Source: Gemmatimonadota bacterium (GTDB lineage Bacteria > JBHIER01 > G020348925). From it: a stretch of 64,000 bases of DNA. The notes beneath the pieces are model-generated. The model did no database searches and was not told where the DNA came from. It worked only from the letters and a program-made list of their open reading frames with translations. The stretch is taken from the NCBI GenBank assembly GCA_020348925.1, contig CP070758.1, forward strand, positions 2,189,177-2,253,176, in the 5' to 3' direction. Each line of letters begins with the position of its first letter. The first letter of the stretch is position 1. Below, in pieces: positions 1 to 64,000 of this stretch. The position numbers and the translations under genes were made by a program.

Positions 1-638
1 GCATCGGGTTGAAACGCGACACCCCAGCGATTGTTGCCGGCGACGTTGAACTCGTCGTCATTGTTGTCGTCCATGACGAAATAACTCTCCTCCGAGGCCG
101 TCGTCGTCTTCCCGAAATATCCGTTCCAGGAATCCACCCAGCCGGGATCTTCGGGATCGTTCCTCTTATCCGGCCACCCTCCCAATTCAGCCGGGGGCCA
201 GGAGTCTGGATCCGAATAGAGTGCGACACTGACTTCATTCGGATCGCGATTTGAATTGAAGTATCCCTCCACAGGTTCAAATCCCCACTGCTTACCCGTC
301 GTTGATACCTCCGGCTGGCTGGTCGGCCGTTGCACCGGGCACACGACAACGGAATGAAAGACCTGGTCGCCCTCGACGATCTCCGCGCCCACCAGGGGGC
401 TGACATCGCCCACGTAACCGTTGTTTTCATAAATCCACGCCCCCCTACTCCCCGCCGACGTGGGTTGACCTATGACACCCCAGTTCCCGAAGACCGTCTT
501 GACCAGGTTCCCTTTCATTATGGCCGAACTCCTATATTCCCTCCCGCTCCTTCCGGTCTGACCTGATACGAGTCCAGACGCAACCAACACAACAAGTGAG
601 AGGCTGACAATATGAACCGTTGTTCCTATACGTCTCAT
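1..638 (-). CDS. Secreted companion protein of the TonB receptor (3' end outside window)
   Basis: The frame reads from an ATG at 638, preceded by AAGGAGAATCGC, to the window edge with no stop, giving about 212 residues of an incomplete protein. It opens with a signal peptide (MRRIGTTVHIVSLSLVVLVA, then a cleavage site near SGQ). The mature part is rich in Gly, Trp, Asn and Asp, with stretches such as GAWIYENNGYVGDVSP and GWVDSWNGYFGK. Its opening resembles that of the 842-residue protein at 24506-27034 (a Trp/Gly/Asn-rich start followed by a GA or GAL segment). That gene also directly follows a TonB receptor. It starts 22 nt after the receptor stop, so the two are surely co-transcribed. I do not recognise a named family; the role is inferred only from position and export signal (outer surface, perhaps helping substrate capture). 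Confidence 0.7.
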   Translation of the reverse strand, partial: MRRIGTTVHIVSLSLVVLVASGLVSGQTGRSGREYRSSAIMKGNLVKTVFGNWGVIGQPTSAGSRGAWIYENNGYVGDVSPLVGAEIVEGDQVFHSVVVCPVQRPTSQPEVSTTGKQWGFEPVEGYFNSNRDPNEVSVALYSDPDSWPPAELGGWPDKRNDPEDPGWVDSWNGYFGKTTTASEESYFVMDDNNDDEFNVAGNNRWGVAFQPD

Positions 639-660
639 GCGATTCTCCTTAATTTTATCA

Positions 661-1923
661 TTAAAAGGAATACACGAAACCCAATTCGATTCTTCTTGGT
701 TCCGAGTAGTGGGTCGTATTCGTAAACCATTCGCCGACGCTATTCACCGTTTGAACGGGATTCGAGCTCTCAGCTGTCCGCTGTTGCAATGAGAAACCCG
801 CCCTGCCCGTATCATCGTATACGTTGATCTCATTGAGTCTGTCAAATATATTGTAAACCTTAAGAAAGAGGGTCAGTTTCGTAGGTCCAAAATTAAAATC
901 CTTGTAAGCGCGGGCATCGACATTGAGGAAGTAGGGCTTCTTTTGACTGTTGGTCAATAAAGCCGTGATGTCTTTGGATCGGCGGGGGGTGTACGGCATT
1001 CCGCTTCCATATTGTCCGATGACACTGAACCCCCATGCCGAGCCAGCATATGAAAAGGTCGAATTGACCGTGTGCGTTTGATCCCAATCCATGTGCGTCA
1101 TTTGTATCTCCGGCAGAGCCCCACCGGCTCTGGCGTTGCGGGCAGCCTCTGGATCCGAGTTGGACGCTTTGGCGACCTGATAGGTGTAATCGACGGACGC
1201 GGAGTACCCACCCACGAACCGCTTGCTCAAGGCCAGTACGACGCCCCTCACCAATCCAAAATCACTGTTTGAAATCTTACTGTATCTGTCCCGAATACTG
1301 AAGATCTCGATATCCTCCGCCGAGGTCCCGGCCAGATCTCGGATGTCTCTGAAGTAGGCCGTCACGTCGAGAAGAACGTCCTCGCTCAACTGCTGCTGCA
1401 ATCCGATTTCACCGCTCACGGTTTTTTCAGGTTTCAGATCTGCGTTTCCGATAACGCCTGTATGCGCTTCCGTATGATCCAGTTCAAACTCCGGATTTTG
1501 ATAGAGTCGCTCGAAACGGGGGATTTGAATGAAGTGTCCGTAGGAGAAATGAATGACACCACCCTCCATAAAAGGGAACGCCGCTCCAAACCTCGGACTC
1601 ACAAAAACTTTCGTGTCCGCATCTTTGTACCAATATGTTGCTCTGTCCTCGACACTCTTGGCACTATCCCCCTCATCCCCGTAAAACCCATTCCCGTTCG
1701 AATCCCAATACTTATTCTCATCCTTGACCGGATGGTAAATTTCCGGATCGGTCTCATCGGTGAGGATGCGGGCATCCGGATCGAAGTAGTCAACGCGGAA
1801 GCCTATATTGACTATAAAATTCTTGAATTCGATTTTATCCTGAATATATCCCGAGAACTCGATCGGATTGTATTCGTAACGACTCGTATGAATGGTCGTA
1901 TCGGAATATATCTGAGGATGAAT
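661..1923 (-). pseudogene. C-terminal barrel half of a TonB-dependent receptor, cut off by an in-frame stop
   Basis: This stretch is open in the same frame as the receptor fragment at 1924-3843 and continues it directly after a TAA at 1924-1926. Its first residues (IHPQIYSDTTIHTSRYEYNP, then GYIQDKIEFKNFIVNIGF) are ordinary outer-membrane barrel strands. The end is a typical barrel terminus, RRIELGFVYSF. Joined to the upstream half it would give a receptor of about 1060 residues, close to the 1059-residue paralogue at 27118-30297. A short protein could start at an internal GTG (1602), but I see no ribosome site there. One base change (TAT or TAC to TAA) explains the break. A sequencing error or read-through cannot be excluded. 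Confidence 0.8.
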
Positions 1924-3843
1924 TTACGGATTTTCCCAAAAGAGATTTTTGTCGATCTCCAACGAGTCCGGTTGCACTGTTATATCCTCAAAAAACAAAG
2001 AATGATGGCGGACTTCGGTACCCCATTTGAGTTGATGGATCCGTGTCACTTGGGCGGTCCAGTCGGTTTTTCCCAGCCACGTCTTGGTGTCACGCTTGAA
2101 GCGCTGATTATTCGTGCCACCCGTATGGAAACTGTACGGGTCGAGATCTATCAACAAGTAGTCGTGCACATAGCTCGTATCATCCCGGTTATCGTAAACA
2201 GAATGCCAATATCTCTTTAAGAAATACGACAGCGAGCTTTCATAAAACACTTTGGAGTTCAACGTATGGGTGAATTTTAGAATGTTAACGTAGCCCCGGC
2301 GGTGCCGCTCCACATCCCCATCCGGGTTGTACTGATACATCCGTTCGTAATCCCGGTAGTCAACACCGTCATAGATGAAGTTGTACGAAAGCTGGGCCTG
2401 GGGTGTTATTTTATAGATCAACTTCGTCTGATTGTAAAGTTTCTCACTCCAGTTCATGGGCACGTATTCCCCGTCTCCCATTCCACCCTTGTGAACTTGG
2501 CGAAAATAGTCCACGATCTCTCCGGTATAAGCGGCAATCGTGTCAGGATTATTTCTATGTTCCGGGGGAATAATTGCGTCGAGGATTTCCTCATACATCC
2601 AATCATTAATGACCAGATGTGAATCGATAACGGCGTTTGAGCCTAAAATATATTGCACCGACTGAAAATGACCTTCCGCGTCTGTCGCTCGACCAAGGGA
2701 AAGATACTCCGGCGCAAATGCTTCCAAATACCAGGTGGGCAGACCGTAAACCGGGAGGTCGTACACGACGGTATCAACACACTCGTCTTCTTCCCATATA
2801 CACCGTACATAATCTGAGCTATCTATTTCTTCCAAGTCCCAATACCATGAGGGAATACGTTCGACCGGGAAGCTATCCACCTCGGTATTCTCGAGTTCAA
2901 AAAGTGGTCCGGTCACCGCACTCGGATCATAGCGCCGCTGTCCGTACTGCCACCCGTCAAAATGGATACCCCGCCCGTTCACGAAAAAGAAAAGCTTGTC
3001 CTTGATAATGGCCCCACTCAGGTTCCCCTCAAAATTTCGAATGGCAAAGGGATCGACACGGCTGATGGCTCTGAAGATATGATCGTTATCGCTGGCATAG
3101 TCTCCGATATACCCTGTTATCGAGCCACTGAATTCGTTGCTCCCCTGTTTGGTCGCAATGTTCACAATGCCGGACATGGCCTGACCGTATTCGGCATTGT
3201 ACGCCCCGCTCACAAGCTGCATCTCCTGCACCATGCCTTTGCCCACTTCAACCACTTGATTGCCGTCATAGACATCAGTCACAGGCACGCCGTCAATCCA
3301 GTAGGCGATCTCCCCGCTCCTCCCCCCTCTCAGGTGCAGACCGTCCCGATCCACAATGCCGGCCTGAAGCTGGAGAGCCTCACTGACCTCAGTAATGGGC
3401 AGGGCCTCCATCTGCTTGGCCTCGACAATAGCCGTGGAGGCGGTCAGATCTTTCACCACCATTTGCCGCTCGGCCGTTACCGTAATGGCCTCACCAAGGG
3501 CGATCACCTGGGATTGGAGCTGAAAATCGACGGTTGTCGTCAGATCGAGAGAGACATTGATATTTTCGATCCGCATGGATTGATAGCCGATCATTGAAGC
3601 TCTGAGGGTATACGCGCCTGGGGGGATATTGAGCATCACGTAATACCCGTCAAAATCCGAAGCCGCTCCCATTGAGGTTCCCTCGACGATGACATTGGCG
3701 AAGGGGAGCGGTTCACCGCTCTCCGTATCGACGATCCTGCCGGCAATTTTCCCTGTTGTTCCCCACAATGAAACGCCCGCCCAGGAGAGTACGAGCAGAA
3801 CTGTAAAAATGGAAAGACAAGAGAAAGCTCTTTTTTCTCGCAT
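1924..3843 (-). CDS. TonB-dependent receptor, N-terminal part (signal, carboxypeptidase-like domain, plug, half barrel)
   Basis: Outer-membrane receptor for energy-dependent uptake, probably of a carbohydrate given the LacI regulator beside it (inference). It starts at ATG 3843 after AAAGGAAATCACG. It has a signal peptide (about residues 1-28), a carboxypeptidase-regulatory-like fold (about 30-110, KIAGRIVDTESGEPLPFANV), then a plug domain (about 115-235) with ITVTAERQMV, LHLRGGRSGEIAYWIDGVPV and EYGQAMSGIVNIATKQGS. The barrel begins after that and stops at codon 640 (ending LFWENP), where full-length relatives run on for another 400 residues. The missing part is present downstream in frame. 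Only 17 nt separate it from the regulator, so it is the second gene of a LacI-controlled operon. As written, the product lacks half its barrel and should not fold. Confidence 0.9.
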   Translation of the reverse strand: MREKRAFSCLSIFTVLLVLSWAGVSLWGTTGKIAGRIVDTESGEPLPFANVIVEGTSMGAASDFDGYYVMLNIPPGAYTLRASMIGYQSMRIENINVSLDLTTTVDFQLQSQVIALGEAITVTAERQMVVKDLTASTAIVEAKQMEALPITEVSEALQLQAGIVDRDGLHLRGGRSGEIAYWIDGVPVTDVYDGNQVVEVGKGMVQEMQLVSGAYNAEYGQAMSGIVNIATKQGSNEFSGSITGYIGDYASDNDHIFRAISRVDPFAIRNFEGNLSGAIIKDKLFFFVNGRGIHFDGWQYGQRRYDPSAVTGPLFELENTEVDSFPVERIPSWYWDLEEIDSSDYVRCIWEEDECVDTVVYDLPVYGLPTWYLEAFAPEYLSLGRATDAEGHFQSVQYILGSNAVIDSHLVINDWMYEEILDAIIPPEHRNNPDTIAAYTGEIVDYFRQVHKGGMGDGEYVPMNWSEKLYNQTKLIYKITPQAQLSYNFIYDGVDYRDYERMYQYNPDGDVERHRRGYVNILKFTHTLNSKVFYESSLSYFLKRYWHSVYDNRDDTSYVHDYLLIDLDPYSFHTGGTNNQRFKRDTKTWLGKTDWTAQVTRIHQLKWGTEVRHHSLFFEDITVQPDSLEIDKNLFWENP

Positions 3844-3860
3844 CGTGATTTCCTTTGGTT

Positions 3861-4901
3861 CTAAGTGATTTGGTTATGGGATTGGTGTCTCAGGGCACCG
3901 CACGTATTTCTTACGATCAATGATGTATGAAAAACCTTTTTAAAACCATTTGTGACGACATCCGTAATGCATTCAACCAATCTGTCTACGGCCAGTTTCC
4001 CCATTTCGAACATCGGTTGTCGCATCGTCGTCAGGCCGATATATTGAGCCAATTCTATATCATCAAATCCCACAATAGCCATATCGTTGGGAACGTTTAA
4101 ACCGTCCTCTTCAATGGCTTTCATGGCACCAATGGCCTGAATGTCACTCGACACGAACACAGCGGTGGGCCTATTGCTTCCAAGATGCAGCAACTGCTTC
4201 ATGGCCTGGTAGCCCGCTTTTCTATTAAACCCGTCTTCACCGGTGACATAGTCGCTGATGACAAGATACTCCCGCCTGAAACCGATATCATGGTCTCGGA
4301 GTGCATTCTTATATCCTTCGAGTCTTACTCGGGCCGGTGAGCTTTTCAGGTGCCCGTCGATCATACCTATTCTTGAATGACCCTGACGAATGAGATGCTG
4401 CGTGGCCACATAGGCCCCCCGCCTGTTCTCAACCGTGACAGAATCCAAGTCAGGGTGATAACTGTCAACAAGAACGATGGGCAGGCGAGAGCGGCGAAGT
4501 TCCCACACTTCATTATTGGTCATTTCAAGGGAGATGAGGAGCATCCCGTCCACTTTTCGCTCCTGCAGAACCTTCCTCAGAATCATCTCCTTCTTGTTTG
4601 TCTCATCGACATTATAGAGAATTAAATCGTACTGAAATTTGGATACTTCCCCCTGAATACCCCTGAGCAATTCCACAAAAAAATAGCCCGTAAAAAACGG
4701 AACAACAACTCCGATCGTGTTCGTCCTTCTACGGGCCAATCCACGGGCCGAGGCGTGAGGCCGATAGCCCAATTCTTTCACAACAGCCAGGACTTTTTCC
4801 TTCGTCCTGGGAGCTATAGAGCCGCTATTGTTTATTGCTCGTGAAACCGTGCCAATCCCGACACCGGCTCTCTTGGCGACATCATAAATGGTGACTGACA
4901 T
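3861..4901 (-). CDS. LacI/GalR-family transcription regulator
   Basis: The N-terminal helix-turn-helix (YDVAKRAGVGIGTVSRAI) and hinge (GYRPHASARGLARRRTNTIG) are classic for LacI/GalR. A periplasmic-binding-protein-like sugar-sensing domain follows (about residues 62-335), with the family signature VPNDMAIVGFDDIELAQYIG near the end. The frame is open further upstream, but I place the start at ATG 4901. It has AAAGGAG at good distance, the product then begins directly with the DNA-binding domain (MSVTIYDVAKRA), and the extra 24 codons would cover the operator and promoter. The length of 346 residues is normal. It lies 17 nt upstream of the TonB receptor and sits behind a strong promoter with a LacI-type operator, so it most likely represses itself and the receptor until a sugar ligand appears. 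The ligand is unknown. Confidence 0.93.
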   Translation of the reverse strand: MSVTIYDVAKRAGVGIGTVSRAINNSGSIAPRTKEKVLAVVKELGYRPHASARGLARRRTNTIGVVVPFFTGYFFVELLRGIQGEVSKFQYDLILYNVDETNKKEMILRKVLQERKVDGMLLISLEMTNNEVWELRRSRLPIVLVDSYHPDLDSVTVENRRGAYVATQHLIRQGHSRIGMIDGHLKSSPARVRLEGYKNALRDHDIGFRREYLVISDYVTGEDGFNRKAGYQAMKQLLHLGSNRPTAVFVSSDIQAIGAMKAIEEDGLNVPNDMAIVGFDDIELAQYIGLTTMRQPMFEMGKLAVDRLVECITDVVTNGFKKVFHTSLIVRNTCGALRHQSHNQIT

Positions 4902-4916
4902 CAACATTCTCTCCTT

Positions 4917-4934
4917 TGTGGAAGCGCTTCCACA
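4917..4934. promoter_or_regulatory. Perfect 18-bp LacI-type operator
   Basis: TGTGGAAGCGCTTCCACA is a perfect palindrome containing the LacI/GalR/cre consensus TGnAAnCGnTTnCA with the central CG. It begins 6 nt after the -10 box of the promoter at 4941-4969, so it covers about +1 to +18. It ends just before the ribosome site of the regulator gene. Binding here would block transcription of the regulator and receptor. Confidence 0.88.
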
Positions 4935-4940
4935 TTTGGA

Positions 4941-4969
4941 AGTATACAAAAAACCGTGTACCGTGTCAA
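4941..4969 (-). promoter_or_regulatory. Sigma-70-type promoter of the LacI-TonB operon
   Basis: On the minus strand, TTGACA (4964-4969) and TATACT (4941-4946) are separated by exactly 17 nt. The -35 box is perfect and the -10 box matches 5 of 6 bases. The start point would be near 4934, at the edge of the operator. Confidence 0.8.
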
Positions 4970-5467
4970 GCACTTTTTTTAAAAAAATGAATTATTATTA
5001 AAAAAAAAGGTGATAGTATCATTACGGCGAGAACGACCTTCCTTTCAGATTATTTTATTAATAATCAGATAATTACGATTAACACAGGATTACCGATACG
5101 GATCCTGAAAAGATTTTGAGTGGCCGACAACTCAATACTCCGAGTCATTTCTTGTCCTTGTAGATACGGAGTTGGTGAAAGAATTCGTCGACGTAAGTCA
5201 AAAATTGAAATTTACCGGATTTTCATGCAATGTTCATGTTGTTAGGAGTTGTACGATGTTCTGAAAAATACGCAGAACCCATGAGCTGAAACTCTTGACC
5301 ACCCAGTATATCTATCCCATTCCCTCCCCTGCCATGGCTTCGGCGAAGAACGGTTCGCAAAGTGAGGAGACTAAAAATGTTCTGCAAAAGGAAGATGCAC
5401 TTACGAATTCGAATCCTACAAATCACTCGAGTACATGAACAAGCGGAACCTTTTCTAACACCCCCAT
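4970..5467. other. Intergenic, no gene seen
   Basis: AT-rich near the promoter (runs of A/T at 4975-5010), then mixed sequence. A 67-codon minus-strand frame at 5223-5426 has no ribosome site and looks like chance. No terminator of convincing strength was seen for an upstream minus-strand gene; dapA ends at 5468, next to this stretch. Confidence 0.5.
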
Positions 5468-6346
5468 CTATTTAAGAAGATCGTAACTCCGGAGAACTGA
5501 TTTCAGCTTTTCTCTGTTCTCCGGCAGCATGCGGACGAGGGGAAGACGCACATCGCCCACGTCCCAGCCTGTCATATTCATGGCCTCTTTGACCGGCATG
5601 GGATTGGTCTCGATAAACATGGCCTCACACAGAGGGAACAGCTTGTGATGCCACGTTGTCGCCTCGTGAATATCGCCGCGCTCAAAGGCCGTGATCATGG
5701 CCTTCATATCCTGGGGAACAATGTTGCCCACGACCGACACGACGCCTTTTCCGCCCACGGCCATGGCCGGGAGAGTCAACCCATCATCACCGGAGAGCAT
5801 CGTCACTCTGTCACCGCACGTCAGCACCACGTCCGTCATCTGCGTCAGACTGCCGCTGGCCTCTTTCACGGCCGCTATGTTGTCGTGATCTGCCAGAGCT
5901 CCAAGTGTTTTGGGCAGCAGGTTCACACCGGTCCGACCGGGGACGTTATAGATCAACAGGGGTATATCCGTCGAGTCTGCAAGAGTGAGAAAGTGAGCCT
6001 TCAAGCCTTCCTGGGTCGGTTTGTTGTAATACGGCGTGATCGTCATAGCCCCGTCAGCGCCCAGGTCTTTGACCTTCTTCACATTTTCGATCGACTTCGT
6101 CGTGGAAAAGGTCCCGGCGTTGGCCACCACCTTCAGCTTCCCCTTGGCCTCATCGACCACGACCTCGACAACGCGAAAATGCTCCTCCCAGGTGAAGGTG
6201 GGATTCTCGCCGGTCGTGCCGCAGGGAACGAGGCCGTTGGTGCCATTTTCGATGTGAAAGCGAACCATCTCGCGTATCTTCTCTTCATTCACCTTTCCGT
6301 CTCTATCGAAAGGTGTCACCATGGCGACGTAGAGTCCTGTGAACAT
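5468..6346 (-). CDS. dapA: 4-hydroxy-tetrahydrodipicolinate synthase
   Basis: Condenses pyruvate with aspartate semialdehyde at the entry to lysine and diaminopimelate synthesis, in the cytoplasm. The 292 residues match the family length. Visible active-site features are GTTGE (43-47), TPYYNKP (104-110), Tyr133 and Arg138 in YNVPGRTG, and the Schiff-base Lys161 in AAVKEASG. The Arg of the YNVPGRTG motif favours DapA over sialate lyase or other aldolases of this fold. The start ATG follows AGGAGGTAAA. The gene stands alone: nearly 500 nt lie downstream before the LacI promoter region and about 1.8 kb of repeats lie upstream. Confidence 0.95.
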   Translation of the reverse strand: MFTGLYVAMVTPFDRDGKVNEEKIREMVRFHIENGTNGLVPCGTTGENPTFTWEEHFRVVEVVVDEAKGKLKVVANAGTFSTTKSIENVKKVKDLGADGAMTITPYYNKPTQEGLKAHFLTLADSTDIPLLIYNVPGRTGVNLLPKTLGALADHDNIAAVKEASGSLTQMTDVVLTCGDRVTMLSGDDGLTLPAMAVGGKGVVSVVGNIVPQDMKAMITAFERGDIHEATTWHHKLFPLCEAMFIETNPMPVKEAMNMTGWDVGDVRLPLVRMLPENREKLKSVLRSYDLLK

Positions 6347-6374
6347 TTTACCTCCTTACTCCAGCAAAAGTGAT

Positions 6375-6388
6375 TGGGAACTTTCCCA
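6375..6388. promoter_or_regulatory. Interrupted palindrome upstream of dapA
   Basis: TGGGAACTTTCCCA has perfect 6-bp arms (TGGGAA/TTCCCA) around a 2-nt centre. It lies 29 nt upstream of the dapA start codon. It could be an operator or lie in the 5' leader; no matching regulator is known from this window. Confidence 0.35.
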
Positions 6389-6875
6389 TTTAAATAATTG
6401 CATTGACCTCCACAAAATGGTTTTAAGGAACACGGGATTCATAATATAGTCTTTTTCGAAAAAGTCAAGGGTTTTTTGGAGAACGCACCGAAAATATTTC
6501 GTATATAGAACTCAATTCACTTTTTTTTATTTGCTCCAGTGTCTCGGAGGCAAAGAATCCCAATTCGCCTTCGGCCTTCTCATCCCCTCGAAATCATAAT
6601 AGTATGACACCAGGACGGATCGCAATAAAGTAAAGACGTGGGATAATAACCTTGCACATTTTTCTCAAATGTTTACATTAATAATTGTCAATTCATTATC
6701 AAAAAAAGGTCAACTTCGCAACCTCTATATTAGTAAAACACTATATTACAATTTCTTACAGAATATAAAGAAAAGCAAAAAAAAATATAAGAATATATCA
6801 TACTGAATATAATTAATTTAGAGATATCTATGCTGCTTATTATAAAAAAGATTTGCTAATATAATATTTTTTTAC
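6389..6875. other. AT-rich intergenic stretch without genes
   Basis: Base composition falls sharply between about 6640 and 6875 (long A/T runs, many TATA-like words) compared with the neighbouring genes. No open frame with a ribosome site was found. It may hold the dapA promoter at its left end. Confidence 0.5.
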
Positions 6876-6904
6876 TTGACATATTAACGGAGATGTACTA
6901 ATAT
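6876..6904 (+). promoter_or_regulatory. Promoter-like element with no obvious gene downstream
   Basis: TTGACA (6876-6881), a 17-nt spacer and TAATAT (6899-6904) form a strong-looking plus-strand promoter at the right edge of the AT-rich stretch. No protein-coding frame follows for over 1.2 kb, so the transcript, if any, may be a small RNA. Confidence 0.45.
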
Positions 6905-7092
6905 ATTAGAAGTCAGAGAATCCGTAAGAATCAGGTAGGCTTAAAACGGAGGGAGACGAACGTCATAAAATTTCTGTGTAATAAATTCCGTTTCGTTCTC
7001 GTTCAATGAGAGACGTTTTTCTCTGCTCCGGTTTGGAATCGGAACTGTGAGTGAGAGATCTTTTGTACATGAACAAGTGAAACACGTATGAT

Positions 7093-7120
7093 CCGAAGGT
7101 TGTTTAGACACAACCTTTGG
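7093..7120. other. Stem-loop
   Basis: Arms CCGAAGGTTGT and ACAACCTTTGG (11 pairs, one of them G-U) enclose a 6-nt loop. There is no T tract, so it is not a standard terminator. It lies about 190 nt downstream of the promoter-like element at 6876-6904 and could be part of its RNA. Confidence 0.45.
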
Positions 7121-7237
7121 ACTGGAGGTCACGACGCCTCTACGATGTTTCCCCGATGTTCCACATTGAAGAAGAAAGGGGGTCCTTCACTTTTCAACAA
7201 TTGAATAGGTTTGGTAATTAGGGCATGCAGCTTATAA

Positions 7238-7434
7238 CCTGATTCATTCATGAAATGCTATTCCAACTGAAGCGAACCTATTGCAGACCGCTGCCACAAA
7301 CAGATTTCTCCACTCCGATCGAAACGACAGAATGTGTCATTCTGAGCGGAGCGTAGCGGAGTCGAAGAATCTGTATGGCAATATTTTGCAGAGTACGGGA
7401 TGACAGCCTTGGTTTTCTTCATGAATAATTCAGG
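7238..7434. repeat. MITE-like repeat, copy 1
   Basis: About 197 bp bounded by terminal inverted repeats CCTGATTCATTCATGAA and TTCATGAATAATTCAGG (15 of 17 bases complementary). A diverged second copy lies at 7606-7825 with the same internal order: an ATGAAATGCTATTC start, then a TCATTCTGAG...GTCGAAGAATCT block. No transposase is inside. Short frames here are repeat artefacts. Confidence 0.65.
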
Positions 7435-7605
7435 ATAAAGACACCCAGGCCAAAAGCGTGTCGTAGAGCTGGTCACGACGCCTTCTTTACGCTCGTTTGA
7501 TATACTTCGGTTATTGTGTTATGGTACACTAATCGAAGTAGAATGAGTGAGGGGGCGTTTTTTATTTTTCAACCTTCTTCAATTTTGTCGGAGGTTATGT
7601 CTAAC

Positions 7606-7825
7606 CCGATTAATTCATGAAATGCTATTCTGACCAAAGTATAGCCATTGCGAAACCGTTGCTGAAAAAAGGTGCCTTCACGGAGTCTGCTCCGGGCTTA
7701 TCCTTGGGATTGAAATGACAGAATAGTCATTCTGAGTGGAGCGAAGCGTAGTCGAAGAATCTAAAGTGCAACAACCTCCAGTTTGCTGGAATGGCAAACC
7801 GCGTTCTGTTTGTGAATGATTCAGG
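7606..7825. repeat. MITE-like repeat, copy 2
   Basis: Diverged second copy of the element at 7238-7434. It starts CCGATTAATTCATGAA, followed by ATGCTATTC. Its middle holds TCATTCTGAGTGGAGC and GTCGAAGAATCT, and it ends TTTGTGAATGATTCAGG. Outside both copies, at 7128 and 7471, the word GGTCACGACGCC recurs, so the duplicated unit may be longer than the inverted repeats suggest. Confidence 0.6.
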
Positions 7826-7888
7826 CGAAAACACCACGAAAATCTTGAATATGAAGAAAGTTTGACGTTTTGAGATCGATGTGACGAT

Positions 7889-7923
7889 GCTTCTTTTTCT
7901 TTGCTGGCCAAAGAAAAAGAAGC
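7889..7923. repeat. Perfect 14-bp hairpin
   Basis: Arms GCTTCTTTTTCTTT and AAAGAAAAAGAAGC are fully complementary around a 7-nt loop (GCTGGCC). It sits directly left of a longer inverted repeat and probably belongs to the same repetitive element. Confidence 0.6.
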
Positions 7924-7942
7924 AAAAAGAAAATCCAGCCGC

Positions 7943-8069
7943 AAGCCTTCACCGGGACCATCGTCGGCTCGCTTCGCTGTTTTTCCGAAACTCGTCCCCG
8001 CTTATGCGGTGACTCAGACAGCCGGAAAAACGACGCTTCGCTTGTCGGATGGTCCAGCGGTTCAGGCTT
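7943..8069. repeat. Long imperfect inverted repeat
   Basis: A left arm of about 50 nt (starting AAGCCTTCACCGGGACCATC) is matched by the reverse complement of the right arm (ending GGTCCAGCGGTTCAGGCTT). The centre is about 20 nt. It ends about 85 nt before the exosortase island and has no coding frame of its own. Confidence 0.55.
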
Positions 8070-8153
8070 CAGGGCATCTGAGTTGCATTATATGCCATAG
8101 AGACTCGACCCCCTGGATTGGCAATATCCAACGGAGGGGGTGACACAGAGAAA

Positions 8154-8873
8154 ATGGTACGAAGGGATCATTGCAAAGGGAGCCGTTCTGGCAAGCGTGT
8201 TACTGGTGCCAACCTGATCATTTTGGTAGCGGCATTAATGGGTAGTGCATATGTGCTGGCGATGGCCTTACGTTCGTCGGAGTATTGGTGGGTAGCCTGG
8301 ATTTGCTTGCTACCACTATTTTGGGCAATTCGTACTTTGAAGCCGATAGGAGCCTCTCTCTCAGGTGCCATCTGGGGCATCGGCTTTTTCCTCTTTTCAA
8401 TTTTTGGCACAGAAGCTGTACTATCGTCAACCTCCATTTCCCTAACTCTCTTAGCAATAGTACCTGCTCTTTATTGCGGTCTCGGCTCATTGCTAACTCG
8501 ACGAGTCGGCTTCAATCCACTGCTACTGGCACTCAGCTGGATCGGGGTGGAGTTCGCCTTCAAACCACTTGGACTACAAAACGGTCTTTTAGCCGAGACA
8601 CAAGCTGATAGCACCCATTTTCATTGGATCGGTCGCTTACTCGGTTACATTTTCATAGCTTTCCTTGTCGCCTGCATAAACGCAACACTCCTCGCTGTTC
8701 TAAGTAATGTCCGTATATCTATTCCTCACGAGAAATCAATATTTAAGGGATTGTCTAATTCTGAAATATGCCCCGCAGTACTAACATTCCTGTTATGTCA
8801 ACTTTCGACTCTTCATCAGATATATCCCCGTGCTCCTCCGATTCCGAATAGGATTAGGATCTGGCACATTTAA
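8154..8873 (+). CDS. Lnt-like membrane protein lacking the nitrilase domain
   Basis: About 239 residues, almost wholly hydrophobic, with five or six membrane segments. The stretch LPLFWAIRTLKPIGASLSGA followed by WGIGFFLFSIFG resembles the N-terminal membrane part of apolipoprotein N-acyltransferase (Lnt, about 500 residues). The catalytic nitrilase domain that should follow is absent, and the last 30 residues look unlike the family. It may be a decayed or truncated lnt, or a stand-alone relative serving the exosortase system next door. The ATG at 8154 has GGAGGGGG 13 nt upstream; the frame is also open from a TTG at 8118. It is the first plus-strand gene of the island and lies 53 nt before the IPTL-CTERM gene. 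No catalytic function can be claimed. Confidence 0.55.
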   Translation: MVRRDHCKGSRSGKRVTGANLIILVAALMGSAYVLAMALRSSEYWWVAWICLLPLFWAIRTLKPIGASLSGAIWGIGFFLFSIFGTEAVLSSTSISLTLLAIVPALYCGLGSLLTRRVGFNPLLLALSWIGVEFAFKPLGLQNGLLAETQADSTHFHWIGRLLGYIFIAFLVACINATLLAVLSNVRISIPHEKSIFKGLSNSEICPAVLTFLLCQLSTLHQIYPRAPPIPNRIRIWHI

Positions 8874-8926
8874 GTTTTTTATAAATTGAAATCAAGAATA
8901 GATCAAACAAAGCGGAGGTGAGGAGA

Positions 8927-9787
8927 ATGAAATCAATGAAATTGGCCATTTCGTTGATTGGTGTAGTGTTCATAGTTGGAACCTTGCCAGAAAATGGCTT
9001 TACCCATATTACAGGATGCCCTCATACACATACGGCTATTCGAACAAGAGTCGAATGTAATCCACGTTTTGGTGGACAAGCTTGCACTTGCCCTACATGT
9101 GGGGGGGCTGGAACTTGTAGAGAAGTGGTAGGCAATCTTTGGCGAGATTGTCTCTGTATTTGTTCTGGATATCCTCATAACAAGAAGAGTGCTGGGACGA
9201 TAGTCTATGGAAGCAACGTTTCAATAACTATTCCAGGAACTTCTTACTTTGAATTGGATGAATTGTCCCAAGAAAATGAGATAGTAATATGGTTAGGTGA
9301 TGACTATGAAAATCCCATTTTAGATGTTACAGACGGGATTTCAGGCACTGTTACTCTTCAGTTTGGGGAAAGTGATGTTGCTACTCACATACCTGTTCAA
9401 CTTCTCGACTTTACTTTTACTTTCCCGTCCTTTAAGGTACAAAAGAACGAAACAGGTGTAAATAGTGCTTACCTTGATCCAAATTTTGCCGCTATCTTAG
9501 TATATAACCGTGAAACAGGCGAACTTAGTACTGAAGAACCTTTGCATGTCGTAACAATTAATGATTTATACACCGATCTTAATCCACTGAAAGGTCTTGC
9601 CAGCATAAATGGCACTATAGACGAAGAGACCGGCGAACTGTTCGCTTTTATTTTTGAGGAAGCAACGATTACTTCAAGGCCTCCAGTACCCGCTCTCACC
9701 AAATGGTCCATCTTAGTCTTGCTACTAATGCTTCTCATAGTTGCAGCTTGGTTCCTTTGGAGAAAGGAAAGAGTGGCTACGGCGTAA
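8927..9787 (+). CDS. Surface protein with IPTL-CTERM sorting signal
   Basis: A 286-residue exported protein. An N-terminal signal peptide is followed by a Cys-rich head (CPHTHT, CTCPTCGGAGTC, CLCICSG), then a beta-rich region of about 180 residues with no family I recognise. The tail (residues 254-286) starts VPALTKWS, runs through a hydrophobic helix and ends with basic residues (WRKERVATA). That is the three-part layout of IPTLxxWG-CTERM signals, which exosortase H is known to process. The ATG at 8927 has GGAGGTGAGG at good spacing; a GTG at 8918 is less likely. A strong terminator follows at 9811-9853, and the exosortase gene lies 0.7 kb further on the same strand, so this is its likely dedicated substrate. 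Confidence 0.8.
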   Translation: MKSMKLAISLIGVVFIVGTLPENGFTHITGCPHTHTAIRTRVECNPRFGGQACTCPTCGGAGTCREVVGNLWRDCLCICSGYPHNKKSAGTIVYGSNVSITIPGTSYFELDELSQENEIVIWLGDDYENPILDVTDGISGTVTLQFGESDVATHIPVQLLDFTFTFPSFKVQKNETGVNSAYLDPNFAAILVYNRETGELSTEEPLHVVTINDLYTDLNPLKGLASINGTIDEETGELFAFIFEEATITSRPPVPALTKWSILVLLLMLLIVAAWFLWRKERVATA

Positions 9788-9810
9788 TCCATACAAGAAG
9801 CAAGATTTTT

Positions 9811-9853
9811 AGAGAAAAAGCCCTCGCTGTTCTTAGCGGTGGGGGCTTTCTCT
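9811..9853 (+). terminator. Hairpin after the IPTL-CTERM gene
   Basis: AGAGAAAAAGCCCTCGCT pairs with AGCGGTGGGGGCTTTCTCT (small mismatches) around a short loop. It begins 23 nt after the stop codon. The T-rich tail is short, so efficiency is uncertain. Confidence 0.6.
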
Positions 9854-10471
9854 ACGTTTGGACTCTAACTTTTCGAAAATTATCTTGGCGTTTCAATGTA
9901 TGGAAATAGAGGACAAATTTTTTATTGACTTTCAATTTCAATTTTACTATCATAACACAAATCAAAATTTAAGAAAAAAGCAGCTTTCGAGATATTAAAG
10001 GATGTAGATCGGATTTTGACGAAGATACCCTCCGTCATAGTGGTTTTGTTTTCGATCGTTAAATACGAAGATTGCCACGCTATGAACCATTACGGTTCAT
10101 AGCTCGCAACGACAGACAGAAAAGAATCCCTCTCAGCTCCTCCTTCGACTGAGTTTATCCCGAGCGAAGTCGAAGGGCTCAGGACAGGCTTTACAAAAGG
10201 GAGAAGGTTACACCTCTTGAAATCTCCACTTCATAGGGGAGACTTTTTCCCTCCTGTCCCAAAGAGAGGGATAGGGAGGTTGTTTGAGATAGAAAAGTAA
10301 CGAGGTTTTAATGGCGTTGACTTGAAAGCATTAATTGGCTCAAGCATTAGCCACTTATACAGTCCGGCGAGTAAAGCCCTTCGACGAAGTTTTAGATTGA
10401 ACGAATTTAAACTACTCAGCATAAACTCGTACATCACCGTAGGTTCGAATTAAAATTCTTCGCTATAGGAT
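9854..10471. repeat. Intergenic stretch with hairpin repeats, no convincing gene
   Basis: AT-rich at the left. At 10080-10102 CTATGAACC and GGTTCATAG form a 9-bp hairpin flanked by ATTGCCACG and CTCGCAACGAC, a decayed relative of the element at 34068-34155. At 10142-10176 CCTTCGACT and AGTCGAAGG pair around GAGTTTATCCCGAGCGA. A 68-codon minus-strand frame at 10231-10437 has no ribosome site and looks repeat-derived. I see no promoter that is convincing for the exosortase gene. Confidence 0.55.
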
Positions 10472-11041
10472 ATGACAAAAAAAATCAAAAAAATTCCCTT
10501 AGCCGAGAGGATCTCCAGTCTGCTGCGTATGCACAGAGAGATTGTGAAATTCTGCCTTCTCTTCACTTTATACATTGGTACCTTTTTCGGTCTCTTTATC
10601 CTCGCAACGGTGTATATGTTGAAACCACTCGTTGCCCTCAATGTATTCACTGCCAAATCCGTTCAGATTGCAGCGAAATTGCTTGGCATGCACGCATCAG
10701 CAAGCTCCAGCTACCTCACAGTGAAAGGCTTTTCAATCGAGGTTATTACCGAATGCACAGGGCTGTTCGCAGCTTTCGTCTTCCTGGCCTGCGTCCTGGC
10801 CTATCCTACAAAAATCATGAAAAAAGTTTTCGGCATAATCGCTGGTATCTTCGTCATTTATATTTTAAATATTATGAGAATGATCTGCCTGATCATGGTC
10901 GGCATTTGGACGCCGCAGCACTTTGACTTCGTCCATGTCTACCTATGGGAAGGAGTCTTTATCATCGTCGTTCTCATGCTCTGGCTGGTGTGGCTCGATA
11001 AGGTGGTGAAAGATGTCAGAAAGGTTGCAGTTTCTGGGTAG
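10472..11041 (+). CDS. xrtH: Exosortase H (exosortase/archaeosortase family)
   Basis: An inner-membrane transpeptidase-like enzyme that recognises C-terminal sorting signals and cuts or transfers the protein at the cell surface. The 189 residues hold about five membrane segments and the three family landmarks: Cys95 in TECTG, Arg136 in NIMRM, and His155 in FVHVYLWEG. The small single-domain size and the IPTL-type substrate encoded 0.7 kb upstream point to the XrtH subfamily, which is known to pair with IPTLxxWG-CTERM proteins; the subfamily assignment is from memory. Translation from ATG 10472 has only a weak ATAGGAT site; Met20 is an alternative. Its end overlaps the next gene by 29 nt, so the two are co-translated. 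Confidence 0.88.
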   Translation: MTKKIKKIPLAERISSLLRMHREIVKFCLLFTLYIGTFFGLFILATVYMLKPLVALNVFTAKSVQIAAKLLGMHASASSSYLTVKGFSIEVITECTGLFAAFVFLACVLAYPTKIMKKVFGIIAGIFVIYILNIMRMICLIMVGIWTPQHFDFVHVYLWEGVFIIVVLMLWLVWLDKVVKDVRKVAVSG

Positions 11042-11600
11042 ATTTCTCATATTTGTTTCAGTCATTTTTGTTCTCTTTTATTTCTTCGTTAATCCGTACT
11101 ACCGTCAGATCTTCAACAAGATCGCCTGGCTGCTGTATAAATCCAAGACACCATACGGGGAATACGTGACCTTTCACGTCCGCTTTTTCAACATCATCCC
11201 CTTCCTGGCCCTCATGCTGGCAACTCCCAAAATAAAGATCCTCGAACGGCTCAAATTGATCGGTATGGGACTGGTCATTATCTTTATCATCCACTTCCTC
11301 TTCCTCCTCATCGGGCATGCTTACACCCACCAGGCCCAAACTTTTCTGCAGCGGATGCTCTCATCGACCTCCAACGCCATCGGTCAGGTGGCCGTCCCTC
11401 TTCTGGTGTGGTTTGGGCTTGCACATAAATATATTATAAAAACCTTCAGGCCGAGAACGGTCCCCACACCTCCATCCAGTTCAACGGAACAAAAATGCCC
11501 CTTCTGCGGGAAGAAGAAAAAAGGATTGAAGGAACATATACGGTCGGTTCATGGGCAGGAGGACGGGAGCGAGAAGGCTATGAAGAGGTATGGGAGGTAA
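11013..11600 (+). CDS. Exosortase-associated membrane protein with C-terminal zinc finger
   Basis: A 195-residue protein with four likely membrane helices (about residues 8-25, 60-70, 82-102, 118-140), then a Pro/Thr/Ser linker and a C2H2-like finger (CPFCGKKKKGLKEHIRSVH) near the C-terminus. It starts inside the end of the exosortase gene (29-nt overlap, AAGGTGG upstream), which argues that the two act together. Small membrane proteins next to exosortase H genes are known from other genomes. A DNA- or protein-binding finger on such a protein is odd: it could be a partner for the sorting enzyme or a regulator of it. No catalytic residues are seen. Confidence 0.75.
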   Translation: MSERLQFLGRFLIFVSVIFVLFYFFVNPYYRQIFNKIAWLLYKSKTPYGEYVTFHVRFFNIIPFLALMLATPKIKILERLKLIGMGLVIIFIIHFLFLLIGHAYTHQAQTFLQRMLSSTSNAIGQVAVPLLVWFGLAHKYIIKTFRPRTVPTPPSSSTEQKCPFCGKKKKGLKEHIRSVHGQEDGSEKAMKRYGR

Positions 11601-11973
11601 TGTTGTAGCAACCGGTTATTTCTATCAAGAAGATTCCGGCATGGAGTTTACCCCGTATTCAATTTCGGGGATCGGAATGACAAAAAGTGGAACTGTATGT
11701 CTTAAACAACGTCTCGACGGAGTCTCGCCCTCCCCCACTATAATGGGATCAATTCTGCTTAATTCATAGGCTGTCATTCCTGCGTATGCAGGAATCTCCT
11801 CGTTCAGGGTAACCTGCTTTATTTCGAGGAGATTCCGGGATAAACCCGGAATGACAGGCTGGATGAAATTGTGAGCTTTTGAAACTGAGTTAAAAACCAT
11901 TGATTATCGTAAGCTACATAACACTTAATTGTTACATATGATTCTGCAAAGTTCTATGAATAACCCAGGCAAC
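11601..11973. repeat. Intergenic with a palindromic repeat (core 11771-11857)
   Basis: The core runs from CTGTCATTCC to GGAATGACAG (terminal inverted repeat) and contains a nested stem, GGAATCTCCTCG with CGAGGAGATTCC. It is a member of the widespread TCATTCCTGCGTATGCAGGAAT class of interspersed repeats. A related half-element (GATTCCGGCATGGAG to GGGGATCGGAATGAC) is at 11631-11681. The 91-codon frame here is repeat-encoded. Confidence 0.7.
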
Positions 11974-12006
11974 AAAAAAGCCGCCGAGTAGAGAATACCC
12001 GGCGGC
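11974..12006 (-). terminator. Rho-independent terminator of the subtilase gene
   Basis: Read on the minus strand, GCCGCCG and CGGCGGC enclose a 13-nt loop and are followed by TTTTTTG. It lies 29 nt after the protease stop codon. Confidence 0.88.
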
Positions 12007-12035
12007 TGTTGATACCGACTATTGATGAAAGCTCA

Positions 12036-15000
12036 CTACTTCATGAGCACCATGCTCTTGGTCGCCGACCATCGGCCGCGATCAACAGACAGCCGATAGA
12101 AATAGATTCCACTGGAGACCTCGTTCCCCAGGCCGTCCCTGCCGTCCCATGTCACCGTGTAGTACCCCGGCTTCCTAAATTCATCCACCAGAGTCCGCAC
12201 CTCCTGCCCCAAGACATTATAAATCTTCAGGGTCGTGTGGAGTGGGGATCCACCATCAACTATCTGATATCTAATATCTGTCGCAGGGTTGAAGGGATTG
12301 GGATAGTTCTGAGCGAGGGAGAACTCCTGAGGCACCTGGCCGCCCTCCACGTCCGAGGAGGTTTTCATCTCTTCGATTTGGAATGCTCTGCCGCTAACGT
12401 CGACCAGAATCAACTCGTCGAGCAAAACGTCACTGGATTCCGAAGATATGTCGTAGGGGACGGTAACCATCGGTTCGTCGCCTGGAGTCATGGCTCGACC
12501 ATCGGTACTGTATAAGACAAAGATCGTCCCGTCGTCCTTTCGATTCGAGGCTACGGTCATTCCTGGATTCCGGTGACTCCAGACGGGTTCTCCGACCGAT
12601 ACTCCATCTCCATATTTGAGACGGAACTGGACACCGGCAATAGGCACGTCCGCCTGCACATACATCGCACACTCGCCTCGGGTGTCGCACGTCATCGGAG
12701 CAGTCCGAACCTCAACCCGGGCCGACGCCCGCCCCTCCGGTATGACCGCTTTGGGGTTGAGGATCCTGTTGACGATATTGATGGCGTCAATAATGTCCAC
12801 CCCCCCGTCCTCATTGAAATCGGCCGCCCACTGCGCGTAGGCACTGGTCTCCACCCCCAGCACGACATTGACGGCACCAAGCACATCGATGATATCGATG
12901 TTGCCATCGCAATTGACATCACCCCGCTCAACCTTGGACCAGATCATAATATCGTCGACCGTCCAGCCATCAGCCGTCCCGGCCTCATCGCTCACCACAC
13001 GAAAGCGAATGCGGACCTCTTCATTGCCTGGGCCACAGAATCCCTCCAGGAGAGTGCACCGCTTCTTGACCGGATAACCGTCGAAGCCGGTAAAACTCTC
13101 CAAAGCCGTCCAGCTCTCACCGTCACTACTGGCCTCCACGTAACCGAAATCATTGCCATCCTCAAAGGAGTAAAAATGCCAGAATGTGAGGGCCGCTTCC
13201 GTACAGGAAGAGAGATCAAAGGCCTCCTGATACATCAGAGGGTTATCCTCATTGTCCTCGTAATCCCCTTGCGGGCTGTCGACAATGGATGTGGAGTTGT
13301 TGACACCGAAGCCACCCAGCCCCGACCCTGTTCCCAGATCCCATCCTCCAGTCCCGGTCTCAAAATCGCCCAAGACGAGATAGGGAATAAGTTCGAAAGC
13401 GAAGACGTCAGAAGTCGCCGTATTGTGGTTGCTGGACGCATCGACGACCTCAACATAGTAATTGACAATATCTCCGAATTGTCCGGACCATTCTAACGTC
13501 GCTCCGTATTCTTCGGGTATGCCTGTGCCCGTCATCAATACTCCAGTAAACGGCTCGTCATTGAGCTGATAATACAACGTCACCTCTCCAACCCCCAGAT
13601 TGTCGGTCACTTTGGCGGTGACCTCTCTTTCCCCGGAGAGGAGATAGGTATCCGGCAACTGATCGACCCTCAAAATCTCAGGCGCAGTCACATCCGGTTG
13701 AACAGCGAAGGCATGGACCTTCGTGGGAGCTCCCAGAGGCGATTGCCATTCGTAATACGGATTTTCCGTGGTGACATAATATTGGATTGTGGTCTCGGTT
13801 CCGGGAGGAGGTATCGTCCCGGCGTACACTCCATCTCCCCGATGCGTCATGGTCACCGTGGAGAAGGACGGCGATGTTTCCTTCTTCCAGTAGAGCGTAA
13901 CACCCGTGAGATCGCTGATGTCACCGGTCACGGTCACCTCAACCGGATAGGAACTGCTCGGATCCTCACTATCTTTCAGCGGATCGTGCCAGATGAAGTT
14001 CACCCAGTTGAGGATCCTGGTCATCACTTCTGTCCTGACGGCCGATGGTTGTGACGGATCCAGTTCAGGCGTCGCATCAATAGCCTCAAAACCGAAACCG
14101 AAATATATGACCCGGTGATCACCCTGGTATTTGATACCACCCTTGTGATGCAGGCCACCTGCATATTCAAAGACACCACTGGCCCCGGGGCCGGGCTCAA
14201 TTTCGTCAGGGTACTGTTGATCAGCATCCCGACCAGGATGATAGATATCGAAACTGAGGCCGTCACCGATTTCGTCCCCGAGGATACCATCAACGCTCTG
14301 AATACCGCTGTTATCGGCATAATAGACGGCGTGCAAATAGTTTTCGTAGAAATCGACGAATCCGGAACGATCGCCCTCGTTGAAATCCCAGCCGACATCC
14401 TGGCCGGAGATAAAGAGGTTTCCGCCGTTGTCCAAATAGTCCTCTACGGCGGCCATGTCTCCAACGTCCAGACTGGGGAAGGTCCACTCGCAGGCCCAGA
14501 TGACGATGGGGACATTGGAGAGAATAAACGGGGTCGGGCTTCCCAGGCTGGCGTGATCCCAGACCGCATACAACACGTTCAAGCCGTCCAGGATGTTGGT
14601 GTAGTACCCCTCAACGTTGTTCTCGCCATCGTCGTCATCGACCAGGAGAACGGGCATCTTGCCAAGAATAACCGCGAAAGTATCCGTACCGCTGATGCCA
14701 CCATCAGCGAGAAACTGTAAGAAAAGCCTGGCCATGTGTGGCTCAGCATCCGGGGCTATGGAAAAGACCAAAGGATCCGAAGTCGCCTGAAAGGTGTCCG
14801 CAGGAAACGTTCCCACAAAGGAACTGCCATCGTCGATCGTCAGATCAGGATCGTCAGTGTCCAGAGAGACCTGAAAATTGGTCGCAGCCCCCAGCGAGTA
14901 ATTTCGGTATTGGGCAGTGACGTTGATTGTCTCACCTCGCTCGAAAAGGCCGTCACCGTCACCGTTGACCGCATCGTCCGGTGTCACGTTAAAATTGAGA

Positions 15001-16466
15001 ATCTTTGGCGGGACCTCCGTCAAGACCGTAGCAGTGACAGCATTGTACGCATTGACGCGCCCGCTGCCCAGAAGCCCCTCGAGACCGGGATTCTGCGCGT
15101 CGATATTGTCTGCCGTGAGAGCCACCTGTCTGACAATACGGTCGTTAGACCAGCCCGGATGCTGGGATTTCACCAGCCCGCACAGACCGGCCACGATGGG
15201 ACAGGACATGGAGCTTCCGTTGGCGGAACCGTACGAGCCGCCAACGACAGGTATGGTCGTTAGCGTCTGCGTTCCGGGGGCACAGACGTCGATGGAAATA
15301 CCGTACGTGGCTTCTCGCCTGTCCTGATTATTGATCCATCCCGCGCTGAGAACATTGACATAGCTGGAAGGATAGTGTAAAAGATCGGTATCGTCATTCC
15401 CCCCGGAGGCCACGACAATACTGCCCAGGCCGTAAACATAATCGATCACATCCTGATTCGCCTGGGAATAACTGCCGAAGCCACCCCAACTGCAGCTGAT
15501 GATATCCGCCCCATTTTCGGCCGCGTAAATGATTCCCTGATACCCGAAGGAGACGAAACGAGGACTGTCGTCGTAACTGCACTTGATGGCCATGACCCTG
15601 CAGTTCCACGACACTCCGGCGACCCCTGTACCATTGTTCGTCACGGCGGCGGCCAGTCCGGAGGTTAAAGTACCGTGATCATAATAGCCCTGAGCATCCG
15701 GAGTGGGGTGTGTCGGATTGTTGTCCTCTTCAGCCAGGTCGTAGCCGATGAGATCGTACACATACGTCTCCGAATTGTTGTCCCAATCGTCATCGTCGAC
15801 ACCGTTGAGATCGCCGGGGTCCAGGACCCAGCCGCCGTCCACCCACTCGAGAGTATGGCCGTCCCCGTCGGCATCCTCCCCCAAGTTCTGCCAGATGTTA
15901 TCGAGCAGATCAGGATGCTCCCAATCAGGTCCGTTGTCAACTATGGCAATAACTATAGCATCGTCACCATGCTGGATGTCCCAGGCTTGGGCGGCCCGTA
16001 TGCGGGTCATAAACGTCTGCTGACCGAACATCGGATCATCCGGTGTTTCTTCAATGACCGGCACGGAGATGGGCTCGGCGTACTCGACGTTCGGATCCTG
16101 CGCAAATGCACGCGCCACCGATTCCGGATCAAGGTGCGGTGGAAACGAAAGAGAATAGATCCGAGACAGATCCGGCAGACCGGAGCCGTCAGGGATGGGC
16201 CTGTGTTGAAACCGTTTTCTCACTTCCTGGACGGAGAACCGGTCCATCTTTTCGTCGAAAGAGCTCATTCCAGTGACGGTGAAACGCTCCGTCCCTTTGG
16301 CTACCACATGAGGTTTCAACTTCACGACCACCTTCCCGGGCTCGAGTGTGGCCGACGCTGGGCCCGACAGTGTATGGGACTTTGTATATTGACTTCCCAC
16401 CCCCGGTATTGAAATACTTAGAATGAAAAAGCTGAAAATCATAGTACCGGCTATTATACGTCTCAT
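12036..16466 (-). CDS. Secreted subtilisin-like protease with dockerin, cohesin-like and T9SS sorting domains
   Basis: A 1476-residue exported serine protease. After a signal peptide comes an inhibitor-like propeptide (about 40-135), then an S8 catalytic domain (about 145-480) with Asp177 (AIVDNGPDWEHPDL), His264 (YYDHGTLTSG), oxyanion Asn357 (VVASGGND) and Ser419 (SANGSSMSCPIVAG). Beta-sandwich domains follow, including an MAM/jelly-roll-like stretch (about 1030-1170). Residues about 1184-1240 are a type I dockerin with two calcium loops (GDVNCDGNIDIIDVLGAVN and DFNEDGGVDIIDAINIV). A cohesin-like domain follows (PIAGVQFRLKYGD), then a T9SS type A tail (FSLAQNYPNPFNPATDIRYQ) ending in WSATKSMVLMK. 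The ATG at 16466 has AAGGAGAAGAG. It has its own terminator and about 470 nt upstream, so it is probably monocistronic. The substrate is unknown. Confidence 0.93.
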   Translation of the reverse strand: MRRIIAGTMIFSFFILSISIPGVGSQYTKSHTLSGPASATLEPGKVVVKLKPHVVAKGTERFTVTGMSSFDEKMDRFSVQEVRKRFQHRPIPDGSGLPDLSRIYSLSFPPHLDPESVARAFAQDPNVEYAEPISVPVIEETPDDPMFGQQTFMTRIRAAQAWDIQHGDDAIVIAIVDNGPDWEHPDLLDNIWQNLGEDADGDGHTLEWVDGGWVLDPGDLNGVDDDDWDNNSETYVYDLIGYDLAEEDNNPTHPTPDAQGYYDHGTLTSGLAAAVTNNGTGVAGVSWNCRVMAIKCSYDDSPRFVSFGYQGIIYAAENGADIISCSWGGFGSYSQANQDVIDYVYGLGSIVVASGGNDDTDLLHYPSSYVNVLSAGWINNQDRREATYGISIDVCAPGTQTLTTIPVVGGSYGSANGSSMSCPIVAGLCGLVKSQHPGWSNDRIVRQVALTADNIDAQNPGLEGLLGSGRVNAYNAVTATVLTEVPPKILNFNVTPDDAVNGDGDGLFERGETINVTAQYRNYSLGAATNFQVSLDTDDPDLTIDDGSSFVGTFPADTFQATSDPLVFSIAPDAEPHMARLFLQFLADGGISGTDTFAVILGKMPVLLVDDDDGENNVEGYYTNILDGLNVLYAVWDHASLGSPTPFILSNVPIVIWACEWTFPSLDVGDMAAVEDYLDNGGNLFISGQDVGWDFNEGDRSGFVDFYENYLHAVYYADNSGIQSVDGILGDEIGDGLSFDIYHPGRDADQQYPDEIEPGPGASGVFEYAGGLHHKGGIKYQGDHRVIYFGFGFEAIDATPELDPSQPSAVRTEVMTRILNWVNFIWHDPLKDSEDPSSSYPVEVTVTGDISDLTGVTLYWKKETSPSFSTVTMTHRGDGVYAGTIPPPGTETTIQYYVTTENPYYEWQSPLGAPTKVHAFAVQPDVTAPEILRVDQLPDTYLLSGEREVTAKVTDNLGVGEVTLYYQLNDEPFTGVLMTGTGIPEEYGATLEWSGQFGDIVNYYVEVVDASSNHNTATSDVFAFELIPYLVLGDFETGTGGWDLGTGSGLGGFGVNNSTSIVDSPQGDYEDNEDNPLMYQEAFDLSSCTEAALTFWHFYSFEDGNDFGYVEASSDGESWTALESFTGFDGYPVKKRCTLLEGFCGPGNEEVRIRFRVVSDEAGTADGWTVDDIMIWSKVERGDVNCDGNIDIIDVLGAVNVVLGVETSAYAQWAADFNEDGGVDIIDAINIVNRILNPKAVIPEGRASARVEVRTAPMTCDTRGECAMYVQADVPIAGVQFRLKYGDGVSVGEPVWSHRNPGMTVASNRKDDGTIFVLYSTDGRAMTPGDEPMVTVPYDISSESSDVLLDELILVDVSGRAFQIEEMKTSSDVEGGQVPQEFSLAQNYPNPFNPATDIRYQIVDGGSPLHTTLKIYNVLGQEVRTLVDEFRKPGYYTVTWDGRDGLGNEVSSGIYFYRLSVDRGRWSATKSMVLMK

Positions 16467-16869
16467 TATACTCTTCTCCTTAAAATTCCCTCGATTTTAA
16501 TGTCAGTGACATGACATTCGGATTGACCGCGTGTCGCAGTCGGTTTCGTAATCCTCCCCCTAAACCGTCACACATGCTTCCCCTTTCACCCAACCCTCAA
16601 TACTTCCATTGAACTGCAAAGGTTTCACGTTTCTATGGTGGCTCCCTCCTTTTTATGATTTTTTTAATTTGGTTGGTTTATCAGCATCATCGTCAGCATC
16701 TTCCCCGGCGTCGTCTTAATATATATCCTTTGAGCCATATGAAACAACCGCAACACAATCATAGGTATTGAATGATATACAATGACAGGACAATAATCCT
16801 TGACTTAAATCAAAACACTGAAAATGAGCCATACGGGTGACGTGTCCGGGTTGACTGCACCATAATGAG
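16467..16869. other. Upstream region of the protease gene, no gene seen
   Basis: About 400 nt of mixed to AT-rich sequence without a credible frame. It must hold the protease promoter, but I see no element strong enough to name; FCB-group promoters often diverge from the sigma-70 consensus. Confidence 0.45.
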
Positions 16870-16903
16870 AAAAAAGCCACTGAGTCCTCTGGACCCAGTG
16901 GCT
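16870..16903 (-). terminator. Rho-independent terminator
   Basis: On the minus strand AGCCACTG and CAGTGGCT enclose a 13-nt loop and are followed by TTTTTT. It lies 36 nt after the stop of the 748-residue secreted protein. Confidence 0.88.
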
Positions 16904-16938
16904 TTCCTCATATTCTGACCTTTCGATCAGAAGGTCGG

Positions 16939-19185
16939 CTATTTCATCAGAATCATCCGTTTCGTACTCGTGAAGGTGCTGGTTTCGAGACGATAGAAAT
17001 AAACACCACTGGCCACATCCAGTCCGGCATCATCTCTACCATTCCAAAGAACGCTGTAGGTTCCAGCGACATGCTCACCGGCCTTCAGAGTCCGAACCTT
17101 CTGACCCAATACGTTGTACACGGCCAACTCGACAAAGCCATCCTCGGCCAATTGATAGTCGATCCTGGTCTCCGGGTTGAAGGGATTGGGATAGTTCTGA
17201 GCCAAGTGATGACTCTGCGGAATGGCGGCATCACCACGGGCGGGGTTCACACCAGTGCTTGTTTCGAACCACTCGAAGACCTTCTCGATCGTCTGCGTCA
17301 ATCCCGCTCTCGGTAAGAGATCACCGTTCTCCAGAGAGTCAAAAGCAAAGAAGTCGGCCCACGGGAGAAAACACGTCTTGTATCCGCCCCCGTCCTTGCG
17401 CACACCGGCTCCAAAGCCCGTGCCCACAGCGGGATCAGGGTCATACTGAAATATCTGCTCGGCACCTTCCGTTATAGCGACGATCCAGTCCGGCCACAGG
17501 TCAAGCGCCGGGTCAGTCGGATCCCAGGCATCGGGCAGAAAGTTCACACGAATACCCTCGAAATCCCCCATTCCCACGGCCACACTGTCGTATCCACCGT
17601 CGTCGGCACCGTGGTTATCGCTGATGGCATGGGCGACACCGAAGTAGTCGTACATGAACTCACCCACATCATGCTCCTCGTCCCAGTCGCAGTCATACTC
17701 CTGGTCGTGTATACAGTAATAGTCCTGGTCGATGTACAGCAGGTTATGGGGGTTCTCGCTCGTTCCTGCATCGAGCCAATCGACAAAGGGGTTACCGGCA
17801 TAGCTCCCACCGCCGGGTAGGGTGTTCCCACAGCCCCACCCCGAGATGTAGATGGTGCTCCAGCCGTAGTTGAGGACGCTGGCATCGATGCCCTGCATCT
17901 CAGCGTTGTTCCACAATTCGTACTCGTACTGCGTCCCCAGACTGGCCATCAGATCGACGAAGAACGTATCAAGGTCCGGTGTCGATTCATAATCCCAAAC
18001 GAGGAGAACATCCGCACCGGGATGCTCTGGGGCAGTCCGAGCGAAGGTGATCCTGCTTGAGGCTCCCACGAGGCCGGGAGTATCCGTCGCCTCGAGCCAA
18101 TACGAGACCACATCTCCAGGATTCAGGGCAGGGATCGTGGCCATGAAGGTGTCCGCTTCGCCCTCTTCCATCGGCAGCTCGTTGACGGTTCCGTTGAGAT
18201 CGTACTTAAGTGTTGCCGAAACCACCCCGGCCCGAGTCGGATCCTCGGCATCCAGATCCTCAATGACCGCTTTGATGGGAAAAGGCCCTGCACCGTACGT
18301 ATAGTTCTGCGCTTGAATATACGGATACGTGGGCGGAGTGTTTTCGTAGTATACGATCACGGCGTCGTACCACATGAAGTACTGCCGGATGAACCATCCA
18401 TCGTGAGGACCGGGTCCTTCGCCCGCTGAGTAGAACTTGAAGAAGTTAAAGGGTGTTGTCCAGTCGTACTGGGAGTAGAAACCCCATCCAGCCGTCTGGT
18501 AGTAAACCATGCCAATGTAAAAGGGGTCACGGCCCAAATCGATCTCGCCCTGCAAACCATATGCGGCGGGAATCTCAATCCACACATCAGCATGATCCCT
18601 GGTCACGGTGAACGGAAACGGTCCCCAGTAATGGTCGAGGTCGTCATCAACAGGATTGGTGATATCATCAAGAGCACTCAATCCGAGCGGGGAGTGACCA
18701 ACAATATCACCCGGAATCCACCCGTTGGGATCCGTGATCGGCTCAAAAGTACCCCACCATCCACTGGCATCCGTGCTATCCGTGGAGTAGATGAGAGGAT
18801 CGTAGTTTCTGGCATCCCAGATATCAACGAGCAAATTCCCCTCCCAGTTGATGGGTCGGAAACGAATGGCCAGCAGGCTGCAAGCGGCCGCCGGTTTCAG
18901 GTAAACAAGTGATGAGTCGCCGGGATTGAGGAACCCGAAGTTCACCAGTGTCGAGGCACCCGGATTCCGCCACGTCAAGGTGTCGATGATACCCGTGGTT
19001 CCCAAAACCCCCGGTGTCCTGTGGGGTGTAGGCAGAGGTTTTTTCTGGTGTATGGATTTGAATGCTTTCACATCGTTGTCCTGCCCAGGCCTCAGAATGG
19101 CAATCTCACCCGCATACGCAGCCACCGTCAGACCGAAGAAAATTGCACACAGTAAAAGAAAAGCAGGTAATCTTCTCATCATCAT
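16939..19185 (-). CDS. Secreted protein with T9SS type A sorting domain, function unknown
   Basis: 748 residues. Signal peptide (about 1-25, cleavage near AYAGEIA). The middle is a large Asp/Tyr/Trp-rich region with an Ig-like or transglutaminase-like beta domain around residues 290-380 (AVIEDLDAEDPTRAGVVSAT). A region after about residue 385 starts DVLLVWDYESTPDLDTFFVD and looks like the glutamine-amidotransferase-like fold often found in such surface proteins (VLLVDDD types). The C-terminal 95 residues are a T9SS type A tail (HLAQNYPNPFNPETRIDYQL, VYNVLGQKVRTL, STKRMILMK). No catalytic motif is recognised. It is last in the minus-strand export block and is closed by a terminator, so it is presumably carried over the outer membrane by the type IX system. 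Confidence 0.82.
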   Translation of the reverse strand: MMMRRLPAFLLLCAIFFGLTVAAYAGEIAILRPGQDNDVKAFKSIHQKKPLPTPHRTPGVLGTTGIIDTLTWRNPGASTLVNFGFLNPGDSSLVYLKPAAACSLLAIRFRPINWEGNLLVDIWDARNYDPLIYSTDSTDASGWWGTFEPITDPNGWIPGDIVGHSPLGLSALDDITNPVDDDLDHYWGPFPFTVTRDHADVWIEIPAAYGLQGEIDLGRDPFYIGMVYYQTAGWGFYSQYDWTTPFNFFKFYSAGEGPGPHDGWFIRQYFMWYDAVIVYYENTPPTYPYIQAQNYTYGAGPFPIKAVIEDLDAEDPTRAGVVSATLKYDLNGTVNELPMEEGEADTFMATIPALNPGDVVSYWLEATDTPGLVGASSRITFARTAPEHPGADVLLVWDYESTPDLDTFFVDLMASLGTQYEYELWNNAEMQGIDASVLNYGWSTIYISGWGCGNTLPGGGSYAGNPFVDWLDAGTSENPHNLLYIDQDYYCIHDQEYDCDWDEEHDVGEFMYDYFGVAHAISDNHGADDGGYDSVAVGMGDFEGIRVNFLPDAWDPTDPALDLWPDWIVAITEGAEQIFQYDPDPAVGTGFGAGVRKDGGGYKTCFLPWADFFAFDSLENGDLLPRAGLTQTIEKVFEWFETSTGVNPARGDAAIPQSHHLAQNYPNPFNPETRIDYQLAEDGFVELAVYNVLGQKVRTLKAGEHVAGTYSVLWNGRDDAGLDVASGVYFYRLETSTFTSTKRMILMK

Positions 19186-19386
19186 TCTCCCTCATTAGTT
19201 TTTCATCTCAATAAAATTTCACGTCGTGCTGAAACAAAGACTTTAGAATTTTCGGAAACGTCGCCTCACCTCCTTTCAATGAAAAGAAAACCTCACACAC
19301 CAGCTGTAGGAACAAAAAATCATCACCCCCTTTCTCAAATTGAAACAGATTTGTGCTACCCTCCTTCATGAACCATTGGTTTTCTC

Positions 19387-20538
19387 TCAGAAGAGTTCGT
19401 TAATCTTTTCCATTAAGTTCAATACAAAGTAACCGAAATCATCGAAATATTTGTATTCTACGACGATCTCGTAATCGACCTCGCTAAAGAATTTCGTTCC
19501 TTTGACGAAGATCCTGTTTCCGTCCTTCACCTGATCGACCGTCAGTGGGGTATGTGCCGCTGTCGTGGCGAACGTATACGTATCACCCAGACTAAAATCC
19601 GGTCTGCCGTCACGAATCGTGAACGTCACCTTGCCACCATCAAACCTGCCCGTTTTGATATCATATATCCCCAACAGACCTGTTTCAGAACCCACCACAC
19701 TAAATTTCCCGCCACTCTCCTCTGTTGTATCACAGGTGACCGTCCAGTACTCGGTCAGGGTTTCCTCGTCCGAAACCCCGATCTCCGAAATACTGCCTCC
19801 GCCGATGTTGCCGGTTTTTGAGGCGGGAACCGAAGCCACCGCAGCCGCGGACTCCACAGACAGGACTTCATTCACCCCCGTGTGCCGCATCTCTAAGATG
19901 GCCCATGTCGAATCCGTTGACACCTCAGGCGACTCAACCGTCTCCGTGGCATCCTGCGTGCTGAACTGAGTTGACCAGTCATGGTTGGGAACCAGTTCGT
20001 CGACCTTTTCCATGGCCTCTATATATCTTTTACTCTTAAAGGAAACTTGAGCAATCAAGACATGCAAGTCGTAGAATGTGATGGTCGAGTCGCCATAAAA
20101 TTTCCAATCGGGGTCGAAATGAAGAGTCGAATCGGCCGCGTAGATGACGGCCAGGCTGTCATTTCCAGAGGCCGCATAATTTGTAGCCGTCCCGGCATTG
20201 ACATGGAGTTTCCACAGAGACCAATCAGGTCGTGATCGGGTAAAGATGAAATTGTTCAAGGCCTTGTCGAAGGTCCCTGCCAATGTATAAGCCCAGCCTA
20301 ATCCCACATACGCTTCGGTGATCGTGGCATCTCGGTTCAGCACCTGCCTGAATTTGGTAATGGAGGAACTGAAATCCCCCCCTCGATAATCATCCCAGGC
20401 TTCTTTCATCAGAGAATTCGAAGTCGTTATCTTCGTCGGAATGTCATCACTCTCATGGGAGCACCCCCCTATCAGAATCATTGCTCCCACGCACAACATC
20501 AACCCAAAGCGTAAAAGATCCGCTCTTTTCGTCATCAT
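19387..20538 (-). CDS. Lipoprotein with TPR-like N-terminal region
   Basis: About 383 residues. The start is at ATG 20538, which has AAGGAG six bases upstream; the frame is open 17 codons further but without a site. A lipoprotein signal peptide ends in LIGGC. The next part (SLMKEAWDDYRGGDFSSSIT, AYVGLGWAYTLAGTFDKALN) has two or three tetratricopeptide-like helix pairs. The C-terminal half (from about 200) is beta-rich with charged and aromatic residues and no family I know. It lies 56 nt after the metalloprotease-like gene and is probably in the same transcript. Lipid-anchored TPR proteins often serve as scaffolds in surface assembly; that role here is inference. Confidence 0.78.
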   Translation of the reverse strand: MMTKRADLLRFGLMLCVGAMILIGGCSHESDDIPTKITTSNSLMKEAWDDYRGGDFSSSITKFRQVLNRDATITEAYVGLGWAYTLAGTFDKALNNFIFTRSRPDWSLWKLHVNAGTATNYAASGNDSLAVIYAADSTLHFDPDWKFYGDSTITFYDLHVLIAQVSFKSKRYIEAMEKVDELVPNHDWSTQFSTQDATETVESPEVSTDSTWAILEMRHTGVNEVLSVESAAAVASVPASKTGNIGGGSISEIGVSDEETLTEYWTVTCDTTEESGGKFSVVGSETGLLGIYDIKTGRFDGGKVTFTIRDGRPDFSLGDTYTFATTAAHTPLTVDQVKDGNRIFVKGTKFFSEVDYEIVVEYKYFDDFGYFVLNLMEKINELF

Positions 20539-20594
20539 AGCCCGCTCCTTCGAAAGATTGAAAATGATACGATTTCTTGTCGCATACATTCGAT

Positions 20595-23243
20595 CTATTT
20601 TAGTAGAACCATTCTCTTCGTTCGTTCAAATTGGCCGGTGTGAAGCCGGTAAAAATAGACGCCGCTGGAGACTTCGTTGCCCTCTTCATCTCTTCCGTCC
20701 CAGGTGACCGTGTAGTATCCCGGGGTCTTGGGTCCATCCACCAGCGTGCGGACCTCGTGACCCAAAATATTGTAGACCTTCAAGGTGGTCTTGACAGAGG
20801 ATCTGATATTAGATATCTGATATCTGATATCCGTGCTCGGGTTGAACGGGTTGGGATAATTCTGCATGAGCGCATACGTCATCGGCAGCTCCGCTCCGGC
20901 GCTGACGCGCCCCACCTGAATCTGATACTGCCCGAGTCGATCAATCTCCACCGAAATCGTATTGCGAACTCGATCCACTGTGCCTCCAAGACACACCCAC
21001 TCCGAACCTTCCAAGCGCCGGATGTCCAATTCCGATTCAGAAGCATCACTCAGTGCTTCCTCGTCGTACTTCAACGTCAACACGGCCTCCCGGTAAAGTC
21101 TCCGGCCGGCAGGTCCGAACTGGTATGCACGTCCCACCTCCTGACCGGACTCGCTTTTCGCGGATATCATCCCTATGCCATTGAAGAAACTCGCTTTGGC
21201 ATGACTCACGATACCTGGGGCGAGAGACGCTACCGGGAACAGGGTGACGTACGTTTGACGCGCAAAAGCTCCGGCCGGCAGCACCAGGCTGGCTGCTCCG
21301 TCCGAACTTGTCAGCGCTGCGCCTGTGCTTGTGTTCGCAATTTTTACCGAACCGCTGATCTCATCCGGGGGAGCCACGTTTCCCGCAATATCCCAACCGC
21401 CGGCCAAAATCTCGTACGTGCCCTCCCCTGAAAGCACCTGCTCCACGTGATATATGATCGTATTCTTCCACCATGTCGAGCCGTCCCCCAGAATCAGAGC
21501 ATACTTCTCTATATCCATCAGAGTGTCGATTTCACCCCCGACGGAGATGACCAACTCAGGACGCTGATCCTGATTATCGACGACATACAGCGACTCGTTG
21601 GACGCGACGTAAATATCAAGATACCTGTCCGCTAAAGGATTTTGCAGTACCCCGATGTGAAGCGGTTCGGGATCGGTCTCGTCATTATCTATGACGATCT
21701 GGGTCCTCGTATTACTTCCGTCCTTGGCTTCCTTGTGAATGACGGTCAGGAACAACGTCGAATAGTCCTTGCCGCGTCCGTAGCCGGAGGCGTCGAAGAC
21801 GGTCCGATTCCGATCATCCAAGGTTAAAAATTCGAGCGTCAAGGAATCGTACAGCACGGGATCCGGCGCAAAAGACATCAAATACATGGAATTCGTCTTT
21901 ACGGCGATGACCCGGAAATTGTGCTCGAGGCCTCCGTTGAAAACAATATTGGGGTTGTAACAGTCGCGGTTCTCGTTGCCGAGACAGGGAGCAGGCGGAA
22001 TAATCGTTATGAAATCGGCCGACCATTGATTTCCCGGGTACTTGTAGGGCGCATTGTCCAGGGTCCCCCAATAGGTGAACGTCTTCCCATCCAGCAATGC
22101 CCCGGAGTTATAATACTTGAACGAGTACTTCCCGTCGTAAAAGTCCTTCTGGGGCCAATCCATGAACCAGGCCAACTGCTCATCGATAAAGAGGCTGTCG
22201 AAGTCCACTTGACCTTTTCCGTTTGCCGCCAGAGCGGCAGTCACTGCCTCAGTTCCAGCGTTCCTTGTGTCAGTGGCTATCGTTTGAATGACCTCGATCC
22301 CGTAGTGTTCGAAAATGTACTGGAAGAACATGGTTGTCTTGGCCTGATCCTGCACCTCAGGCTGCTCCCGACAATCCAAATTCGTGAGATGAGATTGGTA
22401 ATAGAAGGTAAGTGGCATTCTCGAAAAAACATTCGGGTTGGCCAGTCCGTAACCGCATATGAACTGTGAAAAATACGTCAACCCTTCGTGTATCCAGCAC
22501 TCCTCATCAGGATCGTTGCCGTATTGCAGGAGATGCGTAAACTGCTGGGCCACACTCGCCAGACCATCGACAGAAGGATCAAAGGGATAACAATCGATGT
22601 AGATCACTTCGCGGTAATTGCTGAATTCGTTATCGACGGGAGTCAACTGATTGGCCGGATCGAAGTAGCCGATCATGGCCGCGGCACCGATGGCCTCCGT
22701 ACAGTCTATTAAAAGGATATAAATTAGTGAATCGCCATCGACATCCGGAGGTTTCCCATAAACGCTCGTCAGTTTTTCGTAGATACCGGCCGTGCTGCTC
22801 AGAATGCCCTCGACCGTATCGTCGGCCGCCGGTGACGTCGTATCGAAGGCCGCAATAATGGCATGCACATCCTCCATGTCGATTCGTATCGAGTCGGGAT
22901 TTACGATGACGTCGGTCGCCACGAAGGTCGTATCGATAACGTAGGTTGTATCGATACTGATATCGGTTGTATCGATAGTCATATCGACCGTATCGAGATC
23001 CGCTATCTCCAGAAATCGACCCTTGTCCCATTGAGAGTTCTGAGTCCATACATAGCAGTGTTCCCCGATTCCTCGCAGGGTCATAGGGGTCTTGTAATAA
23101 TTGGTGAAGAAGTGGAAGTCATAGAAGTAAAAACTGGTCGTATCGCGCACGCTCCACTTCTGGGCCACTCCTATGTCGCATATTCCCAAGACTAAAGCTG
23201 CCACCACGACAGCCGCCAGAAGTACCTGTATCCTTCGCATCAT
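20595..23243 (-). CDS. Metalloprotease-like secreted protein with degenerate HExxH and T9SS tail
   Basis: 882 residues with signal peptide. Residues about 130-350 resemble zinc peptidases of the M6/M30 (hyicolysin) type, in which HExxH is followed some 15-20 residues later by a WxxEG segment. Here that site reads QQFTH (about residue 231, codons checked in the DNA), so the first His and the catalytic Glu are both replaced by Gln, while WIHEGLTYFSQ is kept. The protein is therefore probably inactive as a protease and may act as a binder. A short Thr/Asp-rich repeat (IDTTDISIDTTYVIDTT) lies near residue 95. The tail is T9SS type A (MQNYPNPFNPSTDIRYQISN to RTKRMVLLK). The start has a GGGGGG-rich site. 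Neighbours are PorV upstream and the TPR lipoprotein downstream. Confidence 0.85.
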   Translation of the reverse strand: MMRRIQVLLAAVVVAALVLGICDIGVAQKWSVRDTTSFYFYDFHFFTNYYKTPMTLRGIGEHCYVWTQNSQWDKGRFLEIADLDTVDMTIDTTDISIDTTYVIDTTFVATDVIVNPDSIRIDMEDVHAIIAAFDTTSPAADDTVEGILSSTAGIYEKLTSVYGKPPDVDGDSLIYILLIDCTEAIGAAAMIGYFDPANQLTPVDNEFSNYREVIYIDCYPFDPSVDGLASVAQQFTHLLQYGNDPDEECWIHEGLTYFSQFICGYGLANPNVFSRMPLTFYYQSHLTNLDCREQPEVQDQAKTTMFFQYIFEHYGIEVIQTIATDTRNAGTEAVTAALAANGKGQVDFDSLFIDEQLAWFMDWPQKDFYDGKYSFKYYNSGALLDGKTFTYWGTLDNAPYKYPGNQWSADFITIIPPAPCLGNENRDCYNPNIVFNGGLEHNFRVIAVKTNSMYLMSFAPDPVLYDSLTLEFLTLDDRNRTVFDASGYGRGKDYSTLFLTVIHKEAKDGSNTRTQIVIDNDETDPEPLHIGVLQNPLADRYLDIYVASNESLYVVDNQDQRPELVISVGGEIDTLMDIEKYALILGDGSTWWKNTIIYHVEQVLSGEGTYEILAGGWDIAGNVAPPDEISGSVKIANTSTGAALTSSDGAASLVLPAGAFARQTYVTLFPVASLAPGIVSHAKASFFNGIGMISAKSESGQEVGRAYQFGPAGRRLYREAVLTLKYDEEALSDASESELDIRRLEGSEWVCLGGTVDRVRNTISVEIDRLGQYQIQVGRVSAGAELPMTYALMQNYPNPFNPSTDIRYQISNIRSSVKTTLKVYNILGHEVRTLVDGPKTPGYYTVTWDGRDEEGNEVSSGVYFYRLHTGQFERTKRMVLLK

Positions 23244-23427
23244 AACCAGCCCCCCTTTTCTGATTGTGACAATCGGTCAGAGGAGATCGTAAACGTGCGG
23301 AGAATTCTCAAGAATTCCTGCTCTCGACAACACCCCCTGTCGTTGCCCGGTGTCTTTCTCCGTCCCTTCAATTCTCCTCCCTCTGCGTATATTGTATCGT
23401 AACTGTACTCTTTGAAGTTTATCTCTC

Positions 23428-24453
23428 TTAGAAGCCCACTCCCATTGAGAAGCGATGGACACCTTCCAAAATACCCAAATCGGAATAGGCGTAATCGATC
23501 CTCACATCGCCCAGATCGCTGATGTCAAACTTAAATCCAGCTCCAAAGCTGACTGTTTGGCTATCGTGCCGGGCCATGTAACCGGCCCGAAAGGCAATCA
23601 GGTCCATGAGCCAATATTCCGCTCCCATGTTGAGTCGCTCCATGTTGTCGTTGGGGTGATCGGCTTCGACACAGGCTGTCAGAAAATGCTCCTCCGTATC
23701 AAGTAAGTCCATGGCCAATCCGACCCGAAAGGTTAACGGCATGTGGTACTTTCTGTATCCAGTCGCCTCTTCGGTGACAAATTCGCCCTCCCCTGGGTCA
23801 AACCCGAAAAAGTCCTCCACCTCTCCTGGAGGGGACAACTCCGGGCCAAAGTTCTGGATCGACATACCCATGCGCAGGGATTTGTACCCTGTGAAATAGA
23901 GTGTGCCGATGTCGACTCCCCACACGGATGTGGCCATCCTCTCGTCAGTGGCAGGGTTGTCCACTCCGAAATCCTCCCTGACGATTTTCACGTTCCCGCC
24001 GACGGCAAATTTGTCCGTCAGCCATCTGGCAAAGGAGACCCCCAGCATCAGATCGGAATAGCTGAACTTCTCACCCGTCCCTTGGGGTTGTTCGACGGTG
24101 GTCACATTCATATCGCCGGACCCCAGATAACAGAAACTCAAGCCGACTGTGCCAATCCCTTCCAGTGTTTTGGCGAAACCGGCGGCCTGGAGCCCGATAT
24201 CGGCGACCCATTCTGTGTGGGAGAGGTGTACATCGTTCTTCTCCACCAACACCAGACCGGCTGGATTCCAGAAGATGGCCGACGCATCATTGGCCACAGC
24301 AACGTATGCCTCCGACATAGCCACTGCTCTCGCCCCAATGCCTATTTTCAGGAACTGTGCTCCGGAAGTTCCCACTTTGGCAAATTCTTGGCCGGATACG
24401 GCCAGGGGGAGGCAGAGTCCAAGTACACTTATAAAAACGATCGCTTTTCTCAT
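23428..24453 (-). CDS. PorV/PorQ-family outer-membrane protein
   Basis: 341 residues. Signal peptide, then the family opening (AKVGTSGAQFLKIGIGARAV, DASAIFWNPAGL) and a predicted beta-barrel to the C-terminal residue (RFSMGVGF). PorV-type proteins are FadL-like barrels that shuttle type IX substrates from the translocon to the attachment complex. This one lies among genes whose products carry type IX tails, which fits that job, though FCB genomes carry many paralogues with unclear roles. It starts at ATG 24453, 52 nt after the 842-residue protein, and is followed by 184 nt with no gene before the metalloprotease-like gene. No cell-wall hydrolase or ligase domain is present. Confidence 0.88.
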   Translation of the reverse strand: MRKAIVFISVLGLCLPLAVSGQEFAKVGTSGAQFLKIGIGARAVAMSEAYVAVANDASAIFWNPAGLVLVEKNDVHLSHTEWVADIGLQAAGFAKTLEGIGTVGLSFCYLGSGDMNVTTVEQPQGTGEKFSYSDLMLGVSFARWLTDKFAVGGNVKIVREDFGVDNPATDERMATSVWGVDIGTLYFTGYKSLRMGMSIQNFGPELSPPGEVEDFFGFDPGEGEFVTEEATGYRKYHMPLTFRVGLAMDLLDTEEHFLTACVEADHPNDNMERLNMGAEYWLMDLIAFRAGYMARHDSQTVSFGAGFKFDISDLGDVRIDYAYSDLGILEGVHRFSMGVGF

Positions 24454-24505
24454 CTTAGCGCCCCTCCTTCTATGAATGCTTTGGTCTCTGGATATTTCAT
24501 ATGTC

Positions 24506-27034
24506 TTATTCGGCCATTAAGATGACAAACTTATCGATTCTTTTTTCGTTCGGAGTCTCGACGACGTACAGATAGAGACCGCTCACGACACTCTGGTCGT
24601 TACGAGAGATCAGATCCCATTCCTCACTGTCGGCACCGGCGAAACTACTGTTCTGATCGTGATAGATTTCATAGACCAAGTCTCCTGTCAGGGTAAAAAT
24701 GGAGATTTTACAGACAGGAGGCAGATTGATGAACATGATTTTATCGTGGTACTGCCTCTCCCACTTGGCCGTTCCCAAATACGGATTCGGAACGACCTTC
24801 ACACTGTCAACCGATGGTGTCGGATCTCCCTCCTCATAGTAAACGACCGGGACCACACCCGAAGGGCCTCCGGTTTCAGGATCTGTTTTGTAGTTTGAAC
24901 GCGAACTCTCCTGAGGAGGAAGGAACACGCCGTGGACGTCCTGCTGCCGGCCGAAATCGTACGCAACGATAGAATAATAATATGGCAGTCCGTTCAGTGG
25001 AGGATTTATGGGGTTTCCCCACGGAGTGACGTACGTTTTGTTGCCATCAGCGTCCTCTATGGAGTCCAGACTCTCCGGATCGCAGAACTGGTGATCCGGT
25101 GGGATCGATGGCAGATCCACTAAAATGGGATTCCCCGTCTCGTCTTTCAAAGTGTCTCCCCCCGTGACCCAAACAGCCACCGAATCGTCAACATTATCGT
25201 AGGCGTAGATGAGCTCCCACCCTGCAGGCTTATACAGGCTTCGATAAATCTTATACCCCCTGAAATCGAGAAGGTTATCCTTCACATCAGGGGTTCCCTC
25301 GGCGACATTATCCCAGACCAGGGTCACTTTGCGGTTGCCGGCACTGTAATTCAAAACAGGCACGAGAGGCGGAGCAGGAAGGACCCAATGGTTGTCACAG
25401 TCAAAACATGAGGGATGATACGGATCGCTGTGAGTGCTCCCTTCGTAGTACGCCAGGAGGGCGGTGTCGAGATGTTTCCGCACACCCTCAAGTCCGCGGC
25501 CGACAGCCACAGCGTAGACGAAAGACAGGGTGTCACCCTCATTGAAATCAAAGGGTCCGGTGGACTGAAGCCACCGATAATCGAAAACAGGAGCGTTGAA
25601 GTCGGAATGGTGGGGGTTGACCATGTACCGTTTCCCCTTCATGGCAACATGACGACCGTCCATATACTCCAGTTTCTCCGTATCACTTCCCGGATCGCTC
25701 TCCCAATTCCACCAGCTGTGACAGTACGGCATCATAAGACTGTCCGAGAGCGTATAGACGGTGGAGTCCTCCTGAGTTGGAGGGCCGGAATAATTGTAAT
25801 AGGCCGACAATTTATCGCCGACAGGAAGCTTTTTCACCTCACTATTTGTTCCCGTATAAATCAATCTCCCTCCGATGTATCCATCGCAGGGATAGGGCAC
25901 CTGTGCCCGTTCCTGAAAGTCGTTCTCCGGTGTCGTTTGATGATCACCATCGTAAATGTAGGACATGTTCCTCGGAACAGCGAATCCGTAGACGACGATT
26001 GAGTCCTGCACGTCCGGGTGCTTGAAGGCAATTCGCTGCCCGCGTAACTGGGCCACACTATTTACAAAATCCTCCGCTAAGAGGAGCGTGTACTCGTCCG
26101 GAAATCCATCGGGTTCAACAAGCCCCTCGTCATAGTTGGGATTGTCAGGATCCCCGTACGGGACACCCCACTCATCGTATCCGGTGATCTTATCACCGTC
26201 CCAGTCGAAGGGATCGACGATGTCACCTCTGTTGAAAGGGAGACCTGGGGGAACTTCAGGAAGCTCGTCCGTTCTTGAGTCGTTCCTGTCTGTATACTGA
26301 GAACCGTCCCAGCCATCGAAATCGACGAGATCATCGATATGGGGGTCGGACACATCCAGCTGACAGTTGTCAGCATCGAAGATCCAGGCCGCGTAGAAAT
26401 TTTCGTAGTCCTTCGTCCCTTCATTAATGATCTTCAATTCAAAAGCGATAATATCGTCGTAGTCGGGCATCGACCATGTCAGACCTCTCTGGAGGACGCG
26501 CACATTTAACGGAGTGTGACCTAAAATACTTTCCTTATCATCATACTCGACGTAGCTGTCGAGAATCCCTCTGGCTTGCGAACCGCTGATGTAGTTGACG
26601 GCAATGCGCTCCACACCGCTGGGGTCCGTGAACAGGGGACCGCTGTTGGCTACCGGATAGAACTCGTAGTTACCGTAATCGGCGTGGCTGACAACATCCT
26701 CACCATCAACTAAGGCACCACACCAGAAGCGACCCTCCCAATTGTATCCATTCTCTGACCCTCCGGGCCACTCGAAGTTCGGCCACTGAAAGTTGGCGTT
26801 TCCGTAGATCCCGTGATTGCTCACGCACGTCCAGAGGGCACCGATGTTATGTATCTGGCCGGTCTCACTGGCATACCACTGTAAACCCTGCTCACCGGTC
26901 GGTTTGGCCTGGGACATGGGGGAGGTCACAGAGCCCTTTGTCCGAGCTTCTGTTTCGCTCACAACACAGCCGAGAAGCAAAGAGAAACCGGCTAAGACAC
27001 ATAAGACGAACAGTACCTTTGATTTAATCTTCAT
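24506..27034 (-). CDS. Secreted or lipid-anchored companion protein of the second TonB receptor
   Basis: 842 residues. The signal peptide contains LLLGC, a possible lipobox with Cys23. The opening (HNIGALWTCVSNHGIYGNAN, ENGYNWEGRFWCGALVDG) has the same flavour as the truncated protein at 1-638. A fibronectin type III-like domain lies near residues 560-640 (RKVTLVWDNVAEGTPDVKDN, FRGYKIYRSL). The end (VKVVPNPYLG, SGLYLYVVETP, DKFVILMAE) is a diverged T9SS-type tail. A Cys lipobox together with a type IX tail would be unusual, so one of the two may not function. It lies 83 nt after the TonB receptor and 52 nt before PorV. Family and ligand are unknown; a substrate-binding partner of the receptor, replacing SusD, is inference. 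Confidence 0.8.
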   Translation of the reverse strand: MKIKSKVLFVLCVLAGFSLLLGCVVSETEARTKGSVTSPMSQAKPTGEQGLQWYASETGQIHNIGALWTCVSNHGIYGNANFQWPNFEWPGGSENGYNWEGRFWCGALVDGEDVVSHADYGNYEFYPVANSGPLFTDPSGVERIAVNYISGSQARGILDSYVEYDDKESILGHTPLNVRVLQRGLTWSMPDYDDIIAFELKIINEGTKDYENFYAAWIFDADNCQLDVSDPHIDDLVDFDGWDGSQYTDRNDSRTDELPEVPPGLPFNRGDIVDPFDWDGDKITGYDEWGVPYGDPDNPNYDEGLVEPDGFPDEYTLLLAEDFVNSVAQLRGQRIAFKHPDVQDSIVVYGFAVPRNMSYIYDGDHQTTPENDFQERAQVPYPCDGYIGGRLIYTGTNSEVKKLPVGDKLSAYYNYSGPPTQEDSTVYTLSDSLMMPYCHSWWNWESDPGSDTEKLEYMDGRHVAMKGKRYMVNPHHSDFNAPVFDYRWLQSTGPFDFNEGDTLSFVYAVAVGRGLEGVRKHLDTALLAYYEGSTHSDPYHPSCFDCDNHWVLPAPPLVPVLNYSAGNRKVTLVWDNVAEGTPDVKDNLLDFRGYKIYRSLYKPAGWELIYAYDNVDDSVAVWVTGGDTLKDETGNPILVDLPSIPPDHQFCDPESLDSIEDADGNKTYVTPWGNPINPPLNGLPYYYSIVAYDFGRQQDVHGVFLPPQESSRSNYKTDPETGGPSGVVPVVYYEEGDPTPSVDSVKVVPNPYLGTAKWERQYHDKIMFINLPPVCKISIFTLTGDLVYEIYHDQNSSFAGADSEEWDLISRNDQSVVSGLYLYVVETPNEKRIDKFVILMAE

Positions 27035-27071
27035 CGCCTTTCACCTCCAGAAAAGTTCACCTCTCAAACAA

Positions 27072-27104
27072 GGGGAGCGGCTGTTGCGTCAACAGCCGCT
27101 CCCC
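27072..27104 (-). terminator. Strong hairpin between receptor and companion genes
   Basis: GGGGAGCGGCTGTTG and CAACAGCCGCTCCCC pair perfectly (15 bp) around a 3-nt loop. On the minus strand it is followed by TTGTTTGAG, a weak T tract. It lies 13 nt after the TonB stop codon. It may terminate partially or protect the receptor mRNA so that receptor and companion are made in different amounts. Confidence 0.7.
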
Positions 27105-27117
27105 TCCCCATTGCATT

Positions 27118-30100
27118 TTAGAAAGAGAGCATAAGCCCGGCCCGGACGATTCGCCGCGGGTCCCAAACATATTTCGCCTCGTACTTTCCTTCGGGATCGT
27201 TATCGGGAACGCCGTCGTTATTACTGTCCTGGCTATCGTACCATCCCACTTCATCGATGTTCGACATGTTCTTTTTATTGAACAGGTTCTTGACTTCGAG
27301 GAAAAACATCGGCTTGAACCGGCCGAAGGCGAATCCTTTGTCAATTTTCATATCGGTCCTGTAAGTGGATGGCCTGCGCTCTGTGTTGTTCCGAATCTCT
27401 TTGGTCCTCTGCTCCTCCGTGTAGGGCAAACCGCTCCCGTACGTGAAGAAGAGGTTGATACCCGTATTGTTGAGAAAGGACAGGCCGAGGAAATCGTCAT
27501 TTTCCGGAATTCGTAAGTCCAGGTTGAGGTTGAACGTATGGGGCTGGTCCCAATCGAGGGGCCATTCGACGGTCGGCTCGATGTTTTCCGCCCAGGCAAT
27601 GAGATACCCCTGAAAAAATCCCGAGCTCTTTCCCCTGGCCAATTGATAGGTGTAGTTGACCGTACCGGAGACGTAATAGGTCGGCCGTTTCACCAGTGAG
27701 ATTTCAAAGCCGCGGACATTCCCGTAATCGGTATTGATGGTCAGACCGTACCAGTTATCGGCCGTGTAAAAGACCGATCGCGTATCGGTTAACCCTATGA
27801 TGTCCTTATAGAAACCCTTTACCGTCATCTTCAACGACTCGTCCAAATAAGGAAAGAGGTGCTCCACTCCCAGCTCGTAGGACGTGGTCCGTTCCGGTGT
27901 GAGATTCGGATTGCCGATCAGGGGAAAGGCCCCCTGCAGGTTGTAATTGATGTTCCTGAAGAGATAGTCGAGCCTCGGAATCTGGAAATACCGGCCGTAG
28001 CTGAAGTAGAGTTTGTCCCGTTCCGTAATAGGATGGGACACACCCAATCTCGGGCTCCAGTAGTCCTTCGTCTTGACAGAGGTCGGGTTCTTTATAGAAC
28101 CACCATCGATGGGATCAGGCGTCGGATCAGTGAGATCACTGGGGTAGTTGTTGTAATTGGCGTGGAAGAAATCGTAGCGCATTCCGGCATTGACAATCAT
28201 GCCCTCGAATTCCATCTTGTCCTGAATGTAAATCGCCCCACCTCTCGGGTAGACTCTGAACCGTTCGTTGTAGGTGTTCCCGCCCGAAGCCATATCGATC
28301 TCAAAGTTGTAGATGTCGTACCACTGCATCTCCATTCCGGTCTTGAGCTGATGCCGCGTGTTCACCTGGCTCGTCACATCGAGGCTCACGGTGGTGACGG
28401 TCTTCTCGGATTCCATCCACCGATCGCGATAATACGTGGTGCCGTCACCGTACTTGTAAAAGTCATCCACATCCCTCGAATTCCCGAAAGGCGTATTGGC
28501 ATATTCTATCCAGTTGCTCTTCTCCTCGGATTCCGGTTCGGATTGTCTATCCCAGAAACCATCACCGTTGAGGTCCTCAAAAGGAGGAGGACCGATCTCG
28601 GAGGCATCGATGTAATAGTTGTTGTTCTCATCTCGAAAGAGATCCGTACCGTAGGGATCGAACACACCATTCCCATTCAGATCCTCATTGGCATCCAGCC
28701 TTCCGTTCAGATTGACATCCCACTCGTGAGCTCTCTCGTTGATCTGGCTCAAGAAGAACGTGTGGTAACGGTCTATTTTAAACTCATAAAAAGTGCTCGG
28801 ACTCAGGGTGTGACTCCACGTGACGGCCAGCTGATCGGTGGTCCGTTCAGCCACTGGTATGTGGTCCAACATGTTATGACCGCCATGCAGGTTTCCGCCG
28901 GCGTCCCTGTAACCGTTGAGCACTCCGTTGTGATCAAGATCCTCTGTATCCAAATAACCGTCACCGTCCAGATCCTCGTAATCCTGGACGCGTCCGTCCC
29001 CCTCGCCCTCATCGCCAGTTCCAGGGATGCCATCGCGTCCGACATCCTCGGTATCAAGCTGTCCGTTGTCGAACCACGGGTTCCCATTTTGGTCCAAGAA
29101 CACCCCATCACGAGCCTGGGGAACAACCTCGACCCATTGGTTCGCGGTGGAGTCCCAGCCTGCTGGGTCGAAGTAGCCGTAATCCTCCAACAAATCCTCA
29201 TAGGTCGTCCGCCGGTAGAGATTATACGTGTCCCCGAAGGGTCGAACCATGAAGGTGTTATAGTCGTCCCAGGATTTCAGACCGCTGACGGAGACCTTGT
29301 AAGCCGGGGCCGGCTTGTACGTCACCTTGCCTAAAATGTTCTTCTCCTTGTGGTCCGAATACGGAAATCGACCGTCGTAGTAATTGATATCTCCTGAAAC
29401 AACGAAATTCATCTTGCCGGGCAGGGATTTAAAGAGATAGGATGAGATCGGCTCCGGCCCTGAGAGGTTGAATTCCATCCGTCTCATTTTTTCGTGGCCC
29501 TCAACGTGTCCGGTCCCCGGAATTTTCATCTCATCTTTTCTGTAAAAATATTCGTTCTCATCGAGTTCATCCAAACCCCAATCGCTCGTTTTGAGGCGTA
29601 CCTTTCCAGCCCACTTTGGGGTTCCCTCTTTGGCTACGAAGTTGACGATGCCCGACTGCGCATTGGCGTACTCGGCACCATATCCACCGGTCATGACCAC
29701 CGTCTCCTCGACGCCGAGCTCGGGCACATTCGAGTCGAAATTACCGGTATATGGATCCATGAGAGGACTCCCGTCGAGCATATAGACCGCCTCTCCCGTC
29801 CGACCGCCCCGAAAGTGACCATCGACGACACCTGCTTGATAGCTCACCAAATCCTCAACTTGATCTGTGGGTGTGCGCTCGATTGCCACGGCCGGAATAA
29901 TCTCCGTACTGGACGTAATGTCCTTTTGGATCATGGGTCTTTCGGCCGTGACCGTGACCGCTTCGAACTCGATGATCGTTGGGTTCAATTCAAAATTGAC
30001 CGTCGTCGTCAGATCGACACTCACGGCGACATTCGTCCACGACATGGAATTGTATCCGACCATGGACGCTTTTAAAACGTAAGTACCGGGTGGGACATTG

Positions 30101-30297
30101 AGGATAAAATACTCTCCGTTCAGATTTGTCGCCGCACCCATTGTCGTTCCTTCAACGACAATATTGGCGCCGGGTAGGGGATCTCCAGAATCTTTATCCT
30201 TCACGACTCCGGCAATTTTGCCCGTCACCCCTCCGAACACAACACCCGGCATTAAGGCAAAGACCAAAAAAGATAAGAACAATTTGCCTATCTTCAT
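27118..30297 (-). CDS. TonB-dependent receptor with calcium-loop insertions
   Basis: 1059 residues, starting at ATG 30297 after AAAGGAGGTGCCTGAA (the frame is open 22 codons further without a site). Signal peptide, then a carboxypeptidase-like domain (about 25-105, KIAGVVKDKDSGDPLPGAN), plug (about 110-230, AVTVTAERPMIQKD, FRGGRTGEAVYMLDGSPLMD), and a 22-strand-type barrel ending RRIVRAGLMLSF. Two extracellular loops (about 395-460 and 520-590) are packed with acidic DxDGDG/DxNGNG units such as YEDLDGDGYLDTEDLDHNGV and EDLNGNGVFDPYG, which resemble thrombospondin type 3 or EF-hand-like calcium sites. It is a close paralogue of the interrupted receptor at 661-3843. It heads the run receptor, companion, PorV. 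The substrate is unknown. Confidence 0.92.
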   Translation of the reverse strand: MKIGKLFLSFLVFALMPGVVFGGVTGKIAGVVKDKDSGDPLPGANIVVEGTTMGAATNLNGEYFILNVPPGTYVLKASMVGYNSMSWTNVAVSVDLTTTVNFELNPTIIEFEAVTVTAERPMIQKDITSSTEIIPAVAIERTPTDQVEDLVSYQAGVVDGHFRGGRTGEAVYMLDGSPLMDPYTGNFDSNVPELGVEETVVMTGGYGAEYANAQSGIVNFVAKEGTPKWAGKVRLKTSDWGLDELDENEYFYRKDEMKIPGTGHVEGHEKMRRMEFNLSGPEPISSYLFKSLPGKMNFVVSGDINYYDGRFPYSDHKEKNILGKVTYKPAPAYKVSVSGLKSWDDYNTFMVRPFGDTYNLYRRTTYEDLLEDYGYFDPAGWDSTANQWVEVVPQARDGVFLDQNGNPWFDNGQLDTEDVGRDGIPGTGDEGEGDGRVQDYEDLDGDGYLDTEDLDHNGVLNGYRDAGGNLHGGHNMLDHIPVAERTTDQLAVTWSHTLSPSTFYEFKIDRYHTFFLSQINERAHEWDVNLNGRLDANEDLNGNGVFDPYGTDLFRDENNNYYIDASEIGPPPFEDLNGDGFWDRQSEPESEEKSNWIEYANTPFGNSRDVDDFYKYGDGTTYYRDRWMESEKTVTTVSLDVTSQVNTRHQLKTGMEMQWYDIYNFEIDMASGGNTYNERFRVYPRGGAIYIQDKMEFEGMIVNAGMRYDFFHANYNNYPSDLTDPTPDPIDGGSIKNPTSVKTKDYWSPRLGVSHPITERDKLYFSYGRYFQIPRLDYLFRNINYNLQGAFPLIGNPNLTPERTTSYELGVEHLFPYLDESLKMTVKGFYKDIIGLTDTRSVFYTADNWYGLTINTDYGNVRGFEISLVKRPTYYVSGTVNYTYQLARGKSSGFFQGYLIAWAENIEPTVEWPLDWDQPHTFNLNLDLRIPENDDFLGLSFLNNTGINLFFTYGSGLPYTEEQRTKEIRNNTERRPSTYRTDMKIDKGFAFGRFKPMFFLEVKNLFNKKNMSNIDEVGWYDSQDSNNDGVPDNDPEGKYEAKYVWDPRRIVRAGLMLSF

Positions 30298-31044
30298 TTC
30301 AGGCACCTCCTTTCTCCGCTTAGGGCCCGACATCCTACTGTTACGAAAAGAACGAAAATCCATTGGCTTTGTTTGAACCCTCCTTCAAGTATAATTGTCT
30401 CGGCACCTCCTTGGCTTGGAATTCACGTCTTTTTCACGCAGTATCGTATCACCCCGCGTTCCTTCAAATACGTAACACACCCTATTCAGCTGCTCCCCTC
30501 CTTTCTTGATAAGATAAATGAAGACAAACGAAAACACATAAAGGTCATACTAAACCGTTTTAGAGGGGAGCAAATATTATGCCATAGGTAAATGTCCTTT
30601 CGCTTCTTCAGGAGTCAGGAATCACTCTAACAATAACTTTTTCCAAAGGTTAAAATAATATTCTTTTCATGGGCTCAACTTTAGATAGTCTGTTATGAAC
30701 AGCGTCCTTACAGACCTATAAATGTAGCACTTTTAGGGATTTTTGTCAACTCTTTTTTTCAGTTTTTTGGGAATTTCAAAAAAATCTTTGGAATCCCCCG
30801 GCAAAGGGGAAATGATATCATCACTATTTTCATAATTATTATATAGTTAACAAATACATCAGTTTCAAAAATTTTCTCGCTCTTGTCTCAAATCGTGCAG
30901 TTGATCAACCGCAGAGGTGCAATTAGTTGCACGCATAGCCTGCAATTATTTGCACCCCATCTCCGATATGTAACTCCTCGAGGCATCATAAGGTGAGAAA
31001 GGTTAAGCTTTTACTCTTTGAAAACGCATTCAATTTGGTTGAAG
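30298..31044. other. Intergenic, AT-rich, divergent in composition; no gene seen
   Basis: About 750 nt separating the catabolic block from the export block. It contains the promoter region of the receptor operon at its left side and two operator-like palindromes at 30917-30954. No frame with a ribosome site was found. Confidence 0.5.
30917..30954. promoter_or_regulatory. Tandem palindromes, possible operator pair
   Basis: GTGCAATTAGTTGCAC (30917-30932) and TGCAATTATTTGCA (30941-30954) share the half-site TGCAA with a 4-nt centre, set 23 bp apart. The geometry (TGnAA-N4-TTnCA) is that of LacI-family sites but without the central CG. They lie between the dienoyl-CoA hydratase-like gene and the receptor operon, about 620 nt from the receptor start. 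Confidence 0.5.
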
Positions 31045-31818
31045 CTATCTGTTTTTCCAAACAGGTTTTCTCTTGTTCAGAAAGGCGCTTAATCCCTCAT
31101 GAGCATCCTCCAAGCTCATGAGTTGATCAAGATAGACGGATTCAACATTCGAAATGGCTTCATCGACACTGGCATACAGCCCGATATCCACGGCCTTCTT
31201 CGTCAGCCTCAAGACAGGAGCGCTCAACGATTGCAGTTTGCTGACAAACTCTTCGGCTTTCTCCTGAAAATGTTCGTGAGGAAAAACTCTGTTTATCAAC
31301 CCGATCCTCTCTGCTTCTCGGGCGCTTATAATTTCTCCGGTCAAGACCAACTCCAGGGCACGGTTTCTCCGGACGAGATGAGGAAATATTACGGCAGCAA
31401 TAGGTGGGAGGACACCGACCTTGATCTCGGGTTGGCCAAAGGTGGCCTCATCGGACGCGAGGACCATATCGCAAAACGTGGCCAGCTCGCAACCGCCCCC
31501 CAGGACCGCCCCGTGAACCACGGCCAGTGTCGGAGGCTCCAATGAATTGAGCAGTCGAAACATGCGGTGGAAGATTTCAATCATTTCGCTCACTTTCTCG
31601 GCCGTGTGTTCCTTGACGTCCACTCCCGCTGAAAAGGCCTTTCCCTCGCCGTTGAGGACCATCAACTTCACATCGGTCTTCGATTGAAGTTCCTCCAAGA
31701 CCGTATTTATTTCCTTCATCATTTCAATGTTGAGGACATTCAGCGGCGGTCGGTTCAATATGATACGGGCCACACCATCTTTCTCCTCAAAAAGGATATG
31801 TTTCCAATGCTCCGGCAT
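31045..31818 (-). CDS. Enoyl-CoA hydratase family, probably cyclohexa-1,5-diene-1-carbonyl-CoA hydratase
   Basis: 257 residues of the crotonase fold. Oxyanion-hole segments are FSAGVDVKEHTAEKV and HGAVLGGGCELATFCDM; the segment ATFGQPEIKVGVLPPIAAV follows. The words SAGVDVKEHT, EIFHRMFRLL and GQPEIKVGV..PPIAA match what I remember of Dch/BamR, which adds water to the dienoyl-CoA formed by benzoyl-CoA reductase. The 6-oxocyclohex-1-ene-1-carbonyl-CoA hydrolase gene three genes upstream supports that reading. A general short-chain enoyl-CoA hydratase is the alternative. The ATG at 31818 opens with MPEHWKHILFEE. A hairpin with a T run lies just upstream, so it may be transcribed partly on its own. 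It is the last gene of the catabolic block. Confidence 0.8.
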   Translation of the reverse strand: MPEHWKHILFEEKDGVARIILNRPPLNVLNIEMMKEINTVLEELQSKTDVKLMVLNGEGKAFSAGVDVKEHTAEKVSEMIEIFHRMFRLLNSLEPPTLAVVHGAVLGGGCELATFCDMVLASDEATFGQPEIKVGVLPPIAAVIFPHLVRRNRALELVLTGEIISAREAERIGLINRVFPHEHFQEKAEEFVSKLQSLSAPVLRLTKKAVDIGLYASVDEAISNVESVYLDQLMSLEDAHEGLSAFLNKRKPVWKNR

Positions 31819-31871
31819 CTTGAGGTTCCTTTCGTTTATCTCTCTTGAATAGATTCACCCCTTGGGACAAA

Positions 31872-31909
31872 ACAGGGACCCGAACATTCTTCCCGTTCCG
31901 AGTCCCTGT
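31872..31909 (-). terminator. Hairpin between thiolase and hydratase genes
   Basis: ACAGGGAC and GTCCCTGT pair around a 22-nt loop. On the minus strand they are followed by TTTTG. It lies 22 nt after the thiolase stop, so it is a terminator or attenuator inside the catabolic block. Confidence 0.6.
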
Positions 31910-31931
31910 CGCCGTATCGCATCTTGCGCAT

Positions 31932-33119
31932 TTACGACTCGCGTTTTATTACTGTCGCCATGGTCACACCACCCCCACCGCAGATTCCCGCCACACCGTA
32001 TTCACCGTCATGGTGTTTCAACGCATAATAGAGTGTTACCAGGATCCTCGCCCCGCTGATACCCGTCGGATGGCCGAGGGCGATGGCCCCACCGTGGACG
32101 TTCACTTTTGACCGGTCCCATTTGAGCACCTGTTCGTTGGCCAGCACCTGAACGGCGAAAGCCTCGTTGACCTCGATGAGATCCATAGTGTCCAAGGTCA
32201 TGCCCGCCTTTTCCAAGGCCATGGGTATGGCTACACCGGGCCCCTCGCCCATGGTCGAAGCCTCAACGGCCGTGGAGGCATAGGAGACAATGGAGAAGAG
32301 TGGAGCAAGCCCCAGTGCTTTCGCCTTCTCCCGGGACATGACTACCATGGCAGTGGCCCCATCGGACATCTGACAGGCGTTACCGGCCGTGACCGAACCG
32401 TCTTTCTTGAAGACGGGTGGAAGCTTGGCCAGCTTCTCCACAGAGGTATCTTTGCGGATCGTCTCATCCTTGTCAAAAATGATCGGATCGCCCTTGCGTT
32501 GCGGCACCTCAACAGGCACCAACTCTTCATCAAATCGCCCTTCATCCTGGGCCTTGGCCGCTTTCTGGTGGCTTTCAAAGGCAAACTGATCCTGATCCTC
32601 CCTGGAGATCTTATATTTTTCAACAAGGTTCTCGGCCGTCTGCCCCATACCCATGTCGTTCAAAGGATCGATGGAGTCGCTCCAGCCGTCCAAAATCTTC
32701 TTGTCCCCCATCTTGAATCCCTGCCACCGGACATCTTTCAGCAGATAGGGAATGGTGCTCATGCTGTCCATCCCCCCGATGACTATGATCTCTCCGTCAC
32801 CGAGGCGAATGGCCTGCGATGCCAGAGCTAAGGCCTTCATGGCTGAAGGACAGGCCTTGTTGATGGTATTGGTTGGAACCGACATCGGCACCCCGCCGCG
32901 CACGGAGGCGGTCCGTGAGGGATTGGGCCCGTTCCCCGCCTGGCGACAGTGGCCGAGGATCACCTCGTCAACCTGGTCCCCTTTGAGACTCGCCCTCTTC
33001 AGCGCTTCAGCAATGACTACTGCTCCGAGATCGTACGCGGGGATATCCTTCAACGTCCCCCCAAACCGTCCTGTCGGCGTCCGCACAGCGCTCACAACAA
33101 CGACATCATTCAATTCCAT
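31932..33119 (-). CDS. Acetyl-CoA acetyltransferase / 3-ketoacyl-CoA thiolase (1)
   Basis: 395 residues, starting at ATG 33119 after AAAGGGTGG. It cleaves 3-oxoacyl-CoA with CoA, or condenses two acyl-CoAs. Landmarks are nucleophile Cys90, the NEAFAVQVLA segment, GGAIALGHPTGISGAR with the catalytic His, and the second Cys in GICGGGGVT. The nucleophile loop reads NKACPSAMKAL, where most thiolases have NKVCGSGMK; Pro in place of Gly next to the Cys is unusual and may alter substrate choice. Between the dienoyl-CoA hydratase-like and SDR genes and near the ring-opening hydrolase, it could be the 3-oxopimelyl-CoA thiolase of the benzoyl-CoA route; this is inference from position. Confidence 0.92.
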   Translation of the reverse strand: MELNDVVVVSAVRTPTGRFGGTLKDIPAYDLGAVVIAEALKRASLKGDQVDEVILGHCRQAGNGPNPSRTASVRGGVPMSVPTNTINKACPSAMKALALASQAIRLGDGEIIVIGGMDSMSTIPYLLKDVRWQGFKMGDKKILDGWSDSIDPLNDMGMGQTAENLVEKYKISREDQDQFAFESHQKAAKAQDEGRFDEELVPVEVPQRKGDPIIFDKDETIRKDTSVEKLAKLPPVFKKDGSVTAGNACQMSDGATAMVVMSREKAKALGLAPLFSIVSYASTAVEASTMGEGPGVAIPMALEKAGMTLDTMDLIEVNEAFAVQVLANEQVLKWDRSKVNVHGGAIALGHPTGISGARILVTLYYALKHHDGEYGVAGICGGGGVTMATVIKRES

Positions 33120-33220
33120 GAATTCCACCCTTTCTCTGAGATCGGAGTTACGCTTTTGCTGCTTCTTCAATGAGAACTGAAACCCATAAATGGGCAACTC
33201 CTAAAGAATGCACCATACTT

Positions 33221-33964
33221 TTAAATATACTGCCCTCCATCCACCTTAATCACTTCACCCGTAATATGCCGGGCTTTCTCCGAACACAAAAATGTGACGA
33301 CCGTGGCCACATCTCCCGGAGTACCCAACCGTTTGAGAACGGTCTCGTCGAGAGACGTCTGCTTGGCCTCCTCCGGCATCTGGGCCATCATATCGGTCAG
33401 GATGAGGCCCGGGGCGACGGCATTGACGTTCACCCCTGATTTCCCCAGCTCTTTGGCCACCGTTTTCGTCAACCCGATAATGCCCGCCTTTGAGGCCGAA
33501 TAGTTGGACTGACCGAATTTCCCCCTGAGACCGTTGATCGAGGTCAGATTCACGATCTTTCCGGACTTCTGTTCCCGAAAGAGGGGTGCCACCAACCGGA
33601 TGAAATTAAAATAGCCCTTGAGATTTGTGTTGAGCACTGTATCCCACTGCTCCTCCGTCATCTTCCAGATGACCCCGTCCCAGTTGATGCCGGCGTTGTT
33701 CACCAGAATGTCGATTCGGCCAAACTCCTTGAGCGCTGTATTGACCATGGTTTCAGCATCTGAGAACTTCGCCACATCGGCCTGAACGGCCGTGGCCTTT
33801 CGACCCATGGCCCTTATTTTTTCCGCCGCCGCCTCAGCTTCATCGGGATGTTTCCGATAGCTCAGGGCAACGTTCGCGCCGTTGGCACCCAAGTCCAAGG
33901 CGACTGCCGTGCCTATTCCCAAACTCCCACCGGTCACGATGGCCGATTTTCCTTCAAGATCCAT
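33221..33964 (-). CDS. Short-chain dehydrogenase/reductase (FabG/PhaB-like)
   Basis: 247 residues with start ATG 33964 after AAAGGAGGTCGTT. A Rossmann fold with TGGSLGIG (11-18), NNAG (89-92), and catalytic Ser142, Tyr155, Lys159 (SNYSASKAG). The C-terminal FLCSEKARHITGEVIKVDGG is typical of 3-oxoacyl-ACP or acetoacetyl-CoA reductases. In this cluster it may oxidise a 3-hydroxyacyl-CoA such as 3-hydroxypimelyl-CoA, or take the place of the missing 6-hydroxycyclohex-1-ene-1-carbonyl-CoA dehydrogenase. Both are inference. It lies 101 nt before the thiolase, so the two are probably one transcript. A fatty-acid synthesis role is less likely, as no acyl carrier protein gene is near. Confidence 0.88.
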   Translation of the reverse strand: MDLEGKSAIVTGGSLGIGTAVALDLGANGANVALSYRKHPDEAEAAAEKIRAMGRKATAVQADVAKFSDAETMVNTALKEFGRIDILVNNAGINWDGVIWKMTEEQWDTVLNTNLKGYFNFIRLVAPLFREQKSGKIVNLTSINGLRGKFGQSNYSASKAGIIGLTKTVAKELGKSGVNVNAVAPGLILTDMMAQMPEEAKQTSLDETVLKRLGTPGDVATVVTFLCSEKARHITGEVIKVDGGQYI

Positions 33965-34067
33965 AACGACCTCCTTTCTCACCATTCTCGAGACTTCTTT
34001 TCCAAACTCTCTCGATCGTTGTCAGCTAAAAATTTCCTCATGGACTAATGAGCCGCAACTATCAGGT

Positions 34068-34155
34068 TGTCGTTGCGAGGAGGGTTGTGCGGAGCCCAGC
34101 ATGACGAAGCAATCTCTTCATGGCATGAGATTGCTTCGCTCAGCTCGCAATGACA
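34068..34155. repeat. Interspersed palindromic repeat (TTGCGAGG...AGCAATCTC class)
   Basis: Terminal inverted repeat TGTCGTTGCGAG / CTCGCAATGACA with a nested stem AGCAATCTC / GAGATTGCT (34109-34136). This is the well-known GTCATTGCGAGGAGCGTAGC-type element seen in many anaerobic and FCB genomes. It fills the gap between the SDR and hydrolase genes and could form a large RNA hairpin within the transcript. Confidence 0.8.
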
Positions 34156-34225
34156 GATTATTGGGTATGTTTAACCAAAAAACCATAGATGTGATTGCCA
34201 CCACAGTAAGAGGTTCAAACGCAAC

Positions 34226-35368
34226 TCATTTTTTATTAACATGTTGTGGCTTCGGGAGAACTTCTTCCATAAGCTCATCGTCAACGGCTCGCCCCTCAGC
34301 TAAGAGCTGGCGATATTTGATAAAATCGATAACGTCCACGCCCGTCATCTTCTTTGTATTGAAGGCATGAAATCCCAAAAATGCCTCGGTTGCCATATTG
34401 GCGGCCAGCCAGTGGCGATTGGCCAGTTTCGTCTGATCCCAGAAGAACTTTTTCTTCATACGGATGCCATCGATCGATTTTATCAGACAACCCGGCATGA
34501 GGTTGGTGAAGGTCCACACGATTTTGTCGACCTCCTTGTCCAGAAGCTCAAAATCGGTAGCGGCGGTCTTCAGAAAGTCCCTGGCTTTTTTCCCCTCTTC
34601 TCCCGTCACAAAATCGCCGTAGACAATCTCACCGTCCTCAAGATATGTATCAGTGATCACGGCGGGATTTCTGATAAATTGGCCATCCTGCTTGATAACC
34701 GGAGCAACCTTGCTCACCAGGCCCAGTCGCTTCATCTTGTAGGCGCTCCACAGCTCGCAGGAGACGCAGTTCCACATGGCATCCTCAATACCCAGAAACC
34801 AGGGCAGAAAATCCGTGGAGCCTCCGTCAGGGGCCGAACCGTGTCTCGGTCCGGCCTGACCGAATATGGCCGTATCCGCTGCAACGGCGAGGTCGCAGGC
34901 CATGCCGATCTCCTGCCCACCCGCCACCCTCATTCCATTAACACGACAGATGGTCGGCTTCTTGCACATCAGTATGGCATCGACCATGCCATTGAAGAGG
35001 TCCATATACTGCCCGTACTCTTCGGGCTTTTTTGAATAATACTCGGCGTACTCCTTCGTGTTTCCACCGGTGCAAAAGGCCCTGTCCCCGACAGCCGTGA
35101 AGACCACGGCGACCACACGTCGGTCCACGGAAGCCCTGTGGAATCCGGCGATCACGCCTTTGACCATCTCCGTCGTATACGAATTATACTGCTTCGGATT
35201 GTTCAGCGTAATCCAGGCCGTTTTCAAGACATCGATTTCGTTTCCTTTATTGTCAATGATCGGCCGCAGCTCGTACATCGTACACGGCGGCTCGGTCCCG
35301 AAATGTTCGTCTCCCCAGAGCGTATGATCTTTTATCTCATGATCGCGCGGCAACCAATCCAAGGCCAT
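34226..35368 (-). CDS. oah: 6-oxocyclohex-1-ene-1-carbonyl-CoA hydrolase (ring-opening enzyme of anaerobic benzoate degradation)
   Basis: Adds water and opens the ring to give 3-hydroxypimelyl-CoA, a marker step of anaerobic aromatic breakdown (also called BamA or BzdY). About 380 residues, the family length and much longer than ordinary enoyl-CoA hydratases. Distinctive stretches are DHTLWGDEHFG near the N-terminus, AWITLNNPKQYNSYTTEMVK, AFCTGGNTKEYAEYY, GGQEIGMACDLAVAADTAIF, GQAGPRHGSAPDGGSTDFLP and the KMKRLGLVSKVAP region. The start is ATG 35368, spaced 6 nt from AGGAGG (an ATG two codons earlier overlaps the site). It is separated by the repeat at 34068-34155 from the SDR gene. No benzoyl-CoA reductase genes are in the window. 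Confidence 0.93.
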   Translation of the reverse strand: MALDWLPRDHEIKDHTLWGDEHFGTEPPCTMYELRPIIDNKGNEIDVLKTAWITLNNPKQYNSYTTEMVKGVIAGFHRASVDRRVVAVVFTAVGDRAFCTGGNTKEYAEYYSKKPEEYGQYMDLFNGMVDAILMCKKPTICRVNGMRVAGGQEIGMACDLAVAADTAIFGQAGPRHGSAPDGGSTDFLPWFLGIEDAMWNCVSCELWSAYKMKRLGLVSKVAPVIKQDGQFIRNPAVITDTYLEDGEIVYGDFVTGEEGKKARDFLKTAATDFELLDKEVDKIVWTFTNLMPGCLIKSIDGIRMKKKFFWDQTKLANRHWLAANMATEAFLGFHAFNTKKMTGVDVIDFIKYRQLLAEGRAVDDELMEEVLPKPQHVNKK

Positions 35369-35462
35369 TCCCATCCTCCTTTCTCCTAAGTTTCAGAATG
35401 TTTACGGATCATATTTTCAACCAGGGTATGTCGTGCATCTTTTAATCATCCATTCGTCGGAT

Positions 35463-36272
35463 TCAATGCATGAATTGCTGCAACACATTCGTATGGTTTC
35501 GACAGAACTCGTACGGAGATTCCAACTGGGCGTGAATCATCTCTTTTTGCCAGTGTGCGTTGTAGAGCCTGCAATTCGGATCGTCGCAGAAAGGATCTCC
35601 GGTCATGTGATAGAAGACCGCTTGCATTATATAACCCTTCAGAATCTCCGTCATCCTTTCATCGTTGTGCTCGACAAACTCTCCTCGAAACTGTTCCTGG
35701 AGTTGATACGTGTCACTCGACCGACCGATGGCAGCGAACTGTTGCTTCAACAGATAAAACGCTTTCGGCCTGGCCGGTCCTTCAATGACTCCGGTCGTTG
35801 AGATAACACAAGGCATTCCAAAGATAGCCACCCTGGCGTGATAGCGTCTATCGTTTGCGTCGTAGGTTCCAAGCAGCTGGTTCGAAAGAACAATGTGAAG
35901 GTGATCATGATTCCGCTCTTCGTCAGGTATCCACTCCCAAAGGATTCTTAGGAATGTGACCCCGTCGTACAAAATCCCAAAGGGTTTCGATTCCGGCCTT
36001 CGAAGAAACTTTCGTTCGTAGTCAACCTCTGCCGGCAATGGCTTAAAAACAACCTCAGGTTTTTCAAGGCTTCGCACCTTACATCGGGCCAATCGCTCCG
36101 CCACCTCATTCATCTCATCATCCTCACCGCTCAGTTGATGCCCAAAGAACTCGCCCCGAAGTGTAACCGGAATCCCTCCCATCCTTTGCCCAACATAGTC
36201 GATCAACTCCGAAGTATGAAGGGTTCCGGCGCTGGGAGCGTCATAGAGATGAACATGTTTTAAAATGTGCAT
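35463..36272 (-). CDS. Conserved protein of unknown function (DUF6775-like)
   Basis: 269 residues, soluble, no signal peptide. Conserved-looking segments are MHILKHVHLYDAP at the start, HDHLHIVLSNQLLGT, RYHARVAIFGMPCVIST with TTGVIEGPARPKAFY, and near the end CDDPNCRLYNAHWQKEMIHA. They resemble an archaeal and bacterial family annotated as a putative metallopeptidase (DUF6775). The HDHLH and paired Cys/His residues could bind a metal, but no HExxH is present. It lies between the ring-opening hydrolase and Thi4 with gaps of 94 and 47 nt, so it is probably co-transcribed with them. What it does in an acyl-CoA cluster is unclear. Confidence 0.7.
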   Translation of the reverse strand: MHILKHVHLYDAPSAGTLHTSELIDYVGQRMGGIPVTLRGEFFGHQLSGEDDEMNEVAERLARCKVRSLEKPEVVFKPLPAEVDYERKFLRRPESKPFGILYDGVTFLRILWEWIPDEERNHDHLHIVLSNQLLGTYDANDRRYHARVAIFGMPCVISTTGVIEGPARPKAFYLLKQQFAAIGRSSDTYQLQEQFRGEFVEHNDERMTEILKGYIMQAVFYHMTGDPFCDDPNCRLYNAHWQKEMIHAQLESPYEFCRNHTNVLQQFMH

Positions 36273-36319
36273 TTCGTTTCTATGACGCAGAAAACCTGAG
36301 ATCGAAACCGCAGGATCCT

Positions 36320-37096
36320 CTACATTTTTTCTTCGATGACCTCAGCCACCCTCTTCCCCGAGAGCAGCATGGCTCCGAAGGTCGGCCCCATCCGCGGCAG
36401 TCCGTACACGGTTGAAACGGCCATTCCACCGACAACAAGGCCGGGATGGACTTCACCTGTGTGCTCGACGACCAAATCCTCCGATCGCTCCACCCACATG
36501 GCTCCGAAGCCCACTGTCTTGACGAGACCTCTCTCCTCAAGCTTGCTCACAACGCAGGCATCGTGGCCCGTGGCATCGACCACCATCTTACACTCGATGG
36601 CCACGGGATCGACGCACGTGATCTCCCTGGGCATAGCCGATATCGGGGTCCAGTTGATGACCACACCCCCCAACCGATTCTCTTCCCTGAGGACGACGTC
36701 ATCGAAGAGGGTCATGTTCGCAACCTTCACCCCCGCATCACAGGCGGCCCCGATGAGCTTGGAGCACGCGTGGGGACCATCGGCCACGTACAAACCCTCC
36801 ACGGCTTTCTCATAAGGAACACCCAGCTCATCCAGTACCTTCTGAGCCGGATCACGGACGGTGACTTTATTCATCAGGTATCCACCGATCCAGAAACCGC
36901 CTCCCAGATAGTTGTTCCGCTCGATGATCAGAACTTTTCTCCCCTTTGATGACAGCTCCCTGCCTGCCATGAGACCGCACGGCCCGGCCCCAACAATGAT
37001 GACATCGCTCTCAGCATATTCTGAGAACTGCTTTAAAAAACCACCCACAATGGCGCGGGTGACCTCTTTCTCTCCGACAGGTTTAAAAATTGGCAT
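36320..37096 (-). CDS. thi4: Thiamine thiazole synthase, Thi4 family
   Basis: 258 residues. Makes the adenylated thiazole half of thiamine from NAD, glycine and sulfur. It has an FAD/NAD-type Rossmann motif GAGPCG (36-41), [10 protein letters not shown] (65-74), and [10 protein letters not shown] (174-183), with [20 protein letters not shown] near the C-terminus. The active-site position just before the VDP triplet is Cys161 ([12 protein letters not shown]). Yeast Thi4 has its sacrificial Cys at that place, while methanogen enzymes that use free sulfide have His. By this alignment from memory the enzyme may donate its own sulfur. There is no TPP riboswitch signature upstream. The neighbours are catabolic, so the link to thiamine may be simply a shared transcript. 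Confidence 0.9.
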
Positions 37097-37301
37097 AGCC
37101 TCACCACCCTCTTACGAAGTTTTGAATGAAAGATTGAAAAATCCAAAATTCAAAACTCAAAACGATTTTTGAATTACTTGTTTTATACCTCGACCCTCAC
37201 GAGGGATTTTTCGGGCATCACTCTTTTTGGATAGTTACCCCTACTGAATAACCCCCCCATGTCACTTCTCGAAAAATTGAAACGGAATCCATGAGGCCGT
37301 A

Positions 37302-38513
37302 TTACAGTGCTTCCACCAGCAGCGCAATGCCCTGGCCGCCGCCGATACACATGGTCGAGATGCCGTAGCGCGCCTTTCTTCTGCGCAACTCCATAATGAG
37401 CTTGAAAGTCAAAATACAGCCTGTGGCTCCCAGCGGATGCCCCAGGGCAATAGCCCCGCCGTTGACGTTCACTTTGTTCCGGTCCAGCCCCAGTTCCCTT
37501 TCAACGGCCACATATTGAGGTGCAAAGGCTTCGTTGATCTCCCACAGATCGATGTCATCAATGGTCAGGCCGGCCTTCTCCAAGGCCATTCTCGAAGACG
37601 GGGCCGGACCGATGCCCATGATCGTGGGATCGACAGCAGCTATTCCCCAGGAGACCAATCTGGCCAAAGGTGTCAGATTGTGCTCTTTTGCCTTCTCCAT
37701 GGTCGTCACCACAACCGCCGCCCCCCCATCGACAATACCGCTGGCGTTGCCCGCCGTAACGAGGCCACCTCTCCCGAAGGCCGGACGCAGCTTGGCCAAC
37801 GCCTCGAGGGTTGTATCAGGTCGGCAATGGTCGTCCTCGTTTACGACGGTCACGTTGCCTTTGCGATCCGTAATCTCGACCGGGACCTTCTCCTCCTCAA
37901 ACAGCCCTTTTTCAATAGCCGCGCTGCCCCTCTTCTGGGACTCTAAGGCGAACTGATCCGAATCCTCGCGGGTCACCCCGTATTTTCTCGCCAGCTTCTC
38001 GGCCGTCTGGGCCATAAACATACCGATGAGGGGATGGTTCAGGGATTGAAAGAGCACATCTTCCAACAAGACACCCGGCCCAAAACGCATGGGCGTTCCC
38101 CGAATACCGCGAACGGCATACGGCGTCTGGCTCATGGACTCCATACCACCGGCCAGCACAAAATCAGCTTCATCCAGCAAGATCATCTGAGTACCGGTGA
38201 CGATCGCCTGCGCTCCTGACCCACAGATGCGATTCACAGTCAAAGCAGGCGTTTCAATTGGGATTCCCTCGATCCTCAAGCACACATCCCTGGCGCCGTA
38301 GAGTGCATCAACGGCATCATGATTGGCATTCCCCATGACGACATGGTCGATCCATTCAGGCTTCACCTGAGACCGCTTAATCGCTGCCCTGCCTGCTATC
38401 GCACCCAGCTCGCACGCGCTGAAATCCTTCAATTTCCCGGCACCGGGGGTCCCGGCGTATTCGGCCATGGGTGTCCTGGCACCACCAACGATGACTATGT
38501 CTTTCTGGAGCAT
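37302..38513 (-). CDS. Acetyl-CoA acetyltransferase / 3-ketoacyl-CoA thiolase (2)
   Basis: 403 residues from ATG 38513, preceded by AAGGAGGAATACGT; the open frame extends 60 codons further without sense. Nucleophile Cys97 in TVNRICGSGAQAI, NEAFAPQYVAVE, GGAIALGHPLGATG, and the closing Cys in CIGGGQGIALL. Compared with the other thiolases of the window it has NRICGSG and GGGQG variants typical of acetoacetyl-CoA thiolases of the beta-ketoadipyl or AtoB type. It lies 26 nt after the small GDT1-like gene and 205 nt before thi4. Which 3-oxoacyl-CoA it handles cannot be read from the sequence. Confidence 0.93.
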   Translation of the reverse strand: MLQKDIVIVGGARTPMAEYAGTPGAGKLKDFSACELGAIAGRAAIKRSQVKPEWIDHVVMGNANHDAVDALYGARDVCLRIEGIPIETPALTVNRICGSGAQAIVTGTQMILLDEADFVLAGGMESMSQTPYAVRGIRGTPMRFGPGVLLEDVLFQSLNHPLIGMFMAQTAEKLARKYGVTREDSDQFALESQKRGSAAIEKGLFEEEKVPVEITDRKGNVTVVNEDDHCRPDTTLEALAKLRPAFGRGGLVTAGNASGIVDGGAAVVVTTMEKAKEHNLTPLARLVSWGIAAVDPTIMGIGPAPSSRMALEKAGLTIDDIDLWEINEAFAPQYVAVERELGLDRNKVNVNGGAIALGHPLGATGCILTFKLIMELRRRKARYGISTMCIGGGQGIALLVEAL

Positions 38514-38539
38514 ACGTATTCCTCCTTGTCGTAATTTAT

Positions 38540-38812
38540 TCAAAACTTCCCAAAAAACATGGCAATCCCAATAATAACAAAAAGAACAGCCGCACCTTTG
38601 TGGACGTAAGCAACCGGAATAATTTTTGTGATCGTCTGACCGAAGGCGACGCCAATTGCTGTCACAATTGCCAAGGCAATAATGGCCCCGCAAAAGACAA
38701 TGACAGGTCTTTGCGTCTTGGCCGTCATTGAAATAGCCACCAACTGCGTTTTGTCACCGAATTCGGCCAGTAGAAAAGCGACAAAAGTGGAGATAAGCAC
38801 TTTCCAGTTCAT
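38540..38812 (-). CDS. Single-domain GDT1/UPF0016 family membrane transporter
   Basis: 90 residues with three membrane helices. The family signature E-x-G-D-K-T is present as LLAEFGDKTQLVAI in helix 1. GDT1/TMEM165/MneA proteins export manganese or exchange calcium and usually carry two copies of this unit (about 190 residues). This one has only one copy, so it should act as a homodimer or with another half-protein elsewhere. The start is ATG 38812, with only a weak AGG upstream; the upstream extension lacks the family pattern. It lies between the aminotransferase gene (75 nt) and the thiolase (26 nt), with no clear functional tie. Confidence 0.85.
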   Translation of the reverse strand: MNWKVLISTFVAFLLAEFGDKTQLVAISMTAKTQRPVIVFCGAIIALAIVTAIGVAFGQTITKIIPVAYVHKGAAVLFVIIGIAMFFGKF

Positions 38813-38887
38813 AAAAACCTCAGAATTGAAATGGTTCGACCCAAATTGGAAACGTTCGAAAATAACGTCCCGCATCCGTATGTCGGC

Positions 38888-39826
38888 CTAAGCCGGGATG
38901 GCTTCTCGCACATACGTCAGCCAGCCGTGTCGATCCTCCTTTTCACCGGATGTAATGGCAAAGAATTCTTCTTGAAGTTGCTTCGTAATAGTTCCGACCG
39001 ATCCATCTCCGACGGGAATTTTATCGATGTACCCGATGGGTGTAATCTCGGCCGCACTGCCTGTAAAAAAGACTTCGTCGGCGATATAGAGACCTTCTCT
39101 GGGGATAAGCTGCTCGACAACCTCGTATCCCAACTCTTTGGCAAGTGTTATAATCGAATCCCTGGTGATACCCGGTAGAACAGAGGCCCCAAGGGGTGGA
39201 GTGCACAGAACGTCGTCGTTGACGATAAATATGTTTTCACCGCTCCCCTCACTGACATACCCATACACATCCAATGCGATCCCTTCCATGTAGCCATCCT
39301 TTACCGCTTCCATTTTTATAAGTTGTGAATTCATGTAGTTGGCCCCGCATTTGGCCAAAGCCGGAAACGTATTCGGAGCCATCCGTGCCCAGGAGGACAC
39401 CCTGACCGAAACACCTTTGTCAAGTGCCCCCTCCCCCAAATATTGTCCCCATCCCCATACGGCGATGGTTACTTCCACAGGGCAATTGAAGGGATTGACC
39501 CCGACATCACCGTATCCTCTGTAAACGACAGGCCGGACGTAACACTCCTCCATCTTATTCACACGAATGGTCTCTAAACAAGCGTCAAGAATCTCCTGTT
39601 TCGCGTAGGGTATCTCCATCCGATAAATCTTGCACGAATCATACAACCTATCAATGTGCTCTTGGAGGCGAAAACAGGCCGAACCTTTCTTCGTCTTGTA
39701 ACAACGCAATCCCTCAAAAAGACTTGTTCCATAATGGATGACGTGGGATAGAATGTGGATGTTGGCATCATCCCAATTGACAAATTTCCCGCTCATCCAG
39801 ATCTTTTCGGACTTTTCAAACGGCAT
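38888..39826 (-). CDS. ilvE: Branched-chain amino acid aminotransferase
   Basis: 312 residues of PLP fold type IV. Catalytic Lys159 in FPALAKCGANYMNSQL. Also visible are HVIHYGTSLFEGLRCY near the N-terminus, the cofactor-binding EGSGENIFIV, and the GITRDSIITLAKELG segment. It moves the amino group between leucine, isoleucine or valine and 2-oxoglutarate. In a block with methylcrotonyl-CoA carboxylase and acyl-CoA dehydrogenases it most likely starts branched-chain amino acid breakdown, but the same enzyme can finish their synthesis. The stop is 75 nt before the GDT1-like gene and the start is 41 nt after an acyl-CoA dehydrogenase, so it sits inside the operon. Confidence 0.94.
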   Translation of the reverse strand: MPFEKSEKIWMSGKFVNWDDANIHILSHVIHYGTSLFEGLRCYKTKKGSACFRLQEHIDRLYDSCKIYRMEIPYAKQEILDACLETIRVNKMEECYVRPVVYRGYGDVGVNPFNCPVEVTIAVWGWGQYLGEGALDKGVSVRVSSWARMAPNTFPALAKCGANYMNSQLIKMEAVKDGYMEGIALDVYGYVSEGSGENIFIVNDDVLCTPPLGASVLPGITRDSIITLAKELGYEVVEQLIPREGLYIADEVFFTGSAAEITPIGYIDKIPVGDGSVGTITKQLQEEFFAITSGEKEDRHGWLTYVREAIPA

Positions 39827-39867
39827 GAGCCTTCTCCTTTCCCAGAGGGTGAGAAACTCGTTTACGA

Positions 39868-41007
39868 CTATTTCAGAAGACTGGCAGCGATCACCATCCG
39901 CTGCACTTCAGAAGTGCCCTCATAAATCTCGGTAATCTTCGCATCCCTGAACAACCGCTCCACCGGATACTCTTTCATGTATCCGTATCCCCCATGGATT
40001 TGTATGGCCTTCGTTGTCGTCCTCATCGCCACTTCTGAAGCAAAAAGCTTGGCCATGGCCGCTTCCTTCGAATACCGTCCACCACTGTCCTTGGCCCGGG
40101 CCGCCTGGTGGACCAGATGCCGGGCACCCTGAATCTCAGTCTCCATATCGGCCAGCATCCACTGAATAGCCTGAAATTCACAGATCGGCTTTCCGAACTG
40201 GGTGCGCTGTTTCGAATAGGCAATCGATTCATCAAGGGCGGCCTGGGCAATTCCCAGGGCCTGAGCAGCGATCCCAATTCTCCCTCCGTCGAGGGCATCC
40301 AGGGCGATCTTGAATCCCATTCCTTCTTCACCCAAGAGGTTCTCTTTGGGCACCTTGCAATCTTTGAAAACGAGCTCAGACGTATCACTGGCCCGAATAC
40401 CGAGCTTGTTCTCCTTCTTTCCCACCTCGAAACCATCCCATTTCTTCTCAACGATGAAAGCATTGATGCCCTTGTACTTCTGTTCCTTGTCGGTCATGGC
40501 AAAAACCACCACGGTATCCGACTTGCCCCCGTTGGTGACGAAGATCTTCGTACCATTAATAACGTAGTGATCTCCATCTCTAACGGCGGTGGTCTGCAGG
40601 TTCCCGGCATCGGAACCTGCGTCCGGCTCGGTTAAGGAAAAGGAACCCAGATGCGTTCCATTGGCCAAGGGAACGAGATATTTCTTCTTTTGCTCCTCGT
40701 TGCCGTATCTGAAAATCGGATGACACACGAGGGAGTTGTTTACCGACATGGTCACCCCACATGAAGCATCACCACGGGAAATCTCCTCCACGGCAATGAC
40801 ATAACTGACAGTGTCCATACCGGCACCGCCGTATTCCTCCGGGATCATCATGCCCATGAATCCCAATTCACCCATCTGTTTGACCTGTTTGGCCGGGAAT
40901 TCCTCGGTTTCGTCTCGCTCTGCAGACTCCGGTTTTAACTCATTCTCAGCGAAATCTCTGGCAGTTTTTTTAATAAACTGCTGCTCCTCAGTCAGTCCAA
41001 ATTCCAA
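39868..41007 (-). CDS. Acyl-CoA dehydrogenase (short-chain type, 1)
   Basis: About 379 residues. FAD flavoenzyme that makes the alpha-beta double bond in acyl-CoAs and passes electrons to electron-transfer flavoprotein. Landmarks are GSFSLTEPDAGSDAG, VNGGKSDTVVV-type FAD contacts (FVTNGGKSD), QTQFGKPI-like RTQFGKPICEFQAI, and QIHGGYGYMKEYPVERLFRD. The catalytic Glu is Glu363 in TEIYEGTSEVQR, the place used by butyryl-CoA and medium-chain enzymes; isovaleryl-CoA dehydrogenases lack it. No usual start fits; a TTG at 41007, 8 nt from GGAGG, gives MEFGLTEEQQ, a normal family start (a GTG three codons earlier lies in the ribosome site). Neighbours are the thiolase (92 nt upstream) and ilvE. Confidence 0.92.
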   Translation of the reverse strand: MEFGLTEEQQFIKKTARDFAENELKPESAERDETEEFPAKQVKQMGELGFMGMMIPEEYGGAGMDTVSYVIAVEEISRGDASCGVTMSVNNSLVCHPIFRYGNEEQKKKYLVPLANGTHLGSFSLTEPDAGSDAGNLQTTAVRDGDHYVINGTKIFVTNGGKSDTVVVFAMTDKEQKYKGINAFIVEKKWDGFEVGKKENKLGIRASDTSELVFKDCKVPKENLLGEEGMGFKIALDALDGGRIGIAAQALGIAQAALDESIAYSKQRTQFGKPICEFQAIQWMLADMETEIQGARHLVHQAARAKDSGGRYSKEAAMAKLFASEVAMRTTTKAIQIHGGYGYMKEYPVERLFRDAKITEIYEGTSEVQRMVIAASLLK

Positions 41008-41099
41008 AAGCCTCACCTCCTCATCGCTTCGATCATCATTGATCTTGTACTCATGACTTTGTTGCTTTTCGACTCTTCGACTTTTTTACATTTCGACTT

Positions 41100-42287
41100 T
41101 TAAACAATTTCAAGACTCATGGCTACGGCTCCGCCACCTCCAAGACACAGGGTGGCCAGACCTGTCTTGAGGCCGCGATCCTTCAAGGCATAAATCAACG
41201 TTGTCACCACCCGCGCCCCGCTGGCCCCGATGGGGTGGCCTAGAGCGATGGCTCCCCCGTGGACGTTGACCCGGTCCCAGTCCCAGCCGAGTCCTCTGCC
41301 GTCGGCCAGACACTGGGCAGCAAAGGCCTCGTTCGCCTCGATCAGATCGAAGTGGTTGATGTCCACACCCAGTTTTTCCATCAATTTCCCCACGGCCACA
41401 ATAGGGGCAAAGAACACATCCTTGGGCTCCATGAAGCCGGAGGCATATCCCGTGATTTTGGCCATAGGCTGAATACCCAATGCCTCGGCTTTATCCGCTC
41501 CCATGACGACGACGGCAGAGGCACCGTCGTTCAATCCAGGAGCATTTCCGGCCGTCACCATTCCGTCCTTTTGAAAGGCGGGCTTGAGTTTTGCCAATCC
41601 TTCGAGGGTCGTTTCCGCCCGCGGCGTCTCATCGGTGTCGATGACAAGAGGATCCCCTTTCCTCTGAGGAATCTCGACCGGCACGATTTCCTCTTTGAAT
41701 TTCCCATCGCTCATCGCCTTGGCCGCCTTCATCTGGCTGTTGTAAGCGTACTCGTCAAGCTCCTCCCTCTTCAAGCCGGCCTTTTGAGCCGTATACTCCG
41801 CCAGATTTCCCATGTGGACATTCTCGAAAGCGCACCACAAACCATCATAGATGAGGACATCGATCATCTTCTGATCGCCGAATTTCACTCCGTCCCGGAT
41901 TTTCTTAACGACGTACGGACACTGACTCATGGATTCCATACCACCACCAACGACGACGTCGGCCTCCCCAAGCTTGATCGCTTGGGCCCCGAAGACGATG
42001 GCCTTCAGGCCTGATCCACATACTTTGTTGATCGTGGTTGCAGGCACCTTCGCCGGCAGGCCACCTTTGAGTGTGGCCTGTCTGGCCGGTGACTGACCCA
42101 GACCGGCCTGAACCACATTGCCCATGAACACCTCGTCGACCTGATCTGGCTCGATCCCGGATCTCACCACCGCCTCTTTGATGACAACACCGCCTAAATC
42201 TTGCGGCAAGAGTGACGAAAGACCGCCCAGGAACCGTCCGCTGGCTGTCCGACAACAACCGGTAATAACGACATCACGAGTCTCCAT
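41100..42287 (-). CDS. Acetyl-CoA acetyltransferase / 3-ketoacyl-CoA thiolase (3)
   Basis: 395 residues from ATG 42287 after GAGGAGGGCTT. Nucleophile Cys90 in TTINKVCGSGLKAI, NEAFAAQCLADG, GGAIALGHPIGASGAR and CLGGGGAVAM at the end: a textbook acetoacetyl-CoA thiolase. The upstream spacer holds three direct copies of ATTTTGG (42300-42320), and the frame runs through it without coding signs. It lies 37 nt after the MBL-fold hydrolase gene. With the acyl-CoA dehydrogenases on either side it completes a beta-oxidation set, although no 3-hydroxyacyl-CoA dehydrogenase is adjacent. Confidence 0.94.
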   Translation of the reverse strand: METRDVVITGCCRTASGRFLGGLSSLLPQDLGGVVIKEAVVRSGIEPDQVDEVFMGNVVQAGLGQSPARQATLKGGLPAKVPATTINKVCGSGLKAIVFGAQAIKLGEADVVVGGGMESMSQCPYVVKKIRDGVKFGDQKMIDVLIYDGLWCAFENVHMGNLAEYTAQKAGLKREELDEYAYNSQMKAAKAMSDGKFKEEIVPVEIPQRKGDPLVIDTDETPRAETTLEGLAKLKPAFQKDGMVTAGNAPGLNDGASAVVVMGADKAEALGIQPMAKITGYASGFMEPKDVFFAPIVAVGKLMEKLGVDINHFDLIEANEAFAAQCLADGRGLGWDWDRVNVHGGAIALGHPIGASGARVVTTLIYALKDRGLKTGLATLCLGGGGAVAMSLEIV

Positions 42288-42324
42288 AAGCCCTCCTCGT
42301 TTTGGATTTTGGATTTTGGATAGT

Positions 42325-43176
42325 TTAATCATACTGAACCCTTTCCACCGTCTCGACAACCCACCTCCCTTCTCTCTCCCGCAGATACCCCATGCCAATC
42401 GCCGGAGAGTGGACGAAGACCAACAGCCACTCTTCTGCCAGGGCTTGATTGAGAATTCTTTCTTTTGCCTCTATTGTCTGCATCGGATACAGATCGTAGC
42501 TCATAATATAGGGAATTTTGATGTGTGAGGTCATGGGAACCAGATCTGCCAGAAAGAGGGCTGTTTTTCTATCAGATTCGATCTTCACGACCTGATGGCC
42601 CTCGGTGTGACCGCCGGCGGGGATGACTCGGAGTCCATCGGTCACTTCTTCCTCTCCCTCAACGAGCCGAAGCAATCCATGTTCTTCCAAAGGAAGGAAA
42701 TGCTCCCTTGAATAATTGTTCTTCGTACGAATGTTGGGATGTAAGGCCGCCTCCCATTCAGCCCGCTGCAGAACATAGGTTGCCTTGGGGAAGGTCGGAA
42801 TGAATCCCCCGCTGCCATCACCAACCGTATTCCAGCCGACGTGATCGAAATGGAGGTGGCTGCAAATAACAATATCGATGTCCTCAGGCTTCACACCGAG
42901 CATATGTAACCTATCCATGAGTGTCTTCGGCTGTACCACTCCGAAGATACCTTTTGACTTTGGCTCAAGCCTGTTCCCTATACCCGTTTCGATAAGAATG
43001 TTATTCTCTCCCGTACGAATCAATAAAGAATTCAGTCCCATAAGAATGCGATTGTTCTCATCAGGAGGATCGATTCTCTGCCACAGCATTTTCGGCACCA
43101 CACCGTACATCGATCCCCCGTCCAACCGGAACGTCCCGTCGCTCAACAGATGGAGTTCGAATGTTCCAAGTTTCAT
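42325..43176 (-). CDS. MBL-fold metallo-hydrolase
   Basis: 283 residues with the metallo-beta-lactamase signature HLHFDH (107-112), a third ligand region GGHTEGHQVV, and FLADLVPMTSHIKIPYI. This family covers thioesterases, lactonases and glyoxalase II-like enzymes, so the substrate cannot be named. Its start overlaps nothing, but it is only 3 nt from the stop of the acyl-CoA dehydrogenase, so it is translationally coupled. In this setting hydrolysis of an acyl-CoA or a lactone by-product is a fair guess. It lacks a signal peptide and should be cytoplasmic. Confidence 0.88.
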   Translation of the reverse strand: MKLGTFELHLLSDGTFRLDGGSMYGVVPKMLWQRIDPPDENNRILMGLNSLLIRTGENNILIETGIGNRLEPKSKGIFGVVQPKTLMDRLHMLGVKPEDIDIVICSHLHFDHVGWNTVGDGSGGFIPTFPKATYVLQRAEWEAALHPNIRTKNNYSREHFLPLEEHGLLRLVEGEEEVTDGLRVIPAGGHTEGHQVVKIESDRKTALFLADLVPMTSHIKIPYIMSYDLYPMQTIEAKERILNQALAEEWLLVFVHSPAIGMGYLREREGRWVVETVERVQYD

Positions 43177-43179
43177 GAA

Positions 43180-44316
43180 TTAATCCCGTAGCAATTGTCG
43201 AGCTATTACCAATCTCTGAATCTCCGACGTCCCTTCACCGATCTCCGTCAATTTGGCGTCGCGCATGAATCGCTGCACCGGATATTCTCTCATATAACCC
43301 CGGCCGCCGTGAATCTGGACCGCATGGATCGTCGACCGCATGGCCACCTCTCCGGCGTACAGCTTGCACATGGCCGCCTCTTTGGTGAAGCGCACCCCAG
43401 AGTCCTTCATCCGAGAGGCATGATAGACCAAATGGCGAGCCGCTTCAATCTCCGTGGCCATATCCGCAATCTTCCATTGAATGGCCTGCAAATTGGCTAT
43501 CGGCTTTCCGAACTGAATTCGCTCCTTGGCCCATTCGATACTGGCATCAAGGGCTCCCTGCGCAATGCCCAGAGCCATGGCACCAATACTGATCCTGCCA
43601 CCGTCCAGGGTGATCATGAACTGTTTGAAGCCCTCGCCCTCTTTTCCCAAGATATTCTCTCTCGGAATCCGGCAGTTCTCGAATATCAGCTCACACGTGT
43701 CGGAGCCCCGAAGCCCCAGTTTATTCTCCTTTTTTCCGATTGTAAAACCGGGCGTTCCACGTTCAACGATAAAGGAGCTGATGCCTTTCGTCCCTTTGCT
43801 CTTGTCGGTCATGGCCGTAAAAACCACCGTCTTGGCAATACTGGCATTGGTGATAAAGCACTTTGTTCCATTGATGACGTAGTCATCGCCGTCCAGAACC
43901 GCCGTCGTCTGCGTTCCGGCAGCATCGGAACCGGCGTTCGGTTCGGTCAGGCCGAAGGCCCCGATCTCCTCGCCCTGCGCCAGGGGGATAAGATATTTCT
44001 TCTTCTGCTCCTCCGTCCCAAAGGCGTAAATAGGAAACGATCCGAGAGAAATATGTGCTGCATACGTGATGCCCGTCGATCCGCACACCCGTGAGATCTC
44101 CTCCACGGCGATGGTGTAATGCATCGTATCTTTCCCCGCCCCGCCATACGCTTTCGGAAAATTGATACCCATGATGTCCAGCCTTGCCATCTCCTTGACG
44201 GTGTCCCAGGAAAATTCTCCGGTCCTGTCGATCTCCTCTGCCTTGGGCTCAATGATCTCCTTGGCAAAGGTTCGCATTTTCTGTTGAAACGCAAACTCCT
44301 CCTGCGTCAGTTCCAT
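43180..44316 (-). CDS. Acyl-CoA dehydrogenase (short-chain type, 2)
   Basis: 378 residues from ATG 44316 after CGGAGGAAGA. Family features are [67 protein letters not shown] and the catalytic Glu in [12 protein letters not shown]. The Glu at that place argues for a butyryl- or 2-methylacyl-CoA enzyme rather than an isovaleryl-CoA dehydrogenase, which would normally have Gly or Ala there, even though the gene sits next to methylcrotonyl-CoA carboxylase subunits. It is 13 nt after the biotin carrier gene and 3 nt before the MBL gene, the tightest part of the operon. Confidence 0.93.
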
Positions 44317-44329
44317 TCTTCCTCCGATC

Positions 44330-44848
44330 TCAGTCAGCCGATCCCTCAAGAGGAGCAATCTCCACAAGAGGGACGCCCGCATCCACCAGATCACCATCGT
44401 TGTAATGTATTTTTTTCACCCGTCCATCTATGGGCGATCGCAGGGCATTTTCCATCTTCATCGACTCCACAATGATCAGGCTCTGATTTTTCTCCACGTG
44501 GTCGCCCTCAGTCACTTGAATTTTCACAACCGTCCCTGGCATGGGTGCGGCAAGGGACTGCTCCCCCGATGCAACCGAACCTCCCCTAACATATCCAGAC
44601 CGAGCGGTCTCTTCAACCTCCTCCAGACAGAAATGATACCCATCGATATGGAGGTATCTTTTCTGTTCACTCGCAGCGATGGAGACCTTATATGATCGAC
44701 CCTCGACCAAGAGGGACAGGCAATTTTCAGAAATAGGGCGAGCGTCAACAGGCACAGGGCCATCTCCAAAATCAATCGTGTAGTTTTCACCATCTGAGCG
44801 AACATCTATCTTGTATTGTTTTCCAGAAACTCCAAATTCGTATTCCAT
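44330..44848 (-). CDS. Biotin carboxyl carrier protein subunit
   Basis: 172 residues. The C-terminal half is a biotinyl domain with the ESMKMEN motif (biotin on Lys131), preceded by the [13 protein letters not shown] start of the fold. The N-terminal half ([16 protein letters not shown]) is the BT-type linker domain found in acyl-CoA carboxylases. It carries carboxybiotin between the biotin carboxylase and the carboxyltransferase. In most leucine degraders it is fused to the biotin carboxylase; here it is a separate gene 10 nt after accC. The start is ATG 44848, with GGAG 7 nt upstream. Confidence 0.93.
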
Positions 44849-44858
44849 GAAAACTCCA

Positions 44859-46373
44859 TCAGCTCGAAGCGATCTCCCACTTGCCAACCGTGTGCCACGG
44901 AGTGACCACCGCCTCTCGAAAACGGTTCGTACTCTTTGAAGGGGAAGCCTCTTTCATTGAGGCAATGGCTGCCGCGGCCAAGGCGACGTTGAGGCTTTCC
45001 CCGTTTTGGCCCTCTCCCCAATCGGCCATATGTCTCTCGATAAAGCTGGTGTATGTCCGGCCCGCAGCAAACTCGGGATGGGCGATAACGTCCCGCAGAA
45101 ACCCAACGGTCGTCCGAATGCCCAAAATGGTCAGTTCGGACAGGGCCGAAATCATCCGTTTACACGCAACATCCCTGTCCTCTCCCCAGACAATGAGCTT
45201 GGACAGAATGGGATCGTAATGGACCGGAACCGTCCAGCCTGAGTAAATGCCGCAGTCGTGCCGCACACCCGGGCCCGATGGCTCCTGCAGAAAGAGAATT
45301 TTTCCGGGAGAAGGCATGAAATTGTTCTCCGGATTCTCGGCATAAATTCGGCACTCGATGGCATGTCCCAGTTGGGTCACATCCTCCTGGCGAAGGGACA
45401 ATGTATCGCCGGAGGCGACGCGGATCTGCTGATGAACGAGATCGATGCCTGTGACCAACTCCGTCACCGGATGCTCGACCTGAAGCCGGGCATTCACCTC
45501 AAGAAAGTAGAAATTTCCCTCCCGGTCGAGAAGGAACTCCACCGTGCCGGCGTTGGAATACTCCGAAGCTCTGACCACTTTGAGGGCGGTCTCTCCCATC
45601 TTTGTTCTCAGATTATCGTCCAGGGCCGGCGATGGTGTTTCCTCGATAATCTTCTGATGGCGTCGCTGGATTGAACACTCCCGCTCGAAGAGATGAACCG
45701 CCTGACCGTGCTTATCGGCCAGGATCTGAAACTCAATATGGCGCGGTTCTTCGATATATTTTTCGATGTACACCGACGCATCCCCGAAGGCCGATTTGGC
45801 CTCTCTCATTCCCCCCTCAACGGCCTCTTGCAGTTCGTTCTCCGACCCGACCACCCGCATGCCCTTGCCCCCACCCCCGGCCGAGGCCTTGATCAATACT
45901 GGATAGCCAATCTTTTCGGCCTCTTCAACAAAGTCATCGGTCCCGCCACCCTTGTGCATCATGCCTGGAATAATGGGCACCCCTGCAGCGATCATGGTCT
46001 CGCGGGAAGCAACCTTATCACCCACCAGTTTCAACGCCTTTGAATCCGGGCCGATAAAGGTGATGTCCTCCTCCTCACACCGCTGGGCGAAGAGATGGTT
46101 CTCAGCCAGAAAACCGTAGCCCGGATGGATGGCGTCAGCCCCCGTGGCCTTGGCCGTATTGACGATTGTCTCAATATTGAGATAACTTTGAAGTGGGGCC
46201 GGTGGTCCGATACAGATCGCCTCGTCGGCAACCTGAACATGGAGTGACTCCCGATCCACCTCGGAATATACCGCCACCGTCGGGATTCCCAGCTCCCGGC
46301 ATCCCCTAATTATGCGAACCGCAATCTCCCCGCGGTTGGCTATTAAAATCTTTTTAATCACAAAATTATTCAT
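44859..46373 (-). CDS. accC: Biotin carboxylase subunit (acyl-CoA carboxylase alpha)
   Basis: 504 residues. ATP-dependent carboxylation of biotin. It shows ILIANRGEIAVRIIRGC at the start, HPGYGFLAEN, the ATP-grasp loop KASAGGGGKGMRVV, HLFERECSIQRRHQKI, FLEVNARLQVEHPVTE and the FMPSPGKI segment of the C-terminal domain. The fusion to a biotin domain usual in methylcrotonyl- or propionyl-CoA carboxylase alpha chains is absent; the last 50 residues are a short extension rich in Ala/Ser. With the beta subunit at 48224-49831 and the separate carrier protein it should form a methylcrotonyl-CoA carboxylase. ATG 46373 is the likely start, although the ribosome site is weak, so coupling to the upstream zinc-ribbon gene (27 nt) is plausible. 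Confidence 0.94.
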   Translation of the reverse strand: MNNFVIKKILIANRGEIAVRIIRGCRELGIPTVAVYSEVDRESLHVQVADEAICIGPPAPLQSYLNIETIVNTAKATGADAIHPGYGFLAENHLFAQRCEEEDITFIGPDSKALKLVGDKVASRETMIAAGVPIIPGMMHKGGGTDDFVEEAEKIGYPVLIKASAGGGGKGMRVVGSENELQEAVEGGMREAKSAFGDASVYIEKYIEEPRHIEFQILADKHGQAVHLFERECSIQRRHQKIIEETPSPALDDNLRTKMGETALKVVRASEYSNAGTVEFLLDREGNFYFLEVNARLQVEHPVTELVTGIDLVHQQIRVASGDTLSLRQEDVTQLGHAIECRIYAENPENNFMPSPGKILFLQEPSGPGVRHDCGIYSGWTVPVHYDPILSKLIVWGEDRDVACKRMISALSELTILGIRTTVGFLRDVIAHPEFAAGRTYTSFIERHMADWGEGQNGESLNVALAAAAIASMKEASPSKSTNRFREAVVTPWHTVGKWEIASS

Positions 46374-46400
46374 CAAAGGTCAGATGAAGGCTGAGATCGT

Positions 46401-46913
46401 TCACCCCGCAACAGGCGGTATAGTTTCAATAATGCGGTACAGTAGAAGCTTCGATATGACCACAAGATCTTTCGCTTCGGCGAAGAAACCCTTCTTTGGA
46501 TGCAATAGTTGTCTCGCCTCCTCTTCAAAAGCCTTGAAGTATGAAGCCAGGGAAAACTCCTTCTTCAGTTCCTCCAAATGGGAGATAAGTGTATCAAACT
46601 CCCCCTTATCAAGCCAAACTCCCTGGCATGTGGGGCAGATGTCAAGGGGAAGGTCCGCATACCCAGCGTAATTGATGACACTCATATTCTCATGACACTT
46701 CGGACAGGAACGTTCGCCCTGTTCGGTCGAAAGTTTCTCTGTGTCCGCCCAGAGTGAAAAATCGAAGCCTTCGAGCTTTCGATCCTTTTCATTCTTGGCC
46801 CGCTCCAGCTCCCCCTTGTCGAACCACAATCCGTCGCACTGCTCGCAGTGGTCGAGAACAATACCTTTAAAGTCGTGACGTTTTAAATCAACCCGGCAGT
46901 TAGGACATTTCAT
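46401..46913 (-). CDS. Protein with two TFIIB-type zinc ribbons
   Basis: 170 residues. Two zf-TFIIB units: MKCPNCRVDLKR...CEQCDGLWFDKGELER (1-40) and CPKCHENMSV...CPTCQGVWLDKGEFDTL (70-112). The C-terminal part is helical and hydrophobic near the end. These small proteins are common and poorly understood; they may bind nucleic acid or help assemble complexes. It lies 16 nt after the PPOX-family gene and 27 nt before accC. No role in carboxylase function is known. Confidence 0.88.
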   Translation of the reverse strand: MKCPNCRVDLKRHDFKGIVLDHCEQCDGLWFDKGELERAKNEKDRKLEGFDFSLWADTEKLSTEQGERSCPKCHENMSVINYAGYADLPLDICPTCQGVWLDKGEFDTLISHLEELKKEFSLASYFKAFEEEARQLLHPKKGFFAEAKDLVVISKLLLYRIIETIPPVAG

Positions 46914-46929
46914 GGGACCGCTTCCACTG

Positions 46930-47358
46930 TTATTCAGCCCGGTAGATATCGGGCTGCATTTTCCCAGGACTCATCAATTCGATGACCGACGGCGTTATTT
47001 TCAGGACGACGAGATTCGGATCATCGGGTCCGGAGAAGTAGGCTTTTAATTGATCGGACCAGAACCTCTTTTTCGTCTCAGCATCATCCAACACCTCTGC
47101 CGCGGCAGCAATATTCAGGTACGCGTGCTCCATATCGTTCGGATCGGCCCCAAGAATAACGTGGACATTGGGATCCGCCTTGATCTGGGCCACCTTGCGG
47201 GATTGAACAAAGGTGTTCACGTACAACGTCAGGTCGTCGGTCCCGTGGGTCATGACATAGCGAACCCACGGCCGATCATCCTTGATGGTGGCCAATGAGG
47301 CCAGGTGCGAACCTTTCAAAACGTCCAGGATCTTCTGCTTCAGCTCAGTTTCTTCCAT
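46930..47358 (-). CDS. Pyridoxamine 5'-phosphate oxidase family protein
   Basis: 142 residues with the split-barrel flavin fold: LASLATIKDDRPWVRYVM, DLTLYVNTFVQSRKVAQIKA, NVHVILGA. It is the short general-stress-protein-26 type and lacks the C-terminal part of true PdxH, so it probably binds FMN, F420 or heme and reduces a small molecule. It starts at ATG 47358 after GGGGGAAGGAA. It is 35 nt after the hydratase gene and 16 nt before the zinc-ribbon gene, inside the carboxylase operon. The physiological substrate is unknown. Confidence 0.87.
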   Translation of the reverse strand: MEETELKQKILDVLKGSHLASLATIKDDRPWVRYVMTHGTDDLTLYVNTFVQSRKVAQIKADPNVHVILGADPNDMEHAYLNIAAAAEVLDDAETKKRFWSDQLKAYFSGPDDPNLVVLKITPSVIELMSPGKMQPDIYRAE

Positions 47359-47393
47359 TTCCTTCCCCCTTTTTCGTAAGTCTCCGCTCTCTG

Positions 47394-48191
47394 CTAATCA
47401 ACGGACCACTTCGGTTTTCTTTTCTCAAAGAATGCGGACATCCCTTCCTGCGCCTCCGCCCCCTCCCTCAATTTGGCCAGGACGTCGGCCGTATAGGCCC
47501 TTGCCTCTTCAAAATCCAGTTGAGGAACCTGTTGCAGCAGCTGTTTGCAGACATGGAGGGCATAGGGTCCACTGGAGAGCAGTTGCTTGACTCTCTCTCC
47601 GACAGCTGCATCGAGCTCCCCCTCGGGAACGACCTGATTCACAAGACCCGATTCCAAGGCTCTCTGGGCGGTGAGCCGCTCCCCGGTCAGAAAGAACTCC
47701 CGGCACCTGCTCTCGCCGACCCGACGGACCACGTAAGGAGAGATGCAGGCCGGGACGACACCGATCTTCACCTCGCTGAAACTGAAAACGGCGGATTCGG
47801 CGGCGATGGCCAGGTCACACACGGCTACAAAGCCTGTCCCCCCACCGATGGCAGGCCCGTTGATTCGAGCAATCGTAGGCTTCGGTGATGAATACATACT
47901 GTACATCAATTCCGCAAGTCTGAGGGTGTCCTCGAAATTTTCTTGATACGAGTATCCCTGTATCCTCTTCATCCAGTGAAGATCCGCACCAGCACAGTAA
48001 CATGTCCCACGACCCGTTAAAACAACGACTCTGACATCATCTCGCCCCGCAATATTGTCAAATACTTCCAGCAACTCTCCGATCATAACGTCATTGAACG
48101 CGTTGCGTATCTCTGGGCGGTTCAATGTCACCCTGGCAACCAGATCCTCAACAGTGTACAGGATGGTCTCGTATTCTTTTTTCTCAGCCAT
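47394..48191 (-). CDS. liuC: Methylglutaconyl-CoA hydratase-like enoyl-CoA hydratase
   Basis: 265 residues of the crotonase fold. Oxyanion-hole elements are CYCAGADLHWMKRIQGYS and GPAIGGGTGFVAVCDLAIAA, followed by FSFSEVKIGVVPACISPYVV. The GADLxWMKR and SEVKxGxxPAxISPYV words are those of LiuC/AUH, which hydrates 3-methylglutaconyl-CoA to HMG-CoA in leucine and isovalerate breakdown. The position directly after the methylcrotonyl-CoA carboxylase beta gene (32 nt) supports this. The product HMG-CoA can then be taken by the synthase encoded upstream. A general enoyl-CoA hydratase is the alternative. Confidence 0.88.
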   Translation of the reverse strand: MAEKKEYETILYTVEDLVARVTLNRPEIRNAFNDVMIGELLEVFDNIAGRDDVRVVVLTGRGTCYCAGADLHWMKRIQGYSYQENFEDTLRLAELMYSMYSSPKPTIARINGPAIGGGTGFVAVCDLAIAAESAVFSFSEVKIGVVPACISPYVVRRVGESRCREFFLTGERLTAQRALESGLVNQVVPEGELDAAVGERVKQLLSSGPYALHVCKQLLQQVPQLDFEEARAYTADVLAKLREGAEAQEGMSAFFEKRKPKWSVD

Positions 48192-48223
48192 GTATTGTCC
48201 CCAGATAGTCTTTGAAACTACAG

Positions 48224-49831
48224 CTACATTCGAAAGACACCGAATCGGTGATCAGGAACTGGTGCATTCAGAGCCATGGATATGCCCAGTCCGAGGCATG
48301 TCCGCGTATCCAGGGGATCGATGATGCCGTCGTCCCACAGCCTCGCCGTGCTGTAATAGGGGCTCCCCTCCTCCTCATACTTTCTCAGCGTCGGCTCTTT
48401 GAACTTCTCCTGCTCCTTATCACTCATCGTCTTGCCTTCGGCCGCCAGCTGAGCGAGCTTAACGGTCAGAAGAACATTGGACGCCTGTTCGCCCCCCATG
48501 ACGGAGATACGGGCGTTGGGCCACATCCACAGAATCCGCGGGAAATAGCCCCTCCCGCACATGGCATAATTTCCAGCTCCGTAGGAACCGCCGAAGATGA
48601 CCGTGAAGCGGGGCACCTGGGCCGTGGCCACGGCGTGGACCATCTTCGCTCCGTCTTTGGCGATGCCTCCATGTTCGTACTGTTTGCCGACGATAAATCC
48701 GGTGATATTCTGCAAGAAGAGAAGGGGGATCTTTCGGACGGCACACATGGAGACAAAATGAGCCCCCTTTTGGGCGCTCTCCGAGAAGAGGACGCCGTTA
48801 TTGGCCACAATGCCCACCGGATACCCCATGATGCGGGCATAGCCGGTAACGAGGGTCGTTCCGTACCGCTCCTTGAATTCGTGAAAGCGGCTGCCGTCAA
48901 CGATCCGGGCGATAACCTCCCGACTGTCGAACGGTCTTCTCAAATCTTTGGGAACGATGCCGTATATCTCCTCCGGATCGTAGTAGGGGTCCTCCGGTTC
49001 ATCCCGCTCCAAGTCGAACTTCCGGGGGATCGGGATATTCTCAACGACGTTGCGGCACAATTCGATGGCATGCTCGTCATTCAGGGCAAAATGATCGGAG
49101 ACACCGGATATTCTCGTGTGAACATCGCCCCCACCCAGCTCCTCGGGCGTCACATCGACCCCGGTGGCCGCTTTCACCAGCGGGGGTCCGCCGATGAAGA
49201 TGGTGCCCTGTTCTTTGACGATGATGGTCTCATCACTCATAGCCGGCACGTAGGCCCCGCCGGCCGTACACGATCCCATGACAACCGAAATCTGCGGGAT
49301 ACCGAGGGCTGAAAGCCGGGCCTGGTTGTAAAAGATTCGACCAAAATGCTCCTTGTCCGGAAAGACTCCGGCCTGCAAGGGCAGAAAGACACCCCCCGAG
49401 TCCACCAGATAGATGCACGGCAGTCGGTTCTCGAGAGCCACTTCCTGGGCCCGGACATGTTTTCTGACCGTCTCGGGGAAGTAGGTCCCACCTTTCACAG
49501 TGGCATCATTGGCCACAATGAGGACCTCTTTTCCATGAACCACTCCAATGCCGGTGACAATACCGGCGCAGGGAGCCTCATTGTGGTACAAACCATATGC
49601 GCACAGGGGACTCAACTCCAAGAACGGTGTATTCTTATCCAGTAAACGGTCAAGGCGTTCCCGAACGGTCAATTTTCCTCTGGCCTTGTGTTTCTCAACG
49701 GCCTTGGCCGGTCCACCCTTCTTCACTTCGGCCAATCGTTCTTGAAGCTCGGACACGACCCGACGCATGTGCTCCCGATTTTCCTGGAACTCAGGGCTGG
49801 CTGTGTCTATATGAGATTCGATTCGATACAT
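48224..49831 (-). CDS. liuB: Methylcrotonyl-CoA carboxylase-type carboxyltransferase (beta) subunit
   Basis: 535 residues with two crotonase-like carboxyltransferase domains. Features are [15 protein letters not shown] near the N-terminus, [20 protein letters not shown], the oxyanion segments [13 protein letters not shown] and [15 protein letters not shown], and in the second domain [27 protein letters not shown] and [16 protein letters not shown]. The end ([19 protein letters not shown]) is characteristic of methylcrotonyl-CoA rather than acetyl- or propionyl-CoA carboxylases. It transfers carboxyl from biotin to 3-methylcrotonyl-CoA, or the reverse. It lies 36 nt after the DUF35 gene and so joins the HMG-CoA synthase trio to the leucine-type set. 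Confidence 0.94.
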
Positions 49832-49867
49832 GTGGATGCTTCGCTTTTCGGTGGAACTTAAAAAGGA

Positions 49868-50260
49868 TCACACCGGAACACATTTGTATCCGTAACAGAG
49901 GATGCCCGCTTCACCCACAGTCTGGATCCGACGAAATTCGACCTTCACCTTCTGGCCGATCTCCAGATGCTCCACGTCGCAGTCAACGACCTGAGCTGTC
50001 AGTCGCACGCCGTCATTCAATTCGACGATCCCGATCGCATAGGGCGCTTCATCGACAAATTGGCTCGGGGCCACGCGAATGACGGTGAACGTCTGCAACG
50101 TCCCCTCATCCTTCAGACGGACGATCTCGAATTCCCTGGCCCCGCACGCACAGACCAACCTCGGAGGGAAATAGGTCTTCCCGCAGCGGGTACATTTGCC
50201 CGCCTCCAGTCTGTACCTTTGAGGAATTTCACGCCAGTATCTCGCTGGTGTCACCATCAC
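49868..50260 (-). CDS. DUF35 OB-fold/zinc-ribbon protein of the HMG-CoA synthase complex
   Basis: 130 residues. An N-terminal rubredoxin-like zinc ribbon ([18 protein letters not shown]) is followed by an OB fold ([30 protein letters not shown]). In archaea DUF35 proteins bridge acetoacetyl-CoA thiolase and HMG-CoA synthase and share one CoA-binding site, which lets the endergonic thiolase step be drained directly. The gene overlaps the thiolase stop by 4 nt (ATGA) and lies directly after the synthase-thiolase pair, the same order as in archaea. I therefore read it as the third subunit of that complex. Confidence 0.92.
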
Positions 50261-51414
50261 TGCACCTCCAATATATGCACAAGGGTGCTGCCACCACTGC
50301 CGCCCATATTCTGCGTCAATCCAACCCGGGCACCCTCAACTTGTCGTTTGTCCGCCTCTCCGCGAAGCTGTTTCACAATCTCAACAACCTGGGCCACACC
50401 TGTGGCTCCCACAGGATGGCCCTTGGCCTTGAGGCCCCCGCTGGCATTCACCGGTATCTTTCCCCCCAGAGCCGTCAGTCCGCTCTCGGCCGCCGTCCCC
50501 CCTTTGCCCTTCTCAATGAACCCCAAAGCCTCAATGACACAAATCTCCGCTATGGTGAAACAGTCATGCACTTCGGCCAAATCGATATCCTCGGGCTTCT
50601 TACCGGCCATCTGATAGGCAGCTTCCCCTGCCTTGGCCGTAGCGTTCAAGGTCGTAACATCGTCACGGCTGTGGAGGGCTATGGTATCTGTGGCATGACC
50701 GACCCCGGTTATTTTCACGACCGGCTTATCCGTTAGGGTCTTAGCCATATCAAGGGGACACAGGATAACGGCAGCGGCCCCGTCTGTGATGGGCGAGCAA
50801 TCGAGGATCCTGAGCGGGTCCGCCACCATGACAGAGCTCAGGACACCCTCAACCGTCACCTCGAACGGATACTGAGCCAACGGATTCAAGGCTCCGTGCC
50901 GATGATTCTTGACCGCGACATGAGCCAGTTGTTCTCGTGTCGTTCCATAGGTGTGCATATGGGCCCGGGCCATCATCGCATAGAGACCCGGAAAGGTAAC
51001 TCCATGAAATCCTTCATATTCTTGATCGGCCGCCGTGGAAAGGGCGTAAGTGGCCTGATCCCCACCGACGTCGGTCATTTTTTCCACACCGGAGACGAGA
51101 ACGATATCGCTGAAGCCCGCGGCCACTTCGAGAAAACCCTGCTTGACGGCCAGACCACCGGAAGCACACGCCGATTCGACTCTTGCCGCGGGAATAGGGC
51201 CCATGCCCAGGTAATCGGCCAGCTGGGAGGCCAGATGTTCCTGCCCGACAAAGAGTGCGCTGGTCATGCATCCCACATACATCGAATCGATGTGATCGAC
51301 GCCGGCATCATCGATGGCCAAGAGGGCTGTCTCCACAAAGATATCCCTGAGGGCTTTGTCCCACAGCTCCCCCCATTTCGTCATACCGATTCCAATGACT
51401 GCTACATCCCTCAT
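50257..51414 (-). CDS. Acetoacetyl-CoA thiolase of the archaeal/SCP-x type
   Basis: 385 residues from ATG 51414 after AGGAGAAGGATA. It belongs to the SCP2-thiolase-like branch, not the FadA/AtoB branch of the other three thiolases: it starts [16 protein letters not shown], has the nucleophile Cys83 in [14 protein letters not shown], and later [17 protein letters not shown] and [17 protein letters not shown] with the catalytic His. This is the thiolase that in archaea forms a complex with HMG-CoA synthase and DUF35. It lies 10 nt after the synthase gene and overlaps DUF35 by 4 nt. It can make acetoacetyl-CoA for the synthase or cleave it in the reverse direction. Confidence 0.92.
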
Positions 51415-51424
51415 TATCCTTCTC

Positions 51425-52474
51425 CTATTCAGTAATCTTGTTGATTTTGCCTCGAAATTTCGCGTAGGTCCCGTATTCAAGATAATTCTTGTTGCTGTCC
51501 AGCATCACCCTCGTCTTCGGTGCCATATCACGCACCTCTTCGATTCGGTCAGTGACGGTGAAGATGAACCCATCGCTGCCAGCCCCGGAACCATAGGAGC
51601 ACATCAGAATTTTGTCTCCCGGAACGGCGATATCCAACGTGGCCGTCAAGCCCATGGGCGATGAACCGGAATAGGTGTTGCCCAGCTTCGGAACCAGCCA
51701 GCCCGGCTCAATCTGTTCCCGCTTGAAGCCCAGCATCTTGCCGACCCTCATGGGAAACTTTCCGTTGGGCTGATGGAATATGGCGTAGGCGAAATCCTCG
51801 GGCTTCATTTGGGCCTTCTCCATGATGCCCCTGGCACATCCGGTGATGTGTTTGAAATAGGCCGGCTCACCTGTGAATCGGCTGGCATGCCGGGGATAAT
51901 ACTGATACTCCCGTCGCCAGAAATCGGGCGTATCGGTCATAAAGGCGTAAGTCAGATCGACGGAGGCAACAATATTCTGCTTCCCGAAGATGAAGGCCGC
52001 TGCTCCCGCCGAGGCTGCATATTCTAAGGCGTCACCCGGGGCTCCCTGGGACGTATCCGCACCGATGGCCAGACCGTAAGAGATGTGTCCTGCCTCAACC
52101 TGACTGAGAACGACGTACATACCCTCCGAGCCGGCCTTACAGGCAAACTCAAAATCGGCCGTATGGACCTCCGGCGTCGCTCCCAGAGCTTCGGCCACTA
52201 CTGTTCCGCTCGGTTTCACGGCATACGGATGGGATTCCGAACCGATATAGACAGCTCCGATCTCTTGGGGATCGATCCCCGCTCGCCGTAATGCATGTTT
52301 CGAAGCCTCAACCGACATCGTGATCGTATCCTGATCCGGGGATGGTACGGACTTCTCTTCCAACATCAATCCTCTCTTGTAGCTCGGTGCATCTGCGCCC
52401 CACACCTTGGCAATCTCTTCCACTCGAATTCTATTTCTCGGCATGTAGGCACCATAGCCAACAATTCCAACCAC
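51425..52474 (-). CDS. Hydroxymethylglutaryl-CoA synthase, archaeal type
   Basis: 349 residues, the length of the archaeal enzyme (eukaryotic and Firmicute ones are longer). Condenses acetyl-CoA with acetoacetyl-CoA, or runs in reverse. It shows [13 protein letters not shown] (79-91) with Glu80, nucleophile Cys112 in [12 protein letters not shown], a later FHQPNGKFP with the catalytic His, and [15 protein letters not shown] 52474 has AGGAGG five bases upstream and is the likely start. It is the first gene of the HMGCS-thiolase-DUF35 trio, 43 nt after recJ. In a bacterium this operon is unusual. Without mevalonate genes nearby but with leucine-type enzymes directly downstream, a catabolic use (HMG-CoA to acetyl-CoA) is as likely as isoprenoid synthesis. 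Confidence 0.93.
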
Positions 52475-52517
52475 ATTTGCCTCCTTTTTGATGCTGTGTT
52501 TCTCCAGACATTAGAAG

Positions 52518-54218
52518 TTACTTCAAATCACGAATCCTTAATTGAAAATTGGCATTCCCCTCCCATTCGTTCTTCTCCAAAACATAGGCCATATCAAGAT
52601 TCGGCTCACCTGGTGCGATGCGGTACAGGAGGTTCCCCATGCCGAAGCCTATTGCCTCGAAAATTCTCATATTTTGTCGAACTTTGAATTTCAAATGATT
52701 GTTGCCCACAATACGTGGCGTCCCAACAACTTCAACATTTCGGGAAACGAATATCGGTTTCATATTCTGGGGACCAAAAGGGGCGAAGAGGTTGAGCAGA
52801 CGGTAGAGTCTATCATCAATCTCCGACAGTGAAATTTCCCCATCAATCCTCAGAATCGGAGCCAACTGTTCCTGTGTCAGCATTTTTTTCGTTATCCGGT
52901 CAAAGCACATCCGGAATTGCTCCAATTTGTCACGCTCGATCTTCAGTCCGGCCGCATATTTATGTCCCCCAAAACCGATAAGGCAATCCTTACATTCCTG
53001 GAGGGCATCATAGAGATCGAAGCCTTGAATGCTCCTGGCCGAACCCTTTCCAACTGGTCCATCATAGGAGATGAGGATCGTCGGGCGATAGAATCTCTCG
53101 ATAATGCGTGAGGCAACAATCCCGATCACGCCCGGATGCCAGTGCGAAGAGGCCAGAACGATGGTCCATGTATTGTCAAGATCAATATTCCGATCGATCA
53201 TTTCCAAAGCCTCTTCAAAGGTTCGATCGTCAATCTCTCTCCGCTTCCTGTTCTCCTCTTCGAGAACCTGAGCCAAGTCCTTTGCCTCTGAGAGGTCCTC
53301 AGTCGTGAGCAATCTCACTCCTCTTCGGGCATCTCCCATCCTTCCTCCGGCATTCAACCTTGGGGCTAAAATGAAAACCACCTGTCCGGTTCCCAGTTCC
53401 TTGCCTTTCAATCCCACCATTTCAATCAAAGCCTGAATACCCAAATTATTACTGCTGGTGATCCTCTGAAGCCCGTACTTGACGAGGATGCGATTTTCCC
53501 CCCAGAGAGGTACAATATCCGCGGTACTTCCCAAGGCTACGAGGTCTAAATACTCCAAAGGATCTTCCTCCTGACGCCCCAACCTCAGCGAAACCCCCTG
53601 TATGAGCTTATATGCAACGCCTACTCCGGCCAATTCCTTAAAAGGATATTCGCAATCTGGCCGTTTGGGATCGAGGACTGCCAGAGCGCGGGGTAGATCG
53701 GCCCCCGTTTCGTGGTGATCGGTCACTATCATATCGATACCCAGATCCAGGGCCAAGGCGACTTCATCAAAAGCCTTGATACCGCAGTCAACCGAAATGA
53801 TAAGATTGACCCCTGCCTGTTTTGCCTGCTGGATGCCTGTATTCGAGATCCCATATCCCTCGCTGAGACGATCGGGTATGTAAAAAGTTGTTTCGACTCC
53901 ACAAGTTTTCAAGAACCGCATCAGCATGGCGACTGCCGTGACACCATCGACATCGTAGTCCCCATAGACCATGACTTTCTCTTTCCCCTCAATTGCCTGA
54001 CAAATCCGATCCACCGCTCTGCCCATATCCCTCATAGCGAATGGATCGCAGAGATCGTCCAACGATGGGCGCAGGAACGTTCGCGATTCTTCAAAGGTCG
54101 AAATACCGCGATTCAAGAGAATCCGAGCAACAATTGGGGGGACCTTCAGCTTCCCCGCCAACGTTTTCATCCGCTCATGATCGGCGGCGTCGGGGAAAAG
54201 CCAGCGCATCCCTGACAT
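52518..54218 (-). CDS. recJ: Single-stranded-DNA-specific exonuclease RecJ
   Basis: About 566 residues. A 5'-3' exonuclease in recombination and mismatch repair. DHH-family motifs are visible: VYGDYDVDGVTAVAML (motif I), SVDCGI (II), IVTDHHETGADLP (III, near residue 166), GSTADIVPL (IV), with RLNAGGRMGDARRGVRLL. The DHHA1 part carries the GFGGHKYAAGL segment, and a C-terminal OB fold follows. The frame is open to 54299, but that extension would lie inside the 3' end of the RNase P RNA, so I set the start at ATG 54218 (MSGMRWLFPD). ATG 54209 is also possible. The HMG-CoA synthase gene follows after 43 nt. Confidence 0.93.
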   Translation of the reverse strand: MSGMRWLFPDAADHERMKTLAGKLKVPPIVARILLNRGISTFEESRTFLRPSLDDLCDPFAMRDMGRAVDRICQAIEGKEKVMVYGDYDVDGVTAVAMLMRFLKTCGVETTFYIPDRLSEGYGISNTGIQQAKQAGVNLIISVDCGIKAFDEVALALDLGIDMIVTDHHETGADLPRALAVLDPKRPDCEYPFKELAGVGVAYKLIQGVSLRLGRQEEDPLEYLDLVALGSTADIVPLWGENRILVKYGLQRITSSNNLGIQALIEMVGLKGKELGTGQVVFILAPRLNAGGRMGDARRGVRLLTTEDLSEAKDLAQVLEEENRKRREIDDRTFEEALEMIDRNIDLDNTWTIVLASSHWHPGVIGIVASRIIERFYRPTILISYDGPVGKGSARSIQGFDLYDALQECKDCLIGFGGHKYAAGLKIERDKLEQFRMCFDRITKKMLTQEQLAPILRIDGEISLSEIDDRLYRLLNLFAPFGPQNMKPIFVSRNVEVVGTPRIVGNNHLKFKVRQNMRIFEAIGFGMGNLLYRIAPGEPNLDMAYVLEKNEWEGNANFQLRIRDLK

Positions 54219-54255
54219 TTTTCGTTCCATGCAGTTGTTGAGCATTGGTTTCAGG

Positions 54256-54675
54256 AGGCCAAAGCAGACCGTAAGCCGAGTTCTGTATGTGATGACCATC
54301 TATCTCGTTCTGACGTTGCCGTCAGAATCAAGCGACCGACCCGAGAGTTGTGGCCTAACGGGCCGTTAGGCTTCGTCGAAAATACTTTCGGCGAATCCTC
54401 TCCTATTTGGTCTTGCACCGAGTGGGGTTTACCAAGCTCCCGATGTCACCAGCGGGACTGGTGAGCTCTTACCTCACCTTTTCACCCTTACCCCGTGAGA
54501 TGGTGATGTCACCTCTCCCCTGGGGCGGTTTCCTTTCTGTGGCACTTTCCTTATCCCGACCAACCGAGACACTCTGTGTTACGGAGCACCCTGCCCTGCG
54601 GTGTTCGGACTTTCCTCCCTTCCAATCTCAATGGCCATCGAGATTGGAAGAGCGATCATCTGTTCTGCTCTGGCC
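54256..54675 (-). ncRNA. rnpB: RNase P RNA, bacterial type A
   Basis: Read on the minus strand the RNA contains the conserved GAGGAAAGTCCGAACACCGC near the 5' side, GGTAAACCCCACTCGG with AGACCAAATAGG in the middle and ACAGAACTCGGCTTACGG at the 3' end. Helix P1 is formed by CCAGAGCAGA (about 54664-54673) and TCTGCTTTGG (54259-54268), which sets the ends. P3 is the long CTTCCAATCTC/GAGATTGGAAG stem. It is the catalytic RNA that trims tRNA 5' ends. Its 5' end overlaps the last codons of the zinc-ribbon gene by about 20 nt, and its 3' end lies 37 nt before recJ, so it is probably processed from a shared transcript. Confidence 0.93.
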
Positions 54676-55423
54676 CCTCCTTTCTGTTTTTTTCATTTCG
54701 AAGGGTGTTCAGAAACCCTTCCTCGTCCCAGATCAAAATGCAGCCACAATTTTCACAGAAAATCAGTTCCTCTTTCCGGCGAATTTCGTTGATGCGCTGT
54801 GGAGGCAAGCGCTCGAAACAACCACCGCAAGCCTCCTTTAGAACAGGCACAACACCCAACCCTCTGTTTCTCTTTCTCACTTTTTCATACGTTCGCAACA
54901 ATCTGTCCCCAATGCCTGCGATCAGCGTCTCTCGTGCACGCTGCTGAACCGTTAATTCTTCCTCGACGGAGGCCAATTCTCCCTTCAATTTTTGTATGGT
55001 GCGGGACGCCTCCTCTTTTTGTTGAGCGAAGGCACCTTCGAATTTTTTCATCTGGTCAGAGACATCGTCAAGAGCTGTCATGTGCTCCAATATCTGCCCC
55101 TCGAATTCTTCAATCTTCGTCTTCTGTGCCTCAATTTCTTTGAGCAGCGCCTGATACTCTTTATTTGTCTTTACCTCGAATAAACGTTTCTGATGCTTGT
55201 CAAGTTCAAAATTTACATTCTGCAGTTCCCGCTCGAAATGTCGCTGCTCCTTCTCCAGCTCGTTTCGCTCTTCCTGTCTCACTTTCAAATCCTGTTCAGC
55301 CGACGCCACCTCACTTTCGAGTATGGTCATTTGGTCAGGATATTTCTCCTTCCGCCTCGTTAATGAATCGATGGTGCTATCAATACGCTGCAATCGGACC
55401 AGCATATCCAGATTTTGATCCAT
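54656..55423 (-). CDS. C4-type zinc ribbon, coiled-coil protein (CdsZ/DUF164-like)
   Basis: 255 residues. A long coiled coil (about 8-175, heptads rich in Glu, Lys, Leu) ends in a four-Cys ribbon (KEACGGCFERLPPQRI then FCENCGCILIWDEEG). The family is found next to rnpB in many bacteria and is annotated as zinc-ribbon or CdsZ-type protein. Its exact role is not settled; links to RNA or to regulation of envelope processes have been proposed. The stop lies within the 5' end of rnpB, so translation runs into the RNA gene. The start is ATG 55423 after a GGAG-poor leader; the tRNA-Val terminator lies just upstream. Confidence 0.9.
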   Translation of the reverse strand: MDQNLDMLVRLQRIDSTIDSLTRRKEKYPDQMTILESEVASAEQDLKVRQEERNELEKEQRHFERELQNVNFELDKHQKRLFEVKTNKEYQALLKEIEAQKTKIEEFEGQILEHMTALDDVSDQMKKFEGAFAQQKEEASRTIQKLKGELASVEEELTVQQRARETLIAGIGDRLLRTYEKVRKRNRGLGVVPVLKEACGGCFERLPPQRINEIRRKEELIFCENCGCILIWDEEGFLNTLRNEKNRKEGPEQNR

Positions 55424-55456
55424 TGGTAAAACTCCGTTTTCTCAAGAGAAATAAAA

Positions 55457-55483
55457 AAGTGCACCTTTTAAGAAGGTGCACTT
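55457..55483 (-). terminator. Rho-independent terminator after tRNA-Val
   Basis: AAGTGCACCTT and AAGGTGCACTT pair perfectly (11 bp) around a 5-nt loop. On the minus strand a TTTTTTATTTC tail follows. It separates the tRNA transcript from the zinc-ribbon gene. Confidence 0.87.
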
Positions 55484-55649
55484 TTCACTGGCGTGTCTTG
55501 AATTCACCGCGAACAATTCTATGTCTCTTCTATTAAGTAATCGAAAGGCTGTCATAAGACTCCTTTGATTCCCTGGGAAGGCTGTCTTGTATACTATTGG
55601 CGTTCACCCGCAGTACCTTCCATGAATACGACTCTGTAACACACGACAA

Positions 55650-55726
55650 TGGTGGGCGATACTGGATTCGAACCAGTGATCTCTGCGATGTGAGCGCAGC
55701 GCTCTAACCAACTGAGCCAATCGCCC
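55650..55726 (-). tRNA. tRNA-Val (anticodon CAC)
   Basis: 77 nt on the minus strand including an encoded CCA. Acceptor stem GGGCGAT/ATCGCCC, D arm GCTCAGTTGGTTAGAGC, anticodon stem CTGCG/CGCAG with loop CTCACAT (anticodon CAC, reading GUG), T arm ACTGGTTCGAATCCAGT. All stems pair. Confidence 0.97.
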
Positions 55727-56113
55727 TTACCTTATTAAAATCAACAAGTAAAGTGTGAATTTCTCTCCGAGAATGGCCCCCTATCCATCCCCATGAACTA
55801 CCATGCAATCCCATTCTCGCCGGCATTCTGTATCCCCTTACTTGAACCTTAAAATATAATTTCGCTTCCAAAATTTGTCAAGAATAAATTTTCTCAGTCA
55901 ACGCCAGGCTCACTGAGAAAAAAACCGATGATCGTCGACTTTCCTCATATTCAGCAAAAGGACCGAATGAAAGAGCCCTTCACACTCCGGATTGCAACAA
56001 TTCATCAAGTTTTTTTGACCGTTCATTCTTTTTGAAGCAACTTTCCTTCATTCGAATACGTCGTAAGGGATACGAGGACTTCTGATAGGGGACATATCGA
56101 AAGGAGGTGAGCA
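55727..56113. other. Divergent intergenic region, no gene seen
   Basis: About 390 nt between the tRNA (minus) and the HEAT-repeat gene (plus). It must hold both promoters. No frame with a ribosome site and no clear consensus boxes were found. Confidence 0.45.
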
Positions 56114-56512
56114 ATGATGTTTTATTCAGCTCAAAAGGCCCGCACGGTCGTTATCGCACTAGTGTCGGTCTGCATCCTTCTCGGCATGTTTTCCCTTTCG
56201 TATGCCGATGCCAAAAACGCTGATCTGATCGAAATGCTCAGTAGTGAAAACAGGGGATGGCGATACAGCGCTGCCCAGCTCTTGGGAGAGCGTAAAGTGG
56301 CAGAAGCTGTGGAGCCGCTGATCGAACGGTTGAAAGTGGAAAAAGACTCTTCGCTGCGGCTCGTTGTGCTGCAGGCTCTTCACAAAATCGGGGATCCGAA
56401 AGCCATCCCGGCATTAAAGAAGGTTGCGAATTCGGATCGAAACAGAACCGTAAGACACATGGCGGCTGTGCTTGCGACGAACATGGAGAAATATGCTTAT
56501 GCTCCACAGTAG
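56114..56512 (+). CDS. Small exported HEAT-repeat protein
   Basis: 132 residues from ATG 56114 after AAGGAGGTGAGCA. Signal peptide (about 1-32, LGMFSLSYADA), then two to three HEAT-type helix pairs: IEMLSSENRGWRYSAAQLLG, VEPLIERLKVEKDSSLRLVV and AIPALKKVANSDRNRTVRHM. Such units form a short solenoid that binds other proteins; the partner is unknown. It is a single-gene unit closed by the terminator at 56561-56610. Confidence 0.88.
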   Translation: MMFYSAQKARTVVIALVSVCILLGMFSLSYADAKNADLIEMLSSENRGWRYSAAQLLGERKVAEAVEPLIERLKVEKDSSLRLVVLQALHKIGDPKAIPALKKVANSDRNRTVRHMAAVLATNMEKYAYAPQ

Positions 56513-56560
56513 GTGATTCTTCCATCATGAACAATCTGCAATGGCCTACCCCCCATTGAG

Positions 56561-56610
56561 AAAAAACGCCTTTCCCTTTTTCCAGAGCCAATAAAGGAAA
56601 GGCGTTTTTT
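56561..56610 (+). terminator. Bidirectional-looking terminator after the HEAT gene
   Basis: AAAAAACGCCTTTCC and GGAAAGGCGTTTTTT are perfectly complementary (15 bp) around a 20-nt loop. It has a T tract on the plus strand and, by symmetry, on the minus strand. Confidence 0.88.
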
Positions 56611-56667
56611 CTACCACATGCCTATCTTGAATACACCCTGTTTCTATGGTAATACTTTAAAAAAGTG

Positions 56668-56696
56668 TTGCCATTTGGTGTGCAGCGCACTATATT
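56668..56696 (+). promoter_or_regulatory. Promoter of the PhaR-phasin gene
   Basis: TTGCCA (56668-56673) and TATATT (56691-56696) with a 17-nt spacer. The two TGC-N3-GCA boxes overlap the spacer and the start site, which suggests repression. Confidence 0.65.
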
Positions 56697-56711
56697 AGTG
56701 TGCAACGCACA
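56678..56711 (+). promoter_or_regulatory. Tandem PhaR-type operator boxes
   Basis: Direct repeats GTGTGCAGCGCAC (56678-56690) and GTGTGCAACGCACA (56698-56711) are 20 bp apart, about two helical turns. Each contains TGC-N3-GCA, the core reported for PhaR regulators that control granule proteins. They overlap the promoter of a gene that itself encodes a PhaR DNA-binding domain, so autoregulation is the natural reading. Confidence 0.72.
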
Positions 56712-56726
56712 AAAGGAGGTGTATCT

Positions 56727-57299
56727 ATGACACGTATCATCAAACGGTACGTCAACAGAAGGCTCTACGATACGGAGCAGAAGAAGCAGATCACGCTTCA
56801 GGATCTGGCGGAACTGGTCAAGGACGACGTCGAGATTCAGGTGATCGACAACAAGACGGGTGAGGACATTACAGCCGATATGTTGGTACAAGTCGTCCGG
56901 CGCGAGTCAAAGGGTTGGAAAGATGCGGTCGGCTCCACCAAGGTTTTAGCCGATATGGTAAAGAAAGGAGGGGGTACGATGGCTGATGTTCTCCGAAAGG
57001 GTCTCCTGGCAAGTATCGGGGTCTTCTCCCTGACCAAAGAGCGAGCGGAGGAACTGGTCGACGAACTGGTCAAGCGGGGGGAAGTCTCAAAGGAGGAGAA
57101 AGCTAAGGTGGTCAAAGAACTCGTCGATAAGGCCGAAGCGAGATCGAAGGAATTGGCCAAAAAGATCGATGTTCAGGTCAAAAATACTATGGCCAAAATG
57201 AAAACGACAAAAGACGAGGAGATTCAATCTCTTAAAGAGAAAATCGATCACCTCACTGCTCAGGTGGAGACACTCCAAAAAAAGATGAAAACAAAATAG
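56727..57299 (+). CDS. PhaR DNA-binding domain fused to a phasin-like coiled coil
   Basis: 190 residues from ATG 56727 after AAAGGAGGTGTATCT. Residues about 2-60 (IIKRYVNRRLYDTEQKKQIT, LQDLAELVKDD) are the PHB/PHA accumulation regulator domain, normally found in PhaR. Residues about 80-190 are a long helical, Lys/Glu-rich region with SLTKERAEELVDELVKRGEV, the pattern of COG3937-type granule-associated phasins. One protein could thus sense granules through its coil and repress transcription when free. It is preceded by two PhaR-type boxes in its own promoter. PHA synthase is not in the window, but the thiolases and the SDR reductase could supply 3-hydroxyacyl-CoA. The granule role is inference. 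Confidence 0.85.
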   Translation: MTRIIKRYVNRRLYDTEQKKQITLQDLAELVKDDVEIQVIDNKTGEDITADMLVQVVRRESKGWKDAVGSTKVLADMVKKGGGTMADVLRKGLLASIGVFSLTKERAEELVDELVKRGEVSKEEKAKVVKELVDKAEARSKELAKKIDVQVKNTMAKMKTTKDEEIQSLKEKIDHLTAQVETLQKKMKTK

Positions 57300-57387
57300 A
57301 CTCTTTCGGCCTGTCCGTCGGAAGCTCTATGATTGGGCTGCAGGCCGATTGAGAAAAAGAGGAGTCTCTGGTCTGAGCCCCTTCTCA

Positions 57388-57891
57388 TCAAGGCCGTATT
57401 GTAATTTTTCCCGATCCCGATGAGACAGGGATCGTCTGTGCGTCTTGAGTGGCCAGCATGGCTTTTGTTAGGTCAAGGCTGATCGTCCCGGATGCGTTTT
57501 GAGCCACATTTACCGGCAGCATGAGAATCGGACCGCTCCCCGGAGAGATGGTTTTGCCACTCATATCATACAACATGAGCAGCAACTCTCTCTCCTTTAT
57601 ATTGTGCATGACCATCATGTCGGCTGTGCGGCTTGTCGTCCTCGGAGCATCAACGGTCACAGCATTAGAATCGAATTGAATATTTAACTGAACCCCTGCT
57701 ATGTCAACATGACTTTCCAAGGAGATGGGCACTTCGACGTTTCCCCCTGGTCTGGCCACAACACTTCCAACAGTAATAGCAGAGTCCTTCGTCCCGACGT
57801 TTTCCTCAACTTCGGATTTCGACCCACAATTTGCCAAGACAGCAACTGCCGTAATGAACACCGCAACATACAATGGAGATATTTTTTTCAT
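57388..57891 (-). CDS. Lipoprotein with a single cohesin domain
   Basis: 167 residues from ATG 57891 after GGGAGGGTTCT. A lipoprotein signal peptide ends in AVLANCGSK (Cys in the lipobox). The mature part is one cohesin-type beta sandwich: ITVGSVVARPGGNVEVPISL, DIAGVQLNIQFDSNAVTVDA, a GSGPILMLPVNV strand, and the closing SGSGKITIRP. Cohesins bind dockerins; this one would sit lipid-anchored at a membrane. Three proteins in the window carry dockerins (12036, 60828, 62851), two of them within 7 kb, so this lipoprotein is a candidate surface anchor for them. Cohesin domains also occur in proteins without dockerin partners, so the pairing needs testing. Confidence 0.82.
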   Translation of the reverse strand: MKKISPLYVAVFITAVAVLANCGSKSEVEENVGTKDSAITVGSVVARPGGNVEVPISLESHVDIAGVQLNIQFDSNAVTVDAPRTTSRTADMMVMHNIKERELLLMLYDMSGKTISPGSGPILMLPVNVAQNASGTISLDLTKAMLATQDAQTIPVSSGSGKITIRP

Positions 57892-58009
57892 AGAACCCTC
57901 CCTGTTTTGAATGTGGATCCGATCAATCACGCTCATGACCGGTACAAACTTAGCTGATAGGCGAATGAATGTCAAGCAATTTCTCACAATCCAGAACTGT
58001 CAGGTGAAA

Positions 58010-60436
58010 TCATTCCGACCGTATCATCGTCCTTATACTCGTCCGCTCACCATTCGTCCGTATGATAATTGCCCCGTCTTCATCAGTCCGATATATTCGA
58101 GCTCCACACTGCTCGTATCGTCGTACCACTGCATCCGCCGGGTGCCCGAAGCGGTTGCCCTCTGAAACTGAGATGACGGCCACACACGGCTGAATCGCTT
58201 CAACCAACCTTCGTGAGCTTCCTGTAATACTCCCCTGATGAGGCACCTTGACGACGGTTGCTTTCAGAAAACCCTTCCGTTTCAAAAGCGCCCGATCCGC
58301 TTCGGCTTCGACATCCCCCAAAAAGAGAAAACTCACCCTCCCGTAATCCAATCGCGCTGTTATGGATCCATTGTTGAGACCATACGGGGCCCATCCGTCA
58401 GGTGAGACGAATGAATCAGTCGGATGAAGAATCATGATTCGCAGGGGATGAAACTCATCAATCCTATCCCCAGCCCTCATGATTCGCCTCGGGATTCCCC
58501 TCTCCTCAATCAGAGTGACATATTCTTCGTAAAGTGTCGAACCATGCTGCAGCCCAGAATCCATCACCTGCCCGACGTGAAAATTTTCCAAGACCGCCAG
58601 GAGCCCCCCGAGATGATCGGAGTGGGGATGGGTTAAAAGGACGCCATCGACCCTCCGAATGCCTGATTGTCGCAAATACGGTTCAAGGACCCTTTTCCCG
58701 CAGTCATAATAGCGGCTCCTCCGTCCGCCGTCAATGAGTAAAGTTTTCCCCTGGGGCGTTCGCAAGAATATGGCATCACCCTGACCCACGTCGAAAAAAG
58801 TGACAACCAATTCGTTCTGGTTCCCACGGACAGCGTAGGTCCATATCCAGCAATTTGCCGCAACGAGAAGGGTAATGATGAGCCAGTGTCCGGCTCGACC
58901 GATTCTTTTCACGTTAACCAGAAGCCCTGTGACACAATAACACCCCAGCACAACGGGCAAGCTCGGTTGGGGGACGCTGAGGGTGGAGAAGGGCAGAGAA
59001 GCGAAGAATGTGACTGTGTGAATGAGCCCTGTCAGGGCCAACCAATTGGAAGCATTAAAGAGGAGACCGATGTCAGAACTGAACGGCCCGAAGAGGGAGG
59101 CGGCAAAACCCAGGGAGAGAATAAGCCCCACCCACGGTACGACAATCACATTTGCCAGGACAGATACAACAGGAACGCGATAGAAATAGTAGGCCACAAT
59201 CGGGGCAATGCCCATTTGGGCCGAGAGGGAAACGAGACTCCCTCCCAGGAGCCATCGCCGCCACCAGGTGTGCTGCCTCCGCAGGAACAAGGGCAACCAC
59301 TCCTTCAGACGGGGATACGCATAGACAATCGAAAGAACAGCCGCAAAGGAGAGTTGAAATCCTGGATCGAAGAGAGCTTGGGGGGAAAAGAGGAGGATGA
59401 ACAATCCGGCAAAGGCTAAGGTATTCAAAAGATCGACATTTTTCTCCAGTATCAGTCCGGTGAGGACAACGGCAGCCATCAACGACGCCCGCACGACCGG
59501 TGCCCTCGAACCGGTCACAAATATGTAAAGGAATAGAATTCCGAGGGTACATACGACGGCCCAATTGAAGGAGAGTCTGAATACTCGAAAGAGGTTGAAA
59601 AAAATGAAAACGACGAGACCGACATGGAGACCCGAGACAGCCAGGACGTGGATCACGCCTGAATCACGAAAGATCTCTTCGATGGATTCAGGTATATTTC
59701 TCCGCTCCCCTAAGAGGATACCCTTCAGCAGCGCCTCCGGTGGACCTGTGAGGTTTCGTTCGATCGTTCGTCTCATTGATTTTCTTATGGGCCAGATGAG
59801 TGCCGACAAGAATGGGGTTCCCCCTCTACGCTCTATGATTTCCACGTTATTCACTCCCCGCAGAAAGATCAACCCGTATATACTCCTGCGGTTGAGGTAG
59901 GCTTTGTAGTCGAATCCCCCAGGATTTCTGAGACCGTCGGGTTCCTCCAAGCGAGCGTCGAAACGAATGACGTCCCCGTATGAGAATCGGTCAGTCCTCT
60001 CTCCCATCGTCACTCGAACCTTACCCTCTGCTCGACGCCACTCATGTGCCGTGGCGATCCCTTTGACACTGAGTGTAAAAGTTGTCCGTTCCTCATCGCA
60101 TTCGGGCAGCGATGCGATTTGGCCCACTATCCCCGTGGACGTTGCCTTCCGCAAGAAATTTGAGACGTGTCTCGGCGAAAAGTCGGACGTGCGGAGTTCA
60201 TAATGAAGGCTTGAAACCGTTATCACCAGAACGATATATAAGGCAGGATTCCATTTCCCCACGCTCTTTTTGGTCAAAAATATCGTTATCGCGATGAGAA
60301 AAAGAAGTGCATCCAGGGTGAGGAGAACAAGAATTGGGGGATTGACGAGGTGTCCGAGAATGATTCCCAGGGCAAAGTAGAGTGATAGTTTCAGTGCGGG
60401 GCGGTTCATGGCTGCTGTTCTTCCTGTCGCAACCAT
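58010..60436 (-). CDS. comEC: ComEC/Rec2 DNA uptake channel
   Basis: 808 residues (or 799 if ATG 60409 is used; both have imperfect ribosome sites). Inner-membrane channel that takes single-stranded DNA into the cytoplasm. An N-terminal membrane and OB-like domain (DUF4131, about 20-200), then the Competence domain with SGVIHVLAVSGLHVG and FVTGSRAPVVRASLMA, about ten helices, and a C-terminal metallo-beta-lactamase-like domain (about 560-790) with FFDVGQGDAIFLRTPQGK, THPHSDHLGG (near residue 600) and LFLGDVEAEAD. All three parts are intact, so natural transformation is plausible. It ends 118 nt from the cohesin lipoprotein start and is followed by no terminator that I can see. Confidence 0.93.
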   Translation of the reverse strand: MVATGRTAAMNRPALKLSLYFALGIILGHLVNPPILVLLTLDALLFLIAITIFLTKKSVGKWNPALYIVLVITVSSLHYELRTSDFSPRHVSNFLRKATSTGIVGQIASLPECDEERTTFTLSVKGIATAHEWRRAEGKVRVTMGERTDRFSYGDVIRFDARLEEPDGLRNPGGFDYKAYLNRRSIYGLIFLRGVNNVEIIERRGGTPFLSALIWPIRKSMRRTIERNLTGPPEALLKGILLGERRNIPESIEEIFRDSGVIHVLAVSGLHVGLVVFIFFNLFRVFRLSFNWAVVCTLGILFLYIFVTGSRAPVVRASLMAAVVLTGLILEKNVDLLNTLAFAGLFILLFSPQALFDPGFQLSFAAVLSIVYAYPRLKEWLPLFLRRQHTWWRRWLLGGSLVSLSAQMGIAPIVAYYFYRVPVVSVLANVIVVPWVGLILSLGFAASLFGPFSSDIGLLFNASNWLALTGLIHTVTFFASLPFSTLSVPQPSLPVVLGCYCVTGLLVNVKRIGRAGHWLIITLLVAANCWIWTYAVRGNQNELVVTFFDVGQGDAIFLRTPQGKTLLIDGGRRSRYYDCGKRVLEPYLRQSGIRRVDGVLLTHPHSDHLGGLLAVLENFHVGQVMDSGLQHGSTLYEEYVTLIEERGIPRRIMRAGDRIDEFHPLRIMILHPTDSFVSPDGWAPYGLNNGSITARLDYGRVSFLFLGDVEAEADRALLKRKGFLKATVVKVPHQGSITGSSRRLVEAIQPCVAVISVSEGNRFGHPADAVVRRYEQCGARIYRTDEDGAIIIRTNGERTSIRTMIRSE

Positions 60437-60827
60437 CTCTCCCCTGCGTTAAGGTAATACAACTGATGAGGATGTGCAACCTATGAATCGTTCCATTGTG
60501 AAAACATTTTCATCCTCAATGGAATTCTGCAAGAATCAGGGCATATATTCACCGTCCCCTGAGAGCAAGGTCACCTCAAACATCAATGGAACAATCTCCG
60601 TACCGGCGGCTGTTGCGGAAGCATCCATGACGTGATCGAAAACTTCGATTTAGTAATCCGCAGGATCCTCTCGCATCAATCGCATACCCTCGAAGAGGCC
60701 GTCATTCCTGGGCACGCAGAGCCTGCCCGTATTTTATTACGGGGAATCTCAGAGCATGAGGCAGCGGCATGGAGATTCCGGCGCTACGGCCTGAATGACA
60801 GACGGAGCGAATCTCTCCACAGTGCCA
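60437..60827. repeat. Intergenic with a palindromic repeat (60701-60800)
   Basis: A 100-bp unit bounded by GTCATTCCTG and CTGAATGAC, with GGGGAATCTCAGAGC and GGAGATTCCGG inside. It belongs to the same broad TCATTCC/GGAATGA class as 11771-11857, but its interior is different. No gene is seen in the rest. Confidence 0.55.
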
Positions 60828-62603
60828 TCACGGTCCACAGATATCCAGATCCAGAATATGATTAACCAAGCCCAACGCATCCACGACGTCCACCGCACCA
60901 TCTGTAGTGCAATCGGCCCGACAGGCTTCATCCAAAAATAGCACATGAATTCCCAGCATATGATTGATCACCTTGAGTACGTCAATGATATCGATATATC
61001 TGTCACCGTTCACATCCCCCATCTCTCCTCCCTGACACCCTACAATCCCCGCACCGTAGAGAGAAACGTGCACTTCCGGATGTTCCGCATCGTTGCATTG
61101 TATGATGAGTGTCGCTTCAAAGGTGTTTTCACCCGATGGAGTGAAGGTTATGATCACATCCTGTGATTCCAAGGCTCCAATGTTCATCTCATTCAAAGAA
61201 GAAACAAAGTGGGAATCGTCCGTTGTGATGTGAGTCACTTCCAGAACACCATCACCGTCATTGGAAATTGTCAGAGTTCGAGGGGACGGACGATCCACCC
61301 AGGCAAAGTCCCATTGCAGCACATCAACATTGAGGCGAATGCGGGGGCTGCCTTGAGTGGAACCCGGTTTTACTCTCCAGGTGTGCACAATGCTTTTATC
61401 ATTATCAACCAAAGGTTCAAAGACGTACAACAGGCCCCTGTCGCGGTCGAAACCGGCCGCGCCCACATGATACCACTGCTGGGAGGATTCGATGTGATAC
61501 AGATACTCATCAATATTCAGGGCAGCGTACGGCTGAGGTTCGTAGGGCTCCATTTCGCCTCTGGCCACGGCGGCCAGGTCCGCGGGATCGTAAAAGAGTA
61601 TCTGCCCTTCGAAACCTGTGCTCCACCAGCCTCTCTCATCGTGAGGAGGGTCAGGCACCGGAGGATAAGGAGGTTCATCAGGCCACACGGTTCCGTCTGC
61701 GAACCCATACCAGCACTCTCCCGTTCCCTTGGTACCGACAAAGATGACGGCCGATCGATCACCAGTCGTTATCCAGGCTCCACCGGACCATTCATCCGAA
61801 TGATGATATCCATTCAGGGTGTACTCATCCGGCGAAGTCACGTCGGTATACAGGAGCAAGGGGGCGGTCTGGAGCTGGCTGCCGGGTGCAGGCGGATTCC
61901 CCTCGTTCCACGGACCGTAGGCCAACAGGGACGGCCCCCGCGCTCCCTGACCCCCGTCCCTGAAACGGCCCGTGACCAGATACATACCCGGCGTGTGGGC
62001 ATCAGCCCACACCTGAGGGATCTCGAAGATGTAATCCGTGGTGACGTAATTCCAGTAATTCCCGATGCGCCAGGCCCCGGCAGTCTGGGGATTCGAGAGG
62101 TCAAGCTCACACCAGCCGTGAGAGGGGTTGGTGTCGCCCTGCCCCATGTGCTGCGCCCAGCAAAAGTACAGCTTGCCTTTTATCTGTTCTCCCTGGGCTG
62201 GCAGGTATTCCAGGCCCGCCCGGGGAATCTCGAATTCCGGAAACAGGCCCCCTTTAATATCCTGGAACGGTTGCAAGGTCACGGCTGTGTTCAGTTCGCT
62301 CAGATTCTTTGCCGGCGAGTGAACAGGAACGGGGATCGTGATCTCCGACACGTACTGGTACCAATTGTGACCGGTCCCGAATATGGAGCCGGGATACCCA
62401 TCATCAGGTCCTTCCGGATCACCGCCAGGGTAGTAGGCCATGGCCGCCCCGCTCCAGGCCCAGCCTATCTCCTCCAGCTCATCCGGCAGCCTAAAGGCAC
62501 CCACGTATTCCAAATCTTCCGGCTGGATGAGCTGGCCTTGGCAGGGTATTATGAAGACCATGACCAGAACACATTCAAGAAGAATCATCTTTTGTTTTCG
62601 CAT
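60828..62603 (-). CDS. Secreted dockerin protein with Hydin-like Ig domain
   Basis: 591 residues from ATG 62603, eight bases after AAAGGGG. Signal peptide (MRKQKMILLECVLVMVFIIP). The main part (about 25-415) looks like a beta-propeller or lectin-like exported domain rich in Trp, Gly and Pro (EYVGAFRLPDELEEIGWAWS); I do not recognise a family. Residues about 425-520 form an ASPM/SPD-2/Hydin-type Ig domain (RTLTISNDGDGVLEVTHITT). The last 60 residues are a type I dockerin with two calcium loops, GDVNGDRYIDIIDVLKVIN and DCTTDGAVDVVDALGLVNHI. There is no type IX tail, so binding to a cohesin would be its means of staying on the surface. It lies downstream of another dockerin gene. Confidence 0.83.
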   Translation of the reverse strand: MRKQKMILLECVLVMVFIIPCQGQLIQPEDLEYVGAFRLPDELEEIGWAWSGAAMAYYPGGDPEGPDDGYPGSIFGTGHNWYQYVSEITIPVPVHSPAKNLSELNTAVTLQPFQDIKGGLFPEFEIPRAGLEYLPAQGEQIKGKLYFCWAQHMGQGDTNPSHGWCELDLSNPQTAGAWRIGNYWNYVTTDYIFEIPQVWADAHTPGMYLVTGRFRDGGQGARGPSLLAYGPWNEGNPPAPGSQLQTAPLLLYTDVTSPDEYTLNGYHHSDEWSGGAWITTGDRSAVIFVGTKGTGECWYGFADGTVWPDEPPYPPVPDPPHDERGWWSTGFEGQILFYDPADLAAVARGEMEPYEPQPYAALNIDEYLYHIESSQQWYHVGAAGFDRDRGLLYVFEPLVDNDKSIVHTWRVKPGSTQGSPRIRLNVDVLQWDFAWVDRPSPRTLTISNDGDGVLEVTHITTDDSHFVSSLNEMNIGALESQDVIITFTPSGENTFEATLIIQCNDAEHPEVHVSLYGAGIVGCQGGEMGDVNGDRYIDIIDVLKVINHMLGIHVLFLDEACRADCTTDGAVDVVDALGLVNHILDLDICGP

Positions 62604-62650
62604 ATTCACAACCCCTTTCCTCTAATGGTCGGAATCATTCATTGACAGAT

Positions 62651-62811
62651 CCTCCCTAACCCTCCTTTTCAAAAGGAGGGGACAATCCCCCCAATCCATT
62701 ATCCTCCCCCTTTTTCAAAGGGGGATCGAGGAGGATTAAAATGCTTACCTTTCTCAAAAATGTATCCTCACCTGAAATCCCCCTTTTCCAAAGGGGGATT
62801 TAGGGGGATTG
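62651..62811. repeat. Three related CCCCCTTT...AAAGGGGG hairpins
   Basis: Copies at 62660-62680, about 62702-62736 and 62776-62801 share the form CCCCCTTTTTCAAAGGGGG with flanking GGATT/AATCC. This is a very widespread bacterial interspersed repeat. It fills the gap between two dockerin genes. Confidence 0.75.
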
Positions 62812-62850
62812 AAAAAATAATTTCTTTTCAGACAAGTAAACATCATTCCA

Positions 62851-64000
62851 TCACAGGCATTCTTCAAACCCTAAAATCAATCTTACGATCTTGACGACAT
62901 CAAGAATATTCACAACTCCATCACCATCACAATTCCCCCCAGGTCCGTTGCAATCGGCCCGCCACTCCTCTTCCTCGGTGGGTCCGGTCAACTCCAAAAT
63001 AATGTTCACGACCGAAACCGCATCGAGTATGTCCAGACTGCAATCCCCGTTCACATCACCCTTGGCATCAACGTACTCGATAATCTGTATCGAAAACGAT
63101 TCCTCATCACTGTCCTCCAAAACATCTGTGACCCCGATCGTAAACTGGAACGTTCCCGATTCCCCTGGAACACCTGAAAGTGTCCCTGAAGATTCGTCCA
63201 GATTCAATCCGGTTGGCAACCGACCTCCAACAACAGACCACGTATACGGAAGACATCCACCATTCACATTCATTCCTTCATCATACGGACACCCAATTGT
63301 GCCGTCAGGAAGATTTCCATTCGTAATCTCAATCGTCCCGCACTCGCAAATCTGAAAGAAGGTATCACTCGTATCGCAACACGTCGGCTCGGCCGCATCG
63401 CAGATTCGTAAGAGACATTGCGTCGATTGTGTGCTCGGAATAGTCCAGGAATAGCTGCCATCGTCGGACGTACTTTGAACAAGGGACTGCCAGTCGGAGC
63501 CACCATCCGTCGAATACTCGATATCGACACTACCGCTCGTATTTCCATAAGTCCAGAGAATATTTTCACTCTCGCCGACACACCAGTTCTCACTGCCATT
63601 CGGAGATGTCAGTAGAATCTGACAATTGCTTCCTGAGGGTCTGACCGTATTTCGATCCCAATATTGAATAATGACGTCAAGCAAATCACTGGATTCGACA
63701 TCGGTTGTATTACTGGGATTCGGCCCAAAACGTATATTGAACGCATTGACCTCCTCGGTCCACGGTTCCCACGAGGGATCCCAGACCCACAGGGCATGAT
63801 TCATTCCCCGCTGCTCGAAGAGGTCCATCTCGTCGTCCATGAAATCATCCCCGTCCGGTATCCAGCGCATCAGTCCGAACTCGTTCACCGACACCGGCAC
63901 ATTATGCGTGCTTTTATACGTATCAATTATTGTCAGCAATTCCTCCAGCCAGGTCAGATTGAACTGCTCGTCCTGGCCGTCCCAGTCAACATCGCACATC
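62851..64000 (-). CDS. Dockerin protein with GH5-like glycosidase end (5' part outside window)
   Basis: Only the C-terminal 383 residues are present; the frame runs off the right edge. The first 70 residues (NLTWLEELLTIIDTYK, VPVSVNEFGLMRWIPDGDDF, NHALWVWDPSWEPW) match the last part of a GH5-type cellulase domain, with the nucleophile Glu in VNEFG. Then come a Kre9/KNH-like beta domain (LLTSPNGSENWCVGES), a putative Ig domain (LPYTWSVVGGRLPTGLNLDE), and a terminal type I dockerin (GDVNGDCSLDILDAVSVVN, CDGDGVVNILDVVKIVRLIL). There is no T9SS tail. The combination of glycosidase and dockerin is that of a cellulosome component. The family call is moderate because the catalytic acid is off the edge. 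Confidence 0.82.
   Translation of the reverse strand, partial: MCDVDWDGQDEQFNLTWLEELLTIIDTYKSTHNVPVSVNEFGLMRWIPDGDDFMDDEMDLFEQRGMNHALWVWDPSWEPWTEEVNAFNIRFGPNPSNTTDVESSDLLDVIIQYWDRNTVRPSGSNCQILLTSPNGSENWCVGESENILWTYGNTSGSVDIEYSTDGGSDWQSLVQSTSDDGSYSWTIPSTQSTQCLLRICDAAEPTCCDTSDTFFQICECGTIEITNGNLPDGTIGCPYDEGMNVNGGCLPYTWSVVGGRLPTGLNLDESSGTLSGVPGESGTFQFTIGVTDVLEDSDEESFSIQIIEYVDAKGDVNGDCSLDILDAVSVVNIILELTGPTEEEEWRADCNGPGGNCDGDGVVNILDVVKIVRLILGFEECL

What the first reader, a model, noticed from the sequence alone, without database searches (positions are those of the whole stretch)
47394..52474. Archaeal-type HMG-CoA synthase / thiolase / DUF35 complex joined to methylcrotonyl-CoA carboxylase: a lyase-free route for HMG-CoA
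The three archaeal complex genes are in archaeal order with a 10-nt gap and a 4-nt overlap, and are followed by liuB and liuC in one transcript. Standard leucine breakdown ends with HMG-CoA lyase, which is not in the window. The trio run backwards would turn HMG-CoA into three acetyl-CoA and save the energy lost as free acetoacetate, which would suit an anaerobe living near the energy limit. The opposite direction (acetyl-CoA to HMG-CoA to methylcrotonyl-CoA, as in the alternative isovaleryl-CoA route of myxobacteria) is also possible. I know of no described pathway with this gene set.
Basis: inference. Interest (0 to 1): 0.8.

Follow-up and report, generated by a model that had tools for sequence, protein, structure and literature searches.

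The report
Reversed HMG-CoA synthase complex degrading leucine
Bacteria of many little-known phyla appear to finish breaking down leucine by running an archaeal lipid-building enzyme complex backwards, instead of using the usual cleaving enzyme; this would yield three energy-rich acetyl-CoA where the usual route gives one plus free acetoacetate.

Summary
HMG-CoA synthase, thiolase and DUF35 (52474-49868, minus strand) are full-length archaeal-complex proteins with intact catalytic residues. They lead an operon that goes on to methylcrotonyl-CoA carboxylase (both subunits), methylglutaconyl-CoA hydratase, acyl-CoA dehydrogenases and a branched-chain aminotransferase.
The genome has no HMG-CoA lyase, no HMG-CoA reductase (it has the MEP gene ispG) and no class I CoA-transferase, so it lacks both acetoacetate reactivation and the AibAB decarboxylase.
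The operon HMGS-thiolase-DUF35-LiuB-LiuC-BC-BCCP recurs in more than ten phyla. In 60 carboxylase loci of one large phylum the gene's neighbour is either canonical lyase (21) or the trio (15), never both. Acetoacetate-type CoA-transferase occurs in 34 of 43 lyase genomes and in 0 of 37 trio genomes.
[quoted passage not shown] Direction and activity are inferred; no biochemistry was done. The swap looks like one event in the carboxylase tree, so P values overstate independence. No published description found, in a partial library.

The parts
51425..52474 (-). HMG-CoA synthase, archaeal type
   Evidence: TIGR00748 543 bits over cut-off 353; best solved match 6ESQ chain I, E 3e-137; Glu in GSESHPY, Cys in EFACKAG, His in FHQPNGK kept
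50257..51414 (-). Acetoacetyl-CoA thiolase of the archaeal (SCP2-like) complex type
   Evidence: PRK06064 556 bits over cut-off; 6ESQ chain A E 2e-113 and 7YVY E 6e-115; catalytic Cys (SACASG), HDCF and GHPVGATG kept
49868..50260 (-). DUF35 zinc-ribbon/OB scaffold protein
   Evidence: Best solved match 6ESQ chain E, E 6e-30; 4-nt overlap with thiolase gene
48224..49831 (-). Methylcrotonyl-CoA carboxylase beta subunit (LiuB)
   Evidence: Solved MCC beta chains 723-775 bits, against GCC 464 and PCC about 290; only strong copy in the genome
47394..48191 (-). Methylglutaconyl-CoA hydratase (LiuC/AtuE family)
   Evidence: PRK07468 264 bits and PRK05674 (gamma-carboxygeranoyl-CoA hydratase) 255 bits, best of 73 families though below their cut-offs; SEVKxGxxPAxISPYVV motif
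46930..47358 (-). PPOX-fold flavin/F420-type oxidoreductase, role unknown
   Evidence: TIGR03618 41 bits, below cut-off
46401..46913 (-). Small protein with CxxC zinc-ribbon pairs, role unknown
   Evidence: CPNC...CEQC and CPKC...CPTC pairs read in sequence; no NCBIfam match
44859..46376 (-). Biotin carboxylase (MCC alpha, carboxylase part)
   Evidence: PRK08591 663 bits over cut-off
44330..44848 (-). Biotin carrier protein (MCC alpha, carrier part), ESMKMEN biotin site
   Evidence: PRK05641 80 bits, below cut-off; motif read in sequence
43180..44316 (-). Acyl-CoA dehydrogenase, SCAD-type (GEGT glutamate), candidate isovaleryl-CoA dehydrogenase
   Evidence: AcrC-like 530 bits, below cut-off; catalytic motif
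39868..41016 (-). Second acyl-CoA dehydrogenase of the run
   Evidence: 549 bits to AcrC model, below cut-off
38888..39826 (-). Branched-chain aminotransferase (IlvE), first step from leucine
   Evidence: PRK06606 440 bits over cut-off 279

Best explanation
The operon encodes a lyase-free leucine/isovalerate degradation pathway. Leucine is transaminated and oxidised to isovaleryl-CoA, dehydrogenated to methylcrotonyl-CoA, carboxylated by MCC and hydrated to HMG-CoA (standard chemistry, assigned by homology). The archaeal-type HMGS/thiolase/DUF35 complex then runs backwards. HMGS forms an enzyme thioester from the free carboxylate of HMG-CoA and retro-cleaves it to enzyme-bound acetyl and acetoacetyl-CoA. 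The thiolase cleaves acetoacetyl-CoA without releasing it. Net reaction: HMG-CoA + 2 CoA to 3 acetyl-CoA + H2O. This replaces HMG-CoA lyase plus acetoacetate reactivation and keeps one more thioester, about what MCC spends as ATP. Shown here: gene content, operon, intact catalytic residues, absence of lyase, reductase and CoA-transferase, and mutual exclusion with lyase. Inferred: direction, energetics, substrate.
For: HMG-CoA has a source (MCC plus LiuC) but no other sink in this genome: the single HMGL-family protein is IPMS/homocitrate-synthase-like, HMG-CoA reductase is absent, and ispG of the MEP pathway is present. The operon HMGS-THL-DUF35-LiuB-LiuC-BC-BCCP(-ACD) recurs across more than ten phyla: LiuB lies directly downstream in 29 of 59 loci with enough sequence, and the only widely recurring true genes found around the trio are leucine-pathway genes. 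Of 39 trio genomes, 33 lack HMG-CoA reductase; only 5 have a lyase-model hit over the cut-off, four of them in a side subfamily (GGCPFTK instead of GGCP[YF]A.G). Beside LiuB sits lyase (21 loci) or trio (15), never both, in 60 loci. None of 19 LiuB-linked trio genomes has canonical lyase. Acetoacetate-type CoA-transferase: 0 of 37 trio genomes against 34 of 43 lyase genomes; the genome itself has no PF01144 protein at all. Catalytic residues of both enzymes are conserved in all or all but one of 32 LiuB-linked loci. [quoted passage not shown]
Against: No biochemical, expression or growth data. HMG-CoA synthase is textbook-irreversible in the cleavage direction. The trio/lyase swap is one change on the LiuB tree, so the genome statistics are not independent events. 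Several trio-bearing genomes lack LiuB or carry HMG-CoA reductase, so the same complex serves other ends elsewhere. The dehydrogenase in this operon lacks the isovaleryl-CoA dehydrogenase glutamate signature. The genome is 96% complete with some masked stretches, so a lyase could be hidden. 21 of 102 LiuB genomes have neither lyase nor trio.
Confidence: 0.72

Rival explanations
1. Biosynthetic direction: acetyl-CoA is built up to HMG-CoA, dehydrated by LiuC and decarboxylated to methylcrotonyl-CoA and isovaleryl-CoA, as in the alternative isovaleryl-CoA route of myxobacteria.
For: Same intermediates; LiuC is reversible; the trio's known direction is synthetic; an acyl-CoA dehydrogenase/reductase is nearby.
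Against: The decarboxylase AibAB belongs to the class I CoA-transferase family (own knowledge), which is absent from this genome and nearly absent from trio genomes. The operon holds a complete ATP-using carboxylase instead. A branched-chain aminotransferase lies in the run. The trio replaces lyase in otherwise degradative Liu operons.
Confidence: 0.1
2. The trio makes HMG-CoA for mevalonate and isoprenoids, as in archaea, and its neighbourhood with the leucine genes only reflects the shared intermediate HMG-CoA (leucine as an extra source).
For: Closest characterised relatives are archaeal mevalonate-pathway enzymes. 6 of 39 trio genomes do carry HMG-CoA reductase.
Against: No HMG-CoA reductase in this genome or in 33 of 39 trio genomes; ispG of the MEP pathway is present here.
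Confidence: 0.06
3. HMG-CoA is cleaved by an unrecognised lyase, and the thiolase/DUF35 pair or another enzyme acts as a simple retro-aldolase giving free acetoacetate, like the thiolase-like aldolases Sal and Ltp2 with their DUF35 partners.
For: Related thiolase/DUF35 pairs do catalyse retro-aldol cleavage (PMC12329534).
Against: Both HMGS and thiolase keep their full condensing-enzyme residues, and HMGS would have no role. Free acetoacetate would need a CoA-transferase that these genomes lack.
Confidence: 0.08

Closest known systems
[quoted passage not shown]
   Different: Bacterial, in a leucine operon, in a genome without HMG-CoA reductase; proposed to run in the opposite direction
Leucine/isovalerate (Liu) pathway with HMG-CoA lyase LiuE; isovalerate degradation of Desulfococcus multivorans with HmgL (PMC5109826)
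   Same: Carboxylase, hydratase and dehydrogenase steps and operon logic
   Different: Lyase replaced by the trio; no acetoacetate CoA-transferase in trio genomes
Alternative isovaleryl-CoA biosynthesis (Aib) of myxobacteria
   Same: HMG-CoA synthase plus LiuC-type hydratase working on the same intermediates
   Different: Has the AibAB decarboxylase (family absent here) and no MCC; HMG-CoA synthase of another type (own knowledge)
Reversed oxidative TCA cycle (Desulfurella, reversed citrate synthase; PMC9768450)
   Same: Works like it: a Claisen-type CoA synthase running backwards in place of a lyase, with no new enzyme family
   Different: Other enzyme and substrate; there the direction is proven, here inferred

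Membership tests
Archaeal thiolase/HMGS/DUF35 complex | HMGS of the archaeal type (TIGR00748) | tested here: met
   543 bits, cut-off 353
Archaeal thiolase/HMGS/DUF35 complex | Thiolase and DUF35 partners homologous to 6ESQ chains, encoded next to HMGS | tested here: met
Archaeal thiolase/HMGS/DUF35 complex | Catalytic Glu/Cys/His of HMGS and Cys/His of thiolase | tested here: met
   Conserved in all or all but one of 32 LiuB-linked loci
Archaeal thiolase/HMGS/DUF35 complex | Physical complex with fused CoA-binding site and channelling | not tested
   No multimer prediction or biochemistry
Mevalonate pathway | HMG-CoA reductase in the same genome | tested here: not met
   PF00368 absent; control rings in 5 known genomes
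Leucine (Liu) degradation pathway | MCC beta, biotin carboxylase, biotin carrier, methylglutaconyl-CoA hydratase | tested here: met
   hydratase called by motif and best family, below the equivalog cut-off
Leucine (Liu) degradation pathway | Isovaleryl-CoA dehydrogenase with Glu254-type signature | tested here: inconclusive
   Operon dehydrogenase here is SCAD-type; L019 and L022 have the IVD-type motif
Leucine (Liu) degradation pathway | HMG-CoA lyase as last step | tested here: not met
   No PRK05692 match in the genome; single PF00682 protein is IPMS-like
Aib isovaleryl-CoA biosynthesis | AibAB decarboxylase (class I CoA-transferase fold) | tested here: not met
   No PF01144 match in the genome

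The most novel reading that the evidence does not exclude
A widespread anaerobic leucine/isovalerate pathway, spread over more than ten bacterial phyla, in which the archaeal HMG-CoA synthase/thiolase/DUF35 complex runs as a channelling retro-Claisen machine (HMG-CoA + 2 CoA to 3 acetyl-CoA). It replaces HMG-CoA lyase and acetoacetate CoA-transferase and makes isovalerate oxidation ATP-positive.
Probability: 0.65. Interest if true: 0.85.

Novelty: new variant of a known kind. Interest (0 to 1): 0.75.

Why it matters
Annotation pipelines read this trio as mevalonate biosynthesis and score these genomes as lacking the last step of leucine breakdown; both would be wrong. It would be another case, after citrate synthase, of a supposedly one-way CoA synthase run backwards in nature in place of a lyase. 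It would also explain how anaerobes can gain ATP from leucine or isovalerate: with lyase plus acetoacetate reactivation, the thioester given up cancels the ATP balance after MCC and activation. The substrates are major products of protein decay in sediments, and the operon is common in poorly known phyla (Aminicenantes, Zixibacteria, Eisenbacteria, Coatesbacteria, Latescibacterota and others). The claim is directly testable with purified proteins.

Tried and rejected
A phylum survey around the window's own genome gave one genome only, so the survey was moved to the phylum of an operon-bearing Aminicenantes genome. First counts showed four LiuB genomes with both trio and lyase. Inspection showed three of those lyase hits belong to the weaker-scoring class, whose sampled members carry GGCPFTK in place of the canonical motif; the fourth (G099) has canonical lyase but its trio is not beside LiuB. 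Linkage to LiuB is not a single clade in the HMGS tree, but trio against lyase is one change in the LiuB tree. Considered and rejected: mevalonate use (no reductase), Aib-type synthesis (no AibAB family), geranyl-CoA route (LiuB scores as MCC). Paper searches found no description of this gene set; the key 2018 paper on the archaeal complex is not held.
Full report
OBSERVATION. The 10-nt gap and the 4-nt overlap are exact. HMGS scores 543 bits to the archaeal HMG-CoA synthase model (cut-off 353). The solved Methanothermococcus complex 6ESQ/6ET9 is the first or (for thiolase, narrowly) second match of each of the three proteins. LiuB is MCC-like, not PCC- or GCC-like. The operon is longer than stated. 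A PPOX-type protein and a zinc-ribbon protein follow, then biotin carboxylase, biotin carrier and an acyl-CoA dehydrogenase; further on lie a second dehydrogenase and an IlvE aminotransferase. The gene set therefore covers leucine to HMG-CoA apart from the 2-oxoacid oxidation step, which was not found in the run.

WHAT CONSUMES HMG-CoA? In the 5.04-Mb genome (one contig, 96.3% complete) the only HMGL-family protein is a 418-aa isopropylmalate/homocitrate-synthase-like protein beside ferredoxin oxidoreductase genes; it gives 25 bits to the HMG-CoA lyase model. HMG-CoA reductase is absent. IspG of the MEP pathway is present, though part of that gene reads N. The class I CoA-transferase family, which holds acetoacetate CoA-transferases and (own knowledge) AibAB, is absent altogether. 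HMG-CoA thus has a source (MCC plus hydratase) and no recognised sink except the trio.

DISTRIBUTION. A scan of bacterial and archaeal species genomes gave 80 loci at 65-81% identity, nearly all MAGs from Aminicenantes, Zixibacteria, Eisenbacteria, Coatesbacteria, Delongbacteria, Latescibacterota, KSB1, Planctomycetes, Acidobacteria, Myxococcota and others. The order HMGS-THL-DUF35-LiuB-LiuC-BC-BCCP, often with an acyl-CoA dehydrogenase, recurs widely. Of 59 loci with at least 3.3 kb downstream, 29 have LiuB there, 8 have LiuC only and 4 have these genes elsewhere in the locus. Clustering of all neighbouring frames recovered as widely recurring true genes only the trio, LiuB (42 loci), LiuC (40), BC (36), BCCP (24) and acyl-CoA dehydrogenase (16). 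In two Eisenbacteria operons the dehydrogenase carries the isovaleryl-CoA-dehydrogenase-type glutamate (LDTER, and GGGT instead of GEGT).

EXCLUSION OF LYASE. Of 39 trio genomes, 5 pass the lyase model cut-off. Four of these are a side subfamily with GGCPFTK where canonical lyases have GGCP[YF]A.G; the fifth (G011) has canonical lyase but no LiuB ortholog. HMG-CoA reductase occurs in 6 of 39. In 396 genomes of the phylum of an Aminicenantes genome, 102 have a LiuB ortholog: 54 lyase only, 23 trio only, 4 both, 21 neither. With canonical lyase only, one genome has both, and there the trio is not beside LiuB. In 60 of these LiuB loci the neighbour is lyase (21) or trio (15), never both. This is the signature of non-orthologous replacement of one step. 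On the LiuB tree trio against lyase is a single change, so the P values (4e-8 and the like) overstate independence. The stronger argument is that one swapped operon then persisted across more than ten phyla.

AN INDEPENDENT PREDICTION. If lyase makes free acetoacetate, a CoA-transferase should accompany it; if the trio makes acetyl-CoA only, none is needed. SCOT-like pairs (E at most 1e-50) occur in 34 of 43 lyase-LiuB genomes and in 0 of 37 LiuB-linked trio genomes; 3 of the 37 have distant family members. The caveat is lifestyle and ancestry: most lyase genomes here are probably aerobic acidobacteria.

MECHANISM. The HMGS Glu, Cys and His and the thiolase Cys, HDCF and GHxxGATG residues are conserved in all or all but one of 32 LiuB-linked loci, so both condensing enzymes should be active. 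I infer the retro reaction: the HMGS cysteine forms the thioester with the free carboxylate of HMG-CoA; retro-Claisen cleavage gives acetyl-enzyme and acetoacetyl-CoA; the thiolase, which in the archaeal complex shares a CoA site with HMGS (described in PMC12329534), cleaves it on the spot. By analogy (thiolysis about -26 kJ/mol; synthase about -30 kJ/mol, both from general knowledge) the sum is close to equilibrium. The concentration term is -17 to +4 kJ/mol over three plausible sets of pools, so the reverse is feasible but not guaranteed. Reversed citrate synthase is a proven precedent for this kind of change (PMC9768450). ATP accounting (inference): three acetyl-CoA, one spent to activate isovalerate and one ATP on MCC, leaves about one ATP; the lyase route with CoA transfer leaves about none.

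RIVALS. Mevalonate use is excluded in this genome by the missing reductase. Aib-type synthesis lacks its decarboxylase family and would have to run an ATP-dependent carboxylase backwards. A retro-aldolase role of the thiolase/DUF35 pair alone, like Sal/Ltp2, would leave HMGS without a task and release acetoacetate that cannot be reactivated by a known transferase.

NOVELTY. The parts are known and the use is, as far as the held open-access library shows, undescribed. Isovalerate degradation in the anaerobe Desulfococcus multivorans is annotated with lyase HmgL (PMC5109826). I rate it a new variant of a known kind.

LIMITS. No biochemistry; MAG-based absences; masked stretches in the genome; one evolutionary swap; the dehydrogenase for isovaleryl-CoA in this genome is not identified with certainty; subscription literature was not searchable.

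Noticed in passing
window 34226-35374: 6-oxocyclohex-1-ene-1-carbonyl-CoA hydratase (Oah), 567 bits over cut-off 464: suggests anaerobic benzoyl-CoA degradation in this organism.
   Followed up: no
L001:1120-2376: The genome's only HMGL-family protein is IPMS/homocitrate-synthase-like, far below all equivalog cut-offs, encoded directly after 2-oxoacid:ferredoxin oxidoreductase-like genes; may be a Re-citrate synthase or similar.
   Followed up: partly
window 46401-47358: A PPOX-type flavin/F420 protein and a small zinc-ribbon protein sit between LiuC and biotin carboxylase; not found as recurring genes in the relatives' operons.
   Followed up: no
L084, L085, L086, L087: A second HMG-CoA-lyase-like subfamily with GGCPFTK in place of GGCPYAPG; passes the lyase model cut-off and may act on another substrate.
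   Followed up: partly
L078:9923-16472: Variant operon: trio, LiuC, then a 2-oxoacid:ferredoxin oxidoreductase; the carboxylase genes nearby on the other strand are only 36% like LiuB.
   Followed up: partly
L047:9638-11518: An AtuA (acyclic terpene utilisation) gene directly downstream of the trio in a Chlorobiota-labelled MAG.
   Followed up: no
L040, L051, L055, L061: Planctomycete loci: trio followed by LiuC and biotin carboxylase, in most also with a carboxyltransferase only 33-37% like LiuB; substrate unclear.
   Followed up: partly
window genome G000: It is the only held genome of its phylum, so the organism belongs to a very sparsely sampled lineage.
   Followed up: no
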